From the NCBI RefSeq assembly GCF_000007925.1, contig NC_005042.1, positions 248,001 to 312,000 of the forward strand: a stretch of DNA of 64,000 bases. Reading direction: 5' to 3'. Shown piece after piece: positions 1-64,000 of this stretch. The notes under the pieces are model-generated. The model did no database searches. It was not told the origin of the DNA and saw nothing but the letters and a program-made list of their open reading frames with translations. Origin of the DNA: Prochlorococcus marinus subsp. marinus str. CCMP1375. Lineage in GTDB: Bacteria; Cyanobacteriota; Cyanobacteriia; PCC-6307; Cyanobiaceae. Every line of letters starts with the position of its first letter. Position 1 is the stretch's first letter. The position numbers and the translations under genes were made by a program.

Positions 1-576
1 GTCTATGGGCGACGTCCAGCTGATTTAGCAATAGTCTCACTAATTCAAAATCACCTTGGCCTCCCAATTTATTTGCATGAAGGTGATAATGCTCAGTCAG
101 GGTTTTTAGTTGAATCTTGGCCTTGTGGCTTTGTGGTTGAAGTAGGTCCTGTGCCCCAGGGTTTACTGCATTTTCAAATTATTAATCAGACTTTGTTGAC
201 GTTAGATTCGTGTTTAAAAGAAATTTCTAATGTAATTAATTCCAAAACTGTTTACCCAGAGCAGTTAATAGTTCATAGACATTTGAAAAATATTGATTTC
301 CCTAGAGATTCCTCAGGGGTACCTTCTTCACTAGTGCATAAAGATATTCAAGGTAGAGATTGGTACCCAATAAAGAATGGTCATCCTTTGTTTGAAAGTT
401 TAAGCGGTGATCTGACACTACTATTAGAGGGGGGCTTAGAAGAGGAGTTTGTTCCAGTATTTATTAATGAGGCTGCCTATGCTGAGAAAAATATTGCAAT
501 GAGTCTAACCAAGAAGGAAATGTGGGACGTTCAAAAGGATTGGATAAATGACTTGTCCAAATTATTGAATCCTTAA
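1..576 (+). CDS. Aspartoacylase family protein, 3' part (5' end outside window)
   Basis: The open frame runs from base 1 without a start codon, so only the last 191 residues are seen. The visible part carries the aspartoacylase/AstE signature VEVGPVPQG, whose Glu is the catalytic base in ASPA, preceded by YLHEGD. Near the C-terminus is the family block VFINEAAYAEKN. These proteins are zinc hydrolases that deacylate N-acyl amino acids such as N-acetylaspartate. The zinc-ligand region of the N-terminus lies upstream of the window, so activity cannot be judged fully. The gene reads towards psbA, which starts about 150 bases later. The physiological substrate in picocyanobacteria is unknown to me. 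Confidence 0.88.
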   Translation, partial: VYGRRPADLAIVSLIQNHLGLPIYLHEGDNAQSGFLVESWPCGFVVEVGPVPQGLLHFQIINQTLLTLDSCLKEISNVINSKTVYPEQLIVHRHLKNIDFPRDSSGVPSSLVHKDIQGRDWYPIKNGHPLFESLSGDLTLLLEGGLEEEFVPVFINEAAYAEKNIAMSLTKKEMWDVQKDWINDLSKLLNP

Positions 577-672
577 GGAAATGATTTAAAAAGAACAAAA
601 TATATTGTCTTAATAACAACTTCTTGGTTCAGTACGCAGTTTTGCAAACTTTCATCTAAACTCCTCTTGGCG

Positions 673-694
673 GATAATATTCGCTCTTACATAA
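673..694 (+). promoter_or_regulatory. Candidate psbA promoter -10 region
   Basis: GATAAT at 673-678 resembles a sigma-70 -10 box and would put transcription start near 685, giving a leader of about 40 bases, a usual size for cyanobacterial psbA. I see no convincing -35 box. TTACATAA at 687-694 resembles one half of the HLR1 direct repeat bound by RpaB, but the second half is not evident. The assignment is by inspection only. Confidence 0.4.
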
Positions 695-696
695 TG

Positions 697-715
697 TCCC
701 GTTTGGGATTTTTTT
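697..715 (+). promoter_or_regulatory. Terminator-like hairpin and U-run in the psbA leader
   Basis: TCCC-GTTT-GGGA (697-708) is followed directly by seven T (709-715), only nine bases before the psbA ATG. The stem is just 4 bp, so it would be a weak terminator. It replaces any purine-rich Shine-Dalgarno sequence in this leader. It could affect translation, mRNA decay or early termination; none of these is shown. Confidence 0.4.
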
Positions 716-724
716 CACGTCCTC

Positions 725-1807
725 ATGACCACCATTAGGCAGCAGCGTTCTTCGTTGCTAAAAGGTTGGCCGCAGTTCTGTGAGTGGGTTACATCCACTG
801 ATAACCGAATTTATGTCGGTTGGTTCGGTGTATTGATGATTCCTTGCCTTCTAGCGGCAGCTATTTGTTTTGTAGTTGCGTTTATTGCAGCTCCTCCAGT
901 TGATATTGACGGCATTCGTGAGCCTGTAGCAGGATCTTTCCTTTATGGGAACAACATCATTTCAGGTGCTGTAGTTCCTTCTAGTAATGCAATAGGTCTT
1001 CACTTCTACCCAATTTGGGAAGCTGCAACACTCGATGAGTGGCTTTATAACGGCGGTCCTTACCAGCTTGTTATTTTCCACTTCCTTATTGGTATTTGCG
1101 GTTGGATGGGTCGTCAATGGGAACTTTCATACCGATTAGGTATGCGCCCATGGATCTGTGTTGCTTATTCAGCTCCTGTATCAGCTGCTTTTGCAGTATT
1201 CCTTGTTTACCCATTTGGTCAGGGTTCTTTCTCTGATGGAATGCCTCTAGGGATATCAGGAACATTTAACTTTATGTTTGTGTTCCAAGCAGAGCACAAC
1301 ATACTTATGCATCCTTTCCATATGGCAGGAGTTGCAGGTATGTTTGGCGGAAGCTTGTTTTCAGCTATGCATGGTTCTTTGGTGACTTCTTCACTTATTC
1401 GTGAAACCACCGAGACTGAGTCTCAGAACTATGGTTATAAGTTTGGACAAGAGGAAGAGACCTATAACATCGTTGCAGCTCATGGCTACTTCGGTCGCTT
1501 AATCTTCCAATATGCGAGTTTTAATAACAGCCGCAGTCTTCACTTCTTCTTAGCAATTTTCCCTGTTGTATGTGTTTGGCTAACCTCTATGGGCATTTGC
1601 ACCATGGCGTTTAACCTTAACGGCTTCAACTTTAATCAGTCCGTCGTTGACGCAAATGGCAAGGTTGTTCCTACTTGGGGAGATGTACTTAACCGTGCGA
1701 ACCTAGGCATGGAAGTTATGCACGAGCGTAATGCTCATAATTTCCCTCTTGACCTAGCAGCTGCTGAATCCACCTCTGTGGCTTTAGTTGCTCCTTCAAT
1801 TGGTTGA
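725..1807 (+). CDS. psbA: Photosystem II D1 protein
   Basis: This 360-residue protein is the D1 reaction-centre subunit of photosystem II in the thylakoid membrane. It carries the YZ tyrosine, ligands for P680, pheophytin and QB, and most Mn4CaO5 ligands. It is almost identical to cyanobacterial D1 throughout, including [25 protein letters not shown] and [17 protein letters not shown]. One extra N-terminal residue shifts numbering by +1, so Gln131 equals standard residue 130 (Gln, as in the D1:1 form). Trp127 lies where Tyr126 is usual. After the conserved LDLA a 15-residue tail remains, to be removed by CtpA. An intrinsic terminator follows. Only one psbA copy is in the window. Confidence 0.99.
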
Positions 1808-1853
1808 TTTACAAACCTAAGTTGAACAAAAACTTAAATTTATAAGTTTTGAT

Positions 1854-1887
1854 AACCCCTCTTAATTATTTAAGAGGGGTTTTTTTT
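1854..1887 (+). terminator. Intrinsic terminator of psbA
   Basis: A perfect 12-bp stem, AACCCCTCTTAA paired with TTAAGAGGGGTT, has a short AT loop and runs into eight T (1880-1887). It lies about 50 bases after the psbA stop and before aroC, and should separate the two transcripts. Confidence 0.92.
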
Positions 1888-1976
1888 GGAAAGAATTATT
1901 TTTTGCTGTTAAATGAGTAATGATTGATTAGTCTTTTTGAAATAACCTCCTAGTTTTTCTGGAGTTTAAGAAATTT

Positions 1977-3065
1977 ATGGGAAGTAGTTTTGGCGATTTA
2001 TTTCGAGTAAGCACATTTGGTGAATCACATGGTGGTTCAGTTGGAGTGATTGTAGAAGGGTGTCCCCCAAGACTTGAAATAGATCTTGAAAAAATACAAG
2101 AAGAGCTTGATAGAAGAAGGCCAGGACAAAGTAAAATCACCACTCCTCGCAAAGAATTAGACCAAGTAGAGATTTTAAGCGGAATAGCTAATAGAGAAAC
2201 GCTTGGTACTCCAATAGCCATGATTGTTAGGAACAGAGATCAACGGCCAAGTGATTATAAAGAGATGAAAAATATTTTCAGGCCCTCTCATGCAGATGGT
2301 ACTTATCATTTGAAATATGGAATTCAAGCTCCGAGTGGAGGAGGTAGGGCTTCCGCTAGAGAAACGATAGGTCGAGTTGCCGCAGGCGCAATAGCTAAAC
2401 AGCTTCTTCAAAAGGTTCAAAATACTCAAATACTTGCTTGGGTTAAGCGTATTCACAATATTGAAGCTGAAATCGATATTAATACCATTGGTTTTGCAGA
2501 TATTGAATCCAATATTGTGCGTTGCCCAAATCAAGATGTTGCGAAGCTAATGATTCAAAGAATTGAGGAAATAAGCAGAGATGGTGATTCTTGTGGCGGT
2601 CTTATTGAATGTGTGGTTAGGAATGTCCCTGCAGGTCTTGGGATGCCTGTTTTTGACAAATTAGAAGCTGATCTTTCTAAAGCTTTGATGTCTCTCCCAG
2701 CAACTAAAGGGTTTGAAGTTGGCTCTGGCTTTAGAGGCACATTCCTTAAGGGAAGTGAGCACAATGATGCATTTATCGCAGGAGATAAAAACCGCTTAAG
2801 AACAGCTACTAATAATTCTGGTGGGATTCAAGGTGGTATTAGTAATGGCGAGCCAATAATCCTTAGAGTTGGATTTAAACCTACAGCTACGATTCGCAAA
2901 GATCAGCAAACAATTGATTCAGAAGGGAAACAAATAACTCTTGCTTCAAAAGGTAGACATGATCCCTGTGTTTTGCCTAGAGCAGTCCCAATGGTTGAAG
3001 CTATGGTTTCGATTGTTTTAGCTGATCATCTTTTACGACAAAGAGGCCAATGTAGCCTTTGGTAG
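1977..3065 (+). CDS. aroC: Chorismate synthase
   Basis: The 362-residue product makes chorismate from 5-enolpyruvylshikimate-3-phosphate, the last shikimate step, using reduced FMN. It starts with the family hallmark [20 protein letters not shown]. Other hallmarks are [30 protein letters not shown] with GRVAAGA, and [13 protein letters not shown]. The length is normal. The ATG at 1977 gives the standard short leader MGSSFG; a GGAG lies about 15 bases upstream. The gene stands alone between the psbA terminator and the convergent eda gene, three bases away. Confidence 0.98.
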
Positions 3066-3068
3066 TTA

Positions 3069-3758
3069 TTAATTAGTGGAAAAATTAGGGGTTGCTTTTA
3101 ACCATTCTGCCAGCTGGGGGTCTACAGATTCTTTTTGTATTAACTCTCTTCCAACTGCGATAGCGCCATACCCTTGTTCTAACCAACTGTTTATATTGAT
3201 GATTGACATTCCTCCTGCAGCTATAACAAATGGCAAAGGATTAATTGAAGCCTTTATTTGATTTAGGTAATTTATTCCTATAACTGAGGCAGGGAATAGC
3301 TTGATTATTCGATATCCAAAGTTTTTTGCTTGTTGAATATCTGAAGGAGATAAGACACCAGGCACTAAAGCTTGACCCAATGCTTTAGCTCTCTTTTGAA
3401 GTTCAATATCCCAACAAGGTGACATTGCATAATTAAATCCAAGTTTTGTAATTAACTCTAAGGAGTTTGAATTAGTAATAGATGCAGCTCCAAATGATAT
3501 TTCTTTAAATTCTTTTTTTATTTCTTGTATGAATTTAATCCAGTTTTTGTGAGAAGACCAAGCAATTTCAATATTTCTAACTCCTAAAGATTGCAGTGTT
3601 TTTATTAAAGTTAAAAATGATTTGATTTCAAGATTATCAAGATCGTCTTCAGTGATTCGCAAGACAATTAATAAAGGCTGATAAGTTAAAGATGCAATTA
3701 ATTCATCTTGTTTTTGTTGCCATATTTCGGATGAGCTAGATTTAAATATATTCAGCAA
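3069..3758 (-). CDS. eda: KDPG/KHG aldolase-like protein
   Basis: The 229-residue product resembles class I 2-keto-3-deoxy-6-phosphogluconate aldolase, which splits KDPG to pyruvate and glyceraldehyde-3-phosphate in the Entner-Doudoroff pathway. The Schiff-base lysine is Lys153 in IIKLFPAS and the partner Glu is Glu64 in NIEIAW. A C-terminal AAGG phosphate-binding loop is present. The Arg found in the E. coli block TLRT is Ser here (AWSS), and GAGT is GAAS, so substrate preference may differ. The only in-frame start near the beginning is TTG, lying inside the end of ftsH (17-base overlap), which suggests co-transcription and coupling. No dehydratase gene (edd) is in the window. Confidence 0.85.
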
Positions 3759-5592
3759 CTTTCACTTTACGCTTGATTAACAGTTGTTGTAGATCTTCAG
3801 AATCAACAGTTTCTTTTTCAATAAGCATTTCAGCGAGTTCATCAAGTACAGATCTATTTTCAAGCAGTGCTTTGGTTGCTCGTTTATAGGCAATATCAAC
3901 TAAACAAGATACTTCATCGTCAATGGTTGCAGCCGTATCTTCTGAGAAATCTCTTTCTGCTGCAATATCACGACCGAGAAACATTCCTCCTTGAGAACGA
4001 CCTAATGCCACCGGGCCTAATTTTTCACTCATGCCAAAACGTGTGACCATTTGTCTTGCTACTTGTGCAACTTGTTTTAAGTCATTAGAAGCTCCAGTGG
4101 TGACTTCATCTTCTCCATAGACAATTTCTTCTGCTACTCGCCCACCTAGAGCTACTGCCATTTGGTTTTGAAGATATGACCTTGAATAGAGACCAGATTC
4201 CATTCTTTCTTCGCTGGGAGTGAAAAAAGTTAATCCACCGGCTTGACCTCTTGGGATAATCGATATTTTTTGGACTGGATCATAGTCTGGCATAACTGCT
4301 CCAACGAGAGCGTGACCAGCTTCGTGATAAGCAACAAGTTCTTTTCGTTTGTTACTCATTACGCGATCTTTTTTCTCAGGGCCTGCCATTACTCGTTCAA
4401 TAGCATCGCTAATCTCTATATTGCTTACTTCTGTATGTTCTCTTCTAGCAGCAAGAATTGCAGATTCATTGAGTAAATTAGCTAAATCTGCCCCTGTGAA
4501 CCCTGGAGTCCTTCTTGCGACTTGATCAAGGTCAACATCTTTCGACAAAGTTTTTTCTCTAGCGTGTACTTTTAATATTTGGAGACGCCCTAAATAGTCA
4601 GGTCTATCAACAACAACTTGTCTATCAAAACGTCCAGGTCTTAATAAAGCAGAGTCAAGAACATCTGGTCTATTTGTAGCAGCAACAATAATAATTCCTG
4701 TATTGCCTTCAAATCCATCCATTTCAGTAAGCAATTGATTAAGAGTTTGCTCTCTTTCATCATTGCCTCCTCCTAAGCCAGCCCCTCTTTGACGTCCAAC
4801 AGCATCAATTTCATCAATAAATACTATGCAAGGTGCATTCTTTTTTGCTTGTTCAAAAAGATCTCGTACTCTGCTGGCACCAACACCTACAAACATTTCT
4901 ACAAACTCAGAGCCTGATATTGAGAAAAATGGGACTGCTGCTTCCCCTGCAACGGCCTTAGCTAAAAGTGTTTTTCCTGTTCCTGGAGGCCCTACAAGCA
5001 GTACCCCTTTTGGGATCTTGGCTCCTACTGCAGTAAATCGATCAGGATTCTTTAAGAAATCAACTACTTCAGCTAATTCTAATTTTGCTCCTTCTATACC
5101 CGCGACATCTCCAAAAGTGACTTGTGTAGACGGTTCCATTTGAAGGCGAGCTTTGCTTTTGCCAAAACTCATGGCTGGATTACCTCCTCCAGCTCCGCCT
5201 TGAGAACGTCTGAATAGAAAGAATAGGCCTCCTAATAGAAGTATTGGAAAAAGTAAACTGCTTGCAGCTTGCTGCCAAGGGTTTGCTTGTTGAGGAGGTT
5301 GAACAGCAATATCGACATCATGTTCAGTAAGTAGTTGTAAGAGATCATTATCTGGGGCAAGATTTACTGCTGCTCTGCCTCCATCATTCTCAATGATCTG
5401 AGCAGTTCCATTGTCAGGAGAAATGAAAACCCTACTAATTTGATTCTCTTGTACTGCCTCAATAAAATCGCTATATCGAAGGGTTCTAGATTCTTGAGAT
5501 TGATTTGGCCTGTCTAAGAAAGCAGTCCCGACAAAGATCACTAATACAACGATTAGGAAGTAGAGAGCTATGTTTCGCCAGCGTTTGTTCAA
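3742..5592 (-). CDS. ftsH: ATP-dependent zinc metalloprotease FtsH
   Basis: The 616-residue membrane protease has two N-terminal membrane segments (about 8-25 and 112-127) around a lumenal domain. An AAA+ domain follows, with Walker A GPPGTGKT (201-208), Walker B VFIDEID (257-263) and the second region of homology near 308-322. The M41 zinc site is HEAGH (423-427). Thylakoid FtsH homologues degrade photodamaged D1, and this gene lies 2-5 kb from psbA and psbO. The start codon is TTG, chosen because MNKRWRN is the common FtsH N-terminus and no ATG precedes the first membrane segment. It overlaps eda downstream. Which cyanobacterial FtsH paralogue this is cannot be settled here. Confidence 0.97.
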
Positions 5593-5641
5593 GGTTCGTT
5601 ACTCGTGATGAAGCAATGTTAATAGGATTAGGTGCTTTCTG

Positions 5642-6814
5642 TTAGCCACCTCGTAGTACTTCAACCACACTACGAAATGCAAACCACTCTGGTATCTCTT
5701 CATTATTGCGAAGCATTTTCCTGAATTGAGTGCCACTAAGCTTTTTGATATGCAAACCACAACTCTGAGCATGGTCAGCAGTTACGTACCCTTCCTCCTC
5801 GGTATAAACAAGGTTTAAAGAAGGAACAGTTTGCATTTCTAATTCTGATGCGCATGCTTTCGCAAATTCTTGAGCATCATAAGGACCATAAAAATCCTCA
5901 CCAGTTAATTGTGACTTACACCCTGCCATGTCACGACCAATTATGAAATGCGAACACCCATAGTTTCTACGAATAATCATGTGTTGAAGAGCTTCGCGTG
6001 GACCAGCCATGTGCATGGAATATGGTAGATATGCCCATCTGATCATTGGATTTTTCACTTCAGCTGCTAAACGTTCGTAAGTTGCAAAACGAATTGAGCC
6101 TGGGATATCGTCTTGTTGAGTGGGACCGCATGTTGGATGAACTAGTACCACGGCTCCTTTACTTACATTTTCTGCATGAAGAGCCTGAGTAAATAGTTCA
6201 TAATGTGCACGATGAATAGGGTTCCTGCATTGAAAGGCAACTACATCTTGATTGTGTGGGAGTTCTTTTCTTACCTCTGAAGGAGTTTTACAAGGAAATA
6301 TTCTTTTAGGAAGTTCTAACCCTTCTAATTTTCCTGCTAAATAGAATTTTTTTCTTTCGATTGCGATCATCTTGACTGCAGGATGCTCTAATGAGGTTGT
6401 CCCATAGCAGCCTTTAGCTTCAAGTACCTTATCTGGTAACCACTTGTCCTCAATGGTCAAAACTGCTAAAGATTGGTTCTTATAACAAAGAAGAACTTTA
6501 TCCCCTATTTTCAAGTCTTCACGATCGGTATCTAGAACAATAGGTAGACCAAATAATTTCCCATCTGCTGTTCTATTGCTATTAACTACAGAGTCATAAT
6601 CTTTTTGATTCATGAATCCTTGAAGAGGGGAGAACCCTCCAATCAAAAGTAGTTCAATATCACAAGCATTACGGTCAGAGCAATCTATCTTTTTAGAAGC
6701 ACTTTGCTTTATTGCTTCTTGTGAATTAGATGGGACCATTAAGTTCTGGAGAGTTCCTCCATATGGCTCTATTACTTCAGTTCTGGAATTGGTCAATGAT
6801 TGATTAGAGGTCAT
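5642..6814 (-). CDS. sat: ATP sulfurylase (sulfate adenylyltransferase)
   Basis: The 390-residue product activates sulfate with ATP to give adenosine-5'-phosphosulfate, the entry step of sulfate assimilation. The nucleotide-binding motif QCRNPIHRAH is at 195-204 and the second signature GRDMAGCK at 293-300. Between them is HPTCGPTQQDDIPG. The length matches the monofunctional homo-oligomeric form; there is no fused APS kinase. It is the first of a minus-strand run with ftsH and eda, 49 bases upstream of the ftsH start, and lies downstream of the psbO terminator. Confidence 0.97.
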   Translation of the reverse strand: MTSNQSLTNSRTEVIEPYGGTLQNLMVPSNSQEAIKQSASKKIDCSDRNACDIELLLIGGFSPLQGFMNQKDYDSVVNSNRTADGKLFGLPIVLDTDREDLKIGDKVLLCYKNQSLAVLTIEDKWLPDKVLEAKGCYGTTSLEHPAVKMIAIERKKFYLAGKLEGLELPKRIFPCKTPSEVRKELPHNQDVVAFQCRNPIHRAHYELFTQALHAENVSKGAVVLVHPTCGPTQQDDIPGSIRFATYERLAAEVKNPMIRWAYLPYSMHMAGPREALQHMIIRRNYGCSHFIIGRDMAGCKSQLTGEDFYGPYDAQEFAKACASELEMQTVPSLNLVYTEEEGYVTADHAQSCGLHIKKLSGTQFRKMLRNNEEIPEWFAFRSVVEVLRGG

Positions 6815-6889
6815 TAGGAATATATAGATGGATTCCGAGAGATTCTCCCAGATAAGGAGTCTAAAAACTAGAGTATGAGATTGAAAAAC

Positions 6890-6921
6890 AAAAAAAAGGG
6901 GCCTTAAGACCCCTTTTTTTT
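6890..6921 (-). terminator. Terminator downstream of psbO
   Basis: GGGGCCTTAAGACCCC (6898-6913), with one mismatch near the loop, is flanked by A-run 6891-6897 and T-run 6914-6921. It can therefore work on either strand. It lies 40 bases past the psbO stop and separates psbO from sat. Confidence 0.9.
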
Positions 6922-6962
6922 GTATGGTCTCTTTTAAAAGATCAAATACCTAAATACCTGTT

Positions 6963-7754
6963 TCAGGCTTTGCGACCATATAGTTCGCCAATGATTTTGA
7001 CGTCAACTGGCTCTTTAGATCCAAGATCATTATCTGATGGTTGGATTGCAACAAAAGATCCTGCAAATTCTGCTGTATCAGAATCAACACTATCAATTGC
7101 AAGGGTTATTACACCTTTGCCATCAAGGTCTCTTTTGATGTTTTCTTTTGCAAGTTCTTCATCATCACCGCCTAAGGCAACAAGACCTTGTGCATATTCA
7201 ACACCTGTGTCTTTAGCGCGGCTTTTAGGATCTAAGAAATCACCTGTGCGATAGCTAGGTGTATAAGTAGTTCCTGAGGCTTCAGCTCCTGGAGCTATTG
7301 ACTTTCCTTTAAAATCAACTGCCATTTGCTTAGCAGAGAATACGAAAGGAAATTCTTCTCCATTTGGAGCAAGAACAGTAATCAATTGAAAGTCAATACC
7401 ACCTTGTTCTTTAAAGGTGCTTCCAGAAACATCACCATAGACTTGCTCAACGGTTGTGTTGTTTCTTGGGCTGATAATTTTTGCTGGTACGAATTCAGCT
7501 TTTGATCTTCTTGATTTAGCAACCTTTACATACACCTCTGTTGGGTGCATGCAAATATCAGTTAGTCCTCCATCAATACTGAGTGATCCTTGAGATCCAG
7601 CAGAGACGGTTGGGCAATCATTTGCTTTGCCGGTATTAACAACATCGGCAAACCTTGAATTACCTCTTTCTCCGGATGCAGAGACACTACTTGGGGCAGC
7701 TATAAAGGTGAGACAGAAAGCAAGCACCAGGGCTAGCAAAGGACGAAATCTCAT
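6963..7754 (-). CDS. psbO: Photosystem II manganese-stabilising protein PsbO
   Basis: This extrinsic lumenal 33-kDa protein shields and stabilises the Mn4CaO5 cluster of photosystem II. I place the start at Met 7754 (MRFRPLLALV), giving 263 residues. The frame stays open 16 codons further upstream, but that extension would precede the signal peptide and looks spurious. A cleavable leader ends near residue 26 (SVSA/SGERG). The two conserved cysteines that form the PsbO disulfide are Cys47 and Cys68. GGDDEEL and the C-terminal VKIIGELYGRK agree with the family. The gene stands alone with its own terminator. Confidence 0.97.
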   Translation of the reverse strand: MRFRPLLALVLAFCLTFIAAPSSVSASGERGNSRFADVVNTGKANDCPTVSAGSQGSLSIDGGLTDICMHPTEVYVKVAKSRRSKAEFVPAKIISPRNNTTVEQVYGDVSGSTFKEQGGIDFQLITVLAPNGEEFPFVFSAKQMAVDFKGKSIAPGAEASGTTYTPSYRTGDFLDPKSRAKDTGVEYAQGLVALGGDDEELAKENIKRDLDGKGVITLAIDSVDSDTAEFAGSFVAIQPSDNDLGSKEPVDVKIIGELYGRKA

Positions 7755-7972
7755 GGGTGGGAAGCCTAAAGGCCAAATGAACGCGGTATAAAAACCGCCC
7801 AATTACTCAGTTGGGAGCTTACAGGGGGAAATGCGCGTTATGTATGCCCTTTTGCAGCTCTAAACAACCCGTAGCTTATCTAAATACTTAAAAAGAAGCA
7901 GCATGTCTCGAGATCTCTTCCAGTGCAGTTCTTTTGGATGAATTGCCCCTTTTTGGGACTTTGAGAAATTTT

Positions 7973-9259
7973 CTATTTGTTTTTTAATTTGTTTATTAAA
8001 ACACTTTTTAATTCATCTAATAATTGGTGCGCTACGGATAATTTGGAGCCAATTTTGATTTCATTGATTGCTTCTTCAGGGCCTAGTAACCACCCACCGT
8101 TCGAATCGGATTCGAACCCTTGATTGCTTCTGTCAATAGGATTAGCCATTAATAAATCGCACTTCTTTTGCTTTTTTTTGAGCATTGCCAGCTCTTTAAT
8201 TTTTTCATCATTGCCTGTTAATGCTGTGAACCCTAGGAAAACCTGATTGTTTTTTCTATTGGCAATTAATTTTGAAAGTAGGTCTGGAACAATCTCAAAC
8301 CTATCTTTCATTGATTTAAATAGCTCTTCTTTGCTGAGTTTAATGTTTTTGGTATTAACTAAAGGTTTTAAATCAGCTATTGCCGCTGTCATGGCAATGG
8401 CATCTGCTGAGCTTTGAAGATCTTCCAATATTGAGTACATTTCATTGGAGTTTCTAACTGCAAAGGTCTGTAAGCCCTCAAGAAGTGCTGCTTCTACTTG
8501 GATTGGGCCATGGATTAAATCAACTGTTGCACCACGAAACCTTGCTGCCTGGCCAATGAGAACTCCCATTTTTCCAGTACTGCGATTTGTTAGATACCTA
8601 GCTCTATCAATATCTTCAATTGTTGGACCTGCAGTTACTAAAAGTTTGAGGTTGCTCCAGTCCTTGTGGAGGGCTGAATTTGCTCTAAATTGAATAATTG
8701 CACTTTCAATTGCTAGCTGGATCAATAAAGGATCTGCCATTCGACCATCCCCAATTCGATCGCAAGCAAGGAGGCCTTCTGCGGGAGTTAAAGGAATTAC
8801 GTTTGGGAAATTTTTTAGGGTTTCCCAATTATTTTTAATTGATGAATTGTTCCACATCGCCGTATTCATTGCTGCGGCTGCAATTACAGGTTTTTCTGAA
8901 GCTAAAAGTATACTTGCAGCCAAGCCTTCGCTAAGACCATGTACCCATCTGGATAGGGACGATGCACTTAAAGGGGCGACTGCTATTAGATCTGCCCATT
9001 CTGAAAGTGAGATATGTAATGGTCTTGGTTCTCTTCTATTCCATTGATCTTCGTCTTGGTAGCAAGCGTTTCTACTAAGAGTTGATAAAGACAGAGGACT
9101 GACTAACTTTGAAGCACTTGGTGATACAACGCAACGCACCTCTGCGCCGGTTTTAATTAAATTACTTACTAGAAGTGGGATCTTCACTGCCGCAATGCTT
9201 CCAGTAGTAATTACAAGGATTTTTTTTCCATTTAAGTTGTTATTCACTTTAGTCTTCAT
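7973..9259 (-). CDS. coaBC: Bifunctional phosphopantothenoylcysteine decarboxylase/synthetase
   Basis: The 428-residue protein makes 4'-phosphopantetheine precursors for coenzyme A. The N-terminal flavin-dependent decarboxylase (CoaC) half starts with KILVITTGSIAAVK and has ISLSEWADL and the PAMN-type block AAAMNTAMW. The C-terminal CTP-dependent synthetase (CoaB) half begins near LLVTAGPTIEDIDRARYLTN and includes GKMGVLIGQAARFRGA. The frame extends one TTG codon upstream, but ATG 9259 is the likely start. It overlaps the end of the small DUF2555 gene by 11 bases, which suggests a two-gene operon. Confidence 0.96.
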   Translation of the reverse strand: MKTKVNNNLNGKKILVITTGSIAAVKIPLLVSNLIKTGAEVRCVVSPSASKLVSPLSLSTLSRNACYQDEDQWNRREPRPLHISLSEWADLIAVAPLSASSLSRWVHGLSEGLAASILLASEKPVIAAAAMNTAMWNNSSIKNNWETLKNFPNVIPLTPAEGLLACDRIGDGRMADPLLIQLAIESAIIQFRANSALHKDWSNLKLLVTAGPTIEDIDRARYLTNRSTGKMGVLIGQAARFRGATVDLIHGPIQVEAALLEGLQTFAVRNSNEMYSILEDLQSSADAIAMTAAIADLKPLVNTKNIKLSKEELFKSMKDRFEIVPDLLSKLIANRKNNQVFLGFTALTGNDEKIKELAMLKKKQKKCDLLMANPIDRSNQGFESDSNGGWLLGPEEAINEIKIGSKLSVAHQLLDELKSVLINKLKNK

Positions 9260-9473
9260 CAAAAGGTTCTTGATCCATTAAATGATGATAATCAAGAGTT
9301 AATTCTGGCCGATGAATAGCCAGAGCTCTTAAAAGATGCCAGTCATTTAAACCTTCAAATGGAGTTGGGTAATCGTCTTGCTCAAGTCTTTCTGCCAGTT
9401 CTGCAGTTGACTCATCATCAAATGCGTATAAAAGATCTTGTGTAATCTTCTGATAAGAGGAGTAAGGCATCAT
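9249..9473 (-). CDS. DUF2555-like small cyanobacterial protein
   Basis: The 74-residue, strongly acidic, soluble protein has no membrane segment. The pattern TAELAERLEQDDYPTPFEGL followed by DWHLLRALA and ending in DEPFDED-like acidic residues is one I associate with the cyanobacterial DUF2555 family, from memory and without a search. Function is unknown. Two adjacent ATG codons (9473 and 9470) could start it. It is the upstream partner of coaBC with an 11-base overlap. A 10-bp inverted repeat with widely separated arms lies just upstream. Confidence 0.72.
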   Translation of the reverse strand: MMPYSSYQKITQDLLYAFDDESTAELAERLEQDDYPTPFEGLNDWHLLRALAIHRPELTLDYHHLMDQEPFDED

Positions 9474-9480
9474 ATCGCTC

Positions 9481-9536
9481 TGAGATAATAGTTCTATTGG
9501 TCTATTAAGAATTCATTCCTCATAAGTATTATCTCA
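9481..9536. repeat. Perfect 10-bp inverted repeat with 36-base spacer
   Basis: TGAGATAATA (9481-9490) and TATTATCTCA (9527-9536) are exact reverse complements. They frame the region directly upstream of the DUF2555/coaBC gene pair on the minus strand. The spacing is long for a hairpin terminator. It could be a paired operator, or chance in AT-rich DNA. The rest of the gap to 9724 shows nothing I recognise. Confidence 0.5.
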
Positions 9537-9724
9537 TTCTAAAAGGATCTTTGCTGAAGCATTGAGCTTGATTTTGCTGCAGATCAAATTTTGTTGCTCT
9601 ATTCATTTAATTATGGCAGCCATCTAATTGTTGTTTGATGTTGAGTTTATGTTCAATTCCTTGGTTGTACCTGCTAGAAAGATATTAATGAAGTAAAAGA
9701 AACTATTAATGGTCACAGTTTTTT

Positions 9725-9925
9725 ATGTCTCAGTCAAAAAGAGAGCAAGTCGTTAGTCATCTTAGATACATCAGACAAGAGCTTCGAGAAATGAATCAAG
9801 GCGTTTTAGATGATGGATTGTTACCTGAGCCAGGTGAAATCAGAGGTGTAATGGCACAAATGGAAGCATTACATGAATTGCTAGAAGGTAAATCGAAAAC
9901 CAAGACAAAGGGCCTAGATGCTTAA
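9725..9925 (+). CDS. Small hypothetical protein, helical
   Basis: The 66-residue protein is charged and predicted helical by eye: an Arg/Glu-rich N-terminal helix, a DDGLLPEPGEI turn, a second helix (MAQMEALHELLEG) and a Lys-rich tail. It has no membrane segment, signal or cysteine. I do not recognise a family with a known role. Codon use and clean boundaries suggest a real gene, although no clear ribosome-binding site precedes the ATG. It lies 82 bases upstream of a Ycf20-like gene on the same strand. Confidence 0.65.
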   Translation: MSQSKREQVVSHLRYIRQELREMNQGVLDDGLLPEPGEIRGVMAQMEALHELLEGKSKTKTKGLDA

Positions 9926-10007
9926 TTTATCAAAAGATATATAAAATATTTCCAATGATTATTTTGTCTGATACCAATCATTACTAAATATCTATTTAAT
10001 ATCTAAA

Positions 10008-10343
10008 ATGAAATATCAATCTACAAGTTTAAATCGTAATATAATAAATTTGATTATGCGTCTAGAGGTTTGGAGTGATAACCCATGGCGGAGATATTCA
10101 ATGTTAATTATTATTTTTTTATCTGCATTTTTATTCGGAAGTTCAATAGGTATGATTAATGGTGTATTAGCTTTAATGGATCCAATAGGAGCATTTTTCA
10201 CTGTTACACTAATTGAAGTTCTTGTGCGCTTTAGAAAAGTAAATGTTCAAAAGAAAGGTTCTTCTATTTCTTTGTCAATACTTGATAGTTTCCGTATGGG
10301 ATTTATTTATGGTTTGTTTACAGAGGGGTTTAAGTTGTTTTAG
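10008..10343 (+). CDS. ycf20: Ycf20-like (DUF565) membrane protein
   Basis: The 111-residue protein has two hydrophobic segments (about 31-55 and 58-70). The block DNPWRRYSMLIIIFLSAFLFG, the DPIGAFF turn and the C-terminal MGFIYGLFTEGFKL fit the Ycf20/DUF565 family of plastids and cyanobacteria. In green algae and plants Ycf20-related proteins affect non-photochemical quenching; the cyanobacterial role is unclear. It converges on pyrB, with 19 bases between stop codons. Confidence 0.8.
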   Translation: MKYQSTSLNRNIINLIMRLEVWSDNPWRRYSMLIIIFLSAFLFGSSIGMINGVLALMDPIGAFFTVTLIEVLVRFRKVNVQKKGSSISLSILDSFRMGFIYGLFTEGFKLF

Positions 10344-10362
10344 TAACGTTTATTTTTTATTA

Positions 10363-11379
10363 TTAATTTTTATCTGCCGAAAGAAGATATAAAAGTGCCA
10401 TTCTGATAGGTATTCCATTAGAAACTTGATTCTCAATTAAAGAAATCGAATTATCTTCAAGTAATTCGCTGCTCATTTCAATTCCTCTATTAACAGGACC
10501 AGGATGTAATACCGGCACATGTTTCCCACACCATTTCAAACTTTCGTGAGTTATTCCATATTCATTATGATACTTATCTAAATTGCTAAGTAAGTTCTCA
10601 CTCATTCTTTCCTTTTGAAGTCTTAATGTAATAACAGCATCTGTATCAGTTAAAGCTTCTTTTAGACATCTGGAAATTGTAACTTTACCTCGATTCTTTA
10701 TAGGATCTTTCTTTTGACCGGAGGGAGGGGCTTCTACAAATTTTGCAAAATCATCTGGTAATAGTGAAGGTGGTCCACAAAGGACCACATTTGCTCCACA
10801 GGCAGTAAGACTCCATAAATTTGAGCGTGCAACTCGAGAATGAAGAATGTCTCCAACTATCGCAATTCTCTTTCCTGCAATATTCCTAGGCGAAGGACTC
10901 TCTTTATTAAAAAATTGAGTCAATGTAAACAAGTCGAGAAGTCCTTGGCTGGGATGGCTATGAAGCCCATCCCCTCCATTGAGAATGGAAACATTTTTCT
11001 TTTTTTGATCAAGAGATTTTGCAAGCTGCTCTGGAACTCCAGTGCCACCATGACGGACAACCAGTACGTGAGCTCCCATTGCGACGTAAGTCATTACAGT
11101 ATCTAAAGGGGTTTCCCCTTTAATTAATGAGCTATTAGAAGGAGCAAATGATTGAACATCCGCAGAAAGCCGTTTGGCAGCAAGTTCGAAACTACTTCTA
11201 GTTCTTGTACTGGGTTCGAAAAATAAAGTGGCAATTAAGCGACCTTGTAAAGCAGGTAATTTTCTTGAGCCAGATCTAGGAATTGTTTTAAACCGATTGG
11301 CAAGTTCAACAACAGTCTGATAGTCCTCAATTGAGAAGGAGGATAAGTCAAGAATATGTTTGTGGCTCCAGTTGCTCAT
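10363..11379 (-). CDS. pyrB: Aspartate carbamoyltransferase catalytic subunit
   Basis: The 338-residue enzyme makes N-carbamoyl-L-aspartate, the committed step of pyrimidine synthesis. Its carbamoyl-phosphate-binding block is [19 protein letters not shown], and [12 protein letters not shown] and [11 protein letters not shown] are present. No regulatory pyrI gene adjoins it, as usual in cyanobacteria. It overlaps the upstream glycosylase gene by four bases, so the two are probably one transcript. Confidence 0.97.
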
Positions 11380-12038
11380 GGACCTTCTTTAGAGCTTGGT
11401 TTCCATGCGTCTAAAAGAGAAGGACATCGATCCCCTTTAGCGCGCTTGCTAACACTGCGACTGTTTTGCAAATACCATCGCCAAGGTAAATCTTTTGCTT
11501 TTGATATTCCGATTCTCTTTGTTTGAATAATTGAGTTCATCTTTGAGCCTGAAAGGCCTTTGTCTATCCATAATCCATTCTCTACTGAGATTAGTGAATT
11601 GTCATGACTTCTGTTCAATCCAAATCTATTTGCCAATAATCCAGGCCCAGCTGCAATGCGTTCATTTTCATTAGGTATAGCTATTGCTCTAAGCAGAACA
11701 CCATTTGCATAATCTTTTTTATGAGTAACAATATTGACGCAGTAATATGATCCATAAGTTAGATAAACATACAAACGACCAGGATTTCCAAAAAGAGTTT
11801 TATTCTTCGAGGTTTTTCTTGTGAAACCATGACAAGCAGGTTCTGATTGTGAATATGCTTCTGTCTCGACAATTGCTCCCCAAAGTAATTTCTTGTTGGA
11901 TTCTCGTTTAACTAGCAAACAACCAATTAAATCAGGCGCTACCTCTTCAGATGGCCTGCAGAAAAAGTTAATTGGAAGAGATGAAATGGCTATTTGATGT
12001 TTTTGAAATTGATATGGCCAAGTTTTTTTATCTAACAT
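11376..12038 (-). CDS. 3-methyladenine DNA glycosylase (AAG/MPG family)
   Basis: The product excises alkylated purines in base-excision repair. From Met 12038 it has 220 residues. The family fold is seen as [30 protein letters not shown] (with the catalytic Glu), [25 protein letters not shown] with the intercalating-Tyr region, and VLLRAIAI. The frame is open 62 codons upstream, but that part lies antisense to the start of the divergent creatininase-family gene and has no family similarity. It overlaps pyrB by four bases. The pairing with pyrB has no obvious functional logic. Confidence 0.9.
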
Positions 12039-12096
12039 TATTTCTAAAGCTATAAGTAATTCATCAAAATATATTGAATTAATCTCAAGTAAGGAA

Positions 12097-12897
12097 ATGT
12101 CTAATAAAAACAAACTTGATTTACCAACATCACTTTCAAAGAATTCTTCTATGCGCTTAGATCTTTGGACATGGAAGGAAGTAGAGAAATACCTCGTTAA
12201 TTGTAAAGGTATTATTTTACCCATTGGTTCAACTGAGCAGCATGGCCCTACGGGCGCAATAGGTACTGATGCAATGACTGCAGAGGCTGTCGCAAGAGAA
12301 GTAGGTATTAGAACAGGTGTCCTTGTTACTCCGACGCAGCCTTATGGAATGGCAGAACATCATTTGGGCTTTCCAGGAACTATGAGCCTGAGATCTTCTA
12401 CTTTGCAGAAATTAATTCATGACCTTTTGATTTCTCTTGTAATGCACGGGTTTCAAAGGATTTTTATTATTAATGGACATGGAGGGAATATTGCGTCGAT
12501 TAAAGCAGCTTTTTCTGAGGTTTATAACACTGCATCTTCTAGGCATTTACCAGTAGCTAAATCATTACGGTTTAAATTGGCTAATTGGTTTATGTCTCCT
12601 GAGGTTTTTCGTCAAGCACGAGCTTTATATGGTGAAAGAGAAGGCCAGCATGCGACTCCTAGTGAAATAGCTTTAACTCTTCATTTAGAACCAAGCCTTT
12701 TAGCTAAGCAATCAGAACTACCTGATCCAGCCCCTGCTGGGCCAATATATACTTATAAGGACTTTCGCCAGAGATACCCTGACGGCAGGATGGGCTCTGA
12801 TCCATTCTTGGCAAAGGCTGAAGATGGTGAAATGTTTTTAGATAAAGCTGCTTCAGCTTTAAGTAACGATTTAATTGATTTTCTTAAAGAAACATGA
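12097..12897 (+). CDS. Creatininase family protein
   Basis: The 266-residue protein is a creatininase/FAPy-deformylase/MftE-type metallohydrolase. Metal-binding features are visible: [41 protein letters not shown] and [15 protein letters not shown]. The substrate is unknown; relatives cleave cyclic amides, deformylate or trim peptides. The start may be Met 12097 or Met 12151 (MRLDLWTW), where family similarity begins. It overlaps gatC by four bases (ATGA), so the two are coupled. Confidence 0.88.
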
Positions 12898-13187
12898 CCA
12901 GAATTTCTTCGGATGATGTTCGTAAGGTTTCTAAGCTTGCTCGGTTAGAGATTTCTGAGGAACATGTTGAAACATATGCGAATCAACTGGAAGAAATTTT
13001 GGAATATATTGCTCAACTTGAGAAAATTGATACTAAAAATATTCCACCTACGACAAGAGCTGTGGAAGTTGTTAATGTGTTAAGAGAAGATATTGTAGAT
13101 AAATCAAATGTTCGAGACAAAATATTAGATTTAGCTCCTAATAGAGAGGGACAATTTTATAGGGTTCCTAAGATTTTGGCTGAATAA
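12894..13187 (+). CDS. gatC: Asp/Glu-tRNA amidotransferase subunit C
   Basis: The 97-residue GatC subunit stabilises the GatCAB complex, which converts Glu-tRNA(Gln) to Gln-tRNA(Gln) in the cytosol. The pattern VRKVSKLARLEISEEH, LEEILEYIAQLEKIDT, then VLREDIV and a C-terminal FYRVPKIL is typical. It shares ATGA with the preceding creatininase-family gene. It converges with crtR, one base away. gatA and gatB are not in the window. Confidence 0.95.
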   Translation: MTRISSDDVRKVSKLARLEISEEHVETYANQLEEILEYIAQLEKIDTKNIPPTTRAVEVVNVLREDIVDKSNVRDKILDLAPNREGQFYRVPKILAE

Positions 13188-13188
13188 A

Positions 13189-14223
13189 TTAATCAATTTT
13201 ATCTGGGATGATTGCAGTTTTATGAAGAATATAAAGCCATTTTCTTCTCAATTTTTTCGTTGGGATTAAGTTCGCTAGAGGCCTCATTTTACTCCTACTT
13301 TTTTTGTGACTTCTTATTCCTAAAATAATGTCATAAAGGAAATTAAAACTATCTTTTTTTGATTCAAAAATACCCATTCTTTGTGGTGACCCTTTCTGAT
13401 CTAAAAGTGGTTTAGTTGCTTCATAAGCTGGCTTATATTCAAACCAAGGAATTGAAGGCCATAAATGATGAACTAGATGATAATTTTGGCCCATTATCAG
13501 TATATTCATTACTCGACTTGGATATACCCTTGAATTCTTCCATTTATTGCGAGCCATAAATGGGCGATGAGGGAGGTAGTCAAAGAATATTCCAAGAGTA
13601 ACTCCAACCATTAGTGCTGGACCAAACCAAAGGTTATAAATTACGTTCATGAAATTAAAATGAACACCAGCTAAAACAATTGTTATGAAAATGGATCGCT
13701 CTAGGCCCCATTGCATTAGTTCATATTTCCTCCAGAGTTTCCTTTGAAAAAAGAAATATTCATGATAAAAAAACCTTGGAGCAATTAACCAGACTGGGCC
13801 AAAAGTACTGACTATATGATCAGGGTCATTCTTGGGATCATTGACATGAGAGTGATGTTGAAGATGGACTCTAGTGAAAACTGGAAAACTAAAACCTAAT
13901 AATATTGCTGCGCCATGACCCATAGCCTGATTTATCCATTTATTAGGATGAGCTGCTTTGTGACAGGCATCATGGATAACAGTCCCTTCCATATGAAGAG
14001 AAAGGAATGCAAGCCCAACTAGTACAGGAAGTGGCCATACCCCTTTATACCATTGCCATATAGAGAGAAATGCTATTGCATAACCACCAATAAATAAGCC
14101 TAAAGTGGGATTGAAAAAATTAGGTGGATCTAGATAATCTTTAATGCGCTTTTGCCAAAAACTTGACGATTGGAATTTGGGGGGTAAATCATTATGAATA
14201 GTTGTATTTAAGGTATTTGTCAT
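13189..14223 (-). CDS. crtR: Beta-carotene hydroxylase CrtR
   Basis: The 344-residue membrane enzyme belongs to the fatty-acid-desaturase/hydroxylase superfamily. Its di-iron histidine boxes are HDACHKAAH, HLQHHSHVND and HLVHHLWPSIP. CrtR hydroxylates carotenoid beta-rings, here presumably leading to zeaxanthin, an abundant Prochlorococcus pigment. Several hydrophobic segments lie between the boxes, including one pair around residue 45-75. The ATG at 14223 gives a typical length. It lies 57 bases downstream of tRNA-Leu on the same strand. Confidence 0.93.
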   Translation of the reverse strand: MTNTLNTTIHNDLPPKFQSSSFWQKRIKDYLDPPNFFNPTLGLFIGGYAIAFLSIWQWYKGVWPLPVLVGLAFLSLHMEGTVIHDACHKAAHPNKWINQAMGHGAAILLGFSFPVFTRVHLQHHSHVNDPKNDPDHIVSTFGPVWLIAPRFFYHEYFFFQRKLWRKYELMQWGLERSIFITIVLAGVHFNFMNVIYNLWFGPALMVGVTLGIFFDYLPHRPFMARNKWKNSRVYPSRVMNILIMGQNYHLVHHLWPSIPWFEYKPAYEATKPLLDQKGSPQRMGIFESKKDSFNFLYDIILGIRSHKKSRSKMRPLANLIPTKKLRRKWLYILHKTAIIPDKID

Positions 14224-14280
14224 TGCATTTTTGAATTACAACTTAGGAACAAACTCATACCTATTTGTTTTAGTAATTAA

Positions 14281-14362
14281 TGCCCACCGGGAGACTTGAA
14301 CTCCCACGACCTAAGTCACGGGTACCTAAAACCCGCGCGTCTACCAATTCCGCCAGATGGGC
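14281..14362 (-). tRNA. trnL: tRNA-Leu (anticodon UAG)
   Basis: Read on the minus strand, the 7-bp acceptor stem GCCCATC pairs with GGTGGGC (one G-U), discriminator A. The anticodon arm is CGGGT-TTTAGGT-ACCCG with anticodon TAG. A long class II variable arm and the T arm with GTTCAAGTC follow. CCA is not encoded. It is about 82 bases long. Confidence 0.96.
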
Positions 14363-14409
14363 CAATGGTTGATAGCGTAGCTGATAGTGAGTTTTTCATA
14401 GGGGAAATA

Positions 14410-14429
14410 TATAAATAAGCTTATTTATA
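14410..14429. repeat. Perfect 20-bp palindrome
   Basis: TATAAATAAGCTTATTTATA reads the same on both strands. It sits 47 bases upstream of tRNA-Leu and about 150 bases upstream of the divergent Ycf66-like gene. It has no unpaired centre, so it is more like a dimeric protein site or cruciform than a transcript hairpin. The rest of 14363-14582 shows nothing else I recognise. Confidence 0.6.
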
Positions 14430-14582
14430 GAAATGGAAGAAGCAATGGTTATTTGCGAACTAATAAGGCCAAAGCTCATTTGCGCGTCCTTCTTGTATAG
14501 CTAGATATTTTTTTCAGAAGCCAGAATGGGCTTATTCCTAAACTTTAGACAAAATAAGTACATATAAGCTTGCTCAAAAATT

Positions 14583-15131
14583 ATGTTGGCAGTTGTTATT
14601 GGTGATTTTTCTATAATCCTAGGCCTAGCGATCTTGCTATTACCACTTCTAATTACTGAATTAAGTCGGCCCAAGGATTCCTTCTGGGGAGCATTGACAA
14701 TGATTTTGGGATTAGTCCTTATTACAAGTAAAGAGAGGCTTAGCGGATCGCCAATGCTTGCGGTCCTGTTTAGTTCATTAATTATTTTTAGACTATTGTT
14801 AGAGGTGTCACAAAATCGATGGCAGCAACTGACATTGGAAGAAAAAGCTGGAATAAAGTCTTTTAGTCTTTGGAACAATAGAATATCTCAGATCATTGCT
14901 GTTTTTGGAAGATTGGGCTCTATTGTTCTTGCAATATCTGATCTTTTTAAAGGTAAGCCGAAACCAAGTTCAATTGGTAAAAAGTGGGTTAGGCCAGAAA
15001 CCAATAATAAAAGTGCAGGTTCAGACTCAAAGCAGCTTGCTTCTTTAGAGGGTAATATTGATGACAAGAATTTCGCTTCAGATCAGATTTCAACTCTTGC
15101 TTCAGGGAATACACCTTCCGACGCTTCATAA
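14583..15131 (+). CDS. Ycf66-like membrane protein
   Basis: The 182-residue protein starts with two or three hydrophobic segments (about 3-25, 34-48 and 56-70). These are followed by SQNRWQQLTLEEK and a long hydrophilic Ser/Asn/Asp-rich tail. The layout and the ITSKERLSGSP block after the second segment fit the cyanobacterial/plastid Ycf66 family, from memory. Function is unknown. It lies just upstream of ileS on the same strand (22-base gap), so it may share its transcript. Confidence 0.7.
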   Translation: MLAVVIGDFSIILGLAILLLPLLITELSRPKDSFWGALTMILGLVLITSKERLSGSPMLAVLFSSLIIFRLLLEVSQNRWQQLTLEEKAGIKSFSLWNNRISQIIAVFGRLGSIVLAISDLFKGKPKPSSIGKKWVRPETNNKSAGSDSKQLASLEGNIDDKNFASDQISTLASGNTPSDAS

Positions 15132-15153
15132 GCTTCTCTAATTAATTTTCATT

Positions 15154-18063
15154 GTGAATCACGAGAAAACAAACGACGGTAATAATCGTCCTTCCTACAA
15201 AGAATCTCTTAATCTCTTAAAAACAAGCTTCAGCATGCGAGCTAATGCAATTGTTCGCGAGCCTGAACTTCAGCAATTTTGGAAAGAAAAAGGAATTGAT
15301 TTTGAGCTTGGCTTAGCCAACAAAGGTTCTACTTTTACGCTGCATGATGGACCTCCTTATGCAAATGGAAATCTTCATATGGGACATGCTCTCAACAAGA
15401 TTCTAAAAGACATAATTAACAAGTATCAAATTCTTAAAGGAAGCAAAGTTCGTTTTGTGCCTGGATGGGATTGCCATGGATTGCCTATTGAATTACAGGT
15501 CCTCAAAACTCTTGATAGAAAAGAGCGTGAAGATTTAACTCCGATCAAATTGAGGAAAAAAGCTGCTGCATATGCTCACAAGCAGATTGCTCTTCAAAAA
15601 GATGGGTTTCGTCGATGGGGAATTTGGGCTGATTGGGATAACCCTTATTTAACTCTTCAAAAAGAATATGAAGCTGCTCAGATTAAATTGTTTGGAGAGA
15701 TGGCTTTCAAGGGGTATATCTATAGAGGTCTTAAGCCAGTACATTGGAGTCCAAGTTCTAGAACAGCTTTAGCAGAAGCAGAGTTGGAATACCCAGAAGG
15801 TCATACAAGTCCAAGCATTTATGTTGCTTTTAGTGTTGTTAAACTTCCAAACCTTTTGCAAGAGTCTTTAAGTAAACAAGGCTTGGCACTACCAGTGCAT
15901 GAAGATGGGTTAAGTAATAAGTTAAAAGTAGCTATATGGACAACAACTCCTTGGACTTTACCTGCCAATATGGCAGTAGCTGTTAATGAGAATATTGATT
16001 ATATTATTGCAAAAGATAATTCTGAAAAGTTACTAATTATAGCCTCAGATCTTCGTGAAATAGTCAGTGAAGAAATTGGATCACCTTTAGAAAAGGTTGC
16101 AATAGTAAAAGGCAAAATGTTAGATGGAGTTTTATACAAACACCCTTTATTTGATAGCTTAAATCCATTTGTGTTAGGAGGAAATTATATTACAACCGAG
16201 TCTGGTACGGGAATAGTTCATACAGCGCCAGGTCATGGTGTTGATGACTTTAACACTGGAATGAAGTACAAGCTTCCTATAATATGCCCTGTTGATGAAA
16301 AGGGTTTCTTTACTTCTGAAGCAGGTGATTTTGAGGGCTTAAATGTTTTAAAAGATGCTAATACTAAGATTATTAATGCTTTAAAAGAATCTGGTTGCTT
16401 GTTAAAGGAAAAACCCTATATACATAAATATCCATATGACTGGAGAACAAAAAAACCAACTATTTTTCGTGCTACAGAACAGTGGTTTGCATCAGTTGAA
16501 GGATTTAGAAATGATGCCTTAAATTCTATTGAAAAGGTAGAATGGTTACCACAATCAGGTAAAAAGCGCATTAAATCAATGGTTGAGGATAGAGGTGATT
16601 GGTGTATTTCTAGGCAGCGTAATTGGGGCGTCCCTATACCGGTTTTTTATTCAAAGGAAGGGTCAAAAGTTCTTTTAAATGAAGCTACTATTAAACATAT
16701 ATATAACTTGTTTGTGAAGTATGGAGCAGATGCTTGGTGGGAGTTGCCGATATCAGAACTTCTTCCCAGCAATTATTCATCAGAAGCTCATAAGTGGGAA
16801 AAAGGAAAAGATACGATGGATGTTTGGTTTGACTCTGGATCTAGTTGGACATCAGTAATTTCTAAATCAGATGAACTTAATTATCCGGCTGATCTTTATT
16901 TAGAAGGTTCAGATCAACATCGAGGTTGGTTCCAGTCTTCATTACTTACTTCTGTTGCAGTAAATAGTCATGCTCCATACTTAAAAGTCCTTACTCATGG
17001 CTTTGCATTAGATGAAAATGGTCGAAAAATGAGCAAATCATTAGGTAACATTATTGATCCTTGGAAAATTATAAATGGTGGAAATAATAAGAAATTGGAA
17101 CCAGCTTATGGTGCAGATGTCCTTAGGCTTTGGGTAAGCTCTGTTGATTATTCAGTAGATGTACCAATTGGGAATAACATTTTAAGTCAATTGTCAGATG
17201 TTTATAGGAAAGTAAGAAATACCGCACGTTATCTTTTAGGTAATTTGCATGATTTTGACCCAGCTAAAGATGGATTGGATATAGGAGATTTACCTATTTT
17301 AGATCGTTGGATGCTTAATAGGACAGCTGATGTTGTTGATGAGATTTCAATAGCATTTGAAAGATATGAGTTCTCAAAGTTCTTTCAGCTATTGCAGAGC
17401 TTCTGTGTAGTTGATTTATCTAATTTTTATTTAGATATAGCTAAAGATAGGCTATATGTTAGTGCCCCAAATGATTTTAGGAGGAGATCATGCCAATATG
17501 TTTTATCTCTAATTGTAGAGCGCCTTGCTGGAGTTATTTCTCCAGTTTTAAGTCATACAGCAGAAGATATTTGGCAGAATATCCCTTATAAACTAAATGA
17601 AGAGTCTGTATTTCAAAGGTACTGGCCTAAAGTTCCAGATTCTTGGAGAGATTCTTCTTTCAATAAACCAATCAATCAAATTAGAGAATTAAGAACTTCT
17701 GTCAACCGTGCTTTAGAAGATTGTAGAACTAGACAAGAATTAGGATCTTCTCTTGAGGCTTCTGTTCGCATTTCTCCAATTAATGAATCACTTCAAAATT
17801 CTCTTACATTTCTTCAGGAAAATGGTCACAATTCTGTTGATAATTTATTTGATTGGTTAATTGTTTCTAAAGTTCAAATAGGAGGAGAGCCATGGGCTGA
17901 GGTATTATTTACTAAAGAAGATGATATTGGTGTTATTGAAATAGCAAAATCTAGAGGAGCTAAATGTGAAAGATGTTGGCATTATGAATTGGATATTGGT
18001 CAATACGAAAGGCATCCATTACTATGTGGTAGATGCGTTGATATTATTGAACGAATAGATTAA
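15154..18063 (+). CDS. ileS: Isoleucyl-tRNA synthetase
   Basis: The 969-residue class I synthetase charges tRNA-Ile. The HIGH motif is HMGH at 75-78 in [14 protein letters not shown], and KMSKS is at 625-629. The editing domain shows [14 protein letters not shown] and [14 protein letters not shown]-terminal zinc module CERCWHY...LCGRCV closes the protein, as in bacterial-type IleRS. The start is GTG at 15154; translation from there gives the expected N-terminal length. It converges on the DUF3177 gene. Confidence 0.98.
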
Positions 18064-18123
18064 ATCATGATCAATAAAATAAATTATTTTTTATATCTTT
18101 ATCAATCATTATTTTAAGTTAAT

Positions 18124-18750
18124 CTAAAAATCTCCTGCGATTCTACCTTGCTTAGGCAGGCGTATAATAGCCCATTGTATAAAACCCACTATATAAATAA
18201 TTAAAGCTAAATAACCTATAAAAGCGGACAAGGCTTCTGTCCAATTGGCTCCAAATAAAAAGTTAAAAATACTCCTTATGATTTGATTTAAACCTGATGG
18301 AGCTTCTCTCCAGTAATTACAATTTTGACTATTGATATTATTAACGCATTCTAAACTTATAAATGAAAGTGTTATATAAAAGCAACTATAGAAACTTAGT
18401 GACCATCGCCATGCTTTTAATACTAATGCTATGGTTTTATGTCGAGGAAATTCATTTATTTCTTCATTTAAATCTATCCAAAACCATATTGAGGTAAGAA
18501 TTAGTAATGGTGAAAGAAAAGATGTTAAGTAACCAATAGGCCTATTGCCAATCAATAGAAGCATGCTTATAAACATTAGACTTGCAACCTTCCAATAAAT
18601 TGACAAGAGCCTAACGATGGGAGATTCTTTTTTCATCGAAGCCCAAATAAAAATTACTAATGGAAGCCCAAATGCAAAAGTGGCTCCTAGTCTGTATGAA
18701 AGCCAGACGAGAGTGCTGTATGAGATTTCTGTCACAAAAAGAACTTTCAA
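18124..18750 (-). CDS. DUF3177-like membrane protein
   Basis: The 208-residue protein has about five hydrophobic segments (near 19-36, 51-66, 71-90, 113-130 and 170-192). The pairing of RLGATFAFGLPLVIFIWA with LIGNRPIGYLTSFLSP, and the last helix ending FIQWAIIRLPKQGRIAG, suggest the cyanobacterial DUF3177 family (recalled, not searched). Function is unknown. Its neighbours ileS and trmB give no clear hint. A loose AT-rich inverted repeat lies between it and the convergent ileS. Confidence 0.7.
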   Translation of the reverse strand: MKVLFVTEISYSTLVWLSYRLGATFAFGLPLVIFIWASMKKESPIVRLLSIYWKVASLMFISMLLLIGNRPIGYLTSFLSPLLILTSIWFWIDLNEEINEFPRHKTIALVLKAWRWSLSFYSCFYITLSFISLECVNNINSQNCNYWREAPSGLNQIIRSIFNFLFGANWTEALSAFIGYLALIIYIVGFIQWAIIRLPKQGRIAGDF

Positions 18751-18819
18751 TTTAGTTATTATTAATCTATACCACTATTATTTGCTATGAAGCTAAGGAC
18801 TTTTAATAAGCTCTAAATA

Positions 18820-19461
18820 GTGCGACAACATGTAAACCCCTTAAGCCACTTTTTTCAGCTTCATAATGAGCTGCCTAGGCCTGAGGATTTATTTGAAAGT
18901 ATTGATTTACCTATTCATTTAGATATTGGTTGCGCAAGAGGTAAGTTTTTAATTGATATGGCAGCTGATAATGCCCAATGGAACTTTCTTGGAGTTGAAA
19001 TTAGAGAGCCTCTAGTATTTGCGGCTGAAAAAGAAAGAATTGAATTAGGTCTTACTAATTTGAGATTTTTCTTTTGTAATGCAAATATAAGCTTAGAAAA
19101 ATGGTTTCTTAGTTTAGAAAATGGACAATTAAAAAGAGTTTCTATTCAATTTCCAGATCCTTGGTTTAAAAAGCGTCACAGGAAGAGGAGAGTATTAAAT
19201 CAGTCTTTTCTATTTCTTTTGGCACAAAGTCTTGATATTGGATCGGAATTATTTATTCAATCTGATGTAATAAGTGTTATGGATGAAATGACTGAGATTA
19301 TTGAGCTTAGTCATTTTTTTGATCGGCATAGTAAATACTCTGAATCTAATTTAAATGCTAATCCTTTTAAATTTTGTACTGAACGCGAGAAATATGCAAT
19401 TCATCAAGGAGTAAAAGTATATCGTCAATTATATTTTAGGAATAGTACAGGAATTTTATAG
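18820..19461 (+). CDS. trmB: tRNA (guanine-N7)-methyltransferase
   Basis: The 213-residue SAM-dependent enzyme methylates G46 of tRNA. The SAM-binding motif is [23 protein letters not shown] and the catalytic block [15 protein letters not shown] follow. The start is GTG 18820 (MRQHVNPLS), the usual N-terminus in picocyanobacteria and the only sensible start. It converges on glmM; an AT-rich hairpin (TTATTTA-TTAG-TAAATAA, 19467-19484) lies between the two and may end both transcripts. Confidence 0.96.
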
Positions 19462-19517
19462 CTAATTTATTTATTAGTAAATAATCTATATTTGTATTGA
19501 CTTAGTATCTAGTTGAT

Positions 19518-20903
19518 TTAATTGAATTCTTCCAAAGCTATTTTTGCAATCTTAGTTGTCAATGACTCGACTAATAATTTATCTATTGATTCGACCATGA
19601 CTCTTACTAATGGCTCTGTTCCACTTTTCCTGATAAATACTCTTCCTTCTTTCCCAAGATCTAATTCGGCTTCCGCTATTGATAAACGAAACTTTTCAGA
19701 TTTGTTTAAATAATTTTGAGTTATATGCTTAGCTATAGGAACACTAATTAGCTTTTGTGGATAAGGCTTGAAGCTTTGATCACGCCATTCTGAAAGAAGA
19801 ATTCCTTTGCGATTACATATACTTGAGAGCTGTATTGCAGCTAAAAGTCCATCTCCACATAAGTCGTTAAGTGTAGATAAAATGTGACCTGATTGCTCTC
19901 CTCCAAGACTAGCTTTATTTGTTAACATAGCCTTATGAACATGCTGGTCACCTACAGGAGTTCTTGTTAGCTTCCCACCTCTATTTAGCCATGCTTTTTC
20001 TAAACCTAAGTTAGACATTACAGTTGTGACTAGCCTTTGCTCAGGAAGCATATTTTTATCTTGAAGAGATGATCCCCATAAATACAGAGAATGGTCTCCA
20101 TCGATTACTCGGCCTTTTCCATCTATTGCAATCATTCGATCAGCATCTCCATCAAATGCAAAACCCATTTGAGCGTTTGATTCAAGAACAACTTTTTTAA
20201 TATGCTCAAGGTGTGTTGAACCGCAATTAACATTTATCTTTTCACCATCTGGAATCGCATTTATGCTTATTACGTTGGCTCCTAAAGCTTTAAATAGTTT
20301 TTCTCCGCATGAAGATGCAGATCCCCAGCATAAATCTAGAACAATTGGTATATCAATTAAACTTTCTTTATCTACGGTGTTTAAAAGACTATTTTTATAA
20401 TCTTTTAAAAGGTCATTACGATTAATACAATTATCTTTGTCTTTACAAATAGGAATCAGTACTTTTCTTTTTAGTTTGTTATCGATAAAGATTTGCTTTT
20501 CTAAAGATATTTTTTCACCAGTTTTGTCAAAAATCTTTATTCCATTGTCTTCAGGAGGATTGTGACTTGCTGAGATCATAAGACCTCCAGAAGCATTGTA
20601 CTTTTTGATCAGATGAGATACTGCAGGCGTAGGGCATAACCCTAGTAACCATATTTCTCTATTCTTTGTAGCTAATCCATGAGCCAAAGCAGAAGCAATT
20701 CTTTCGCTACTTGCTCTTGAATCTTGACCTATAAGAATGGGTCCTTCTCCAAGAAGAACATGATTGCACCAATAACCAATCTGAGAAACCAATGAATTAG
20801 TTAAAAATGTTTGCGATTTGCCTCGTATTCCATCAGTGCCAAAAAAACTAAGAGCTTGCTCATCATTTAAATCACCAACATGACTGATTGTGTTGGTGGA
20901 CAT
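19518..20903 (-). CDS. glmM: Phosphoglucosamine mutase
   Basis: The enzyme turns glucosamine-6-phosphate into glucosamine-1-phosphate for UDP-GlcNAc, needed for peptidoglycan and lipid A. I start it at Met 20903 (461 residues) because family similarity begins at FFGTDGIRGK; the open frame runs 16 codons further. The phosphoserine loop is GLMISASHNPPEDNGIKIF, the metal loop is FDGDADRM, and the phosphate-binding end is RKSGTEPLVRVMVE. It is divergent from txlA with about 100 bases between. A second phosphohexomutase lies at 53.6 kb. Confidence 0.95.
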   Translation of the reverse strand: MSTNTISHVGDLNDEQALSFFGTDGIRGKSQTFLTNSLVSQIGYWCNHVLLGEGPILIGQDSRASSERIASALAHGLATKNREIWLLGLCPTPAVSHLIKKYNASGGLMISASHNPPEDNGIKIFDKTGEKISLEKQIFIDNKLKRKVLIPICKDKDNCINRNDLLKDYKNSLLNTVDKESLIDIPIVLDLCWGSASSCGEKLFKALGANVISINAIPDGEKINVNCGSTHLEHIKKVVLESNAQMGFAFDGDADRMIAIDGKGRVIDGDHSLYLWGSSLQDKNMLPEQRLVTTVMSNLGLEKAWLNRGGKLTRTPVGDQHVHKAMLTNKASLGGEQSGHILSTLNDLCGDGLLAAIQLSSICNRKGILLSEWRDQSFKPYPQKLISVPIAKHITQNYLNKSEKFRLSIAEAELDLGKEGRVFIRKSGTEPLVRVMVESIDKLLVESLTTKIAKIALEEFN

Positions 20904-21006
20904 TGGAAAATAAATTTCAAATTTATTGAAAGATAGCTTACATGGCAACATTTCAAACGCAAGCTATTCTGAAAATGACTGAGTACTTGTAAGAAATTTT
21001 TGCTTT

Positions 21007-21576
21007 GTGGAAAGCCCTTCTTTGATTGAATTAACAAAGATTCAAAGAATTTATTTGTTGATTGCTTCTTTTGTATTGGCTTGTTTCCTTTTTTTGCTCA
21101 GAGGTGGACTTGGACTTAATTCAGAAAAGTCTTTGAATATTCTTGCACTTAGCTCACTTCAGCCAGAGGTAGCGCTAAATAATGGTCATCCTACTATTTT
21201 TGAGTTTTATGCTGATTGGTGTGAGGCCTGTCAAGAGATGGCACCTTCTATAAAAAGTATTAAAGAAAAATATCAGGATCAGATTGATATAGTTTTATTA
21301 AATGTTGATAATGAAAAGTGGTTAGACCTTATAGAAAAATATGAAGTGAATGGAATACCACAATTAAACTTATTTGATCAGTTTGGTGTCATTAAAGGTC
21401 AATCAATAGGTTTGAAAAATATTGATCAAATTGATCAGATAGCAAATTCATTACTAAACAACGAGCAACTTCCAGTTTTTCCTGGAATTAATAATTTGGA
21501 TGGTAAGAATATTGCAATATCGCCTCTTAAAGAGGATATTATTGTTAGTAAAATTAGCCCTAGAAGTCATAGTTAA
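21007..21576 (+). CDS. txlA: Membrane-anchored thioredoxin-like protein (TxlA/HCF164 type)
   Basis: The 189-residue protein has one N-terminal membrane segment (about 16-33) and a thioredoxin domain with active site WCEAC in FEFYADWCEACQEMAP, a cis-Pro loop VNGIPQLNLF, and a short tail. Homologues are thylakoid thiol reductases needed for cytochrome b6f assembly. The start is GTG at 21007. The gene overlaps the 3' end of the convergent thyX by four bases. Confidence 0.9.
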   Translation: MESPSLIELTKIQRIYLLIASFVLACFLFLLRGGLGLNSEKSLNILALSSLQPEVALNNGHPTIFEFYADWCEACQEMAPSIKSIKEKYQDQIDIVLLNVDNEKWLDLIEKYEVNGIPQLNLFDQFGVIKGQSIGLKNIDQIDQIANSLLNNEQLPVFPGINNLDGKNIAISPLKEDIIVSKISPRSHS

Positions 21577-22214
21577 GACTCTATCCAGCCCAACGCTTCA
21601 GAAACTTTAGGAAATTGCAAAGTAAATATTTTCTTACATTCTTTTGCAATAATTAGATGTTCTTTTTGAGTGCCATGACCAGATCTAAGATTTATATAGT
21701 GTAGCCATGATCTGCAAGAACCTGTCATGTAGATCCTTGTGGGTGTTGCTAGCGGTAGAATAAACCTAGCAGATTCTTTCGCAACTCCTTTATCAAGCAT
21801 TTCTTGATACAAGTCTAAGGAATTTTTGAATTGTAATTTAATTTTTTCCCGAAAATCATTAGCAATATCTTCATCTAAATCGGAAGTTGAGTTTTGTCTG
21901 TTTTTGCTATCTTGCCTTCTTAACTCAGGTATAGGTATCTCACCCAGTTGTGTACTATCTGCATACCTTTGAGAGAATTCTTGGAAAGTAAATGACCTAT
22001 GACGGAGTATTTGTGCAGCAATTGCGCGATTAGTTTCTATTTGTAGAGTCATATAGGCTTGCTCGAAAACACTCCAATGCTCGTTATTTATGCAATATTT
22101 AATTAATTTCCCAAACTCTTCATTTGCTTGATTCTTAGGATTACTTACTCTGGCAATATAGGCCATAGTTTTCTCAGCATCTGGAGTAGCTGTGACCAGA
22201 TGAACATTATTCAT
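21573..22214 (-). CDS. thyX: Flavin-dependent thymidylate synthase
   Basis: The 213-residue enzyme makes dTMP from dUMP with methylenetetrahydrofolate and FAD/NADPH. The ThyX motif RHRSFTFQEFSQR is at 71-83. A second block, SARFILPLATPTRIYMTGSC, binds substrate. It follows dcd by two bases on the minus strand, so dCTP deaminase (towards dUMP) and thymidylate synthase are adjacent. The serine of the usual RHR-x7-S motif is kept at position 81. No thyA is in the window. Confidence 0.97.
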   Translation of the reverse strand: MNNVHLVTATPDAEKTMAYIARVSNPKNQANEEFGKLIKYCINNEHWSVFEQAYMTLQIETNRAIAAQILRHRSFTFQEFSQRYADSTQLGEIPIPELRRQDSKNRQNSTSDLDEDIANDFREKIKLQFKNSLDLYQEMLDKGVAKESARFILPLATPTRIYMTGSCRSWLHYINLRSGHGTQKEHLIIAKECKKIFTLQFPKVSEALGWIES

Positions 22215-22216
22215 AA

Positions 22217-22810
22217 TTAAACCTTTGCAAGAGTAACTTTTTCAGGCTGATCTTGATATTTCCCTTTTCTATCTCTATAAGTTGTCCCACAAGGATCACC
22301 TTCAAAAAATAATAATTGGCAAATTCCTTCATTTGCATATATTCGACAATCTGCACCTGAACTATTACTGAATTCAAGGGTTAAATGTCCTTCCCAACTC
22401 GCTTCTGCTGGAGTGGTGTTAACAATAATTCCCAATCTTGCATAAGTGCTTTTCCCAAGACAAATAACTGTGATATTTGGTGGCACTTTCATTTTTTCTA
22501 AAGCCACTCCTAGTCCATATGAATGTGCTGGGAGTATAAAATAATCCCCATCTTCATCATGGTGAAGAGGAGTTGCTTCTAAATTATCAGGATTAAATTT
22601 TTTAGGATTCATTATTGTCCCAGGAACATGCCGAAATATAAGGAACTCTTTAGATGAAAGACGTAGGTCATATCCATAAGAGGAACATCCGAAACTAAGT
22701 ACAGGCTTCTCTTTTATCTGAGGATCGAGGTGTCTAACAAGATTTGGTTGAAAAGGCTGGAGCATGCCTGCCTCTGATTGTTTAATAATCCAACGATCAT
22801 TTTTAAGCAT
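22217..22810 (-). CDS. dcd: dCTP deaminase
   Basis: The 197-residue trimeric enzyme deaminates dCTP to dUTP, supplying dUMP for thyX. Conserved features are the early WIIKQSEAGML, SFGCSSYGYDLRLS, CLGKSTYARLGI and the active-site block TTPAEASWEGHLTLEFSNS with its catalytic Glu. The start ATG overlaps the stop of the cobO-like gene as TAATG, suggesting coupling. Whether it is mono- or bifunctional (also dUTPase) cannot be read with certainty. Confidence 0.96.
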   Translation of the reverse strand: MLKNDRWIIKQSEAGMLQPFQPNLVRHLDPQIKEKPVLSFGCSSYGYDLRLSSKEFLIFRHVPGTIMNPKKFNPDNLEATPLHHDEDGDYFILPAHSYGLGVALEKMKVPPNITVICLGKSTYARLGIIVNTTPAEASWEGHLTLEFSNSSGADCRIYANEGICQLLFFEGDPCGTTYRDRKGKYQDQPEKVTLAKV

Positions 22811-23412
22811 TATTTAGAGCACCTCAATTGAGTGACTTGATCGGCCATTGAAAAAACTCTAGTTGGTATTGATGGCCCTGTGAGAATTACATCTATAGAG
22901 TCATGGCGATTTTCTAATGAATGAATTAAATCTGTTTCTGTAAGGAAACCGTATTCGATAGCCAATCCAATTTCGTCAAGCACCAATTTGTCTAAAGAAT
23001 TATTGATCAAGTGCTCTTTACATATTTTCCAGATTTCTTCAATGGCTGTTTTGGTTTTAGTTGATTCTTCTGATAGATCTGCTTGCGAATTTGGATTTTT
23101 TTGTATACAGCCATAGATATTCGGTCTAATCCATTCAAGATTCCCGCATAGGCTTGTCGAGTTGATTGGACCTTGAGCTACTCCTCCCTTTAAGAATTGA
23201 GCTATTACAACCTTGCTTCCTAATCCAGCGGAACGAAGTGCTTCACTAAGTACGGCTGAAAAGCTTCCTCTATATGGAGAAGCATAAACCTGTAATTGTC
23301 CTTGCGAAGAAATGATTTGAAGTCTTGGCTTGGACGAAATTGAACTAATGGGGCCTATACCGTATTGCTCTCTCGTCGAGTAATCATTTGTTGAGCTAGG
23401 ACTTGCTGACAT
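22810..23412 (-). CDS. CobO/BtuR-like corrinoid adenosyltransferase homologue lacking the P-loop
   Basis: The 200-residue protein aligns with ATP:corrinoid adenosyltransferase in its middle and end: KVVIAQFLKGG (67-77), Walker B-like KLVLDEIGLAIEYGFL with DE at 146-147, VILTGPS and the closing SMADQVTQLR. The N-terminal GNGKGKTTAA P-loop of the family is replaced by SPYRGSFSAV (45-54), with no GKT. Adenosylation of cob(I)alamin needs that loop to bind ATP, so the product may have another job. It overlaps dcd as TAATG. cobS lies elsewhere in the window. Confidence 0.82.
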   Translation of the reverse strand: MSASPSSTNDYSTREQYGIGPISSISSKPRLQIISSQGQLQVYASPYRGSFSAVLSEALRSAGLGSKVVIAQFLKGGVAQGPINSTSLCGNLEWIRPNIYGCIQKNPNSQADLSEESTKTKTAIEEIWKICKEHLINNSLDKLVLDEIGLAIEYGFLTETDLIHSLENRHDSIDVILTGPSIPTRVFSMADQVTQLRCSK

Positions 23413-23664
23413 GAACGTCTGAAAAACTTTGCTTTAACGAATCTGCTTTAAATCTAGCGGGACTTGGAAGGTTCACAACTACTTTTACACTATCTATAGC
23501 GTTTGCCCTCCCCATTGCGCGTGTTGTTTCAGTAAAACTTTGATTATTTAGATTTTTTTTTGAAATAAAAATTACTACATACGCATTCTTTAAGCGCAAA
23601 AAGTCATTTTTGATACAAGAGGTTTTAGCTTCACTTCTTATCGTCCTTTGAATTGGTTTGCAAG

Positions 23665-24399
23665 ATGACAGGTTCTGCTAACTCATTCAGCCGTTACCCG
23701 AGCCAATCATTAGGGATGCAATCGCAAAATCAGTTAAATCCAAATACTCAAGTTAAAAAGACATTATTGGATGTCATTAGAGGTCTTGATGGAGCCTCTA
23801 ATGAAGCAGTAGAGAGATCGAAGACGATCTTTTTCCCCGGGGACCCTGCTGAGAGGGTTTATTTAATACGTAGAGGAGCTGTTCGACTCACAAGGGTTTA
23901 TGAATCTGGTGAAGAAATTACTGTGGCTTTATTACGAGAAAATAGTTTGTTTGGGGTTCTTTCCTTGTTGACTTGCCATAGATCAGACCGCTTTTATCAT
24001 GCAGTTGCTTTTACAAGAGTGGAGATGAGTTCAGCTCCTGCTGGCTCAGTTAGAAATGCTATCGAAGCCGATAGTGGGGTTGGGCTACTTCTCCTTCAAG
24101 GTTTATCGAGCAGGATTCTACAAACAGAAACAATGATTGAGACTTTGACTCATAGGGATATGTCATCTCGCTTAGTTAGTTTCCTGCTAGTTCTTTGTAG
24201 GGACTTTGGAGTAGCAAGTGATAAAGGAATTACTATTGACCTCCGATTATCCCATCAATCGATAGCAGAAGCTATTGGTTCCACACGAGTCACTATTACA
24301 AGACTTCTTGGGGATTTAAGAAATTTAGGTTTATTGCAGATAGATCGAAAGAAGATAACGGTATTTGATCCAATTGCTCTTGCTAAACGTTTTAACTAA
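23665..24399 (+). CDS. ntcA: Global nitrogen regulator NtcA
   Basis: The 244-residue CRP/FNR-family activator binds GTA-N8-TAC sites when 2-oxoglutarate is high. An effector-binding domain (about 40-150; [20 protein letters not shown]) is joined by a long dimer helix to a helix-turn-helix at about 197-218 ([17 protein letters not shown]). I take ATG 23665; the frame opens four codons earlier at TTG. Picocyanobacterial NtcA carries a longer N-terminus than freshwater forms, as here. I found no perfect NtcA box in its own upstream 250 bases. A matching site lies before amt1. Confidence 0.97.
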
Positions 24400-24461
24400 A
24401 ACAACCATTTATTGAGGAGTTCTATTACCTTTGTGTTAGTACTTAATTAATACTTTTAGAA

Positions 24462-25439
24462 GTGACAGGTTGGATGCTCCTCATTGTTTTGCTTCTTTTG
24501 GGAGGAGTATTATCTACACTTGGAGATTTGTTAGGAACTAGAATAGGGAAGGCTCGACTAAGTATTTTTAAATTAAGACCTCGAAGAACTGCTGTATTAA
24601 TAACAATTCTTACTGGGAGTTTTATTAGTGCTATTTCATTAAGTCTAATGATTTTAGTTAGCCGTGAGTTAAGAGTAGGCTTATTTCAATTGGATGATAT
24701 TCAGGCTAGGTTAAAGGAAAGTAGACAAGCTTTAGTTCCTTTAAAACAGCAAAGAGAAGCGCTTGAATTAAAAATTAAAAAAGCAGAGACAGAGCTGGTC
24801 AAATTAGGTAAGGATTTGTTTGCATTTCGTAAAGGAGAAGTTGTAATTACTAGTGGTGAAAGTCTTGCAACTGTGATGATTAAATTACAAAAAGACTCGA
24901 ATGTAAAAGAAGAAATAGAGAATATATTAAGAAAAGCAAATTTCAATGCATTTATAAAAGTAAGTCCTGGGGAAAAGCCAAATAGAAGAATTGTTCTAGT
25001 GAGACGAGATCACATAGCTCGTTTAGAGGAAATTATTTCCGATAAAAAAGAATGGATTGTTAACATTCGTTCTGCAGGAAATATTTTGCTCGGAGAAAGC
25101 TATGTTTATGCATTTCCAGAAGTTCTTCTTAACAAGAATATTGTTCGAAAAGGCGAAGTGATAGCAAGTATAAATATAAGAAATTATAAAATATCTAAGA
25201 ATTCACTTGAAAAGCAAATTAAGATTCTATTAGCATCAACATTAGCTGAAGTAAAAAGAAGAGGTTCACTGGTTTCAGAAATTCAAGTAGATTCTGAATC
25301 TATTAGGAACCTATTAGCTCAATTAGACTCGCAAGAAAAAGGTATTATAAAGTTAGAAGCTATTTCTCAAGTTAATAGTGATACAGCTCAGAGGGTCTTG
25401 GTTGTTTTAAACGCAACTAGAATTTCTAATAATACCTAA
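24462..25439 (+). CDS. DUF3084-like membrane-anchored coiled-coil protein
   Basis: The 325-residue protein has two N-terminal membrane segments (about 3-20 and 44-66) and a conserved linker RIGKARLSIFKLRPRRTAVL. A coiled coil (about 75-115) and a soluble domain follow, containing FRKGEVVITSGESLA, a later ENIVRKGEVIASINI-like repeat and a C-terminal helix. This is the cyanobacterial DUF3084 layout, from memory. Function is unknown. The start is GTG 24462. The RuvX-like gene follows 15 bases later, so the two probably share a transcript. Confidence 0.78.
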   Translation: MTGWMLLIVLLLLGGVLSTLGDLLGTRIGKARLSIFKLRPRRTAVLITILTGSFISAISLSLMILVSRELRVGLFQLDDIQARLKESRQALVPLKQQREALELKIKKAETELVKLGKDLFAFRKGEVVITSGESLATVMIKLQKDSNVKEEIENILRKANFNAFIKVSPGEKPNRRIVLVRRDHIARLEEIISDKKEWIVNIRSAGNILLGESYVYAFPEVLLNKNIVRKGEVIASINIRNYKISKNSLEKQIKILLASTLAEVKRRGSLVSEIQVDSESIRNLLAQLDSQEKGIIKLEAISQVNSDTAQRVLVVLNATRISNNT

Positions 25440-25454
25440 TCATAATTAATCAAT

Positions 25455-25892
25455 ATGAGAAAAGTAATTTCGATTGATCCTGGGCATAAAAAATGTGGTA
25501 TTTTACTTGCAGATGTAGAAGGATTATTTGTAATTGATGGTAAAACAGTTATTAATTCTTCAGTAATTAAATTAATTGAGGATTGGAGAGAAAAATATAT
25601 TATTGACCTTATTATTATTGGTAATGGAACTACTAGTAGATATTGGCAGGGAAAATTTATTGATAATGAGATTGGTCCAATTGAGCTTGTAGATGAAAGA
25701 ATGACCACATTATTGGCTAGGTCAAGATATTTAGAACTTTGTCCTCCAAAATTTATTTTCAGATGGATACCAAAGACATTGATACCACCCCCTGCAAATT
25801 TAGATGCTGTTGTTGCATTGATTTTGATTGAAAATTATTTCGGTAAAAAACTAGAGTGGAAATCGCCTGTGGAGCTTAGAATTTGGCCCTAA
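25455..25892 (+). CDS. RuvX/YqgF-like RNase H-fold protein
   Basis: The 145-residue protein resembles the YqgF/RuvX/RuvC nuclease fold. ISIDPGHKKCGILLAD (5-20) supplies Asp8, LVDERMTTLLAR supplies Glu81, and NLDAVVALILI supplies Asp117, so the acidic triad of this fold seems intact. Sequence outside these blocks is divergent from canonical RuvX, which acts in 16S rRNA or pre-RNA processing, so I give no symbol. It follows the DUF3084 gene and overlaps the convergent DUF3146 gene by 17 bases. Confidence 0.78.
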   Translation: MRKVISIDPGHKKCGILLADVEGLFVIDGKTVINSSVIKLIEDWREKYIIDLIIIGNGTTSRYWQGKFIDNEIGPIELVDERMTTLLARSRYLELCPPKFIFRWIPKTLIPPPANLDAVVALILIENYFGKKLEWKSPVELRIWP

Positions 25893-26133
25893 TAGTGAAA
25901 TTGTAATCTCCACCTGGTTCAAGATAATAATCAGTTTTTACTAGAAAGCGTAAAAGTGCATCTTTAATCAATGCTCTACCTAGAGGAGGTTCTACTAAGA
26001 GTTCACCATTACTAAACTTCCAATTAAATTGCCAGTTGAATTCCCCAGCAGAAACTTCACCGGCCATACACTTGGTAGCAAAATTTTGACTAAAAACTCT
26101 TAGATGTGCTGTGGTACTTGGCTTTTGATGCAT
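25876..26133 (-). CDS. DUF3146-like small cyanobacterial protein
   Basis: The 85-residue soluble, probably beta-rich protein shows AGEVSAGEFNWQFNWKF, then GELLVEPPLGRALIKDALLRF and the ending YYLEPGGDYNFTIRAKF, as I recall for DUF3146. Function is unknown. It lies four bases downstream of pth on the same strand and probably belongs to the psbH-tatA-pth side of the region. Its 3' end overlaps the convergent RuvX-like gene. Confidence 0.8.
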   Translation of the reverse strand: MHQKPSTTAHLRVFSQNFATKCMAGEVSAGEFNWQFNWKFSNGELLVEPPLGRALIKDALLRFLVKTDYYLEPGGDYNFTIRAKF

Positions 26134-26137
26134 TTAA

Positions 26138-26752
26138 TTACCCGTCTGTTGCTGTTAAAGATGAATTTAGAAAAGATGTACCTTTGACCAGTCCATACTG
26201 TTCTATTACTTCCAATCCTTTTATTACTTTGTCTAGGACCTTTGTTATGACTTTACTCTCTGCTTGATCAAATTTCCCAAGGACATGAGGTATGGTTTTT
26301 TGTTTCCGATCACCCTGATTTATAGATGGTGGACCAATGCCAATTCTCAATCTACAAAAGTCCTGGCTGCCAAGATGCTTAATGATATCTTTTAATCCGT
26401 TGTGACCTCCTGAGCCTCCTCCTTCACGAAAGCGTAATTTGCCTAAAGGTAGGTCCATATCATCTACGAAAATCAATATCTGATTAATTTCTAAATCAAA
26501 CCATTTAATTGCTGCAGAGATTGAACGACCACTTTCATTCATATATGTATTGGGCATTAATAGTTTTCTTTTATTAGCTCCAATTTCAATATTTGCGATA
26601 TGGCCAAAAATTTTTTTATTCATAGCGAATTGGACGGATTCTTTCTTTGCGAGTCTTTCTAGAGCCATAAACCCAACGTTGTGCCGAGTGCTTGTATATT
26701 TTGAGCCAGGATTGCCTAGGCCAGCTAATAACTGGAAATTACCTGAACTCAT
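26138..26752 (-). CDS. pth: Peptidyl-tRNA hydrolase
   Basis: The 204-residue enzyme recycles peptidyl-tRNA. LLAGLGNPGSKYTSTRHNVGF contains the catalytic His and a substrate Asn. LMPNTYMNESGRS and the Asp-bearing FVDDMDLPLGKLRFREGGGSGGHNGLKDI complete the active site. Its length is normal. It sits between tatA (25 bases upstream) and the DUF3146 gene (four bases downstream), all on the minus strand. Confidence 0.97.
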   Translation of the reverse strand: MSSGNFQLLAGLGNPGSKYTSTRHNVGFMALERLAKKESVQFAMNKKIFGHIANIEIGANKRKLLMPNTYMNESGRSISAAIKWFDLEINQILIFVDDMDLPLGKLRFREGGGSGGHNGLKDIIKHLGSQDFCRLRIGIGPPSINQGDRKQKTIPHVLGKFDQAESKVITKVLDKVIKGLEVIEQYGLVKGTSFLNSSLTATDG

Positions 26753-26776
26753 CTGATATATAGAAAGTGAGTTGAT

Positions 26777-27031
26777 TTAATTATATTTTTTATTTTGCTG
26801 AGGTGAATTTTCTTTATGTTTTAGCTCATGCTGATTGCCTTGGTCAGTCTTATCAGAAGCTGAAACTGCTTTCTGAAGCTCATTTTCAAATTCAGAAGAT
26901 GCTTTTTGCAAACTCCTCAGTGTTTTTCCTAGACCTCTTCCTAGTGCTGGAAGCTTTTTTGGCCCAAAAATAAAAAGCGCAATAGCAGCTATGACTGCAA
27001 TTTCAGGCAGACCTATCCCAAAGATATTCAT
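26777..27031 (-). CDS. tatA: Sec-independent translocase subunit TatA/E
   Basis: The 84-residue protein has one N-terminal membrane segment (about 7-22), the FGPKKLPALGRGLGKTL hinge and an amphipathic helix, then a hydrophilic tail. This is the TatA/TatB-type pore component that moves folded proteins carrying twin-arginine signals across thylakoid and plasma membranes. The FGPKKLP hinge points to TatA rather than TatB. It follows psbH by 32 bases on the same strand. Confidence 0.93.
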   Translation of the reverse strand: MNIFGIGLPEIAVIAAIALFIFGPKKLPALGRGLGKTLRSLQKASSEFENELQKAVSASDKTDQGNQHELKHKENSPQQNKKYN

Positions 27032-27063
27032 CAGCTAAACCACTAAGCCTTACTTTCTATGAC

Positions 27064-27267
27064 TTAGTTAACTCCGTTCCAATCAACAGAAAAACCTTGT
27101 AAGAGTAGTGATTGGTTATAAATTTGCAAAAGAATCACTAGAAAAACCAGTAGCAAAACTCCTACAAATGCCATTACTGGCACTGCTCCCCAGCCTGCTA
27201 CAACCTTACCTTGGCCTGAATTACCAATGGATTTAAGCAGAGAGCCCACAGCGGTTTTTTGTCCCAT
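27064..27267 (-). CDS. psbH: Photosystem II protein PsbH
   Basis: The 67-residue single-span protein starts [14 protein letters not shown], has [13 protein letters not shown] before the membrane segment (about 31-50) and ends in the lumenal GFSVDWNGV. PsbH stabilises photosystem II and QB-site function. It is divergent from psbN with 86 bases between, the arrangement common in cyanobacteria. Confidence 0.97.
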
Positions 27268-27353
27268 TTTGAGTTTCGTGCCTCAGTTAATGAAGAATTC
27301 CCGATATTGTATGAGAAATACAGGCTAACATTGCCAACCTGTAGAAACATTTG

Positions 27354-27494
27354 ATGGAAACTTCATCTCCAGCACTCTCAATCGCGATAACAATCTTGAT
27401 TGTTTTACTAGGTTTGACAGCCTTTGGCGTATATACAGCCTTTGGTCCTCCTAATAGAGCATTAGATGATCCATGGGATGATCATGACGATTAA
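27354..27494 (+). CDS. psbN: PsbN, photosystem II assembly factor
   Basis: This 46-residue protein is read from ATG 27354 to TAA 27494. One membrane segment (about 7-27) is followed by TAFGPPNRALDDPWDDHDD, very close to the conserved PsbN tail PPSxxLxDPFxxHED. PsbN helps assembly and repair of photosystem II. It is divergent from psbH, and psbI follows 129 bases later on the same strand. Confidence 0.96.
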   Translation: METSSPALSIAITILIVLLGLTAFGVYTAFGPPNRALDDPWDDHDD

Positions 27495-27623
27495 AAATCT
27501 GGGCCAAATTGTGTTTTGTTAAGCTCATCAGCATAGAAACATTTCAATCAAAGGTAATAATTGGGGCAATTAGGGCACAACTGCCCATAAGATACATTTG
27601 TTTCATAGATGAATTAGCTAGTC

Positions 27624-27752
27624 ATGCTTGCCTTAAAGATTTCCGTATACACGGTCGTCTTCTTCTTCGTTGGTGTTTTCCTCTTCGGTTTCTTGGCTAG
27701 TGACCCAACAAGAACCCCAGCGAGAAAGGACTTAGAAAGCCCTCAAGACTGA
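27624..27752 (+). CDS. psbI: Photosystem II protein PsbI
   Basis: This 42-residue protein runs from ATG 27624 to TGA 27752. [19 protein letters not shown] is the classic PsbI start, followed by [14 protein letters not shown] and an acidic C-terminus. PsbI binds beside D1 and CP43 and joins photosystem II early in assembly. A small hairpin GGGCA-CAAC-TGCCC (27573-27586) lies in the leader. A terminator-like stem follows the gene. Confidence 0.97.
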
Positions 27753-27781
27753 GAAATTAGTCTTGGCTTCTAATCAGAACC

Positions 27782-27808
27782 AATACTGGCGCTAATTAGG
27801 CCAGTATT
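27782..27808 (+). terminator. Terminator-like hairpin after psbI
   Basis: AATACTGGC and GCCAGTATT form a perfect 9-bp stem around a 9-base loop, 29 bases past the psbI stop. There is no T-run after it, so it could also stabilise the mRNA end or lie in the leader of the next gene. Confidence 0.5.
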
Positions 27809-27828
27809 ATTAGGTTTATGCAATTTTA

Positions 27829-29928
27829 TTGTTCGTCGGCAAATCTATTTTGACGACGAAAACGTCTTTTGTGCTGCTTACAGGATGTATATCTGTAAGT
27901 TGCATATTGTTTATCCCAATAGAGGTTAGTAGTGCCTCTACAAGAGATCCTGCTAATTTTTTCAGTAAAAAAGAAATATTTAGTGATCAGGGAGAAAGAA
28001 ATCAAACAATTTTTCAGATAAATGATGCTGCCATTGATAAACAATTTAAGACTGTCTCTAGTTTGGAAAATAAGAAGACTTTAAATGAGGCCCCTTTTCT
28101 TGAGCTTGAGATTATTGCAGACAGTCAATATTGGGAGGGAGACAACCTTTTTGTTGCTGAAGGTAATGTAAAGGCATTGCTTGAGAACGCTATTCTTCAG
28201 GCAGATAAAATACAGATTAACAAGTCTAAGAAAATTATTCTTGCGACTGGAAATGTTAGTTTTAGGAAAGGTTCACAGTATTTTTCTGCCAATAGATTTG
28301 AATATGATTTAGTGAATAAATTAGGTACAATGAACGATGTTTATGGAGTCATTGATGTTAAATTAATTCCTAAAGATTTAAATCTCTACAAATCAAAAGG
28401 TAAAAAAGAAAACTCTATTTCTGCAGAAGATAATCAATTGCGTGAAATAAAGTTAGAAGACGGATTTATCATACAAGGTGGTTTTTCTTCGGAGATGGAA
28501 AATATTGAGAAGTCTAAATTAGAGAATAACTCTATAAATAAATGGCGAATAAAGGCATCTAAAATTTTACTTGAAAATGATTTATGGAAGGCTCAAAAGG
28601 TTAGCTTTACTAATGATCCATTTAATCCAGCACAGACTAAAATTGATTCATATGAAGTTGAAGTAAAAGTCATAAAAGATGTTGAAAAAAAAGTAATAAT
28701 CACTGCTAAAAAAAGTTATCTTATAGTAGAAGATAAATTTAAACTTCCTATAGGGAATAGAAAGTTTGTATCCGGTAAAGAAAAAGAGAAGAATTGGGTA
28801 TTGGGTTTTGATGGTACTAATAAGGATGGATTATTTATTGGAAGACAACTTAGGCCTATTCAATTAAGTGATAGTTATAAATTATTTATGCAGCCTCAGT
28901 ATTTAATTCAGCGCTCTATAAAAGGTGAAACAGATGCATATCCAGTTAGAGGAGGCACGATTCTAAGCAAGAAAGTTTCAGCTTCAACAAACTACTCAGA
29001 TCTCTTTGGATTAGAGGCTCAATTACAGGGAAGTATTTTAAATTGGGATAATAATTTTGAAGCTGATATCTCAACTTTTAATAATGAAAGGTTTGCAAAT
29101 GGTGCTAGATATTCAGGTGATTTTAAGAAAAAGTTTAATTTTGCTAAAGTTAAGGATTTAGAAGCTGTATTATTTGGACTGTATCGTTATCAGATTTGGA
29201 ATGGAAGTTTAGGGAGTAGTGATATCTATACTGCATATGGGGCAAGAATAGATAAAGAAGGTAAATGGGCTAATAAGAAAAAAAAATTTGAATACAATGT
29301 GAGTACAAGTTTTGGAACATATCAAGGTGAGAATTTAGCTAAAACTGGTTTAATTGAGTTACTTAGGGTTGGGATTATATCAGAATTTGATATTAAATAC
29401 CCTCTAAATATATATAATAATAAAGATAAGAATCGCAATAAAATTACTGTTTATTCTCCTAGACCAATTGAACCAGGATTTTCTATAGATACAAATATTA
29501 TTTCATCTTATTTTAATTATGAAAATGGTAATAATCAAAGTTCATTCGAAATTGGCCTAGGTCCTAGTTTAACTATTGGCAGTTTTACCAGAAATTATTT
29601 AGATTACACTAAGTTATCACTAATGCCTTCTATAACATTTAAAGGAGGAGATAGTCCCTTCGCGTTTGATAATATAAATGATTTAGCAAAGCTTAAAGTA
29701 AATCTTAGTCAGCAACTTATAGGACCAATTGTTATAAAAAATATTTATCACGTCAATATAGATTCAGATTCTTCTAATTATGGAAAAACAATAAGTTGGA
29801 AATCAGGGATCATTCTACAGAGAAGATCTTACGAAATTGGACTCTCATATGACTTTAAAAATCAGTCAGGTGGATTTAATTTTCGCTTGAATGGATTTAA
29901 CTATAAAGGCAATCCATTATCATTTTAA
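27829..29928 (+). CDS. DUF3769 envelope protein with OstA-like domain
   Basis: The 699-residue protein has a signal-like N-terminus (hydrophobic about 12-33, ending VSSAS). An OstA/LptA-like region about 90-170 follows (DNLFVAEGNVKALLENAILQ, ATGNVSFRKGSQYFSANRFEY). A long C-terminal part of alternating polar and aromatic strands ends in Phe (SF), as in outer-membrane barrels. This fits the cyanobacterial DUF3769 family, perhaps an LptD-like lipopolysaccharide-assembly partner; that role is inference. No ATG or GTG precedes the leader in frame, so TTG 27829 is the likely start. It converges on leuD with a hairpin between. Confidence 0.8.
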   Translation: MFVGKSILTTKTSFVLLTGCISVSCILFIPIEVSSASTRDPANFFSKKEIFSDQGERNQTIFQINDAAIDKQFKTVSSLENKKTLNEAPFLELEIIADSQYWEGDNLFVAEGNVKALLENAILQADKIQINKSKKIILATGNVSFRKGSQYFSANRFEYDLVNKLGTMNDVYGVIDVKLIPKDLNLYKSKGKKENSISAEDNQLREIKLEDGFIIQGGFSSEMENIEKSKLENNSINKWRIKASKILLENDLWKAQKVSFTNDPFNPAQTKIDSYEVEVKVIKDVEKKVIITAKKSYLIVEDKFKLPIGNRKFVSGKEKEKNWVLGFDGTNKDGLFIGRQLRPIQLSDSYKLFMQPQYLIQRSIKGETDAYPVRGGTILSKKVSASTNYSDLFGLEAQLQGSILNWDNNFEADISTFNNERFANGARYSGDFKKKFNFAKVKDLEAVLFGLYRYQIWNGSLGSSDIYTAYGARIDKEGKWANKKKKFEYNVSTSFGTYQGENLAKTGLIELLRVGIISEFDIKYPLNIYNNKDKNRNKITVYSPRPIEPGFSIDTNIISSYFNYENGNNQSSFEIGLGPSLTIGSFTRNYLDYTKLSLMPSITFKGGDSPFAFDNINDLAKLKVNLSQQLIGPIVIKNIYHVNIDSDSSNYGKTISWKSGIILQRRSYEIGLSYDFKNQSGGFNFRLNGFNYKGNPLSF

Positions 29929-29932
29929 AAGT

Positions 29933-29960
29933 TAGAGATAACTATTATCAATTATCTCTA
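29933..29960. terminator. Hairpin between convergent DUF3769 gene and leuD
   Basis: TAGAGATAA (29933-29941) pairs exactly with TTATCTCTA (29952-29960) across a 10-base loop. It occupies almost the whole 35-base gap between the two convergent stops, so it may end both transcripts. No T-run follows on either strand. Confidence 0.5.
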
Positions 29961-29963
29961 GCC

Positions 29964-30587
29964 TTACTCTGATTTAAAGTTATTTAAGTAAGGAAGTTTC
30001 TTGATCTTCAGATCAATAGCATTTATTTTATTAAGCAGTGATGAAGTTACATCCCATTCTCCTGAGAGAAGCATTTCTAATGCTTCTGGCTCTAATTGTA
30101 TGGGCATAAACTTATCTTTAAAATAGAGTCTTTTATCGTTAATATTAAATTCAAATTCCATATTAGGAGTATTTTCTATTGCTTCTATAACTAGTCTTAT
30201 ATTGTTTTCTGAGATAGTTGCACACGGTATTCCAATTGATAAGCAATTTCCATAAAATATTTCAGCGAAGCTTTGGCCAATGATTCCTCGAATTCCCCAT
30301 CTCATCAATGCCTGAGGCGCATGCTCTCTACTAGAACCACAGCCAAAATTGTTTCCCACTACAAGAATTGACGCATTTTTATTATTACTTTGATCAAAAG
30401 GGTGTGAGCCTGTCGCTTCGATCCGATCATCTGCAAAAACTTGATTGGCTAGAGCTTCAAAGTCTATGCATTTTAGAAAACGAGCGGGGATAATTCGATC
30501 AGTATCAATGTCATTGCCTTTTAGATAAATACATGTGCCTGTTATTGACTTAATTTGCCCTGCAGGGAATTTAGAGTATGTAGTCAT
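29964..30587 (-). CDS. leuD: 3-isopropylmalate dehydratase small subunit
   Basis: The 207-residue subunit pairs with LeuC to isomerise 2- to 3-isopropylmalate in leucine synthesis. Family blocks are DIDTDRIIPARFLK, NFGCGSSREHAPQALMRWGI and FYGNCLSIGIP. It follows leuC by 28 bases on the minus strand, forming leuCD. Its length is near the family norm. Confidence 0.97.
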   Translation of the reverse strand: MTTYSKFPAGQIKSITGTCIYLKGNDIDTDRIIPARFLKCIDFEALANQVFADDRIEATGSHPFDQSNNKNASILVVGNNFGCGSSREHAPQALMRWGIRGIIGQSFAEIFYGNCLSIGIPCATISENNIRLVIEAIENTPNMEFEFNINDKRLYFKDKFMPIQLEPEALEMLLSGEWDVTSSLLNKINAIDLKIKKLPYLNNFKSE

Positions 30588-30615
30588 GAATTTGTCGATG
30601 GATTGAAAGAATTTT

Positions 30616-32022
30616 CTAGTGAAGTAGTTTCCGTACGTCTGTTATTGATCCTGTCACTGCTGCTGCTGCAACCATTGCGGGGCTCATTAATAAAGTTCGA
30701 CCTTGAGCAGAACCTTGCCTGCCTTTGAAGTTTCTATTGCTGGAGCTAGCACTGATTTGATTTCTCTCTAGTTTATCTGGATTCATTGCGAGACACATTG
30801 AACAACCAGGCTTACGCCATTCGAAGCCTGCTTTTTCAAAAATAGTATCTAACCCTTGAGATTCAGCATCTTGGGCCACTTTCTCTGAGCCTGGTACTAC
30901 AAATGCTTTAACACCTTTTGCTACTTGCCGGTTTTTTGCTATTTCGGCAGCCTTCTCAAGGTCGCTTAATCTACCATTAGTGCAACTTCCTATAAAACAT
31001 ACATCTATAGGTATTCCTTCGATAGAACTGCCTGGTTTTAGATCCATATATTTATAAGCCTCTAAAGCAATTTGTTGATCGTTTTTATCTAAGGATTCTG
31101 GAGTGGGAATGGAGGCATCAATAGCTATTGACTGCCCTGGAGTAATTCCCCAAGTTACAGTTGGAGCAATTAGAGAAGCGTTGAATCTCACTTCATCGTC
31201 ATAGATTGCGCTTTTTGAACTAGCAAGCGATTCCCACCAAAGAATTGCTTTTTCCCATTCTTTTCCTTTTGGTGAATAGGGCCGCCCTTTTAAATAGTTA
31301 AATGTTGTTTTATCAGGATTGATATAGCCGCATCTTGCACCACCTTCAATAGCCATATTGCAGATGGTCATTCTTTCTTCCATCGAGAGACCATCTATTG
31401 CAGGCCCAGCAAATTCATAGGCATAACCAACACCATCTTTGACGCCAAGTTTTTGAATTACATGAAGGATAAGATCTTTTGCGAATACACCTTTTTGAAG
31501 ATATCCATCAAACCAGATGCGTTTCACTTTCAATTTCTTCATTGCCAAGGTTTGACTGGCAAGAACATCTCGAACTTGGCTGGTTCCTATTCCAAATGCA
31601 ATAGAACCAAAAGCTCCATGTGTTGAGGTGTGAGAGTCGCCACAAGCGATAGTCATGCCTGGTTGCGTCAAACCTGTTTCTGGAGCTATTACATGAACTA
31701 TTCCTTGATTGCCTGAACCAATTTTAAAAAACTTTATTGAGTGTTTTAAGCAGTTTAATTCAAGAGTCCTCAGCATTTGCTCAGCCAGAGAATCGGGAAA
31801 AGGTCTATTTTGACTAGTTGTAGGGACAATATGATCGACTGTTGCAATTGTTCTTTCAGGACAATGCACTGATAATCCCTTTTCATTTAACGCAGAAAAA
31901 GCTTGGGGACTTGTGACTTCATGAATTAGATGCAAGCCTACAAAAAGCTGTGTTGAGCCTCCAGGGATTTCAGCTACCCTGTGAAGGTCCCAAATCTTGT
32001 CATAGAGTGTTTCTGAGCTCAA
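30616..32022 (-). CDS. leuC: 3-isopropylmalate dehydratase large subunit
   Basis: The 468-residue aconitase-family subunit binds a [4Fe-4S] cluster. [21 protein letters not shown] and [15 protein letters not shown] contain the three cluster cysteines. The start is TTG at 32022 ([14 protein letters not shown]), which matches the standard LeuC N-terminus; no ATG fits. It lies between cinA upstream (24 bases) and leuD downstream. Confidence 0.97.
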
Positions 32023-32046
32023 GAATTTGCCTTGTGTGCCTAGAGA

Positions 32047-33318
32047 TTAGCTTCGTCTGAGAAGAAATAATCGTAGTTGATCCAATGCTCTTACAACACT
32101 CAATTTTTGAATTTCTTCTCTTGCTCGATAAGAACCAAAGTTTTCTTGAATGGATTCGTTTACATTTGGACCTGCAATAAAAATCTCAACTCGCCCTATA
32201 GGTTTATTTAATGTGCTTCCACTTGGCCCAGCAATACCGCTTATCGCAATAGACCAATCAGTGTTGAAAATTTTGAGAATCCCTAATGCCATTTCTTTGG
32301 CAACAGGTTGTGAGACGGCTCCATGTTTTTTTATTAGTTCTATCGGAACTCCTAAAACGTTTTCTTTAATAGAGTTGTTATAAGCAACTATTCCACCAAG
32401 GAATACTTCTGATGCACCTGGAGTACCTGTAAATGCAGCAGCTAAATTTCCTCCAGTACAAGATTCAGCAAGAGAAATTGTTTCTCCTCGCTTGCTTAAT
32501 AAACCAATAACAATTTCAGACAATGTTTCATCGTTTTTAGCAAAACATTTTAAACCAAATCTCTTAAGTAATTCGACCTCTATAGGCTCTATTAAGCGCT
32601 TTGCTTCGGAAGTCGTTTTAGCTTGCGCAGTTAGTCTTAACTTAACTTCCCCTAAAGATGCGTAAGGGGCGATAGTTGGATTTTTATTGTCAAGTAGATC
32701 TACAATATTCTCCGCAAGAAAAGATTCAGAAATACCAGCAAATTTAAGTGTCTTACTAGTAAGAGATTTTCTTTCAGGAAAGTTCACATTCAGCCAAGGC
32801 TTTGCAGTTTCTATCCACATTTGTTTCATTTCAGCAGGTACTCCTGGCAATGAAATTATTGTAAAATCAACTATGGGAGTCCAAATTATTCCAGGTGCAG
32901 TACCTGATTTATTTGGAATTATTTCTGCTCCTTCTGGTAATAATGCTTGTTTAAAATTATTTTCAGACACATGCGAGTGTGAGTTTAATTTTCTTTTTAT
33001 ATCTTTCAAAATATCATTATTTTTAGTTAGCTTGACATTAAAAGCTGATGCAATTGTTTCTATAGTTAAATCATCAGGTGTGGGTCCTAAACCTCCTGTT
33101 GTTATCAATACTCTACTTCTTCTTGATGCTTCTAAAATAATTCTCAAAAGGCGTTGTGAATTATCGCCTACAACACTTTGTAGATAATGTGGTAAGCCAA
33201 TAAAAGCCAATTGCTCGGCTAACCACTTTGCATTGCTATTTAATATGTTGCCAAGTAATAGTTCACTACCAATGCAAAGAATTTCAACACTTTGGTTTTT
33301 ATTAATGTAAGAAGACAA
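32047..33318 (-). CDS. cinA: CinA-like protein
   Basis: The 423-residue protein has an N-terminal molybdopterin-binding-like domain (CIGSELLLGNILNSN, TTGGLGPTPDDLT) and a C-terminal CinA domain (LAESCTGGNLAAAFTGTPGA, AISGIAGPSG). This is the full two-domain form, which has ADP-ribose pyrophosphatase and nicotinamide mononucleotide deamidase activity in studied bacteria. It is six bases downstream of glyA and 24 upstream of leuC, so a glyA-cinA-leuCD run on the minus strand is likely. Confidence 0.95.
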   Translation of the reverse strand: MSSYINKNQSVEILCIGSELLLGNILNSNAKWLAEQLAFIGLPHYLQSVVGDNSQRLLRIILEASRRSRVLITTGGLGPTPDDLTIETIASAFNVKLTKNNDILKDIKRKLNSHSHVSENNFKQALLPEGAEIIPNKSGTAPGIIWTPIVDFTIISLPGVPAEMKQMWIETAKPWLNVNFPERKSLTSKTLKFAGISESFLAENIVDLLDNKNPTIAPYASLGEVKLRLTAQAKTTSEAKRLIEPIEVELLKRFGLKCFAKNDETLSEIVIGLLSKRGETISLAESCTGGNLAAAFTGTPGASEVFLGGIVAYNNSIKENVLGVPIELIKKHGAVSQPVAKEMALGILKIFNTDWSIAISGIAGPSGSTLNKPIGRVEIFIAGPNVNESIQENFGSYRAREEIQKLSVVRALDQLRLFLLRRS

Positions 33319-33324
33319 CTTTTT

Positions 33325-34584
33325 TTATTGATTTGAATTGTAAAGGGGGAAACGATTACATAGATCTATTACTTTTGCTTTGCATTGTTCTTTGATTGAT
33401 AAATCCTCTGGATTTAAAAGACAATCTGCTATTACATCAGCCACTTCTATAAACGCTTTTTCAGTAAACCCTCTTGTGGTCAAAGCAGCAGTTCCTAGTC
33501 TTAATCCACTAGTGACAAAAGGTGATTCAGGGTCAAAAGGGACAGTATTTTTATTAGCTGTAATGTTGACTTCACTAATTAGAGAATCTGCTTTTTTCCC
33601 TGTCATCTCAATACTTCTTAGATCCAGTAGAACAATATGATTGTCAGTTCCTTCACTTACGATTGATATCCCTCTTTCTTGAATCCTTTTTGCTAAGGCT
33701 TTAGCATTTGAAATTACTTGAAAAGTATAAGTTTTAAATTCTGGTTTCAGTGCTTCTCCAAAGGCAACTGCTTTTGCAGCAATAACATGTTCCAAAGGCC
33801 CTCCTTGATTTCCTGGGAAAACAGCTTTATCAAATCTTTTCCCAAATTCTTTGTCTCTGCATAGGATTAGTCCCCCTCTAGGACCTCTAAGAGTTTTGTG
33901 GGTAGTCGTTGTAACTACATCACAATATGGAACAGGGTTGGGGTGGGCTCCACATGCAACGAGTCCAGCAATATGAGCTATGTCTGCCAGTAAATATGCA
34001 TCTATTTCATCAGCTATGCTTCGAAAGGCTTTAAAATCAATGGTCCTAGGATAAGCAGAAAATCCACAGATGATTAATTTTGGTCGATTTTTTAGGGCAA
34101 CTTGCCTTATCTGTTCAAAGTTCAAAACCTTTGTAGTTTGATCTACACCGTAATGAATAGCGTTAAACCATTTGCCGCTTACGTTTACAGGAGAACCATG
34201 AGTTAAATGACCACCATGTGAGAGGTCCATCCCCATTATTGTGTCTCCAGGGTTTAATAGAGCAAGAAACACTGCAAAATTTGCTTGAGCACCACTATGA
34301 GGTTGAACATTGGCCCACTCTGCATTGAAAAGTGTTTGTGCTCGAGTGATTGCTAATTGTTCAATGGCATCAATATGCTCGCAGCCCCCGTAATAACGCT
34401 TATTAGGAAGACCTTCTGCATATTTGTTAGTTAAGACAGATCCTTGAGCTTCCATTACTGCCTCAGAAGCAAAGTTCTCACTAGCAATTAGCTCTAAATG
34501 TGTTTGTTGCCGTAAGAGCTCTTGATTAATTAAAAAAGAAATATCTGGATCTGTATTTCGGAGATCTGAATTAATCGTATGCAA
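33325..34584 (-). CDS. glyA: Serine hydroxymethyltransferase
   Basis: The 419-residue PLP enzyme interconverts serine and glycine and loads tetrahydrofolate with one-carbon units, the methylene donor used by thyX. The PLP lysine is in [42 protein letters not shown] and YYGGCEHID are also standard. A GGAGA lies before the ATG at 34584. It is the first of the apparent glyA-cinA-leuCD run, 119 bases downstream of tRNA-Arg. Confidence 0.98.
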
Positions 34585-34703
34585 TTTAATATTCTCCTAT
34601 GTGTAGTGTCACTGTTGGGATAGTAAATAAAAGATGGCCATGATTAAGAAAAATGCGTCTTAATTTCCTTTTTGTGTGTTGATCTTATTAAAAAGTTGAA
34701 AAA

Positions 34704-34777
34704 CGCGCCTGGAGAGATTCGAACTCCCGACCCTCTGATCCGTAGTCAGATGCTCTAATCCGCTGAGCTACAGGCGC
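34704..34777 (-). tRNA. trnR: tRNA-Arg (anticodon ACG)
   Basis: On the minus strand, acceptor GCGCCTG pairs with CAGGCGC, discriminator G. The anticodon arm TCTGA-CTACGGA-TCAGA carries ACG, normally edited to ICG to read CGN codons. The T arm has GTTCGAATC. It is 74 bases long, with no encoded CCA. Confidence 0.97.
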
Positions 34778-34827
34778 ACAAGGTTAAGCGGAAACTTTGA
34801 TATCCACTTATCCAACTATAGGATGGC

Positions 34828-35112
34828 GTGAGAATTACATCAAAACAAAATTCAATGCCTCTTAGGTGGTATGGCAATGGAGATCCCACTGATCCCATTT
34901 ATTTGCATTTCTCTCGAATAGTTAATTTCACTATTCATGCAATGGCATTTGCAGCTGTAAATAGTGGTTTATGGCTAGTTCATCAGATTCGTGATGTATG
35001 GCCTAATCTCCAATGGATTACTGGTTTATGGCTTGTGGGTTTAATGGTTCATTTGACATTTGTCATTATTCGCAGACCTTCTTCGACGAATCACTCTCCT
35101 TTAGAAGAGTGA
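34828..35112 (+). CDS. Two-span (2TM-type) membrane protein
   Basis: The protein has 94 residues from GTG 34828, which has AGGA at a good distance, or 85 from ATG 34855, where MPLRWYGNGDPTDP begins. Two membrane segments (about 35-53 and 63-80) are joined by a short loop with WPNLQWITG. It is a small conserved-looking cyanobacterial membrane protein of unknown function. It lies directly before the DUF3181 gene on the same strand. Confidence 0.7.
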   Translation: MRITSKQNSMPLRWYGNGDPTDPIYLHFSRIVNFTIHAMAFAAVNSGLWLVHQIRDVWPNLQWITGLWLVGLMVHLTFVIIRRPSSTNHSPLEE

Positions 35113-35142
35113 TTGTGTGATCTAATTGCTTCAACAATTCTT

Positions 35143-35433
35143 ATGAGTCTTGATTCAACCCAATTGCAGGAATTAGAACTCTTGATTGCGGATCGCATAT
35201 ATATACAAGTTGAGAATTGGCATCTTTATTTAGGTGATGCAGGCTTGTCAAAGCCTTTGGCTATTGAATGCCAAGCTCATCTTGATAATGGAGCTAACAT
35301 TGCTGCTCGCAAGGCATGCGAAGGAGTTCAAGTCTTACTTGGTGGAGGCAACACAAAATTGCCTTTATCGAGATTAATTTCTTCTGGCCAATTTTTCGAA
35401 TTAGAAGAGATTTTACAAAACTACTGCCCTTAA
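35143..35433 (+). CDS. DUF3181-like small protein
   Basis: The 96-residue soluble protein from ATG 35143 shows LLIADRIYIQVENWHLYLGDAGL, then VQVLLGGGNTKLPLSRLI and a final helix, the layout I recall for cyanobacterial DUF3181. The frame extends ten codons to a TTG immediately after the previous stop, but similarity begins at the ATG. Function is unknown. Confidence 0.75.
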   Translation: MSLDSTQLQELELLIADRIYIQVENWHLYLGDAGLSKPLAIECQAHLDNGANIAARKACEGVQVLLGGGNTKLPLSRLISSGQFFELEEILQNYCP

Positions 35434-35500
35434 GACTTTTCTGATTCTTATAGATAGCTAAAAATTTTTTAATTCTGTATATTTTACTTAAAATAAATAT

Positions 35501-37117
35501 TTATTTGCTATATAGAAAATTTAATTTACTTTTAAAAATTCTTACCATTTCACTCACTTCTTTTATGCCTAGTAAATTAGAAAGAATACAGAACAACAAC
35601 AGGCTCATAAAAATTGAAACTAAGAGTTGAATTAATTGCCATGAATTATTATAAGACAATAATGGAAGAGAATTGATTTTACTTGCTACTAATCCAGAAA
35701 ATAATCCGCATAAAAAAAGTTTTGATAAATCAACAAGCCATTCTTTTAAAGGAAGTAAAGTGATTTTAGCTTTTAGCTTTAATAAAAGTATTGAGCAAGT
35801 TAATATATTTACTCCAACTGTTGCAAGAACAAGCCCATTTGCTCCAAGATTAATTGTTAATTGGTCCCCCCACGGAGTTGGTCCCCCAATGAGAAACCAG
35901 TCTAAAAACGCATTAAGGGCTATTCCTATAGTCGATATCTTGAAAGGCGTATCTCCATCACTAAAAGCATAAAAAACTCTAACTAATAAATCTCTTATTA
36001 AATAAGCTGGCATGCCAATTCCATAGCAAACTAATAAACCTGAAACTAGTTGAATAGCCTCATTATTAAATACTCCTCTCCCAAAAATAGTTTCTGTAAT
36101 TGTTTTACTTAGAGCTATAAATATTGCACCTAGGCAAATCATGCTAGCTGATGAAAATATGAAACCTTGCCTTATTCTCATTATTAAATCTTTTTGATTT
36201 TCATCAAGTGTTAGTTTCGCAAAAGTTGGCAATAATGGTAACAAGAGTGCATTTGAAACCAGGCCTAAAGGAGCTTGAACTAAAAAGTTTGCATAACTTA
36301 AGCCTGCTGCGGCTCCTAAAATATTAGAAGCGAAAAATAAATCTGTAAAAACATTGACCTGCAACATTCCAGAAGCAAAGGTCGCTGGAAGAATAATCTT
36401 CCAAACTTCTTTAACACCAGAATTTCTCCAGTCAAAAATAAATTTAAATTTGAAAAGTTTTTCCTTTTTTAATAAAGGAATTTGTATAACCCATTGAATA
36501 ATTGCTCCTATTAGTGTCGCTTGGGCTAGAATTATCCCACCTAACATTTCTATATAATTTGAATTAACTTGTAGGTTTTTATATGCCCAAAAAATACTAA
36601 CACCAATTATTAATGCTAGACTTGATATTATTGGAGATATAGAGGGAATAAAGAATTTATCTCTTGCATTTAATGAACCAAAACCTATTCCAATTAAACC
36701 TGCAAATAAAGTAATTGGGGACATTATCTTTAATTGTTTAACTGCGATTAAGTGAGTTGAGTTGTCTAAACCTGGTCCTACTAATTGTATTATTGAATCT
36801 GCTCCTAAAAATAAAAAGCCACTAATTAAAATGAAGACAAAAATAATTGATGTGTTAATAGAACCCATAATATATTCACCTTCTTTTTGACTTCTTCTGC
36901 TTAAAACTGTTACTACTGCATTGTGTAAGGGACCATTAATGCCGCCTATAAGAATTAAGAAAAAACCAGGCAGAATGTAGGCATAATTGAATGCGTCATA
37001 TGCAGCCCCAACTCCAAAAACCCCAGCTATTAAAACTTGCCTTGCCAGACCGCCAGTCTTGCTTAGTACTGTTCCTAAACTGATTAGCATTGAAATGCTC
37101 TTTAGAGAACGTTTCAT
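35501..37117 (-). CDS. murJ: Lipid II flippase MurJ
   Basis: The 538-residue polytopic protein has about 14 membrane segments and belongs to the MviN/MurJ family, which flips lipid II for peptidoglycan synthesis. Diagnostic parts are TGGLARQVLIAGVFGVGAA near the start, GGINGPLHNAVVTVLSRR, LPLLPTFAKLTLDE and LIRDLLVRVFYAFSDGDTPF. It stands alone, divergent from sfsA with 83 bases between. Confidence 0.95.
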   Translation of the reverse strand: MKRSLKSISMLISLGTVLSKTGGLARQVLIAGVFGVGAAYDAFNYAYILPGFFLILIGGINGPLHNAVVTVLSRRSQKEGEYIMGSINTSIIFVFILISGFLFLGADSIIQLVGPGLDNSTHLIAVKQLKIMSPITLFAGLIGIGFGSLNARDKFFIPSISPIISSLALIIGVSIFWAYKNLQVNSNYIEMLGGIILAQATLIGAIIQWVIQIPLLKKEKLFKFKFIFDWRNSGVKEVWKIILPATFASGMLQVNVFTDLFFASNILGAAAGLSYANFLVQAPLGLVSNALLLPLLPTFAKLTLDENQKDLIMRIRQGFIFSSASMICLGAIFIALSKTITETIFGRGVFNNEAIQLVSGLLVCYGIGMPAYLIRDLLVRVFYAFSDGDTPFKISTIGIALNAFLDWFLIGGPTPWGDQLTINLGANGLVLATVGVNILTCSILLLKLKAKITLLPLKEWLVDLSKLFLCGLFSGLVASKINSLPLLSYNNSWQLIQLLVSIFMSLLLFCILSNLLGIKEVSEMVRIFKSKLNFLYSK

Positions 37118-37200
37118 GCTTTGTGCCTAATAGATCTCATGGATTTTTAAGAACTTTTTAAATAGATTCATTCAATATATTCAGCAGAGATCTGTTTCTC

Positions 37201-37956
37201 ATGATCGGCAAAACCATTACCAACTTTTCTCCGCTTACGGAAGGCATATTACTGAAAAGATATAAACGTTTTCTTGCAGATGTGGAGCTTGACACTGGGG
37301 AAGTAGTAACTGCACATTGTGCGAATACAGGACCCATGAAAGGTGTATTACATGTTGGCGGACGTGTCAGATTAAGACACTCTCCTTCACCTTCTAGGAA
37401 GTTAAGTTGGTCTTGGGAACAAGCTCAGGTTCCTTCTGGTCAATCTTTTTCTTGGGTTGGAGTTAATACTGCTTTACCTAATAAGTTGGTTAGGCTTGCA
37501 ATTGAGGCAGGTTGCTTAAAGCAAGAGTTAGGTGAGATTTTTGAAATTAAAAATGAAGTGACGTATGGGGTTGCAAGGAAAAGTCGAATTGATTTGCTAT
37601 TAACTCCTCATTTCAACAATTCAGATTCTCGTAAGATTTTTGTAGAAATTAAAAATACAACTTGGGCTAAAGGGTCTACAGCTGTTTTCCCTGACACAGT
37701 TACAACAAGAGGACAAAAGCATTTGCAAGAAATGATTAATGAAGTGCCTTCTTCACGAGCGGTCTTGGTTCCTTGCATTAGCAGAAATGATATTGAAGTA
37801 TTTGTTCCTGGTGATTCAGCTGATGCTAAGTATGGCGATCTTTTTAGATTGGCTCTGAATGCAGGAGTAGAAGTAATACCTTGCGCTTTTGATTTTCATT
37901 TGGATTGCATCACTTGGGAAGGCACTAAACCATTCCTTAAAGGAGAAAATTTTTGA
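37201..37956 (+). CDS. sfsA: SfsA-like protein
   Basis: The 251-residue protein matches the sugar-fermentation-stimulation family. It has LLKRYKRFLADVELDTGEVV, AHCANTGPMKGVLHVG, a nuclease-like core EVTYGVARKSRIDLLLT with FVEIKNTTW, FPDTVTTRGQKHLQEM and SADAKYGDLFRLALNAGVEV. The ID-x(n)-EIK arrangement is a PD-(D/E)XK nuclease core. The biological role is poorly defined. It converges on the small membrane-protein gene upstream of amt1. Confidence 0.94.
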   Translation: MIGKTITNFSPLTEGILLKRYKRFLADVELDTGEVVTAHCANTGPMKGVLHVGGRVRLRHSPSPSRKLSWSWEQAQVPSGQSFSWVGVNTALPNKLVRLAIEAGCLKQELGEIFEIKNEVTYGVARKSRIDLLLTPHFNNSDSRKIFVEIKNTTWAKGSTAVFPDTVTTRGQKHLQEMINEVPSSRAVLVPCISRNDIEVFVPGDSADAKYGDLFRLALNAGVEVIPCAFDFHLDCITWEGTKPFLKGENF

Positions 37957-37960
37957 TTCT

Positions 37961-38107
37961 TTAGAATATTTTTGTCTTAATTACAAAACTAAGTAAACCT
38001 ATAGAAACTAGAGCCAAGAGTGTACCTCCTGCGATCATTACATTGGATCGTTCAGAAGCTTGTCTGGGGTTGCTTTTTTTAGAGACAATAGCTTTTTTGG
38101 TTTCCAT
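37961..38107 (-). CDS. 48-residue single-span membrane protein
   Basis: A short gene runs from ATG 38107 to TAA 37961. It starts METKKAIVSKKSNPRQASER, a basic hydrophilic stretch of about 20 residues, followed by one clear membrane segment (about 23-42) and a short Lys-containing end. Positive-inside charge predicts a cytosolic N-terminus. It is convergent with sfsA (4-base gap) and divergent from amt1. The NtcA box at 38156-38169 lies 49 bases before its start and could serve both genes. I do not recognise a family, and annotation programs could miss it because of its size. Confidence 0.6.
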   Translation of the reverse strand: METKKAIVSKKSNPRQASERSNVMIAGGTLLALVSIGLLSFVIKTKIF

Positions 38108-38155
38108 GGTTTGGGAACTTAAATTCTGACTAAAGAGATACCAATTCTTAGTTAT

Positions 38156-38169
38156 GTATTAATGATTAC
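38156..38169 (+). promoter_or_regulatory. NtcA-binding site upstream of amt1
   Basis: GTATTAATGATTAC is an exact GTA-N8-TAC match, lying 87 bases before the amt1 ATG. NtcA-activated promoters usually have a TA-N3-T box 20-24 bases further on; TATTTG at 38194-38199 is at the right distance but imperfect. amt1 is a well-known NtcA target in cyanobacteria and ntcA itself is in this window. The remainder of 38108-38256 shows nothing else recognised. Confidence 0.75.
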
Positions 38170-38256
38170 CAGATAGCAACTCTATTTTACCCATATTTGT
38201 ATTTGTAATGGCTGCGTTTCTAGAAAATCAGCCGATATGACTCTTTCTATCTTTTT

Positions 38257-39765
38257 ATGACCACTGCTTTGCAATCGCCGCCAAGGCGTCGCATTGCCCG
38301 CCTTCAAGAAGTCAGTCTTCTTGAAGGGCCAATGCTTCTCCTCCGTAGCATTCGTGGATTTCGATCCAATCAATCCTTGATTTGGTTGGCAACAGTTCCA
38401 TTGGCACTTTTAGGCTTAGGGGTTTTTGGGTTTGCTGCTCGTGCAGGCGTAGGACTATCTGATTTATCAGGCGCTCAAGCTGCGAGCTTCTTGGCAGATA
38501 ACCTATGGCTTTTTATAGCAACGATCCTTGTAATTTTTATGAATGCTGGCTTCGCAATGGTTGAAGCTGGGATGTGTCGTCAAAAGAATGCAGTGAACAT
38601 TTTGGCCAAAAACCTTTTTGTTTTTGCTCTTGCTGTAACTGCTTATTGGTTCATTGGTTATTCCATAATGTATGGAGGAACTCCAATTATTGGTGGAGTA
38701 ATTTTTTCTAATGGCTTTTTCTTCAACCCTGATCCGTCAGATGCACTTAGTTGTGCCGCTGGATTAGGAGCTGATGGATGTAGTCAATTAGTCCCTGCAG
38801 TAGACTTCCTCTTTCAGGCTGCTTTTGCAGGTACAGCAGCAACTATTGTTTCTGGTCTTGTAGCAGAGAGAGTGAAGTTTGGAGAATTTGTTGTTTTCTC
38901 GCTAGTCCTTACTGCTTTCATATATCCAATTGCTGGTAGTTGGCAGTGGAATGGCGCAGGTTGGTTATCGCAGTTAGGTTTCATTGATTTTGCGGGCTCT
39001 TCAATTGTCCACTCAGTTGGGGGATGGGCTGGTCTTGTAGGAGCAATGCTTCTTGGACCAAGAATTGGCAAATTTGTTGATGGGAAGCCCCAAGCAATGC
39101 CAGGGCACAACATGGCAATCGCAACTCTTGGTGCTCTGATCCTTTGGATTGGTTGGTATGGCTTTAACCCAGGTTCAGAGTTGGCTATGGATGAATATGT
39201 AGCTTACGTTGCAGTTACAACAACTCTTGCAGCAGCTGGTGGAGCTATTGCAGCTACATTGCTTTCTACTCTTACTTCCGGCAAGCCAGATCTAACAATG
39301 ATCATTAATGGAATATTGGCTGGTCTTGTAAGCATTACTGCTGGCTGTGGAAACATGACACTTTCTGGATCTTGGCTTGCAGGATTTGTTGGAGGCTTAA
39401 TAGTTGTTTTCGCAGTTTCTGCTTTGGATTCAGCTGGAATAGATGACCCAGTTGGAGCTTTCTCAGTTCACGGTGTATGCGGCGTTTGGGGAACAGTTGT
39501 TATTGGTCTCTGGGGCGTTGATGGAATGGATCCAGGAGCAGCTGGGATTGGCTTGTTTAATGGGGGAGGACTAAACACTTTGCTTATTCAGGCACTTGGA
39601 GCAGGTGCTTATGCAATATGGACAGTAGTAACCTGTTGGCTAGCTTGGACTGTTATTGGTGGTTTCTTCGGTGGCATTCGTGTTAGTGAGGAGGAAGAGA
39701 TTCAAGGTCTTGATATAGGTGAACATGGTATGGAGGCATATCCAGACTTCGCTTCATCTAATTAA
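38257..39765 (+). CDS. amt1: Ammonium transporter Amt1
   Basis: The 502-residue Amt/Rh-family channel imports ammonium across the plasma membrane. It has about 11 membrane segments after a hydrophilic N-terminus of roughly 38 residues. Signatures are [19 protein letters not shown] near the first core helix, [33 protein letters not shown] with the first pore His, and [19 protein letters not shown] with the second. An NtcA box lies upstream and a strong intrinsic terminator downstream. The gene is monocistronic. Confidence 0.97.
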
Positions 39766-39783
39766 GAAAAACCTTTTCTTTAC

Positions 39784-39814
39784 AAAAAGCTTGGCGTTAA
39801 GCCAAGCTTTTTTT
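39784..39814 (+). terminator. Intrinsic terminator of amt1
   Basis: AAAAAGCTTGGC pairs with GCCAAGCTTTTT around a 5-base loop and runs into T (to 39814). It lies 19 bases past the amt1 stop and before ispH. Confidence 0.93.
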
Positions 39815-39862
39815 GCTTTTTGGGTCTTTTCTAATAGAGTCTTGTTATTAATGGCAGCTTTA

Positions 39863-41080
39863 ATGGATACTCAAGCTTTTAAGCGATCGCTGCATCATTC
39901 TGATCGTTATAACCGTAGAGGGTTTGAATCACCTGCAAAACGTGCTCAGGCTCTTGAAAAGGCTTATCAAAGTAATTTGATAGCCTCTATTCGTGATAAT
40001 GGATATTTGTTAGAGCACGGAAGGTTAAGAGTAAAGCTTGCAGAGGCATTTGGTTTTTGTTGGGGAGTAGAACGTGCGGTCGCAATGGCCTATGAAACTA
40101 GACGACATTATCCAACAGAAAGTATTTGGATTACCAATGAAATTATTCATAACCCCTCTGTTAATGATCATTTGAGGAATATGAATGTTCGTTTTATTTC
40201 GGCTGAGAAAGGTATTAAGGATTTTTCGTCAGTAGAAGAAGGGGATGTTGTGATACTGCCAGCATTTGGGGCAACAGTTCATGAGATGAAATTACTTCAT
40301 GAAAGAGGGTGCCATATCATAGACACAACTTGTCCTTGGGTTTCAAAGGTTTGGCATACAGTAGAGAAACATAAGAAGCATGAATTCAGTTCAATTATTC
40401 ATGGGAAAGTGAAGCATGAGGAAACATTAGCAACTAGTTCTTTCGCTGGAACATATCTTGTAGTACTAGATTTGAAGGAAGCTCAGTATGTTTCTGATTA
40501 TATTCTTGGCAAGGGGAATCGAGATGATTTTCTAAGGAGATTTTCCAGGGCTTCTTCTCAAGGATTTGATCCAGATAGAGATTTAAAGAGGTTAGGAGTT
40601 GCAAATCAAACAACAATGCTTAAGAGCGAGACCGAGGAGATAGGCAGGCTTTTTGAAAAGACCATGCTTAGAAAATATGGTCCTGCTGAATTAAATGAAC
40701 ATTTCTTAGCTTTTAATACTATTTGCGATGCTACAGAAGAAAGACAAGATGCAATGTTTTCCTTAGTTGATGAACCTTTGGACTTGTTAGTTGTTATTGG
40801 TGGTTTTAATTCTTCTAATACAACTCATCTTCAAGAAATTGCTCTTGCTAAGGGGATACGCTCTTTTCATATAGACACCCCTGAAAGAATCGGAGAGATA
40901 GAAAATACTATTACTCATAAACCTTTAGGTGATGACTTGAGGGTAGAGTCTAATTTTTTACCAGAAGGAAAGATTAATGTAGGTATTACTTCTGGTGCTT
41001 CTACACCAGATAGAATTGTTGAACATGTAATTCAAAAACTTATAAACCTTAGTGAGAGAAAGCTAATGACTGAGAATTGA
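39863..41080 (+). CDS. ispH: 4-hydroxy-3-methylbut-2-enyl diphosphate reductase
   Basis: This [4Fe-4S] enzyme makes IPP and DMAPP in the last MEP-pathway step. I take Met 39863 ([10 protein letters not shown], 405 residues); Met 39851 is also possible. The open frame reaches back into amt1, but that stretch crosses the amt1 terminator. The cluster cysteines are in [21 protein letters not shown] and [22 protein letters not shown] and GASTPD are also standard. The N-terminal extension of about 60 residues is usual in cyanobacterial and plant IspH. Confidence 0.96.
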
Positions 41081-41205
41081 TTCTTATATATCCCTCACAA
41101 TATTATTAATTTTATAGATAGTTTTTAGCATCCAATACGTTGCAAAATAAGCGCAACTAACGGATTTGCAGATAAACAACTAATATATAAATCTAATGCT
41201 TATAA

Positions 41206-41772
41206 ATGATGGCTAACTCAGGCAGGCGAAATTCTGAAGATTTGGGCGCTTCTAACAGTAATCTGCCGCAGCAGAAAGTTGAAGTGGTAGTTGCAAATCC
41301 ATCAGCAGGAGAGGTGAATATTTTAGGTGAGCTTTCTATTTTTGTTCTTAGAGTTGTTTTTAGTCTCTTTATGATCCATCATGGCCTTGAAAAATTGCAG
41401 GATCCACAAGGCTTTGCAGAATTTGTCGTCGGTAAATATTTCACCTTCCTGCCTGGAGATCCCATCATATGGACCTTTGCTGCTGGTTTAACACAAATTA
41501 TCTGTCCTATTGGCCTTGCTTTGGGAGTGTTGACAAGGCTTGCTGCTCTTGGCCTTCTTAATACAATGCTATTTGCTCTTTATTTTCACTTTGTTGATAC
41601 AGGTTTAGAAGGCTTCCCTTTAGCAGTTGTAGAAGGCCATAACTATATATTTGAATTGTCTGCAATTTATGCTGCTATATCTTTATATTTTTTGTGTGCA
41701 GGGCCTGGAAGGTTGTCAGTTCTTAGAAAAGCAAATAAAGTCACTTATTATCCTCAAGGTAAAGAAAGCTAG
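41206..41772 (+). CDS. DoxX family membrane protein
   Basis: The 188-residue protein has a polar N-terminus of about 40 residues and four membrane segments: ILGELSIFVLRVVFSLFMIH with the typical HHGLEKL after it, FAAGLTQIICPIGLALGVL, LGLLNTMLFALYFHF, and the segment after VVEGHNYIFELSAIYAAISL. This is the DoxX-like fold, found in quinone-linked or redox-related membrane proteins. The role here is unknown. It lies alone between ispH and the convergent purH. ATG 41206 and 41209 are both usable. Confidence 0.88.
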   Translation: MMANSGRRNSEDLGASNSNLPQQKVEVVVANPSAGEVNILGELSIFVLRVVFSLFMIHHGLEKLQDPQGFAEFVVGKYFTFLPGDPIIWTFAAGLTQIICPIGLALGVLTRLAALGLLNTMLFALYFHFVDTGLEGFPLAVVEGHNYIFELSAIYAAISLYFLCAGPGRLSVLRKANKVTYYPQGKES

Positions 41773-41812
41773 GCTTTAGAATTAATCTAATTTCATATAG
41801 TAAATGAACTTC

Positions 41813-43369
41813 TTAGTGTAGAAAGTGTCGGCGACCTGTAAAAATCATAGATATATTTAACTCATTACAAGCTTCTATTGACAAGTTATCTTTTATGCTG
41901 CCTCCAGGTTGAATAATTGCAGTAATACCATGACTTGCTGCCATCCTAACTGTGTCATCAAAAGGGAAAAATCCATCACTTGCTAGAACAGCTTTCTTTG
42001 CTTTATCGCCAGCAGTTTCTAAAGCTATTTTTGCAGCACCAATTCTATTCATTTGACCAGCACCTATTCCAATTGTTTGGCCTGAAGATGCAATTGCAAT
42101 TGCATTAGAGCGGATATGCTTAACAACTTTCCAAGCAAAAGTTAAATCTTTTTTTTCTATAGAGCTTGGCTGTTTCTTGGTAACTACTTCCCAAGACTTT
42201 TCATCTATTAATTCATCATCACTTTCTTGTATTAATAATCCTCCAAGGATACTTCTTATATTATTTCTTTCTGATTGATCTATATAGTATTTATTCATTT
42301 CTAAAAGTCTTAGATTTTTCTTCTCTGAAAGAAGTAACTTTGCATCATTCTCAAAATTAGGTGCAATAACGCATTCTAAAAATAGATTTTTTAATTCAGA
42401 GGCTGTTGCTAGATCTATAGAAGAATTTACTGCCACGATTCCACCAAATGCACTTGTTCTATCTGCATCAAGAGCTTTTTTTAGGGCCAATGAAACAGAA
42501 TTTGCTGTTGCAACACCACAAGGATTTGTATGCTTAATTACTACAGCCGCCTTTTGAGAAGTTGTGGCCAGTAAATTTTCGTCATATCCAAATTCTCGAA
42601 TTGTTGATAGAGCTGCCTCTAGATCTAATAGATTGTTCATGCTAAGTTCCTTCCCTTGTATTTGTTTTGCTCCTCCCCATCCTTGATCTTGGTGGCTATA
42701 CCAAGAAGCTGATTGATGAGGGTTCTCTCCATATCTCAAGGTTTGTTTTAGAGGTATGGATTCAATCCATTGAGAGGATTTCTTTTCTGCATTAAGTTTC
42801 ATCCAGCGACTAATAGCATTGTCATAATTAGCTGTGTGCTCAAACGCTTCTTTCGCTAGTTCTCTTCGCATCTCGTTAGATAATGTCCCTTTCTTTAAAG
42901 CCTGTAAAAAAGGTTGATATTGCTCTGGTCTAGTTAAGACAGATACTGACTCATGGTTTTTAGCTGCTGCACGAACCATTGCTGGACCCCCAATGTCTAT
43001 ATTTTCAATAGCTTCTTCCCAACTGATATTTGGCTTTTTAATGGTTTCTTGAAATGGATATAAATTAACAACTACTAAATCAATAGCTTTAATCTTTTGA
43101 TCTTTGAGATCTTTTTGATGGAATAGATCTCCTTTCTTTGCAAGGATTCCTCCATGAACTTTAGGATGAAGAGTTTTTACTCTGCCTCCTAAGATTTCTG
43201 GAGCACCTGTGTATTCTGCTACTGGAGTAACAAGGATTCCAGCTTGCTGCAATGTTTTGGCAGTACCTCCGCTGGAAATAATTTCAAATCCATATTCGAT
43301 GCTTAGTTCTTTCGCTAAAGGGATTAGCCCTTCTTTGTTTGAAACGCTTAATAATGCAATAGGTGGCAT
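41813..43369 (-). CDS. purH: Bifunctional AICAR transformylase/IMP cyclohydrolase
   Basis: The enzyme performs the last two steps of IMP synthesis. From Met 43369 ([14 protein letters not shown]) it has 518 residues; eight further codons are open upstream but lie before the family start. The N-terminal cyclohydrolase half has [13 protein letters not shown] and [16 protein letters not shown]. The C-terminal transformylase half has [26 protein letters not shown] and [20 protein letters not shown]. It is divergent from the hydrolase gene at 43429. Confidence 0.97.
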
Positions 43370-43428
43370 AAGAAAAAAATAATGGCATCCCAACAGCTAA
43401 CTTACGCATCAGAGATGCAATTTGGTTA

Positions 43429-44034
43429 ATGGGAAAAGAACTTTTTTCTTTTAATTCTGAAATTGCTAGTCATAGATTGATTTTGCTTCATGGCTGGGGT
43501 GCTGATGCAGAGGATTTAATCCCTTTAGGACAAATCTTGTTGAAAGAAATGGAAAAGAATATTGAATTAATTTCTCTGCGAGCGCCTTGTTTACATCCCC
43601 AAGGTGCTGGCAGGCAGTGGTATGGGCTGTTCCCTTCAAATTGGGTTGAAGCTGAACAAGCAACTCAGGATCTTCGTATCCGTTTGAATAAATTAGCTTC
43701 ATCTAAAATTCCATTAGAAAAAACTGTACTTCTTGGCTTTTCGCAAGGGGGTGCAATGGCTCTAGCTGCAGGAGCGAGTTTGCCATTGGCAGGATTAGTG
43801 GGATGTAGTGCTTACCCTCATCCAGGTTTAAGAGCTAATAACAATTCACCACCTGTATTTTTAAGTCATGGAAAATTAGATGAAGTTGTTCCAGTTAATC
43901 AATCTAAGCAATTATTTAATTTATTTAATCAAAAAACAGATTTAGTAGAGCTTCATCTTTTTGATGGTGCTCATGAAATTCCAAATGAACTAATAAAAAA
44001 TATTCAAATATTCTTAGATAAATGTATTAAATAA
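43429..44034 (+). CDS. Carboxylesterase/phospholipase-type alpha/beta hydrolase
   Basis: The 201-residue hydrolase has the oxyanion region HRLILLHGWGADAEDLIPLG, the nucleophile elbow GFSQGGAMALA, the Asp in GKLDEVVPV and the His in FDGAHEIP, so the Ser-Asp-His triad is complete. This is the abhydrolase_2 (YpfH/EstB-like) type, acting on short acyl esters or lysophospholipids in the cytosol. The true substrate is not predictable. It converges on the DUF3155 gene, 12 bases away. Confidence 0.88.
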   Translation: MGKELFSFNSEIASHRLILLHGWGADAEDLIPLGQILLKEMEKNIELISLRAPCLHPQGAGRQWYGLFPSNWVEAEQATQDLRIRLNKLASSKIPLEKTVLLGFSQGGAMALAAGASLPLAGLVGCSAYPHPGLRANNNSPPVFLSHGKLDEVVPVNQSKQLFNLFNQKTDLVELHLFDGAHEIPNELIKNIQIFLDKCIK

Positions 44035-44046
44035 CAACTCTTTATT

Positions 44047-44415
44047 CTAAACAAAAGCATATTCATATTCTTCAATTTCTTCCCAGTCATCAGCAGTTAA
44101 TTCTAGCCCTTCAAACATATTGTGTTCGCCTACTGCCTCAACTATATGGCGTAAAGAAGGAAATAGGAAATGATTTTCTTCCGCATATTGAGCACTAAAT
44201 AAACCTTTCTCACCCCAGAAAAACCTGTCGGTAGTATGCTCATTCCTGCGAACATTGACAATCGCAGGAGCATTAATAGTTGTTTCTGCGATATAGCGTC
44301 TAGCAGCCGTTACTGGCTTATAAGAACCAGTCTCGAGATGAAAAGTTGGGACATGAGCCATGACTCTTTGACCAGCTAAGCGTCTACGGCTAATCCTCTT
44401 GCGCTTTTTTGACAT
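44047..44415 (-). CDS. DUF3155-like cyanobacterial protein
   Basis: The 122-residue soluble protein has a very basic start (MSKKRKRISRRRLAGQR), the conserved core VNVRRNEHTTDRFFWGEKGL, AQYAEENHFLFPSLR and a strongly acidic end (TADDWEEIEEYEY). This is the pattern I recall for DUF3155. The charge split suggests nucleic-acid or protein binding, but no function is known. Confidence 0.78.
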   Translation of the reverse strand: MSKKRKRISRRRLAGQRVMAHVPTFHLETGSYKPVTAARRYIAETTINAPAIVNVRRNEHTTDRFFWGEKGLFSAQYAEENHFLFPSLRHIVEAVGEHNMFEGLELTADDWEEIEEYEYAFV

Positions 44416-44768
44416 GAGATAATGGCCTTGGAGGAAAAAAGTGAATTAAGAGTGACCAGCAAGCACTAAATTAATAAATTCGCTGGCTAAAAAGAATTTA
44501 CGAAAATTAATTGAGAATTTCTAATGAATTCTTTTGGACAACGAAAGTTGCAAAAAACTCAACTTAAATTAGCAAGACTTGACTCAGGGGACCCATCAAC
44601 CTCTGATATAGCCTTATAAGCAAATTCTAGTGCGACTTTGCTTGATAGACCATGCAAGAGTCTCTTGTAAAGTCTCTAAATTGGTCTTTTGATATCTTAA
44701 TACTTTTTTTTGATTTTTCAAGCAATTGACCTTTCCATTTTGTTGCAGAGGAGTGAAAATTAGATGTT
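44416..44768. other. 353-base intergenic region, no recognised gene
   Basis: The region holds the leaders of the divergent DUF3155 and histidine-kinase genes. Two tiny frames (44523-44618, 31 codons, and 44652-44729, 25 codons) lack convincing ribosome sites or protein-like composition. The more GC-balanced middle (about 44575-44680) could be transcribed as a small RNA, but I see no known motif or strong terminator. Confidence 0.5.
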
Positions 44769-45887
44769 ATGAAGTTCTCTGATAGGTTCCTAAGTCTTGT
44801 CGATCAGCAATTGAGCAGTTTCGAGTTTGACTCTGAATTGGAAACGGTTGTTGCTTATGTGGCTCAAACAAATGTAGGCAATTCGCCGACATTAGAGGTC
44901 ATAGGCCAAAGGCCAAAGCAGATTAGAAAAGTTTTAAGCCCTATAGAAAATGATCCAGACCTTAGGATCCCTTCCTTCAATCGGAGGTGGTATCCATTGC
45001 AAGAAGGATCAGTATTGTTAGGAGTAATTAGAGCAGAAAGGTTCCCTACAGAAAAACAATGGCCTGATTCTCTTGATAAGCGTTTGCAAATTAGTGCATC
45101 TGCATTGGCTAATTGTTTGAGCCTTGAACTTGATCGTGAAAAACTCCTAAATGAACTTAGTCAGCAAAAAGAGCAAATTGGAATATTGGTTCATCAGTTG
45201 AGGAACCCCTTAGCAGCTTTAAGGACATATGCTCAACTGCTTTTGAGGAAATTAGGCCCTGATAGCTCTCAGATAGATTTAGTTGAAGGATTGCTTAGCG
45301 AGCAAAAGCAAGTAGATAAATATCTTTTAGCTTTAGATGAAATTGCTCAGCCAACTCAATCAAATAAGACAATTGCTCCTGCTAGATTGCTTTTGCCTCC
45401 TTTGTTGCCATCCGAGGAACCAATAGATTTAATTGAATTATTGAAACCTCTAATTGATCGTGCTGAAGCTACTGCAAAATTGCAAGGACGTAAATGGATT
45501 GGACCTATTAATGTTCCACAGTGGATTAAAGAACCTAGGCCTGTCTCGGAGGGCTTTGTACCTGAGATAGTGGCTAATCTTTTAGAAAATGCATTTAGAT
45601 ATACATCTCCTGCTGCTTCAATAGGTATTTGTTTTAATGAGAATGGAATTTGTGTTTGGGATAGTGGAAAACCTATTCCTTTCTCTGAAAGGGAAAAGAT
45701 ATTTGAAAGTGGTTTTAGAAGCTCAGAAAGCTCATCTTATCAAGGGTCAGGACTTGGTTTGAGTCTAGGAAGGAAGTTGGCTAAACAGTTTTATGGTGAA
45801 TTAAATCTAATTACAGATCCTTCAATTTTTGATAGCTCCCTCCCTATAGAAGGAAATGCATTTGTTATTAGCTTGCCGGTAAAATGA
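44769..45887 (+). CDS. Sensor histidine kinase, soluble
   Basis: The 372-residue two-component kinase lacks membrane segments. The N-terminal region (about 1-125) resembles a GAF-like sensor, then a short coiled coil leads to the H-box LVHQLRNPLAALRTYAQLLL. The ATPase domain has the N-box VANLLENAFRYT, the G1 region VWDSGKPI, the F-box region FESGFRSS and the G2 region GSGLGLSLGRKLA. No response regulator adjoins it. Which cyanobacterial Hik it matches is not clear to me. It converges with cobS (20-base overlap of the 3' ends). Confidence 0.9.
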   Translation: MKFSDRFLSLVDQQLSSFEFDSELETVVAYVAQTNVGNSPTLEVIGQRPKQIRKVLSPIENDPDLRIPSFNRRWYPLQEGSVLLGVIRAERFPTEKQWPDSLDKRLQISASALANCLSLELDREKLLNELSQQKEQIGILVHQLRNPLAALRTYAQLLLRKLGPDSSQIDLVEGLLSEQKQVDKYLLALDEIAQPTQSNKTIAPARLLLPPLLPSEEPIDLIELLKPLIDRAEATAKLQGRKWIGPINVPQWIKEPRPVSEGFVPEIVANLLENAFRYTSPAASIGICFNENGICVWDSGKPIPFSEREKIFESGFRSSESSSYQGSGLGLSLGRKLAKQFYGELNLITDPSIFDSSLPIEGNAFVISLPVK

Positions 45888-46716
45888 TTGAAAAAATTAT
45901 TAGCATACATGTTTCTACTAATACAACAGATGCTCCATAAGAATCGCCAGAATGTCCTCCAAGACGCCTTGCTAGTAAATGTGGAATAATTAGAGCAGGT
46001 AGAAAACCTACAATTATTCCAATTATTAGATTAGGTGTCGAGATGATAGAAATATCTATATTGATTAATATGAAAATTAAAAAAGACAGAAAAGCATAAG
46101 AAGGTATTGATTCTATAAGGAAACCGCGCCAATTCTTTTTGTGTAGGAATTTAGAAGATCCTTCTTTGTTCAAATATGGATAATGACTTATAGCCCATAT
46201 CTGAGAATATCTACCCCAGAATGAAGCTATTGGTATTGCAAATAAAATAAGTAATCTAAGTTTAAATAAGGCTGCTATTTGTAATAAAAGATTAATAGTT
46301 AAAGCAATAATTCCACTTGCACCAATTCTACTATCTTTCATTGCTTCGATACACCTAGAAGGACCTGCAGCGATTCCATCAGCTGTATCCATAAGTCCAT
46401 CTACATGTATCCCGCCGGTAATCCATAAGCCAAGAGCTATTGCAATGAAAGGCATTGATTCATTAGGCCATTGCAATTGTAAGAGCAGAATTAGAACACT
46501 TACTTGCAAAACTCCTATTAATACTCCAATAAGAGGAGAGAAACGAGCAATGCGTTCAAATCTCGGATTGATTCGAGTTAATTTGGGAAAGACTGTATAA
46601 AAAAGCCAAGCCCCAGTAAGATCTTTTAACCAGTTTGGCGAGCTCAGAATAAAACCCTTTGAGAATTTGTTAAATAACAACGTAGGTTGGAAGAGAGGTA
46701 AATGCTTAAAAAGCAT
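45868..46716 (-). CDS. cobS: Cobalamin-5'-phosphate synthase CobS
   Basis: This polytopic enzyme joins adenosylcobinamide-GDP to the lower-ligand riboside phosphate, the last part of cobalamin (pseudocobalamin in picocyanobacteria) synthesis. Motifs are [51 protein letters not shown] and [18 protein letters not shown] start at Met 46716 (282 residues), because the longer open frame runs antisense into tgt. A shorter start near the WLKDLTGAW block is possible. It is divergent from tgt. Confidence 0.92.
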
Positions 46717-46741
46717 TTCTTTATTTTTAATAGATCTGCAG

Positions 46742-47860
46742 ATGTTTGATTTCAAGGTTCTTTCAAGAAGTACAAATACTGCTGGAAGAGTTGGTCGTTT
46801 ATCTACGCCACATGGCATTTTATCAACCCCTCAGTTTATGCCAGTTGGAACATTAGGGACTGTTAAAGGTATTACTGCAACTCAGTTAAAAGACACTAAT
46901 GCTCAAATGATTCTTGCCAATACCTTTCATTTACATTTGCAACCTGGCGAAGCAATTATAAAAGAATCAGGCGGTTTGCATTCTTTTATGAGTTGGGACC
47001 AGCCAATCCTTACTGATTCAGGGGGATATCAAGTATTTAGTTTGGGGAAGTTAAATAAAATAGATGACTTTGGTGTTTCCTTTAAAAGTCCTCGGGATGG
47101 AAGTCATATTGAATTAACACCGGAAAAGGCAATTCAAATACAAATGGACTTAGGAGCTGATGTAGTAATGGCCTTTGATCAATGTCCGCCTTATCCAGCA
47201 AGCAAAGTTGAGGTAGAAGAAGCTTGTAAACGAACTCATTTGTGGCTTGAGAGATGTGTAGCTACTCATTCAAAGGAAGATCAGGCACTCTTTGGAATTG
47301 TTCAAGGAGGATGCTTTTTAGATCTTCGTGAAGAAAGTGCTCGAAGGGTGGCAAGTTTTCATCTGCCTGGCATAGCAATTGGTGGAGTAAGCGTTGGTGA
47401 GCCAAGTGATCAAATTCATAAGATAGTTCGTCATGTAGCTCCTTTGTTGCCGAATGAAGTTCCCAGGTATTTGATGGGGATAGGAACAATTAGAGAAATG
47501 GCTGTAGCCGTAGCTAACGGAGTTGATTTTTTTGATTGTGTTTTACCTACAAGATTGGGCAGGCATGGAACTGCCTTGGTTCGAGATGAACGCTGGAATT
47601 TGAGGAATGCATGTTTTAGAAATGATTATCAGCCTTTAGACACAACTTGTGTTTGTGAAACCTGCACTAATTACAACAGAGCGTATCTTCATCACTTAAT
47701 TCGAAATGATGAATTACTTGGCCTTACTTTGTTGAGCTTGCATAATCTCAGTCATTTAATCCGTTTTTCGCGTGCAATGGCAGTTGCAATTGAGGATGAT
47801 TGTTTTTCAGAGGATTTCGCTCCGTGGCAGAAAAGCTCTATTGCGCATTACACGTGGTAG
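46742..47860 (+). CDS. tgt: Queuine tRNA-ribosyltransferase
   Basis: The 372-residue enzyme swaps G34 for preQ1 in GUN tRNAs. From Met 46742 ([10 protein letters not shown]) it shows [27 protein letters not shown] with the catalytic Asp, [20 protein letters not shown] and the zinc site [17 protein letters not shown]. The frame is open 25 codons upstream, but that overlaps the divergent cobS start. psbK follows 33 bases later, a tgt-psbK order also known in other cyanobacteria. Confidence 0.97.
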
Positions 47861-47893
47861 CGTCTCTTGCAGACGTCCATTGATTATTTAGGG

Positions 47894-48037
47894 ATGGCCC
47901 CGCTTACCCTCGATTTGCTTGCTCAGTTACCTGAGGCTTACCAGCTTTATGCTCCAACGGTTGATGTCCTTCCGTTGATTCCACTACTATTTTTCTTGCT
48001 TGTTTTTGTATGGCAGGCTGCGGTGGGTTTTCGTTAG
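47894..48037 (+). CDS. psbK: Photosystem II protein PsbK
   Basis: This 47-residue protein runs from ATG 47894 to TAG 48037. A short propeptide [11 protein letters not shown] is followed by [19 protein letters not shown] and one membrane segment ending [10 protein letters not shown], the hallmark of PsbK. The mature protein sits beside CP43 in photosystem II. The 33-base gap from tgt suggests co-transcription. A 13-bp hairpin follows. Confidence 0.97.
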
Positions 48038-48040
48038 ATT

Positions 48041-48073
48041 TATTCTTTAGTTGATTGAAGCAACTAAAGAATA
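48041..48073. terminator. Perfect 13-bp hairpin after psbK
   Basis: TATTCTTTAGTTG (48041-48053) pairs exactly with CAACTAAAGAATA (48061-48073) around a 7-base loop. It starts three bases past the psbK stop and lies between psbK and a convergent gene, so it may act on both. Only a pyrimidine-rich TCCTCTTTCT follows, not a clean T-run. Confidence 0.75.
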
Positions 48074-48139
48074 TCCTCTTTCTGACTGGTAATCAGCCTG
48101 TTGGAACTATTGCCCTATCCGTTTTCTAAGAGCCTTTTT

Positions 48140-49144
48140 TTAGATTGGTTTTTCTAGGGATATCTCTTTAGCTGGTTTTTCTACAGCTTTTTCAATTAAG
48201 TCTGCAAGAACTAATGCCCTAGATGCTTGCAGTCCATCAACTGCTGGCGTCTCAAGCCCTCGAACGCATTGTAAGAAATGTTCTAGTTCTGCATAAAGAG
48301 GTTCTATTGAAGTAGTGCTTACTTCTTCAACGAATCCGTCAGTTCTATAAAGCAATTCGCCATGATCAGCCGAATACCATTCATGTGCTCTTCGATGAAT
48401 ATGAAGTGTGTGATTTAAAAAATCTGTTTCTACAAGACTTTTTTTACAATGAGCACTGAGAGTGCGAATTTTTCTGTGGCTCATTTTGCTGGCAGTAAGA
48501 CTTGCAATTACACCATTACTAAAACCAAGTGTTGCATTTACATAATCAATTGGACCATTGAAACTGCATCCTCCAACAGCGGCAAGTCTTGTTACAGGAG
48601 CATTAGCTAATTCAAGAACTAGATCCAGATCATGGATCATAAGATCTAAAACAACAGATACATCATTGGCACGATCTGGATGAGGGCTATGACGCCTAGC
48701 TTCTAGAACAACTACTTCTTCATCAGTAACAACTTTTGTAAGCTCTTTAAAGGCTGGATTGAACCGTTCAATATGGCCTACTTGCAATAACCTTTTGGCA
48801 GCGTTAGAAGCCTCGATAAGTTCAGAGGCTTCTTGCTGACTTGCTGCTATTGGTTTTTCTATTAAGACATGTTTTCCAGCTTTTAAACAATTAATGCCCA
48901 CCTCGTGATGAAACAAGGTAGGAACAGCAATGCATACTGCCTCAACTTCTTCAAGCAAATCTTGGTAGTTTGCAAACCATGAACAATTGAATTGTTCTTT
49001 TGCTAGTTGCCCACGCTTGGAGTCAAGATCAGCAACCCCAATTAATTCAGCATCTTTTAGCAGACTTAGCACTCTTGCATGGTGCCAACCCATGTTACCT
49101 ATACCTATTACCCCAACCTTCACCGGAATCATGGCGGGGGTCAT
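48140..49144 (-). CDS. Gfo/Idh/MocA family oxidoreductase
   Basis: The 334-residue NAD(P)-dependent dehydrogenase has a Rossmann motif GVIGIGNMGWHHARVL, the cofactor-side EKPIA block in HVLIEKPIAAS, and the central DLMIHDLDLVLEL with the conserved Asp/His of the C-terminal domain. Relatives act on UDP-sugars or inositols; the substrate here is open. Met 49144 and Met 49132 are both possible starts. It follows the CNNM/CBS gene by 35 bases on the minus strand. Confidence 0.9.
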   Translation of the reverse strand: MTPAMIPVKVGVIGIGNMGWHHARVLSLLKDAELIGVADLDSKRGQLAKEQFNCSWFANYQDLLEEVEAVCIAVPTLFHHEVGINCLKAGKHVLIEKPIAASQQEASELIEASNAAKRLLQVGHIERFNPAFKELTKVVTDEEVVVLEARRHSPHPDRANDVSVVLDLMIHDLDLVLELANAPVTRLAAVGGCSFNGPIDYVNATLGFSNGVIASLTASKMSHRKIRTLSAHCKKSLVETDFLNHTLHIHRRAHEWYSADHGELLYRTDGFVEEVSTTSIEPLYAELEHFLQCVRGLETPAVDGLQASRALVLADLIEKAVEKPAKEISLEKPI

Positions 49145-49179
49145 TTGTAAAACATCGAATGATTCAATGAGGATATCCT

Positions 49180-50466
49180 TTATAGATCTTCTTTTGGAGC
49201 TTTTTGAGGCAAGATTACTTTTACTGTCTCAATTCTAGGACCTTTCATTGAGTTGATTTCAAAGTGAATCCCATTTTCTAAAAGAGCATCACCCTTAGAA
49301 GGAACTTGTTGGAATTTCTCTAGAAGAAAGCCTGCAAGAGTATGGTAATTATTTGCTTCAGGCAAAGCTACATTTAATTGGCGGTTGATTTCAATGATTT
49401 CAAGATCGCCTGCAGATAGCCATTTCTCAGGGTTTGATTCGATTTTTCTTAGAAAAGGTTCTTTTCTTGATTCAATTTCATCACCAACAATTTCTCCAGT
49501 TAGATCTGCCAAAGTAATCAAACCTTCTGTCCCTCCATGTTCATCTACTACTAGTAAAAAAGGGTTTCCACTTTTGATTAAAGGTAGAATCTTATCCAAT
49601 GTGCAAGTTTCAAGCACTTTTGGAATAGGTTGAATATATTTCATTAAAGGAGAATTTAATTGCATTGTGCCTTTAGAGATTGGATCTGCTAATTGACGGA
49701 GATCCAATACACCAAGTACATCATCAAGAGACTTTCCAGTTACTAAAAATCGTGCATGACGACTAAGATGTACTTCTTTCATTAACTGAGAAAATTCAAC
49801 ATTACTTGGGAGAGTTACCATCCCTGAACGAGGGACCATTATTTCTCTAACTTGTGTATCTCTTAAGGCAAAAACACCTTCTAAAATATTTTTTTCATCA
49901 GGACGAAGGCCAGTAACTCTTCCTCTTTCTATAAGCGTTTCCAGCTCTCCTGCTGATAAGGCTGATACTAATGAATCCCAGCGAGTGTTTAATCCGACAA
50001 ACTTAAGAAGAGCAGATGAAATTTTTTCTAATAAAAAAAGAAGTGGTGCAATTATTGTCATAATTGCTTCAAGAAATGGGGATAAGTTAAGAGCTGCTCG
50101 TTCTGTCCTATTTAGAACTAAAGCTTTTGGAATCAGTCCTCCAATAAGGGTTGCAAGAATTCCAAAAAAGAGAAATAAAGCTATGTTCAAAAAAGGTCTT
50201 GTTCCTTCTTGAGCAGTCCCCCAACTATTATTGGCAAAATTATTTATCAACCAACCTAACGCTACTAATGAAAGAGTTACTCCTAGTTGGGTAACAATTA
50301 GAACTCTGCGGAGCTTTCTTTGTAATCTTTGAGCAGATGATGCTCCAGATTGATTTTCTTCGATAAGAGTTTCTACTCGACTTGGACGAATTCGCAGAAT
50401 AGCAAGCTCTCCTGCAGCAAAAATAGCTGGTAAGGCAATTAGTATGCCTAGTAGAAGAAATTGCAT
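49180..50466 (-). CDS. CNNM/CBS-domain membrane protein (HlyC/CorC-like)
   Basis: The 428-residue protein has a DUF21 (CNNM) transmembrane domain with about four segments (residues 2-20, 55-75, 90-115 and 130-155). Two CBS domains follow (VREIMVPRSGMVTLPSN; LVVDEHGGTEGLITLADL), then a small CorC-HlyC transporter-associated C-terminal domain. Members are linked to Mg2+ or Na+ export. The start is ATG 50466; a TTG codon precedes it. A tRNA gene on the same strand lies 14 bases upstream. Confidence 0.92.
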   Translation of the reverse strand: MQFLLLGILIALPAIFAAGELAILRIRPSRVETLIEENQSGASSAQRLQRKLRRVLIVTQLGVTLSLVALGWLINNFANNSWGTAQEGTRPFLNIALFLFFGILATLIGGLIPKALVLNRTERAALNLSPFLEAIMTIIAPLLFLLEKISSALLKFVGLNTRWDSLVSALSAGELETLIERGRVTGLRPDEKNILEGVFALRDTQVREIMVPRSGMVTLPSNVEFSQLMKEVHLSRHARFLVTGKSLDDVLGVLDLRQLADPISKGTMQLNSPLMKYIQPIPKVLETCTLDKILPLIKSGNPFLLVVDEHGGTEGLITLADLTGEIVGDEIESRKEPFLRKIESNPEKWLSAGDLEIIEINRQLNVALPEANNYHTLAGFLLEKFQQVPSKGDALLENGIHFEINSMKGPRIETVKVILPQKAPKEDL

Positions 50467-50480
50467 CAATGAATTTGAAA

Positions 50481-50553
50481 TGGGGGTGGCGAGGATCGAA
50501 CTCGCCTAAGGCGAATTATGAGTTCGCTGCATTCACCAGATTGCTACACCCCC
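50481..50553 (-). tRNA. tRNA with CAU anticodon, probably elongator Met
   Basis: On the minus strand the acceptor GGGGGTG pairs with CACCCCC, discriminator A. The anticodon arm is GCGAA-CTCATAA-TTCGC with CAT. The D stem is only 3 bp (GCA/TGC). It is 73 bases long. The acceptor start is not the unpaired C of the initiator, so it is elongator Met or the lysidine-modified Ile tRNA; I favour Met but cannot exclude Ile. Confidence 0.9.
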
Positions 50554-50571
50554 TTAGGAATGGATACTTAA

Positions 50572-50600
50572 AATTGCCTTTGGTGAATTTGAAGGCAATT
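50572..50600. repeat. Perfect 9-bp inverted repeat upstream of pyrE
   Basis: AATTGCCTT (50572-50580) and AAGGCAATT (50592-50600) enclose an 11-base loop. It lies between the divergent CAU tRNA and pyrE, 66 bases before the pyrE ATG. It could be an operator or part of a leader; no T-run follows. Confidence 0.5.
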
Positions 50601-50666
50601 AGAGGAATAATAATTAAAAGGTATGCCAATGATGTAAGTCAATGATCCAAAGATGAAATTTTCCTA

Positions 50667-51245
50667 ATGAATTTACCTATTAAATCTAATGCAGCTTCCA
50701 AAGAAAAGCTTTTAACTCTTCTTGCTCTTAAGGCCTATAAGAATGGCAATTTTACTCTTTCATCTGGGAACAAGAGTAATCATTACGTTAATTGCAAGCC
50801 AGTTAGCCTTAGCGGTAATGGACTTCTGTTATTAAGCAATATGATGCTTGAAAATGTTGAGCCGGATTCCCTTGCAGTAGCAGGATTGACTTTAGGAGCT
50901 GATCCATTGGTATGTGGAGTGGCTTTGGCTGCAACGTATGCGGGGAGAAAACTGGATGCATTGATTGTACGGAAAGAGCCAAAAGGATATGGGACAGCCT
51001 CTTGGCTCGAGGGCCCCCTGCCTCCAGCAGGATCTGTGATAACAGTTTTAGAAGATGTTGTTACAACAGGGAGATCATCTTTGAAGGCAGTTAATCAACT
51101 TCAGAATGCAGGGTATCGAGTTAATCGAATTATTTCGATTGTTGATAGACAAGAAGGAGGAGCATTTGAAATTAAGAAAGCAGGTTTGGACTTGGTAAGT
51201 CTTTTTGTGTTGGATGAAGTCTATGAAAAGTTTAAAAACACTTGA
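50667..51245 (+). CDS. pyrE: Orotate phosphoribosyltransferase
   Basis: The 192-residue enzyme makes OMP from orotate and PRPP. The [16 protein letters not shown] block near residue 30, [20 protein letters not shown] and the PRPP motif [18 protein letters not shown] are standard. It continues the pyrimidine pathway begun by pyrB at 10.4 kb. The downstream ygfZ-like gene starts within or just after its 3' end. Confidence 0.97.
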
Positions 51246-52089
51246 TGTGAATTTGTTCTACAACTATTTCTGGGATGCCTCATTCCCTTTATTTTTGTTA
51301 GAGGGGGCAGATAATAAGAAATTCCTTCAAGGACAAACAACTGCTGATATTCTTGGTGTTCGAGATGGGGGATTGCTCCGTACTTGCTGGTTATCGCCAG
51401 TAGGGAGATTAAAAGCTTTATTGGAAATAAGATTAGTTGGCGAAACAATATCTTTTATTGTTCTAGGAGGAAATATTGATGAGGTTATTGATGGTTTTGA
51501 TAAGGTAATATTTCCTGCCGATAAAGTTAATATTAGAGCGAGTAAAGAGATTAGAAGACTGCAGAAGATTAATTATAATGAATCTTGGAAAGTAACACCT
51601 GTTGAATGGTTGCTGCCAAGCGCTGAGTTGCCTAATGACTTTGAAAAATTAAAACCAGCTAGTAAAGAAATGACTCAGGAATGGTCTTTAATTCAGGGCC
51701 TTCCATATGATTTGTTTGAAATAGATGGAAATTCCAACCCCTTAGAATTAGGCCTTTCAGATTTAATAGACTTTGACAAAGGTTGTTACTTAGGTCAAGA
51801 AACATTAGCTAAAATAAAAAATATAGGGCGCTTAAAATGTCAATTAAGATATTTTAAATCCCAGAGAATATTGCGAAAAGGTGATTCTTTAAATATTTCT
51901 TCTATCGATATAAATGAGAAGCAAAATGTTGGAATCGTTGTTGCTTCTAAAACATTTGGATCTTCTTCAAGTATAGGACTTGCTTTAATTAAAAGAAAAT
52001 ATTGTATATGTGAGGAAATAGATCTTAATGATGAATTAGGTGTCTTAAAGTTAAATAAACCAATTGGATATAATGATTTAATTATATAG
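51223..52089 (+). CDS. YgfZ/GcvT-like folate-binding protein
   Basis: The product resembles YgfZ, a tetrahydrofolate-dependent factor for Fe-S proteins and tRNA modification. [20 protein letters not shown] lies near the start, and the defining K-G-C-Y-x-G-Q-E motif is [16 protein letters not shown]. Met 51223 gives 288 residues and a 23-base overlap with pyrE. GTG 51247, just after the pyrE stop, is an equally good start, and codons back to TTG 51205 are open. Co-transcription with pyrE is likely. Confidence 0.88.
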
Positions 52090-52106
52090 ATAAGAAGCTA
52101 ATTTAT

Positions 52107-53570
52107 TTACTTCTTATCTATAATCCATTCGGCAATTTTCCATGTTGCAATGCAATCATCTTGGTTGTATCGCATTATCAATTCTAGCTGTTTTGGTTTT
52201 ATGTTATTTTGAGAAATTGCTTTTTGGCATTGTCGCCACCAAAGTAATGCTTTTGCTCCACTAGATCCTTTTTGACTCCATTCAAATTTTAGCCACTTTG
52301 CTACTTCTTTTAAACTATAACTATTTACTGGTAAAACCCAACTACCTTTTAATCTGGAATGAATATCAATAAACTTATTTCTAATAATATTTATTTCTTT
52401 ATCTTCCTCACCTTGTCTTTTAGCCATTCTACAAATTGAGAGTGATTCTGTTTCTCCATAATGAAGGACTGGCCAATTTGGATGAGACTTTAATTTCCTT
52501 TTAATATTTCCCCATGCTATTTCTTCTGTGTGGTTGCTCAAATTTAGTATTGGTTGGTATTTAACATCATCTAATAGCCATGTTCCATCTTTTCTTTTTG
52601 CTAAAGAAACAAACCCATGAAGGAAGTCATGATGTGCATCGGGATCAGATTCAATGTCATATATAAAAACACCTTCTGCAGAATTAAGCTCAGGCAAAGC
52701 CATGCTTGAACTTAATCTTTCTGGCGATAATTTTTTTTGGACTTTTGCTTGTCTAATAAGTTGCCCTGCAATCTTTTTATGAGATTCTCCATAAGGGCTT
52801 AATTTATTTGTTAGATCATCTTTATCAATTAATGCAAGCTGGCTAAGATTTTTAATTCCTATCTCTTGAAGAATAATTTTTCTTTTTGCACCAATTCCAC
52901 TGATTTCACTTAAATCCTCTTCTTCATTAGCCTTTTCATCACATAGCTTCTTCCATGAGCAAAGTGTGCATTTTTTTCGATCTGCAATCAAGCCAGGAGA
53001 TACATCTTTTCTGATGTCTTTATATAATCTTTTTAATGAATCAAATAATTCATTGGTTAATTTTTTTGTAATGGCAATTTCTTGGATGTCTAAACTTCCT
53101 GCATTCCTTATTGAAACTGCTAGTCCATATTTTACTTCTATTTGTTGAACTTGTTCTAATAAATAGCTCCATAGCGCAAGAGATAATCGATGCTCTCTGG
53201 TTAATCTTCGACCTTGTTGAGCCACTACTGGTATGTAAGAGAAATCTCCCCAAGGACTTCCAAGATTGATTTTTTTCAGTAATGGGGGATGAGCTTCTAT
53301 TTTCAAGCCTTGAGGGCCAATACCTTTTAGGCGTAACCCAACTACTCCATTCGACCCTCTTTTTAATGCTTCTATTCCTCTATTTGGTGCTTCGGAAAGT
53401 AATGCAGAAAAACTTTTGTATTGATGATCTAGTTGAAGAGCGCGATGGGCAGACCAATCTTTGTGTTTATTCTCTTCGTACAAATCTAACCAAGCTTTTC
53501 TTCTACAGCGGATCCAGCTGATAAGGAGCCTATCCGTTATTGTTTTTTTTTCTAGTATTGTGGGAGTCAT
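52107..53570 (-). CDS. TM0106-type RecB-like nuclease with RNase H-like domain
   Basis: The 487-residue protein combines a RecB/Cas4-like N-terminal half, a helix-hairpin-helix (about 221-250, SEISGIGAKRKIILQEIGI) and a C-terminal DEDD exonuclease-like domain. In that domain Asp305 and Glu307 are in FIYDIESDP and the last Asp is in YNQDDCIATW. Four cysteines, Cys22 and C-x2-C-x5-C at 201-210, match the Fe-S clasp of Cas4/AddB. I cannot find a clean (D/E)-x-K in the expected place (YIPVVAQQG). It probably acts in DNA repair, an inference from domains. It converges with the ygfZ-like gene. Confidence 0.85.
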   Translation of the reverse strand: MTPTILEKKTITDRLLISWIRCRRKAWLDLYEENKHKDWSAHRALQLDHQYKSFSALLSEAPNRGIEALKRGSNGVVGLRLKGIGPQGLKIEAHPPLLKKINLGSPWGDFSYIPVVAQQGRRLTREHRLSLALWSYLLEQVQQIEVKYGLAVSIRNAGSLDIQEIAITKKLTNELFDSLKRLYKDIRKDVSPGLIADRKKCTLCSWKKLCDEKANEEEDLSEISGIGAKRKIILQEIGIKNLSQLALIDKDDLTNKLSPYGESHKKIAGQLIRQAKVQKKLSPERLSSSMALPELNSAEGVFIYDIESDPDAHHDFLHGFVSLAKRKDGTWLLDDVKYQPILNLSNHTEEIAWGNIKRKLKSHPNWPVLHYGETESLSICRMAKRQGEEDKEINIIRNKFIDIHSRLKGSWVLPVNSYSLKEVAKWLKFEWSQKGSSGAKALLWWRQCQKAISQNNIKPKQLELIMRYNQDDCIATWKIAEWIIDKK

Positions 53571-53634
53571 GTCCCTAGGTTAATTTGGCTGGATCAACAA
53601 TTTACTTAATCAATTTTTTGGATTTTTTTAAGTT

Positions 53635-55077
53635 ATGAAATTCCAAGCAGCTCCAATTAAATTTGGCACTGATGGGTGGAGAGGTGTTTTAGGTGTTGAT
53701 ATTACTATTGAAAGACTTATTAGAGTGGCAGTTGCCTCTGCTCAGGAGATGGCTTATAGGGCTAAAAATGATTCCACGAATAAGGTGGTCATTGGTTATG
53801 ACCGTAGATTTTTAGCCTCTGAATTTGCTGAAGCAATTGCCGATGCAGTTCGAGGCTGTAGCTTGTATCCATTGTTAGCAGATGTTTCAGTCACTACTCC
53901 TTCATGTAGCTGGGCAGTAGTTGAAAATAATGCTCTAGGTGCATTAGTTATTACAGCTAGTCATAATCCGCCTGAATGGCTGGGATTAAAAATAAAAGGC
54001 CCTTTAGGTAGATCTGTTGAAGAGGACTTTACAAAAGCTGTTGAAGAGAGACTGCTTACAGGAGGCATCACTGCCCCAATCCTTGGCGAAACGGAAAAGT
54101 TTTCTTGTCGTCAAAATCATTTAATTGGTTTAAAAAGAAAAATGGATATTCCAGCTCTTTTAATTGGCATTCGAGCAATGGGATTAAAGGTGATTGTTGA
54201 TTCAATGCATGGTTCTGCTGCAGGATGCATGACAGAGATTCTGGGAAATGAATCACACGATTTTTTAAAAGAAATAAGGACAAAACGAGATCCTTTATTT
54301 GGTGGGAATGCCCCTGAGCCTTTAGCTAAAAATCTTGATCAACTTATTGTAAATACTCAAGAATTAGCTTTGGAAGGTCATCCTGTTCTTGGGTTAGCTT
54401 TTGATGGAGATGGGGATCGAATAGCAGCTATAGATGAAACAGGAAGGTTTTGCAGTACCCAGCTATTAATACCTCTCTTCATTGAGCATATGGCGGGAGT
54501 TAGAAATTTACCTGGTTGTGTTATTAAAACTGTTAGTGGATCTGACTGTATTCGCTTAATAGCAAAAGACTTTGATAGAGAAGTTATTGAACGTCCAGTA
54601 GGCTTTAAATATATTGCTCAAGAGATGCTTTCTAGAAAAGTTTTACTTGGCGGGGAAGAGTCTGGTGGTATAGGTTTTGGAGATCATTTGCCAGAAAGAG
54701 ATGCTTTGTATGCTGCATTGCTTTTACTGGAGTCAATTGTTTATAGAAGAAAGCCATTAGGAAGTCTTTTAGATAATTTACAAAAACGATTAGGTACAAG
54801 TTTTTATGATCGTTTTGACCTTCTTCTTTCTGATAATGATTCAAGACAAAGACTGGAAAAGTCTTTGAAAATAAACCCTCCTTTATTAGTTGAGGGTAAG
54901 AAAGTCAAAGAAGTAATTGAATTGGATGGATGCAAGTTAAGATTTGATGAAAGACATTGGTTAATGTTTCGTTTCTCAGGGACTGAACCTTTGCTGCGAA
55001 TTTATTGCGAGGCTCCAACTTATAAAGAGGTTGAAGAAACTCTTGCTTGGGCTAAGAACTTCGCCTCTCAGATATGA
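53635..55077 (+). CDS. Phosphoglucomutase/phosphomannomutase family protein
   Basis: The 480-residue alpha-D-phosphohexomutase has KFGTDGWRGVLG near residue 8, the phosphoserine loop VITASHNPPEWLGLKIKG, the metal loop FDGDGDRIAAID, the sugar loop GGEESGGIGFGDH, and RFSGTEPLLRIYCE near the end. It probably links glucose-6-phosphate and glucose-1-phosphate for glycogen or sugar-nucleotide metabolism, but mannose specificity is not excluded. rdgB overlaps its end by four bases. Confidence 0.93.
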   Translation: MKFQAAPIKFGTDGWRGVLGVDITIERLIRVAVASAQEMAYRAKNDSTNKVVIGYDRRFLASEFAEAIADAVRGCSLYPLLADVSVTTPSCSWAVVENNALGALVITASHNPPEWLGLKIKGPLGRSVEEDFTKAVEERLLTGGITAPILGETEKFSCRQNHLIGLKRKMDIPALLIGIRAMGLKVIVDSMHGSAAGCMTEILGNESHDFLKEIRTKRDPLFGGNAPEPLAKNLDQLIVNTQELALEGHPVLGLAFDGDGDRIAAIDETGRFCSTQLLIPLFIEHMAGVRNLPGCVIKTVSGSDCIRLIAKDFDREVIERPVGFKYIAQEMLSRKVLLGGEESGGIGFGDHLPERDALYAALLLLESIVYRRKPLGSLLDNLQKRLGTSFYDRFDLLLSDNDSRQRLEKSLKINPPLLVEGKKVKEVIELDGCKLRFDERHWLMFRFSGTEPLLRIYCEAPTYKEVEETLAWAKNFASQI

Positions 55078-55676
55078 GCTTTAATCTTGGGAAATCTCTT
55101 ACGAAGCTTATAATTGCTAGTAACAATGATGGAAAGATTGAAGAGTTTATTCAACTTTTGTCTGGAATCCCATTAGTTGTAATGGGCCAACCAAAGCATT
55201 TAGAGGTTGAGGAAACAGGGGTTAGTTTTGCTGAAAATGCACGCATCAAGGCTATTGCTGTGGCAAAAGCTACTGGTGAAATGGCTCTTGCAGATGATTC
55301 GGGATTAAGTGTTGGATCTTTAGGAGGAGCTCCAGGGGTTTTTTCTGCAAGATATGCAAATACTGATTTGGAAAGGGTTTCTAGATTATTAAAAGAATTA
55401 GAGATGGTTGATGATAGGAGTGCTTTTTTTTCTGCAGCACTTTGCCTAGCTTCTTCAAAAGGGGAAGTATTGCTTGAGCTAGATGGCAGATGTGATGGAA
55501 TTATTACTACTACGCCTAGAGGAAAATTTGGATTTGGATATGATCCAATTTTTGAAGTGAAAGGAACTGGACTAACATTTTCAGAAATGGATTCCAAGCA
55601 AAAAAGAGAACTCAGCCATCGCGGACTTGCTGTTAAAAAATTAATTCCTAGCTTAAAAAAGATATTGGACTCCTAA
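55074..55676 (+). CDS. rdgB: XTP/dITP pyrophosphatase
   Basis: The 200-residue HAM1/RdgB enzyme removes non-canonical purine triphosphates. LIIASNNDGKIEEF near residue 12, the early VEETGVSFAENARIKA, MALADDSGLSV with GGAPGVFSARYA, FGYDPIF and ELSHRGLAVKKL are all present. ATGA overlap with the mutase gene suggests coupling. It converges on the carotenoid oxygenase gene. Confidence 0.96.
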   Translation: MSFNLGKSLTKLIIASNNDGKIEEFIQLLSGIPLVVMGQPKHLEVEETGVSFAENARIKAIAVAKATGEMALADDSGLSVGSLGGAPGVFSARYANTDLERVSRLLKELEMVDDRSAFFSAALCLASSKGEVLLELDGRCDGIITTTPRGKFGFGYDPIFEVKGTGLTFSEMDSKQKRELSHRGLAVKKLIPSLKKILDS

Positions 55677-55714
55677 TTTTTTAAATTAAAATAGTGGTTA
55701 AAGATTTAATGGCT

Positions 55715-57208
55715 TTAAGAATCTGACCAGCTTCCATGTAAGCCATAAGGAATTTTTATTGGAACTTCTAATGTTGCTTGATGACTTAAGTTATTGGCAT
55801 TTAAAATAACTAATTCATTAGTTTGAAATTTTCCGTTCCATGTCATAACTAAAATCCATCCATCATCTTCATTGCCTGTGGAATCTTCAGGGACCATAAG
55901 TGGTTCACTTACAAAGCCTCTTGGTGAGCTACTCCATTCGCATGATCCTTTGTTAATTAGATTTAGTTTCTTTATTGCTTGAAGTGGACCATTGCCTATA
56001 TTTTTTGCTGCAGTAGCCATCCAGCAGTATTTAGCAGAAAGGCCTTGAAAATAAGGGTTGACCATAGCAAATTCACAACATTGAGTACTTAATGTTTCTT
56101 GCTCAGTTTCATTAGTTAATAGATTAATTCGACATCTTTTTAAAATTCCTGCAGGTAGTTGATTGAAGTCAATATTTCTAAAATCTTCATTTGGACCAAT
56201 AGTAGGAAAATCTTTATAAAAAATGCTTTCAATAATTACTGATTGATTTTCTTCCCAGGCATTTAGATGATGAAAAACAAAACCATCTGGTGCATCAATT
56301 ATCTTTGCAGGTTGGTTCGAAAATGATCCAGAGTGTCTTGGAATCAGCCAGAACTTTCCTTTCCCATCAGATTTTGAACTCAAGCATTGGGCTGCTCCTT
56401 TCTGACCAATTATGAAAGGTAAAGGGTTGAAATCCATGGCATTTTGCAAAAAAATTGCCCAATTGGGAGTAATAGCAAAGTCGTGGAGAAATGCGAACCC
56501 ATTAAAACTGTCTTTTCTATCACTAATAAGATTTCCAGCATTGCTTCCTTTGGTGGCAAATTCCATCAAACGGATTGTGCTTTTAGGACCGGTTGAAACT
56601 CCAAAAGTTACCATTCGGGGATCTTTGTGATGTCCTGGATCAAATCGTGGATGGGCGCTAAATGCTTCTTTAGGTGAAAGTGCTCCATTTAAAGAAGAAA
56701 GACCATGAGTTTCAAGTGTTTCTGGATCTAGAGCATGCGGACCAGCGGCTTCCCACAAGGCAAGAAGTTTATTCCCAAGTTTTACTACATGAGTATTGGC
56801 AATATTTTTGAGACGAACATCTCCAAAATTAGATATTGCTAAACCTGTTTTTTTTGTACCAAATACTCCTCGATAAAGAAATTTGTCTGCTTTTTCTTCT
56901 TCCTCCCAAGCTTGTGTTTTTACAAAACGATTACTAAAGGTCACTTCACCGTTATTGAATCGCATTAGGGTAATCATTCCATCTCCATCAAATGGATGAT
57001 GGACCCACTGTCCATTGCGCTCTAATTTCCCCGGGCCATTTCTATAAAAACTACCCTTTAGTCTTGGAGGCACCTGTCCAGAAATCAATTTTAATTTTAT
57101 GTTTGTGCATTCTTTTTCAACATTGCAGTAAGCACTAGACCAATCGGTTTGATCAAATTGTCCAGAATATCTTTCTATCTCAGGAGTTTTTTTAGAGTTG
57201 TCCACCAC
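55715..57208 (-). CDS. Carotenoid oxygenase (apocarotenoid-cleaving type)
   Basis: The 497-residue seven-bladed propeller enzyme cleaves carotenoids or apocarotenoids with non-haem Fe(II). All four iron-ligand histidines can be placed: His186 (FSAHPRFDPG), His242 (FLHDFAIT), His313 (FHHLNAWEE) and His491 (YGLHGSW). RNGPG and HPFDGDGM near the N-terminus are family marks. The length matches cyanobacterial ACO. The start is GTG 57208. Product (retinal or other apocarotenals) is not predictable. No opsin gene is in the window. Confidence 0.92.
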   Translation of the reverse strand: MVDNSKKTPEIERYSGQFDQTDWSSAYCNVEKECTNIKLKLISGQVPPRLKGSFYRNGPGKLERNGQWVHHPFDGDGMITLMRFNNGEVTFSNRFVKTQAWEEEEKADKFLYRGVFGTKKTGLAISNFGDVRLKNIANTHVVKLGNKLLALWEAAGPHALDPETLETHGLSSLNGALSPKEAFSAHPRFDPGHHKDPRMVTFGVSTGPKSTIRLMEFATKGSNAGNLISDRKDSFNGFAFLHDFAITPNWAIFLQNAMDFNPLPFIIGQKGAAQCLSSKSDGKGKFWLIPRHSGSFSNQPAKIIDAPDGFVFHHLNAWEENQSVIIESIFYKDFPTIGPNEDFRNIDFNQLPAGILKRCRINLLTNETEQETLSTQCCEFAMVNPYFQGLSAKYCWMATAAKNIGNGPLQAIKKLNLINKGSCEWSSSPRGFVSEPLMVPEDSTGNEDDGWILVMTWNGKFQTNELVILNANNLSHQATLEVPIKIPYGLHGSWSDS

Positions 57209-57266
57209 AATTGATTGATTAGATCAGTTAATCCTCGCGTAATTGCTTTAAAAACGCGAGAGAAGG

Positions 57267-57899
57267 TTATTTAGATTTTTCTGTATTATTATCTCCTGCT
57301 TGTTCCAGAACACCTTTGCTGCTAGGGATGGAACCTCCTCTTCGTGGATCAGCTTCGATAGCCATTCTTAGTGATTTTGCAAAGGCCTTAAAGCATGCTT
57401 CAACTATGTGATGCGAATTGCTTCCATTGAGTTGCCTTATATGTAGTGTTAAGCCACTGTTGTTTGCTAAGGCTACAAAAAACTCTCTAACTAATTCAGT
57501 GTCATATGTACCGATTTTTTGAGTTGGTATTTCTAATTCATAATTGATGTGAGGGCGGCCAGAACAATCAAGAATGACTTGCACAAGCGCTTCATCTAAA
57601 GGAGCAGTAAATTGACCAAATCGGTAAATACCTTTGCGATTTCCTAAAGCTTTAGAAAGAGCTTGTCCTAAAGCAATGCCAACATCTTCATTAGTGTGGT
57701 GATCATCAATGTGAGTATCACCTTTGGCGACCAGCTCTAGATCTAATAACCCATGGCTAGATAGTTGATGAAGCATGTGATCTAAAAAAGCAATCCCCGA
57801 GGAAACTTTGCATCTCCCAGATCCATCAAGGCCTAATCGAACTGATACCTCAGTTTCGTTAGTGACTCGATGAATTTCAGCTTGTCTTTGTAAATTCAT
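57267..57899 (-). CDS. hisB: Imidazoleglycerol-phosphate dehydratase
   Basis: The 210-residue monofunctional enzyme catalyses step six of histidine synthesis. Its manganese-binding histidine motifs are [27 protein letters not shown] and [18 protein letters not shown]. It lacks the fused phosphatase of enteric HisB. It follows fabI by 36 bases on the minus strand. Confidence 0.97.
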
Positions 57900-57935
57900 A
57901 TCTCTGGTTCAACTAAAGCTATGGTGACACTTAAA

Positions 57936-58718
57936 TTACATTCCGTTAATGCAATATCCAGCATCCACGTAAATAGTTTGCCCTGATATGCCGCTTGAGA
58001 GGTCACTGAGAAGGAATGCAGCAGTATTACCTACTTCAGTTTGAGTGACTGTTCGGCGTAATGGAGCCTTCTCCTCAACATTGTGAATCATATCAAGAAT
58101 TCCACCAATCGCTGAACTTGCCAAAGTTCTTATGGGACCAGCGCTTATGGCATTTACTCTTACTTGTTTACTAGGACCTAACTCTGATGAAAGATAACGT
58201 ACAGATGCCTCTAATGCAGCTTTTGCTACTCCCATCACGTTGTAATTTGGGATAGCTCTTTCTGCGCCTAGATAAGTAAGTGTAACCACCCCTGCATTTT
58301 GGCTAAAGAGTGGTTTGGCATATTTACATAACGGTGCAAGAGAATATGCACTTATATCTAATGCTCGTGAAAAGCCTTCTGAAGAGGTAGCACTGTAGTC
58401 TCCGATGAGCTCTTCTTTCCCCGCAAAAGCTAAGCAATGTACAAGTCCATCTATTACACCCCATTTATCTTTTATTTCATTGAATACCTCCTCGATTTGA
58501 GAGTTATTTTGTACATTGAGTGGTAAGAAAAGGCTTGGTTCTAGTGGTGCTGTGAGTTCTCGAACTTTGGATTCAAATCTACCTTTATCATCAGGTAAGT
58601 ATGTAATCCCAAGTTCAGCTCCACCTGCATGAAGCTGTTGCGCAATCCCCCAAGCAATCGAACGATTGTTAGCTATTCCTGTTACAAGAATTTTCTTGCC
58701 GCTTAGATCTAGAAGCAT
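57936..58718 (-). CDS. fabI: Enoyl-ACP reductase (NADH)
   Basis: The 260-residue short-chain dehydrogenase reduces trans-2-enoyl-ACP in fatty-acid elongation. GKKILVTGIANNRSIAWGIA binds NADH, HCLAFA and LTYLGAERAIPNYNVMGVAKA give the catalytic Tyr-x6-Lys, and AGPIRTLASSAI is the substrate loop. Its length is normal. hisB follows on the same strand. Confidence 0.97.
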   Translation of the reverse strand: MLLDLSGKKILVTGIANNRSIAWGIAQQLHAGGAELGITYLPDDKGRFESKVRELTAPLEPSLFLPLNVQNNSQIEEVFNEIKDKWGVIDGLVHCLAFAGKEELIGDYSATSSEGFSRALDISAYSLAPLCKYAKPLFSQNAGVVTLTYLGAERAIPNYNVMGVAKAALEASVRYLSSELGPSKQVRVNAISAGPIRTLASSAIGGILDMIHNVEEKAPLRRTVTQTEVGNTAAFLLSDLSSGISGQTIYVDAGYCINGM

Positions 58719-58828
58719 CTTCTGGAGTTTGAATTTAATGGTTTTAATAATTCTCTCTTACTAAGGGTGCATTCAGGGATATAAATAAGAAACTATTTTG
58801 ATGTTATTGGAAGTCTATTTTAAAAACT

Positions 58829-59449
58829 ATGGTAAAAACTTCATCCACGATGCTGCCCTTAGGCTATGCAATGCCATCTTTTGATTTGCCTTTACTACAG
58901 ATTAACGACAATACTCTCTTTTCAAGTAGCAATACCGCAGCCAGATTCACTAGCAATATGCTATTGAATAAGCCAGTATTAATAATGATTCTTTGCGCAC
59001 ATTGCCCTTTTGTAAAAAATATAGAATCGGAATTATCTAAGTTAGATCAAGACTTTGGGGATGATATTCAATTTCTTGCTGTGGCAAGCAATTCTGTGGA
59101 AAGTCATCCTGAAGATGGCCCTGAATTTTTAGTTCAACAAATCATCAAAAATGGATGGAATTTCCCTTATCTTCTTGATCTAGAGCAAACATTTGCAAAA
59201 TCTTTGAAAGCTGCATGCACGCCAGATTTCTTTCTCTTTTCATATCCAAACAAAGGATCACATCACTTGATTTACCGTGGACAATTGGATGAAAGTCGTC
59301 CAGGAAACAATATTGATCCAAATGGATTTGATTTGAGACGTGCGTTAAATGCAGTTTTAAATTCTTGTGAGGTACCTATTGATCAAAAGCCTTCAATTGG
59401 ATGCAATATTAAATGGAGGGAAGGATTTGAACCTTCTTGGTTTGGTTGA
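58829..59449 (+). CDS. Thioredoxin-fold (peroxiredoxin-like) protein
   Basis: The 206-residue soluble protein shows MPSFDLPLL at the N-terminus and the redox block LIMILCAHCPFVKNIE with a C-A-H-C pair. Later blocks are LAVASNSVESHPEDGPE, ACTPDFFLF with the cis-Pro and RGQLDESRPGN. It belongs to the AhpC/TSA-like single-domain group sometimes called PRX-like. It probably acts as a reductase or peroxidase in the cytosol; partner and substrate are unknown. It is divergent from fabI. Confidence 0.86.
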   Translation: MVKTSSTMLPLGYAMPSFDLPLLQINDNTLFSSSNTAARFTSNMLLNKPVLIMILCAHCPFVKNIESELSKLDQDFGDDIQFLAVASNSVESHPEDGPEFLVQQIIKNGWNFPYLLDLEQTFAKSLKAACTPDFFLFSYPNKGSHHLIYRGQLDESRPGNNIDPNGFDLRRALNAVLNSCEVPIDQKPSIGCNIKWREGFEPSWFG

Positions 59450-59511
59450 ATTCCTAACCAAGGGATCGAAAAGGTGGCTGGGTAAGTACAAAAAGCCTTA
59501 AGGTGCAATTT

Positions 59512-60699
59512 ATGCAAGTCCCCCCTTTTACTCTTGAAAAACAACTGTCTGAAATAGGGCAGGATCTGGATGAAGCTGTTTCGAGGGTTGTTAAGAGTGG
59601 AATTTATATAGGAGGTTCAGAAGTACTTAAATTTGAACAATCTTTCGCAGATGCTGTTGGGGTTAGCTTTGCCATTGGTTGCAATAGTGGAACAGATGCA
59701 TTGGTGCTTGCTTTACGAGCATTGAATATTGGACCAATGGATGAAGTAATTACTCCCTCTTTTAGTTTTTTTGCTACAGCTGAGGCAATAAGTAATGTTG
59801 GTGCTACACCTGTGTTTGTGGATGTTGATCCAACTAATTATTTATTAGATATTGAATTAATTGAAGCAGCTATAACCCCTTTGACAAAAGCCATTTTGCC
59901 TGTGCATCTTTTTGGCTGTCCTGTAAATATGACGAAAATAGTCTCTTTGGCTAAGAAAAATGGGATAAAAGTGATTGAAGATTGCGCACAAGCTGTTGGG
60001 ACTCAATGGGATGGGAAGCCAGTGGGAAGTATTGGCGATATAGGCTGTTTTAGCTTTTTCCCTACAAAGAACTTAGGGGCAGCTGGAGACGCTGGTGCTG
60101 TAACTACTAATGATCCTGAGTTGGCAGAACGTATTAGAGAACTTGCTATACATGGAATGCCGCGTAGATATTTTCATACTGAACTGGGATATAACAGTCG
60201 ATTGGATGCAGTTCAAGCAGCCATTCTAAATGTGAAGTTGCCGATACTTGATAAATGGATAACCCAAAGGAAAGAAATTGCTAAACGTTATATAAACTTA
60301 TTAAAGGGGTTGTCTGACTTAGCTTTGCCAAGCTTTTGCGAAAAAAATAATGACATTCATTCATGGAATCAATTTGTAATTAGAGTTAAAGACTGCTCTA
60401 AAGAAGAAAAAGTTAAGGGAATAAAAAAAATAGAAAATATCTGCAAAGACTTACCTGAAAGTGATGCTAGAGATACCCTGAAGGATCGACTTCTACATGA
60501 TGGCGTTAATACAATAATCTATTATCCAATCCCTATACATTTGCAACCTGCATATAAAAAACTTGGTTACAAAGTAAATAATTTGCCAAATACAGAAAGC
60601 CTTTGTAGCCAAGTTCTTAGTCTTCCTATTTTCCCTGAGTTGACATTAGAAGAGCAAGAATATGTCGTAAATTCAATTAAGAAGTCTTTGAAAGATTGA
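59512..60699 (+). CDS. DegT/DnrJ/EryC1/StrS family aminotransferase
   Basis: The 395-residue PLP enzyme belongs to the sugar aminotransferase family. CNSGTDALVLALRAL, EVITPSFSFFATAEAI, VIEDCAQAVGTQWDGKPVGS and the PLP lysine in FFPTKNLGAAGDAG are present; GYNSRLDAVQAAIL and YYPIPIHLQPAY follow. An AAGG about nine bases ahead supports Met 59512; GTG 59503 is also open. It would aminate a nucleotide-linked keto sugar for surface polysaccharide, but no neighbouring sugar genes support that. Confidence 0.93.
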   Translation: MQVPPFTLEKQLSEIGQDLDEAVSRVVKSGIYIGGSEVLKFEQSFADAVGVSFAIGCNSGTDALVLALRALNIGPMDEVITPSFSFFATAEAISNVGATPVFVDVDPTNYLLDIELIEAAITPLTKAILPVHLFGCPVNMTKIVSLAKKNGIKVIEDCAQAVGTQWDGKPVGSIGDIGCFSFFPTKNLGAAGDAGAVTTNDPELAERIRELAIHGMPRRYFHTELGYNSRLDAVQAAILNVKLPILDKWITQRKEIAKRYINLLKGLSDLALPSFCEKNNDIHSWNQFVIRVKDCSKEEKVKGIKKIENICKDLPESDARDTLKDRLLHDGVNTIIYYPIPIHLQPAYKKLGYKVNNLPNTESLCSQVLSLPIFPELTLEEQEYVVNSIKKSLKD

Positions 60700-60736
60700 T
60701 AATTATAGATAATATATTGGGCCTTTTATATACATC

Positions 60737-61297
60737 TTAAGGCTTGAGTACCTGACAGGCTCTGTGCCAAGCAGTCACACTTTTCCCGTCAAGTGCTTCA
60801 TTCCCGCTTGCAATGCAATCTTCAAGCTCAGAGGTGGTCATTTCTAAGACCTCAATGTCTTCATCTTCATCTCCACTTGGTTGTTTAAGCAAAGGTTCTA
60901 TTTCACGAGCTAAATAAAGATGAATAATTTCATCAGAATAACCAGGGCATGGCATAACTACTCCTAGTGAATCCCATTTAGAGGCTTTGTAACCAGATTC
61001 TTCTTGCAATTCTCTTTGGATTGTTTTTAATGGTGCCTCGTTTGGTTCAAGCGTCCCTGCAGGAAATTCAAGTATTCTTCTCGAGATTGCAAATCTATAC
61101 TGTCGCAAGACTATTACGTTCCCATTCTCTTTAATTGGGACTGCTAAAGCTGCTCCGGGATGCTTTATAACTCCAAAAGTTCCTTCTACGCCAATTGGCA
61201 ACTCAAACCTGTTGATTTCAAACCGGATTTTTTTTGAATCAAGCGCTTGAATATTCTCTAAAATTTTGGATGGCTCTTGTTGCGACAATGGACTCAT
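60737..61297 (-). CDS. NUDIX hydrolase, ADP-ribose pyrophosphatase-like
   Basis: The 186-residue protein has the NUDIX box as GTLEPNEAPLKTIQRELQEE (one insertion or variation near the first Gly positions) after RRILEFPAG, typical of ADP-sugar pyrophosphatases. It lies 71 bases downstream of folK on the same strand, and the pair sits beside chlD. The exact substrate is not clear. Confidence 0.9.
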   Translation of the reverse strand: MSPLSQQEPSKILENIQALDSKKIRFEINRFELPIGVEGTFGVIKHPGAALAVPIKENGNVIVLRQYRFAISRRILEFPAGTLEPNEAPLKTIQRELQEESGYKASKWDSLGVVMPCPGYSDEIIHLYLAREIEPLLKQPSGDEDEDIEVLEMTTSELEDCIASGNEALDGKSVTAWHRACQVLKP

Positions 61298-61368
61298 GAT
61301 TGGTTACGCCGAAAATACTTTTTATTTTAAGGATATATGTTTTGTTTTTTCTAATGCCTTTATTCTCT

Positions 61369-61950
61369 TTACTCGGGCCAGCCTTTTTGTGAAGGTATTT
61401 GTATCGGAGAACTTGATTTTTTTACAAGTGCTTGAGCTAAAGGGATTATTACGAAATCCCTTTCGATTAGATAAGGGTGCGGAAGGATTAAATCTGAATC
61501 ATTGATTTGTAAATCTCCCCAAGCGAGAATATCAAGATCTAGTGATCTAGGTCCCCAATGTATTTTTGAGATTTCTCTATCTCTGCCGAAATGCTTTTCT
61601 AACAATAATAAATTGTTTAAAAGGTCTCTTGCTGCCTCTACTGAAGGAATTAATTGATTTAACCCCCCTTCACGAATTACTAATGCAGCATTTATAAAAG
61701 AAGGTTGAGTTTTAGGTCCTCCAAGTGGAGCTGTTCTATATAAAGGTGACCAACTAAAATCAATCGTTGAATCTTCTATAGAATTTTTTGAAGCATTTTT
61801 TAAAGATTTTTTTATCCAAGAAGTGATTGTGTTTTCTAGTAAAGGCCTTGCAGTTATGAGAGTTTTTGCTGGAGAGCCAGCTGGGCTTTCAATATTTGCT
61901 CCTAATCCGATAGCAAGAGTTTTCGATATTAAATAGTTAATAGAAGACAT
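61369..61950 (-). CDS. folK: HPPK, 6-hydroxymethyl-dihydropterin pyrophosphokinase
   Basis: The 193-residue enzyme pyrophosphorylates hydroxymethyl-dihydropterin in folate synthesis. AIGLGANIESPAG near the start, YRTAPLGGPKTQPSFINAA, and the signature GPRSLDLDILAWGD, LPHPYLIERDFVIIPLA are standard. It is divergent from chlD, 50 bases away. Folate made here would feed thyX, glyA and purH reactions. Confidence 0.96.
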   Translation of the reverse strand: MSSINYLISKTLAIGLGANIESPAGSPAKTLITARPLLENTITSWIKKSLKNASKNSIEDSTIDFSWSPLYRTAPLGGPKTQPSFINAALVIREGGLNQLIPSVEAARDLLNNLLLLEKHFGRDREISKIHWGPRSLDLDILAWGDLQINDSDLILPHPYLIERDFVIIPLAQALVKKSSSPIQIPSQKGWPE

Positions 61951-62000
61951 TGTGCTATTTAGGTAAACTGATGCGAAAATGATATGGATTTAGAGATTTG

Positions 62001-64000
62001 ATGGTTCCCTCAGAAAAAGAGCCACAGAGTATTAGTTCAGTGCTTCCATCTTTGGAAGAAGCGAATACATCTTTCCCTCTTGCTGCTGTAACAGGCCATG
62101 GGACATTGAAATTAGCTTTAATGCTTGCAGCAGTTGATCCTGGATTAGGTGGAGTCATTATTGCAGGTGGACGTGGAACTGGAAAATCTGTTTTAGCAAG
62201 AGGTTTGCATGCACTTTTGCCTCCTATAGAAGTTCTTGACCTTCGTTTCGCAGGAGATTTGCAAGGACCTCGACCTTTTGGAAGAAACCTAGATCCAAAC
62301 TTTCCTGAAGAATGGGATGATGCAACAAATGAATTAATTAAACAAAGAGAATCAAATAATTCAGCTAATGGAAAACAAGACCTACAAACAAGAGTTGTTC
62401 AAGCGCCTTTTGTTCAAGTTCCTCTAGGAATTACAGAAGATCGACTTGTAGGAGCAGTCGATGTAGCTTCGTCTTTGGATAGTGGAAGTGCTGTTTTTCA
62501 GCCAGGCCTATTAGCAGAAGCTCATAGGGGCGTCTTGTATATAGATGAACTGAATCTGCTTGATGATGGAATTGTCAACCTAATGCTTGCGGCAGTAGGT
62601 TCAGGGGAAAACCAAGTTGAACGAGAAGGGTTAAGTCTTAGTCATCCATGTCGACCTCTTTTAATAGCTACTTACAACCCTGAAGAAGGTGCTGTGCGGG
62701 ATCATTTGTTGGATCGTTTTGCAATTGTTTTGTCGGCTGATCAGATTATTTCTAATGAACAGAGAGTAGAGATTACAGAGTCAGCCCTTGCTTTTGGTTT
62801 CAGCACCAAGGAGTTTTCTAAGAAGTGGGATGAAGCAACACAAGCTTTGGCTACTCAGTTGCTGTTAGCTCGACAATGGCTTTCAGATATAGCTCTTAGT
62901 CAAGAGCAAATTGAATATCTCGTTAAGGAAGCAATTCGTGGTGGCGTAGAAGGGCATAGATCAGAGCTTTATGCTGCGCGAGTAGCTAAGGCCCATGCTG
63001 CTCTTTGTGGTCGTGACAAGGTTGAGGCTGAGGATTTAAAAGTAGCAGTCCGTCTTGTGATAGCTCCTAGATCATTGCAAATTCCACCAGAGGAAGAACA
63101 AATGGAGCCCCCGCCACCTGATGAGCAACAACCACCCCCTCCTAAAGACGAATCTTTAGATGAAGATACTGAAGATGAAGATACTGAAGATGATGATATG
63201 CCAGAAGATCAATCAGCTCCGCCTATTCCAGAAGAGTTCATGCTTGATCCTGAAGCGTGTGCCATAGATCCAGATTTATTACTTTTTTCTGCTGCAAAAT
63301 CAAAAAGCGGAAGTAGTGGTAGTAGATCAGCAGTATTTAGCGATAGTCGCGGTAGATATGTAAAGCCCATTCTTCCTAAAGGACCAGTGACAAGAATTGC
63401 GGTTGATGCGACTTTAAGAGCAGCAGCCCCTTATCAGAAGGCAAGAAGGGAAAGAGAGCCTGGAAGAAAAGTGATAGTACAAGAAGGAGACTTGCGAGCG
63501 AAGTTGCTTCAAAAAAAGGCAGGCTCTCTAGTAATTTTCTTGGTTGATGCAAGTGGATCAATGGCACTTAATAGAATGCAGAGCGCTAAAGGAGCTTTGA
63601 TTCGCTTGTTGACCGAGGCTTATGAAAGTAGAGATGAAGTCTCTTTGATCCCATTTAGAGGAGAACAAGCTGAAGTTTTGCTCCCCCCAACCAGATCGAT
63701 TACAGCAGCAAAGCGTAGGTTAGAAACTATGCCTTGTGGAGGGGGGTCACCATTGGCGCATGGTTTAACACAAGCAGCTCGAGTAGGGGCTAATGCTCTT
63801 TCTACTGGGGACTTAGGACAAGTTGTAGTTGTTGCAATTACTGATGGACGCGGGAATATCCCACTAGGAAAATCTTTAGGCCAACCAGAATTGGATGGGG
63901 ATGATTCAGTTGATTTAAAGCAAGAAGTATTAGATATTGCTACTCGTTACCGTACTTTAGGGATTAAATTATTGGTAATAGATACTGAAAGAAAGTTTAT
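62001..64000 (+). CDS. chlD: Magnesium chelatase subunit ChlD, 5' part (3' end outside window)
   Basis: The reading frame is open from ATG 62001 to the window end (666 codons). ChlD bridges the ChlI motor and ChlH to insert Mg2+ into protoporphyrin IX, the first committed chlorophyll step. An AAA+ domain has Walker A GGRGTGKS (56-63), then [12 protein letters not shown] Pro- and acid-rich linker (about 366-405; [12 protein letters not shown], then DEDTE repeats) follows. A von Willebrand A domain carries the MIDAS motif DASGS (516-520). The linker contains a 15-base tandem duplication. It is divergent from folK. Confidence 0.97.
63159..63188 (+). repeat. Exact 15-base tandem duplication within chlD
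   Basis: GATGAAGATACTGAA occurs twice in succession, encoding [10 protein letters not shown] in the acidic linker between the AAA+ and von Willebrand A domains. The unit keeps the frame, so it changes linker length only. Such units can expand or contract by slippage. Confidence 0.85.

Follow-up and report, generated by a model that had tools for sequence, protein, structure and literature searches.

A conserved small membrane-protein gene of Prochlorococcus lies beside a probable NtcA site of amt1

The short minus-strand reading frame between sfsA and amt1 of Prochlorococcus marinus subsp. marinus str. CCMP1375 is, as its conservation shows, a genuine gene of a conserved Prochlorococcus family. 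We consider it probable that this gene was relocated into the sfsA-amt1 gap, that the NtcA-type box beside it belongs to amt1 and was not recruited to activate it, and that the partner of its product is not Amt1. The small gene is thus real, and its neighbourhood was over-read in the earlier note on this DNA. All coordinates refer to the window, the whole stretch of 64,000 nucleotides that was analysed (NC_005042.1, positions 248,001 to 312,000). The result adds to Prochlorococcus a conserved family of small membrane proteins that is absent from the copies of Pfam, NCBIfam and PDB that we searched. It also illustrates how misleading the proximity of a regulated gene in a single genome can be, since the same small gene is found elsewhere in other genera.

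The frame of 48 residues described in the earlier note is present with the right coordinates, flanked by the stop codon of sfsA (37956) and the start of amt1 (38257) (Table 1). The basic N-terminus and single membrane helix proposed there are supported by two predictions, a best Kyte-Doolittle 19-mer of 2.31 starting at residue 25 and an AlphaFold model with one helix over residues 14-47 (mean pLDDT 73.7). The product is most likely a one-span membrane peptide, and its basic tail, which is variable, would be cytoplasmic because of the positive-inside rule. Single-sequence searches gave no Pfam or NCBIfam family and no PDB match. When 17 members of the small family were compared with Pfam and NCBIfam, only scattered matches to unrelated families were obtained, each involving one or two members and with E 0.0018 and 0.0053 at best, and the best match of the family profile to PDB had an E of 2. 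Rfam searches at 10 loci of the small family found nothing, and literature searches, whose reach did not extend to supplementary tables, returned no title or abstract on the gene. A terminator-like stem was detected inside the frame, at 38015-38031 on the minus strand (one found by the scan, with a mean of 0.3 in shuffles).

Table 1. Features of the sfsA-amt1 region, in coordinates of the window.
Feature	Position	Strand	Basis
sfsA, convergent neighbour	37201..37956	+	conserved murJ-sfsA-amt1 order; name from the earlier note
Gene for a 48-aa predicted single-helix membrane protein	37961..38107 (including stop codon)	-	ORF with ATG start, family conservation, selection test, model
Conserved 16-nt block adjoining the box towards the small gene	38140..38155		mean pairwise identity within the genus 0.76 (0.29 farther from the box)
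CATAAC, possible -10 of the small gene	38151..38156	-	abuts the box with a one-base overlap; inference only
GTA-N8-TAC (GTATTAATGATTAC), NtcA-type box of amt1	38156-38169	+	13/13 promoters in the genus, 15/24 amt1 loci outside it
CATATT, predicted -10 of amt1, 22 nt past the box	38192..38197	+	13/13 genomes of the genus; composite unique in the genome
amt1, ammonium channel gene, divergent neighbour	38257..39765	+	match in 171/201 genomes of the family; name from the earlier note

Relatives of the small protein, about 41-59 residues long and of the single-helix membrane type, were readily found. The protein alone as query matched 25 of 201 genomes of the taxonomic family (E<=0.1), and a profile of 17 members matched 12 of the 14 genomes of the genus, 4 extra matches there (E 0.016-0.096) being discounted as chance ones. 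The small family occurred in 32 of the 201 genomes altogether. When the profile was restricted to the 12 genus members, relatives were detected in 147 of 399 genomes of the order and in 7 of 44 genera (E<=0.01); the weak entries in this list were G053, G419 and a second match in G218 (E 0.0017-0.0038), and leaving out G053 and G419 gave 145 genomes in 5 genera. Profile comparison tied the genus members to those of two other genera, g56 (E 3e-13) and g17 (E 1e-9).

Selection on the coding frame was consistent in all three groups. pN was lower than pS in every pair compared (66/66 in the genus, 28/28 in g56 and 28/28 in g17), with pooled pN/pS ratios of 0.11 in g56, 0.30 in g17 and 0.53 in the genus, the last being rough owing to a high pS (mean 0.65). 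No stop codon interrupts the coding frame in the genus (12 rows), g56 or g17, whereas every other frame has between 1 and 53. One antisense frame also showed a lowish ratio (0.61 in the genus, 0.40 in g56 and 0.46 in g17), as expected from the mirrored codon positions, but this frame contains stops. The conserved frame, the excess of pS and the absence of in-frame stops bear out the coding status that the earlier note had proposed, and neither of two signs that it had named as fatal, stops in relatives or a ratio near one, was seen. We therefore give almost no credence to the idea that the frame is a chance open stretch or a decayed remnant; it is short, has the terminator-like stem within it and is missing from one genome of the genus, but its frame, length and selection are all conserved.

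All 12 copies in the genus lie between sfsA and amt1. The genome lacking the gene, G190, keeps sfsA, the box and amt1 around a gap of about 237 nt with no small-gene frame (L100, G190:C4:98900-103500), and in G135, which is 82% complete, both the small gene and amt1 went undetected. Beyond the genus, the small gene is carried by 24 genomes from five genera (g4, g16, g17, g39 and g56), and none shows it linked to amt1: amt1 lies on the same contig but at least 300 kb away in 12 and on another contig in 10, the stretch around the small gene in G060 holds no amt1, and G094 has no amt1 match above threshold. Thus the conservation in relatives that the earlier note had proposed as a check was found, whereas synteny with amt1 held within the genus (12/12) and failed in the five other genera. 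Its suggestion that the small protein modulates the ammonium channel fares badly, as the family is unlinked to amt1 outside the genus, and a functional partnership of the two is weakly supported. The complete retention beside amt1 in the genus could reflect selected linkage, and shared ancestry explains it as well. With no linkage to amt1 elsewhere, the small protein would instead contact a complex of more general use in Prochlorococcus membranes, a proposal on function and partner that we make with low confidence.

The small gene seems to have moved to this location. Among the loci L070-L099, sfsA adjoins amt1 without the small gene between them at 22 of 25 amt1 loci outside the genus, the other 3 showing no sfsA in the flank examined. 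Since the murJ-sfsA-amt1 order exists elsewhere without it, the small gene looks like the later arrival in an older neighbourhood. In G078 the gene stands in the row fam8-small gene-fam9-fam10, which in the window's genome reads fam8-fam9-fam10. The family profile gave no match in the 404-nt gap between fam8 and fam9 of the window's genome (best E 0.4, compared with 6e-20 in G078), so that the degenerate copy sought at the proposed former site was not found, and it gave none around the fam8 gene of G010 and G065. From this empty site, relocation is the simplest reading and the most likely one: in an ancestor of the genus, the small gene would have entered the sfsA-amt1 gap, most likely from the site that G078 still keeps. 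The evidence comes from a single clear row, compared between G078 and the window's genome, together with the gene-free fam8 surroundings in G010 and G065. Separate gain and loss may be the alternative, as other genera carry the gene at further sites.

The perfect GTA-N8-TAC reported in the earlier note is present as GTATTAATGATTAC. The pattern alone is not beyond chance, occurring 264 times per strand in the genome against 417 for a reversed control pattern. With the spacing extended to a -10 hexamer, however, GTA-N8-TAC-N22-CATATT has a single copy in the 1,751,080 bp of the window's single-contig genome, at amt1, and its reversed control has none; the composite is oriented to amt1 in 13 of 13 genus genomes examined, namely the 12 with the small gene and G190. 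In a scan of 29 amt1 loci, with L084 left out, a perfect box was found within 260 nt upstream of amt1 at 20 (5/5 in the genus and 15/24 in others). Among 16 loci outside the genus that were chosen for having a box, CATATT followed at N22 or N23 in 12 and CATAGT in 1, with neither in 3; in three further amt1 loci, CATATT stood at N22 in two and was absent in one. The box also precedes amt1 in relatives that have the small gene elsewhere. The more distant amt1 loci L090-L094 and L096-L099 lacked a perfect GTA-N8-TAC, but in several of them an imperfect version, such as GTA-N8-CAC, stood at about the same distance.

Promoters of class II activated by NtcA have GTA-N8-TAC followed by a -10 element about 20-24 nt after it, which is the geometry of the amt1 promoter. 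This geometry supports well that NtcA would activate amt1 through the box, to which it presumably binds. Activating NtcA sites are described as tending to centre near -41.5 (PMC5126843), and amt1 has been described as raised by nitrogen deprivation, in a statement drawn from earlier work (PMC5607370).

The same geometry is lacking on the minus strand, towards the small gene. On the small-gene strand, none of the 13 genus genomes has a TAN3T at 17-26 nt from the box, and the 300 nt upstream of 16 copies outside the genus (8 of g56 and 8 of g17, the start codon used being uncertain in 7 of the latter) contain no GTA-N8-TAC. The divergent NtcA control proposed in the earlier note consequently stands as regards an NtcA-type box at amt1 and is not supported as regards shared activation, the -10 geometry facing amt1 in 13/13 genomes and the small gene in 0/13. 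Divergent activation of the two genes by NtcA, combined with modulation of the Amt1 channel by the small protein, is in our view very improbable. The linkage in 12 of 12 genus copies and the box lying only 36-50 nt from the ATG of the small gene speak for it, and transporter modulators of this kind exist in E. coli, namely AcrZ (49 aa, acting on AcrB) and MgtS (31 aa, acting on MgtA and PitA) (PMC10710835). With 48 residues and one predicted membrane helix, the small protein falls within the size and topology of that type (below about 60 aa, one membrane helix), a likeness by description, not by direct sequence comparison; it differs in that only one genus has its gene linked to that of a transporter and in that its transporter role is hypothetical. 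Against the proposal stand the missing small-gene-ward TAN3T, the missing linkage in five genera, the missing box upstream of copies elsewhere and the distribution of amt1, which has a match in 171 of the 201 family genomes whereas the small family occurs in 32. The cyanobacterial NsiR6, whose NtcA site is centred 42 nt ahead of its start (PMC5126843), is a nitrogen-induced small protein and thus also one near an NtcA-type box, but in the present case the activating geometry is directed at amt1, not at the small gene.

Since both flanking genes run opposite to it, the small gene needs a minus-strand promoter of its own inside the gap, from which it would be transcribed. A consensus promoter scan of both strands returned none. 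Across the genus, the 16 nt that adjoin the box towards the small gene are strongly conserved (Table 1), and it is ambiguous whether this block is the small-gene promoter or an A/T-rich contact region of the amt1 promoter; at loci lacking the small gene, the box is also preceded by an A/T-rich block, though a weaker one (identity 0.45 vs 0.32). The hexamer abutting the box is CATAAT in 9 of the 12 gene-bearing genus genomes, CAAAAT in 2 and CATAAC in the window, while it is CATTAT in G190, which lacks the gene, and CATAAT abuts none of 19 boxes at 16 amt1 loci outside the genus.

The abutting CATAAT and the conserved block hint at a -10 element covered by NtcA, and hence at repression: bound NtcA would block RNA polymerase at the small gene while activating amt1. 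The products of gifA and gifB are soluble inhibitors of glutamine synthetase, whereas that of the small gene is a predicted membrane protein and its repression is putative. As small-protein genes repressed by NtcA (PMC7760959), gifA and gifB nevertheless offer a precedent, and a model for the small gene if NtcA blocks it. We regard repression as unlikely, though it agrees with the restriction of CATAAT at the box edge to gene-bearing genus genomes. The hexamer reads CATAAC in the window and CAAAAT in two genomes, no -35 partner accompanies it, the block is present, if weaker, without the small gene and may serve amt1, and the genomes are related, so that the counts are not independent. Repression is compatible with the relocation history and differs from our preferred reading on regulation. 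In its combined form, in which the promoter of the relocated gene would have evolved to reach into the margin of the NtcA box and so give a reciprocal nitrogen switch with the channel on and the small protein off, we hold it to be quite doubtful; if true, it would show a relocated gene acquiring regulation from its landing site. Our preferred reading remains that the box is an activating NtcA site of amt1, as its geometry indicates, and would not have been recruited for activation of the small gene.

The neighbours of the small gene at its other sites did not reveal its function, as only DUF3303 was matched among them (2 of 10 proteins). The small gene stands beside a DUF3303 gene in G152 and G110 (L118 from 8066; L119 7487-8100), and two DUF3303-like genes are present at other places in the window's genome, one of them in the row L116 without the small gene. 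In G060 the small gene was observed at another site (L120, G060:C5:28000-45000), near small proteins that appeared by eye to be ferredoxin-like and light-harvesting-like.
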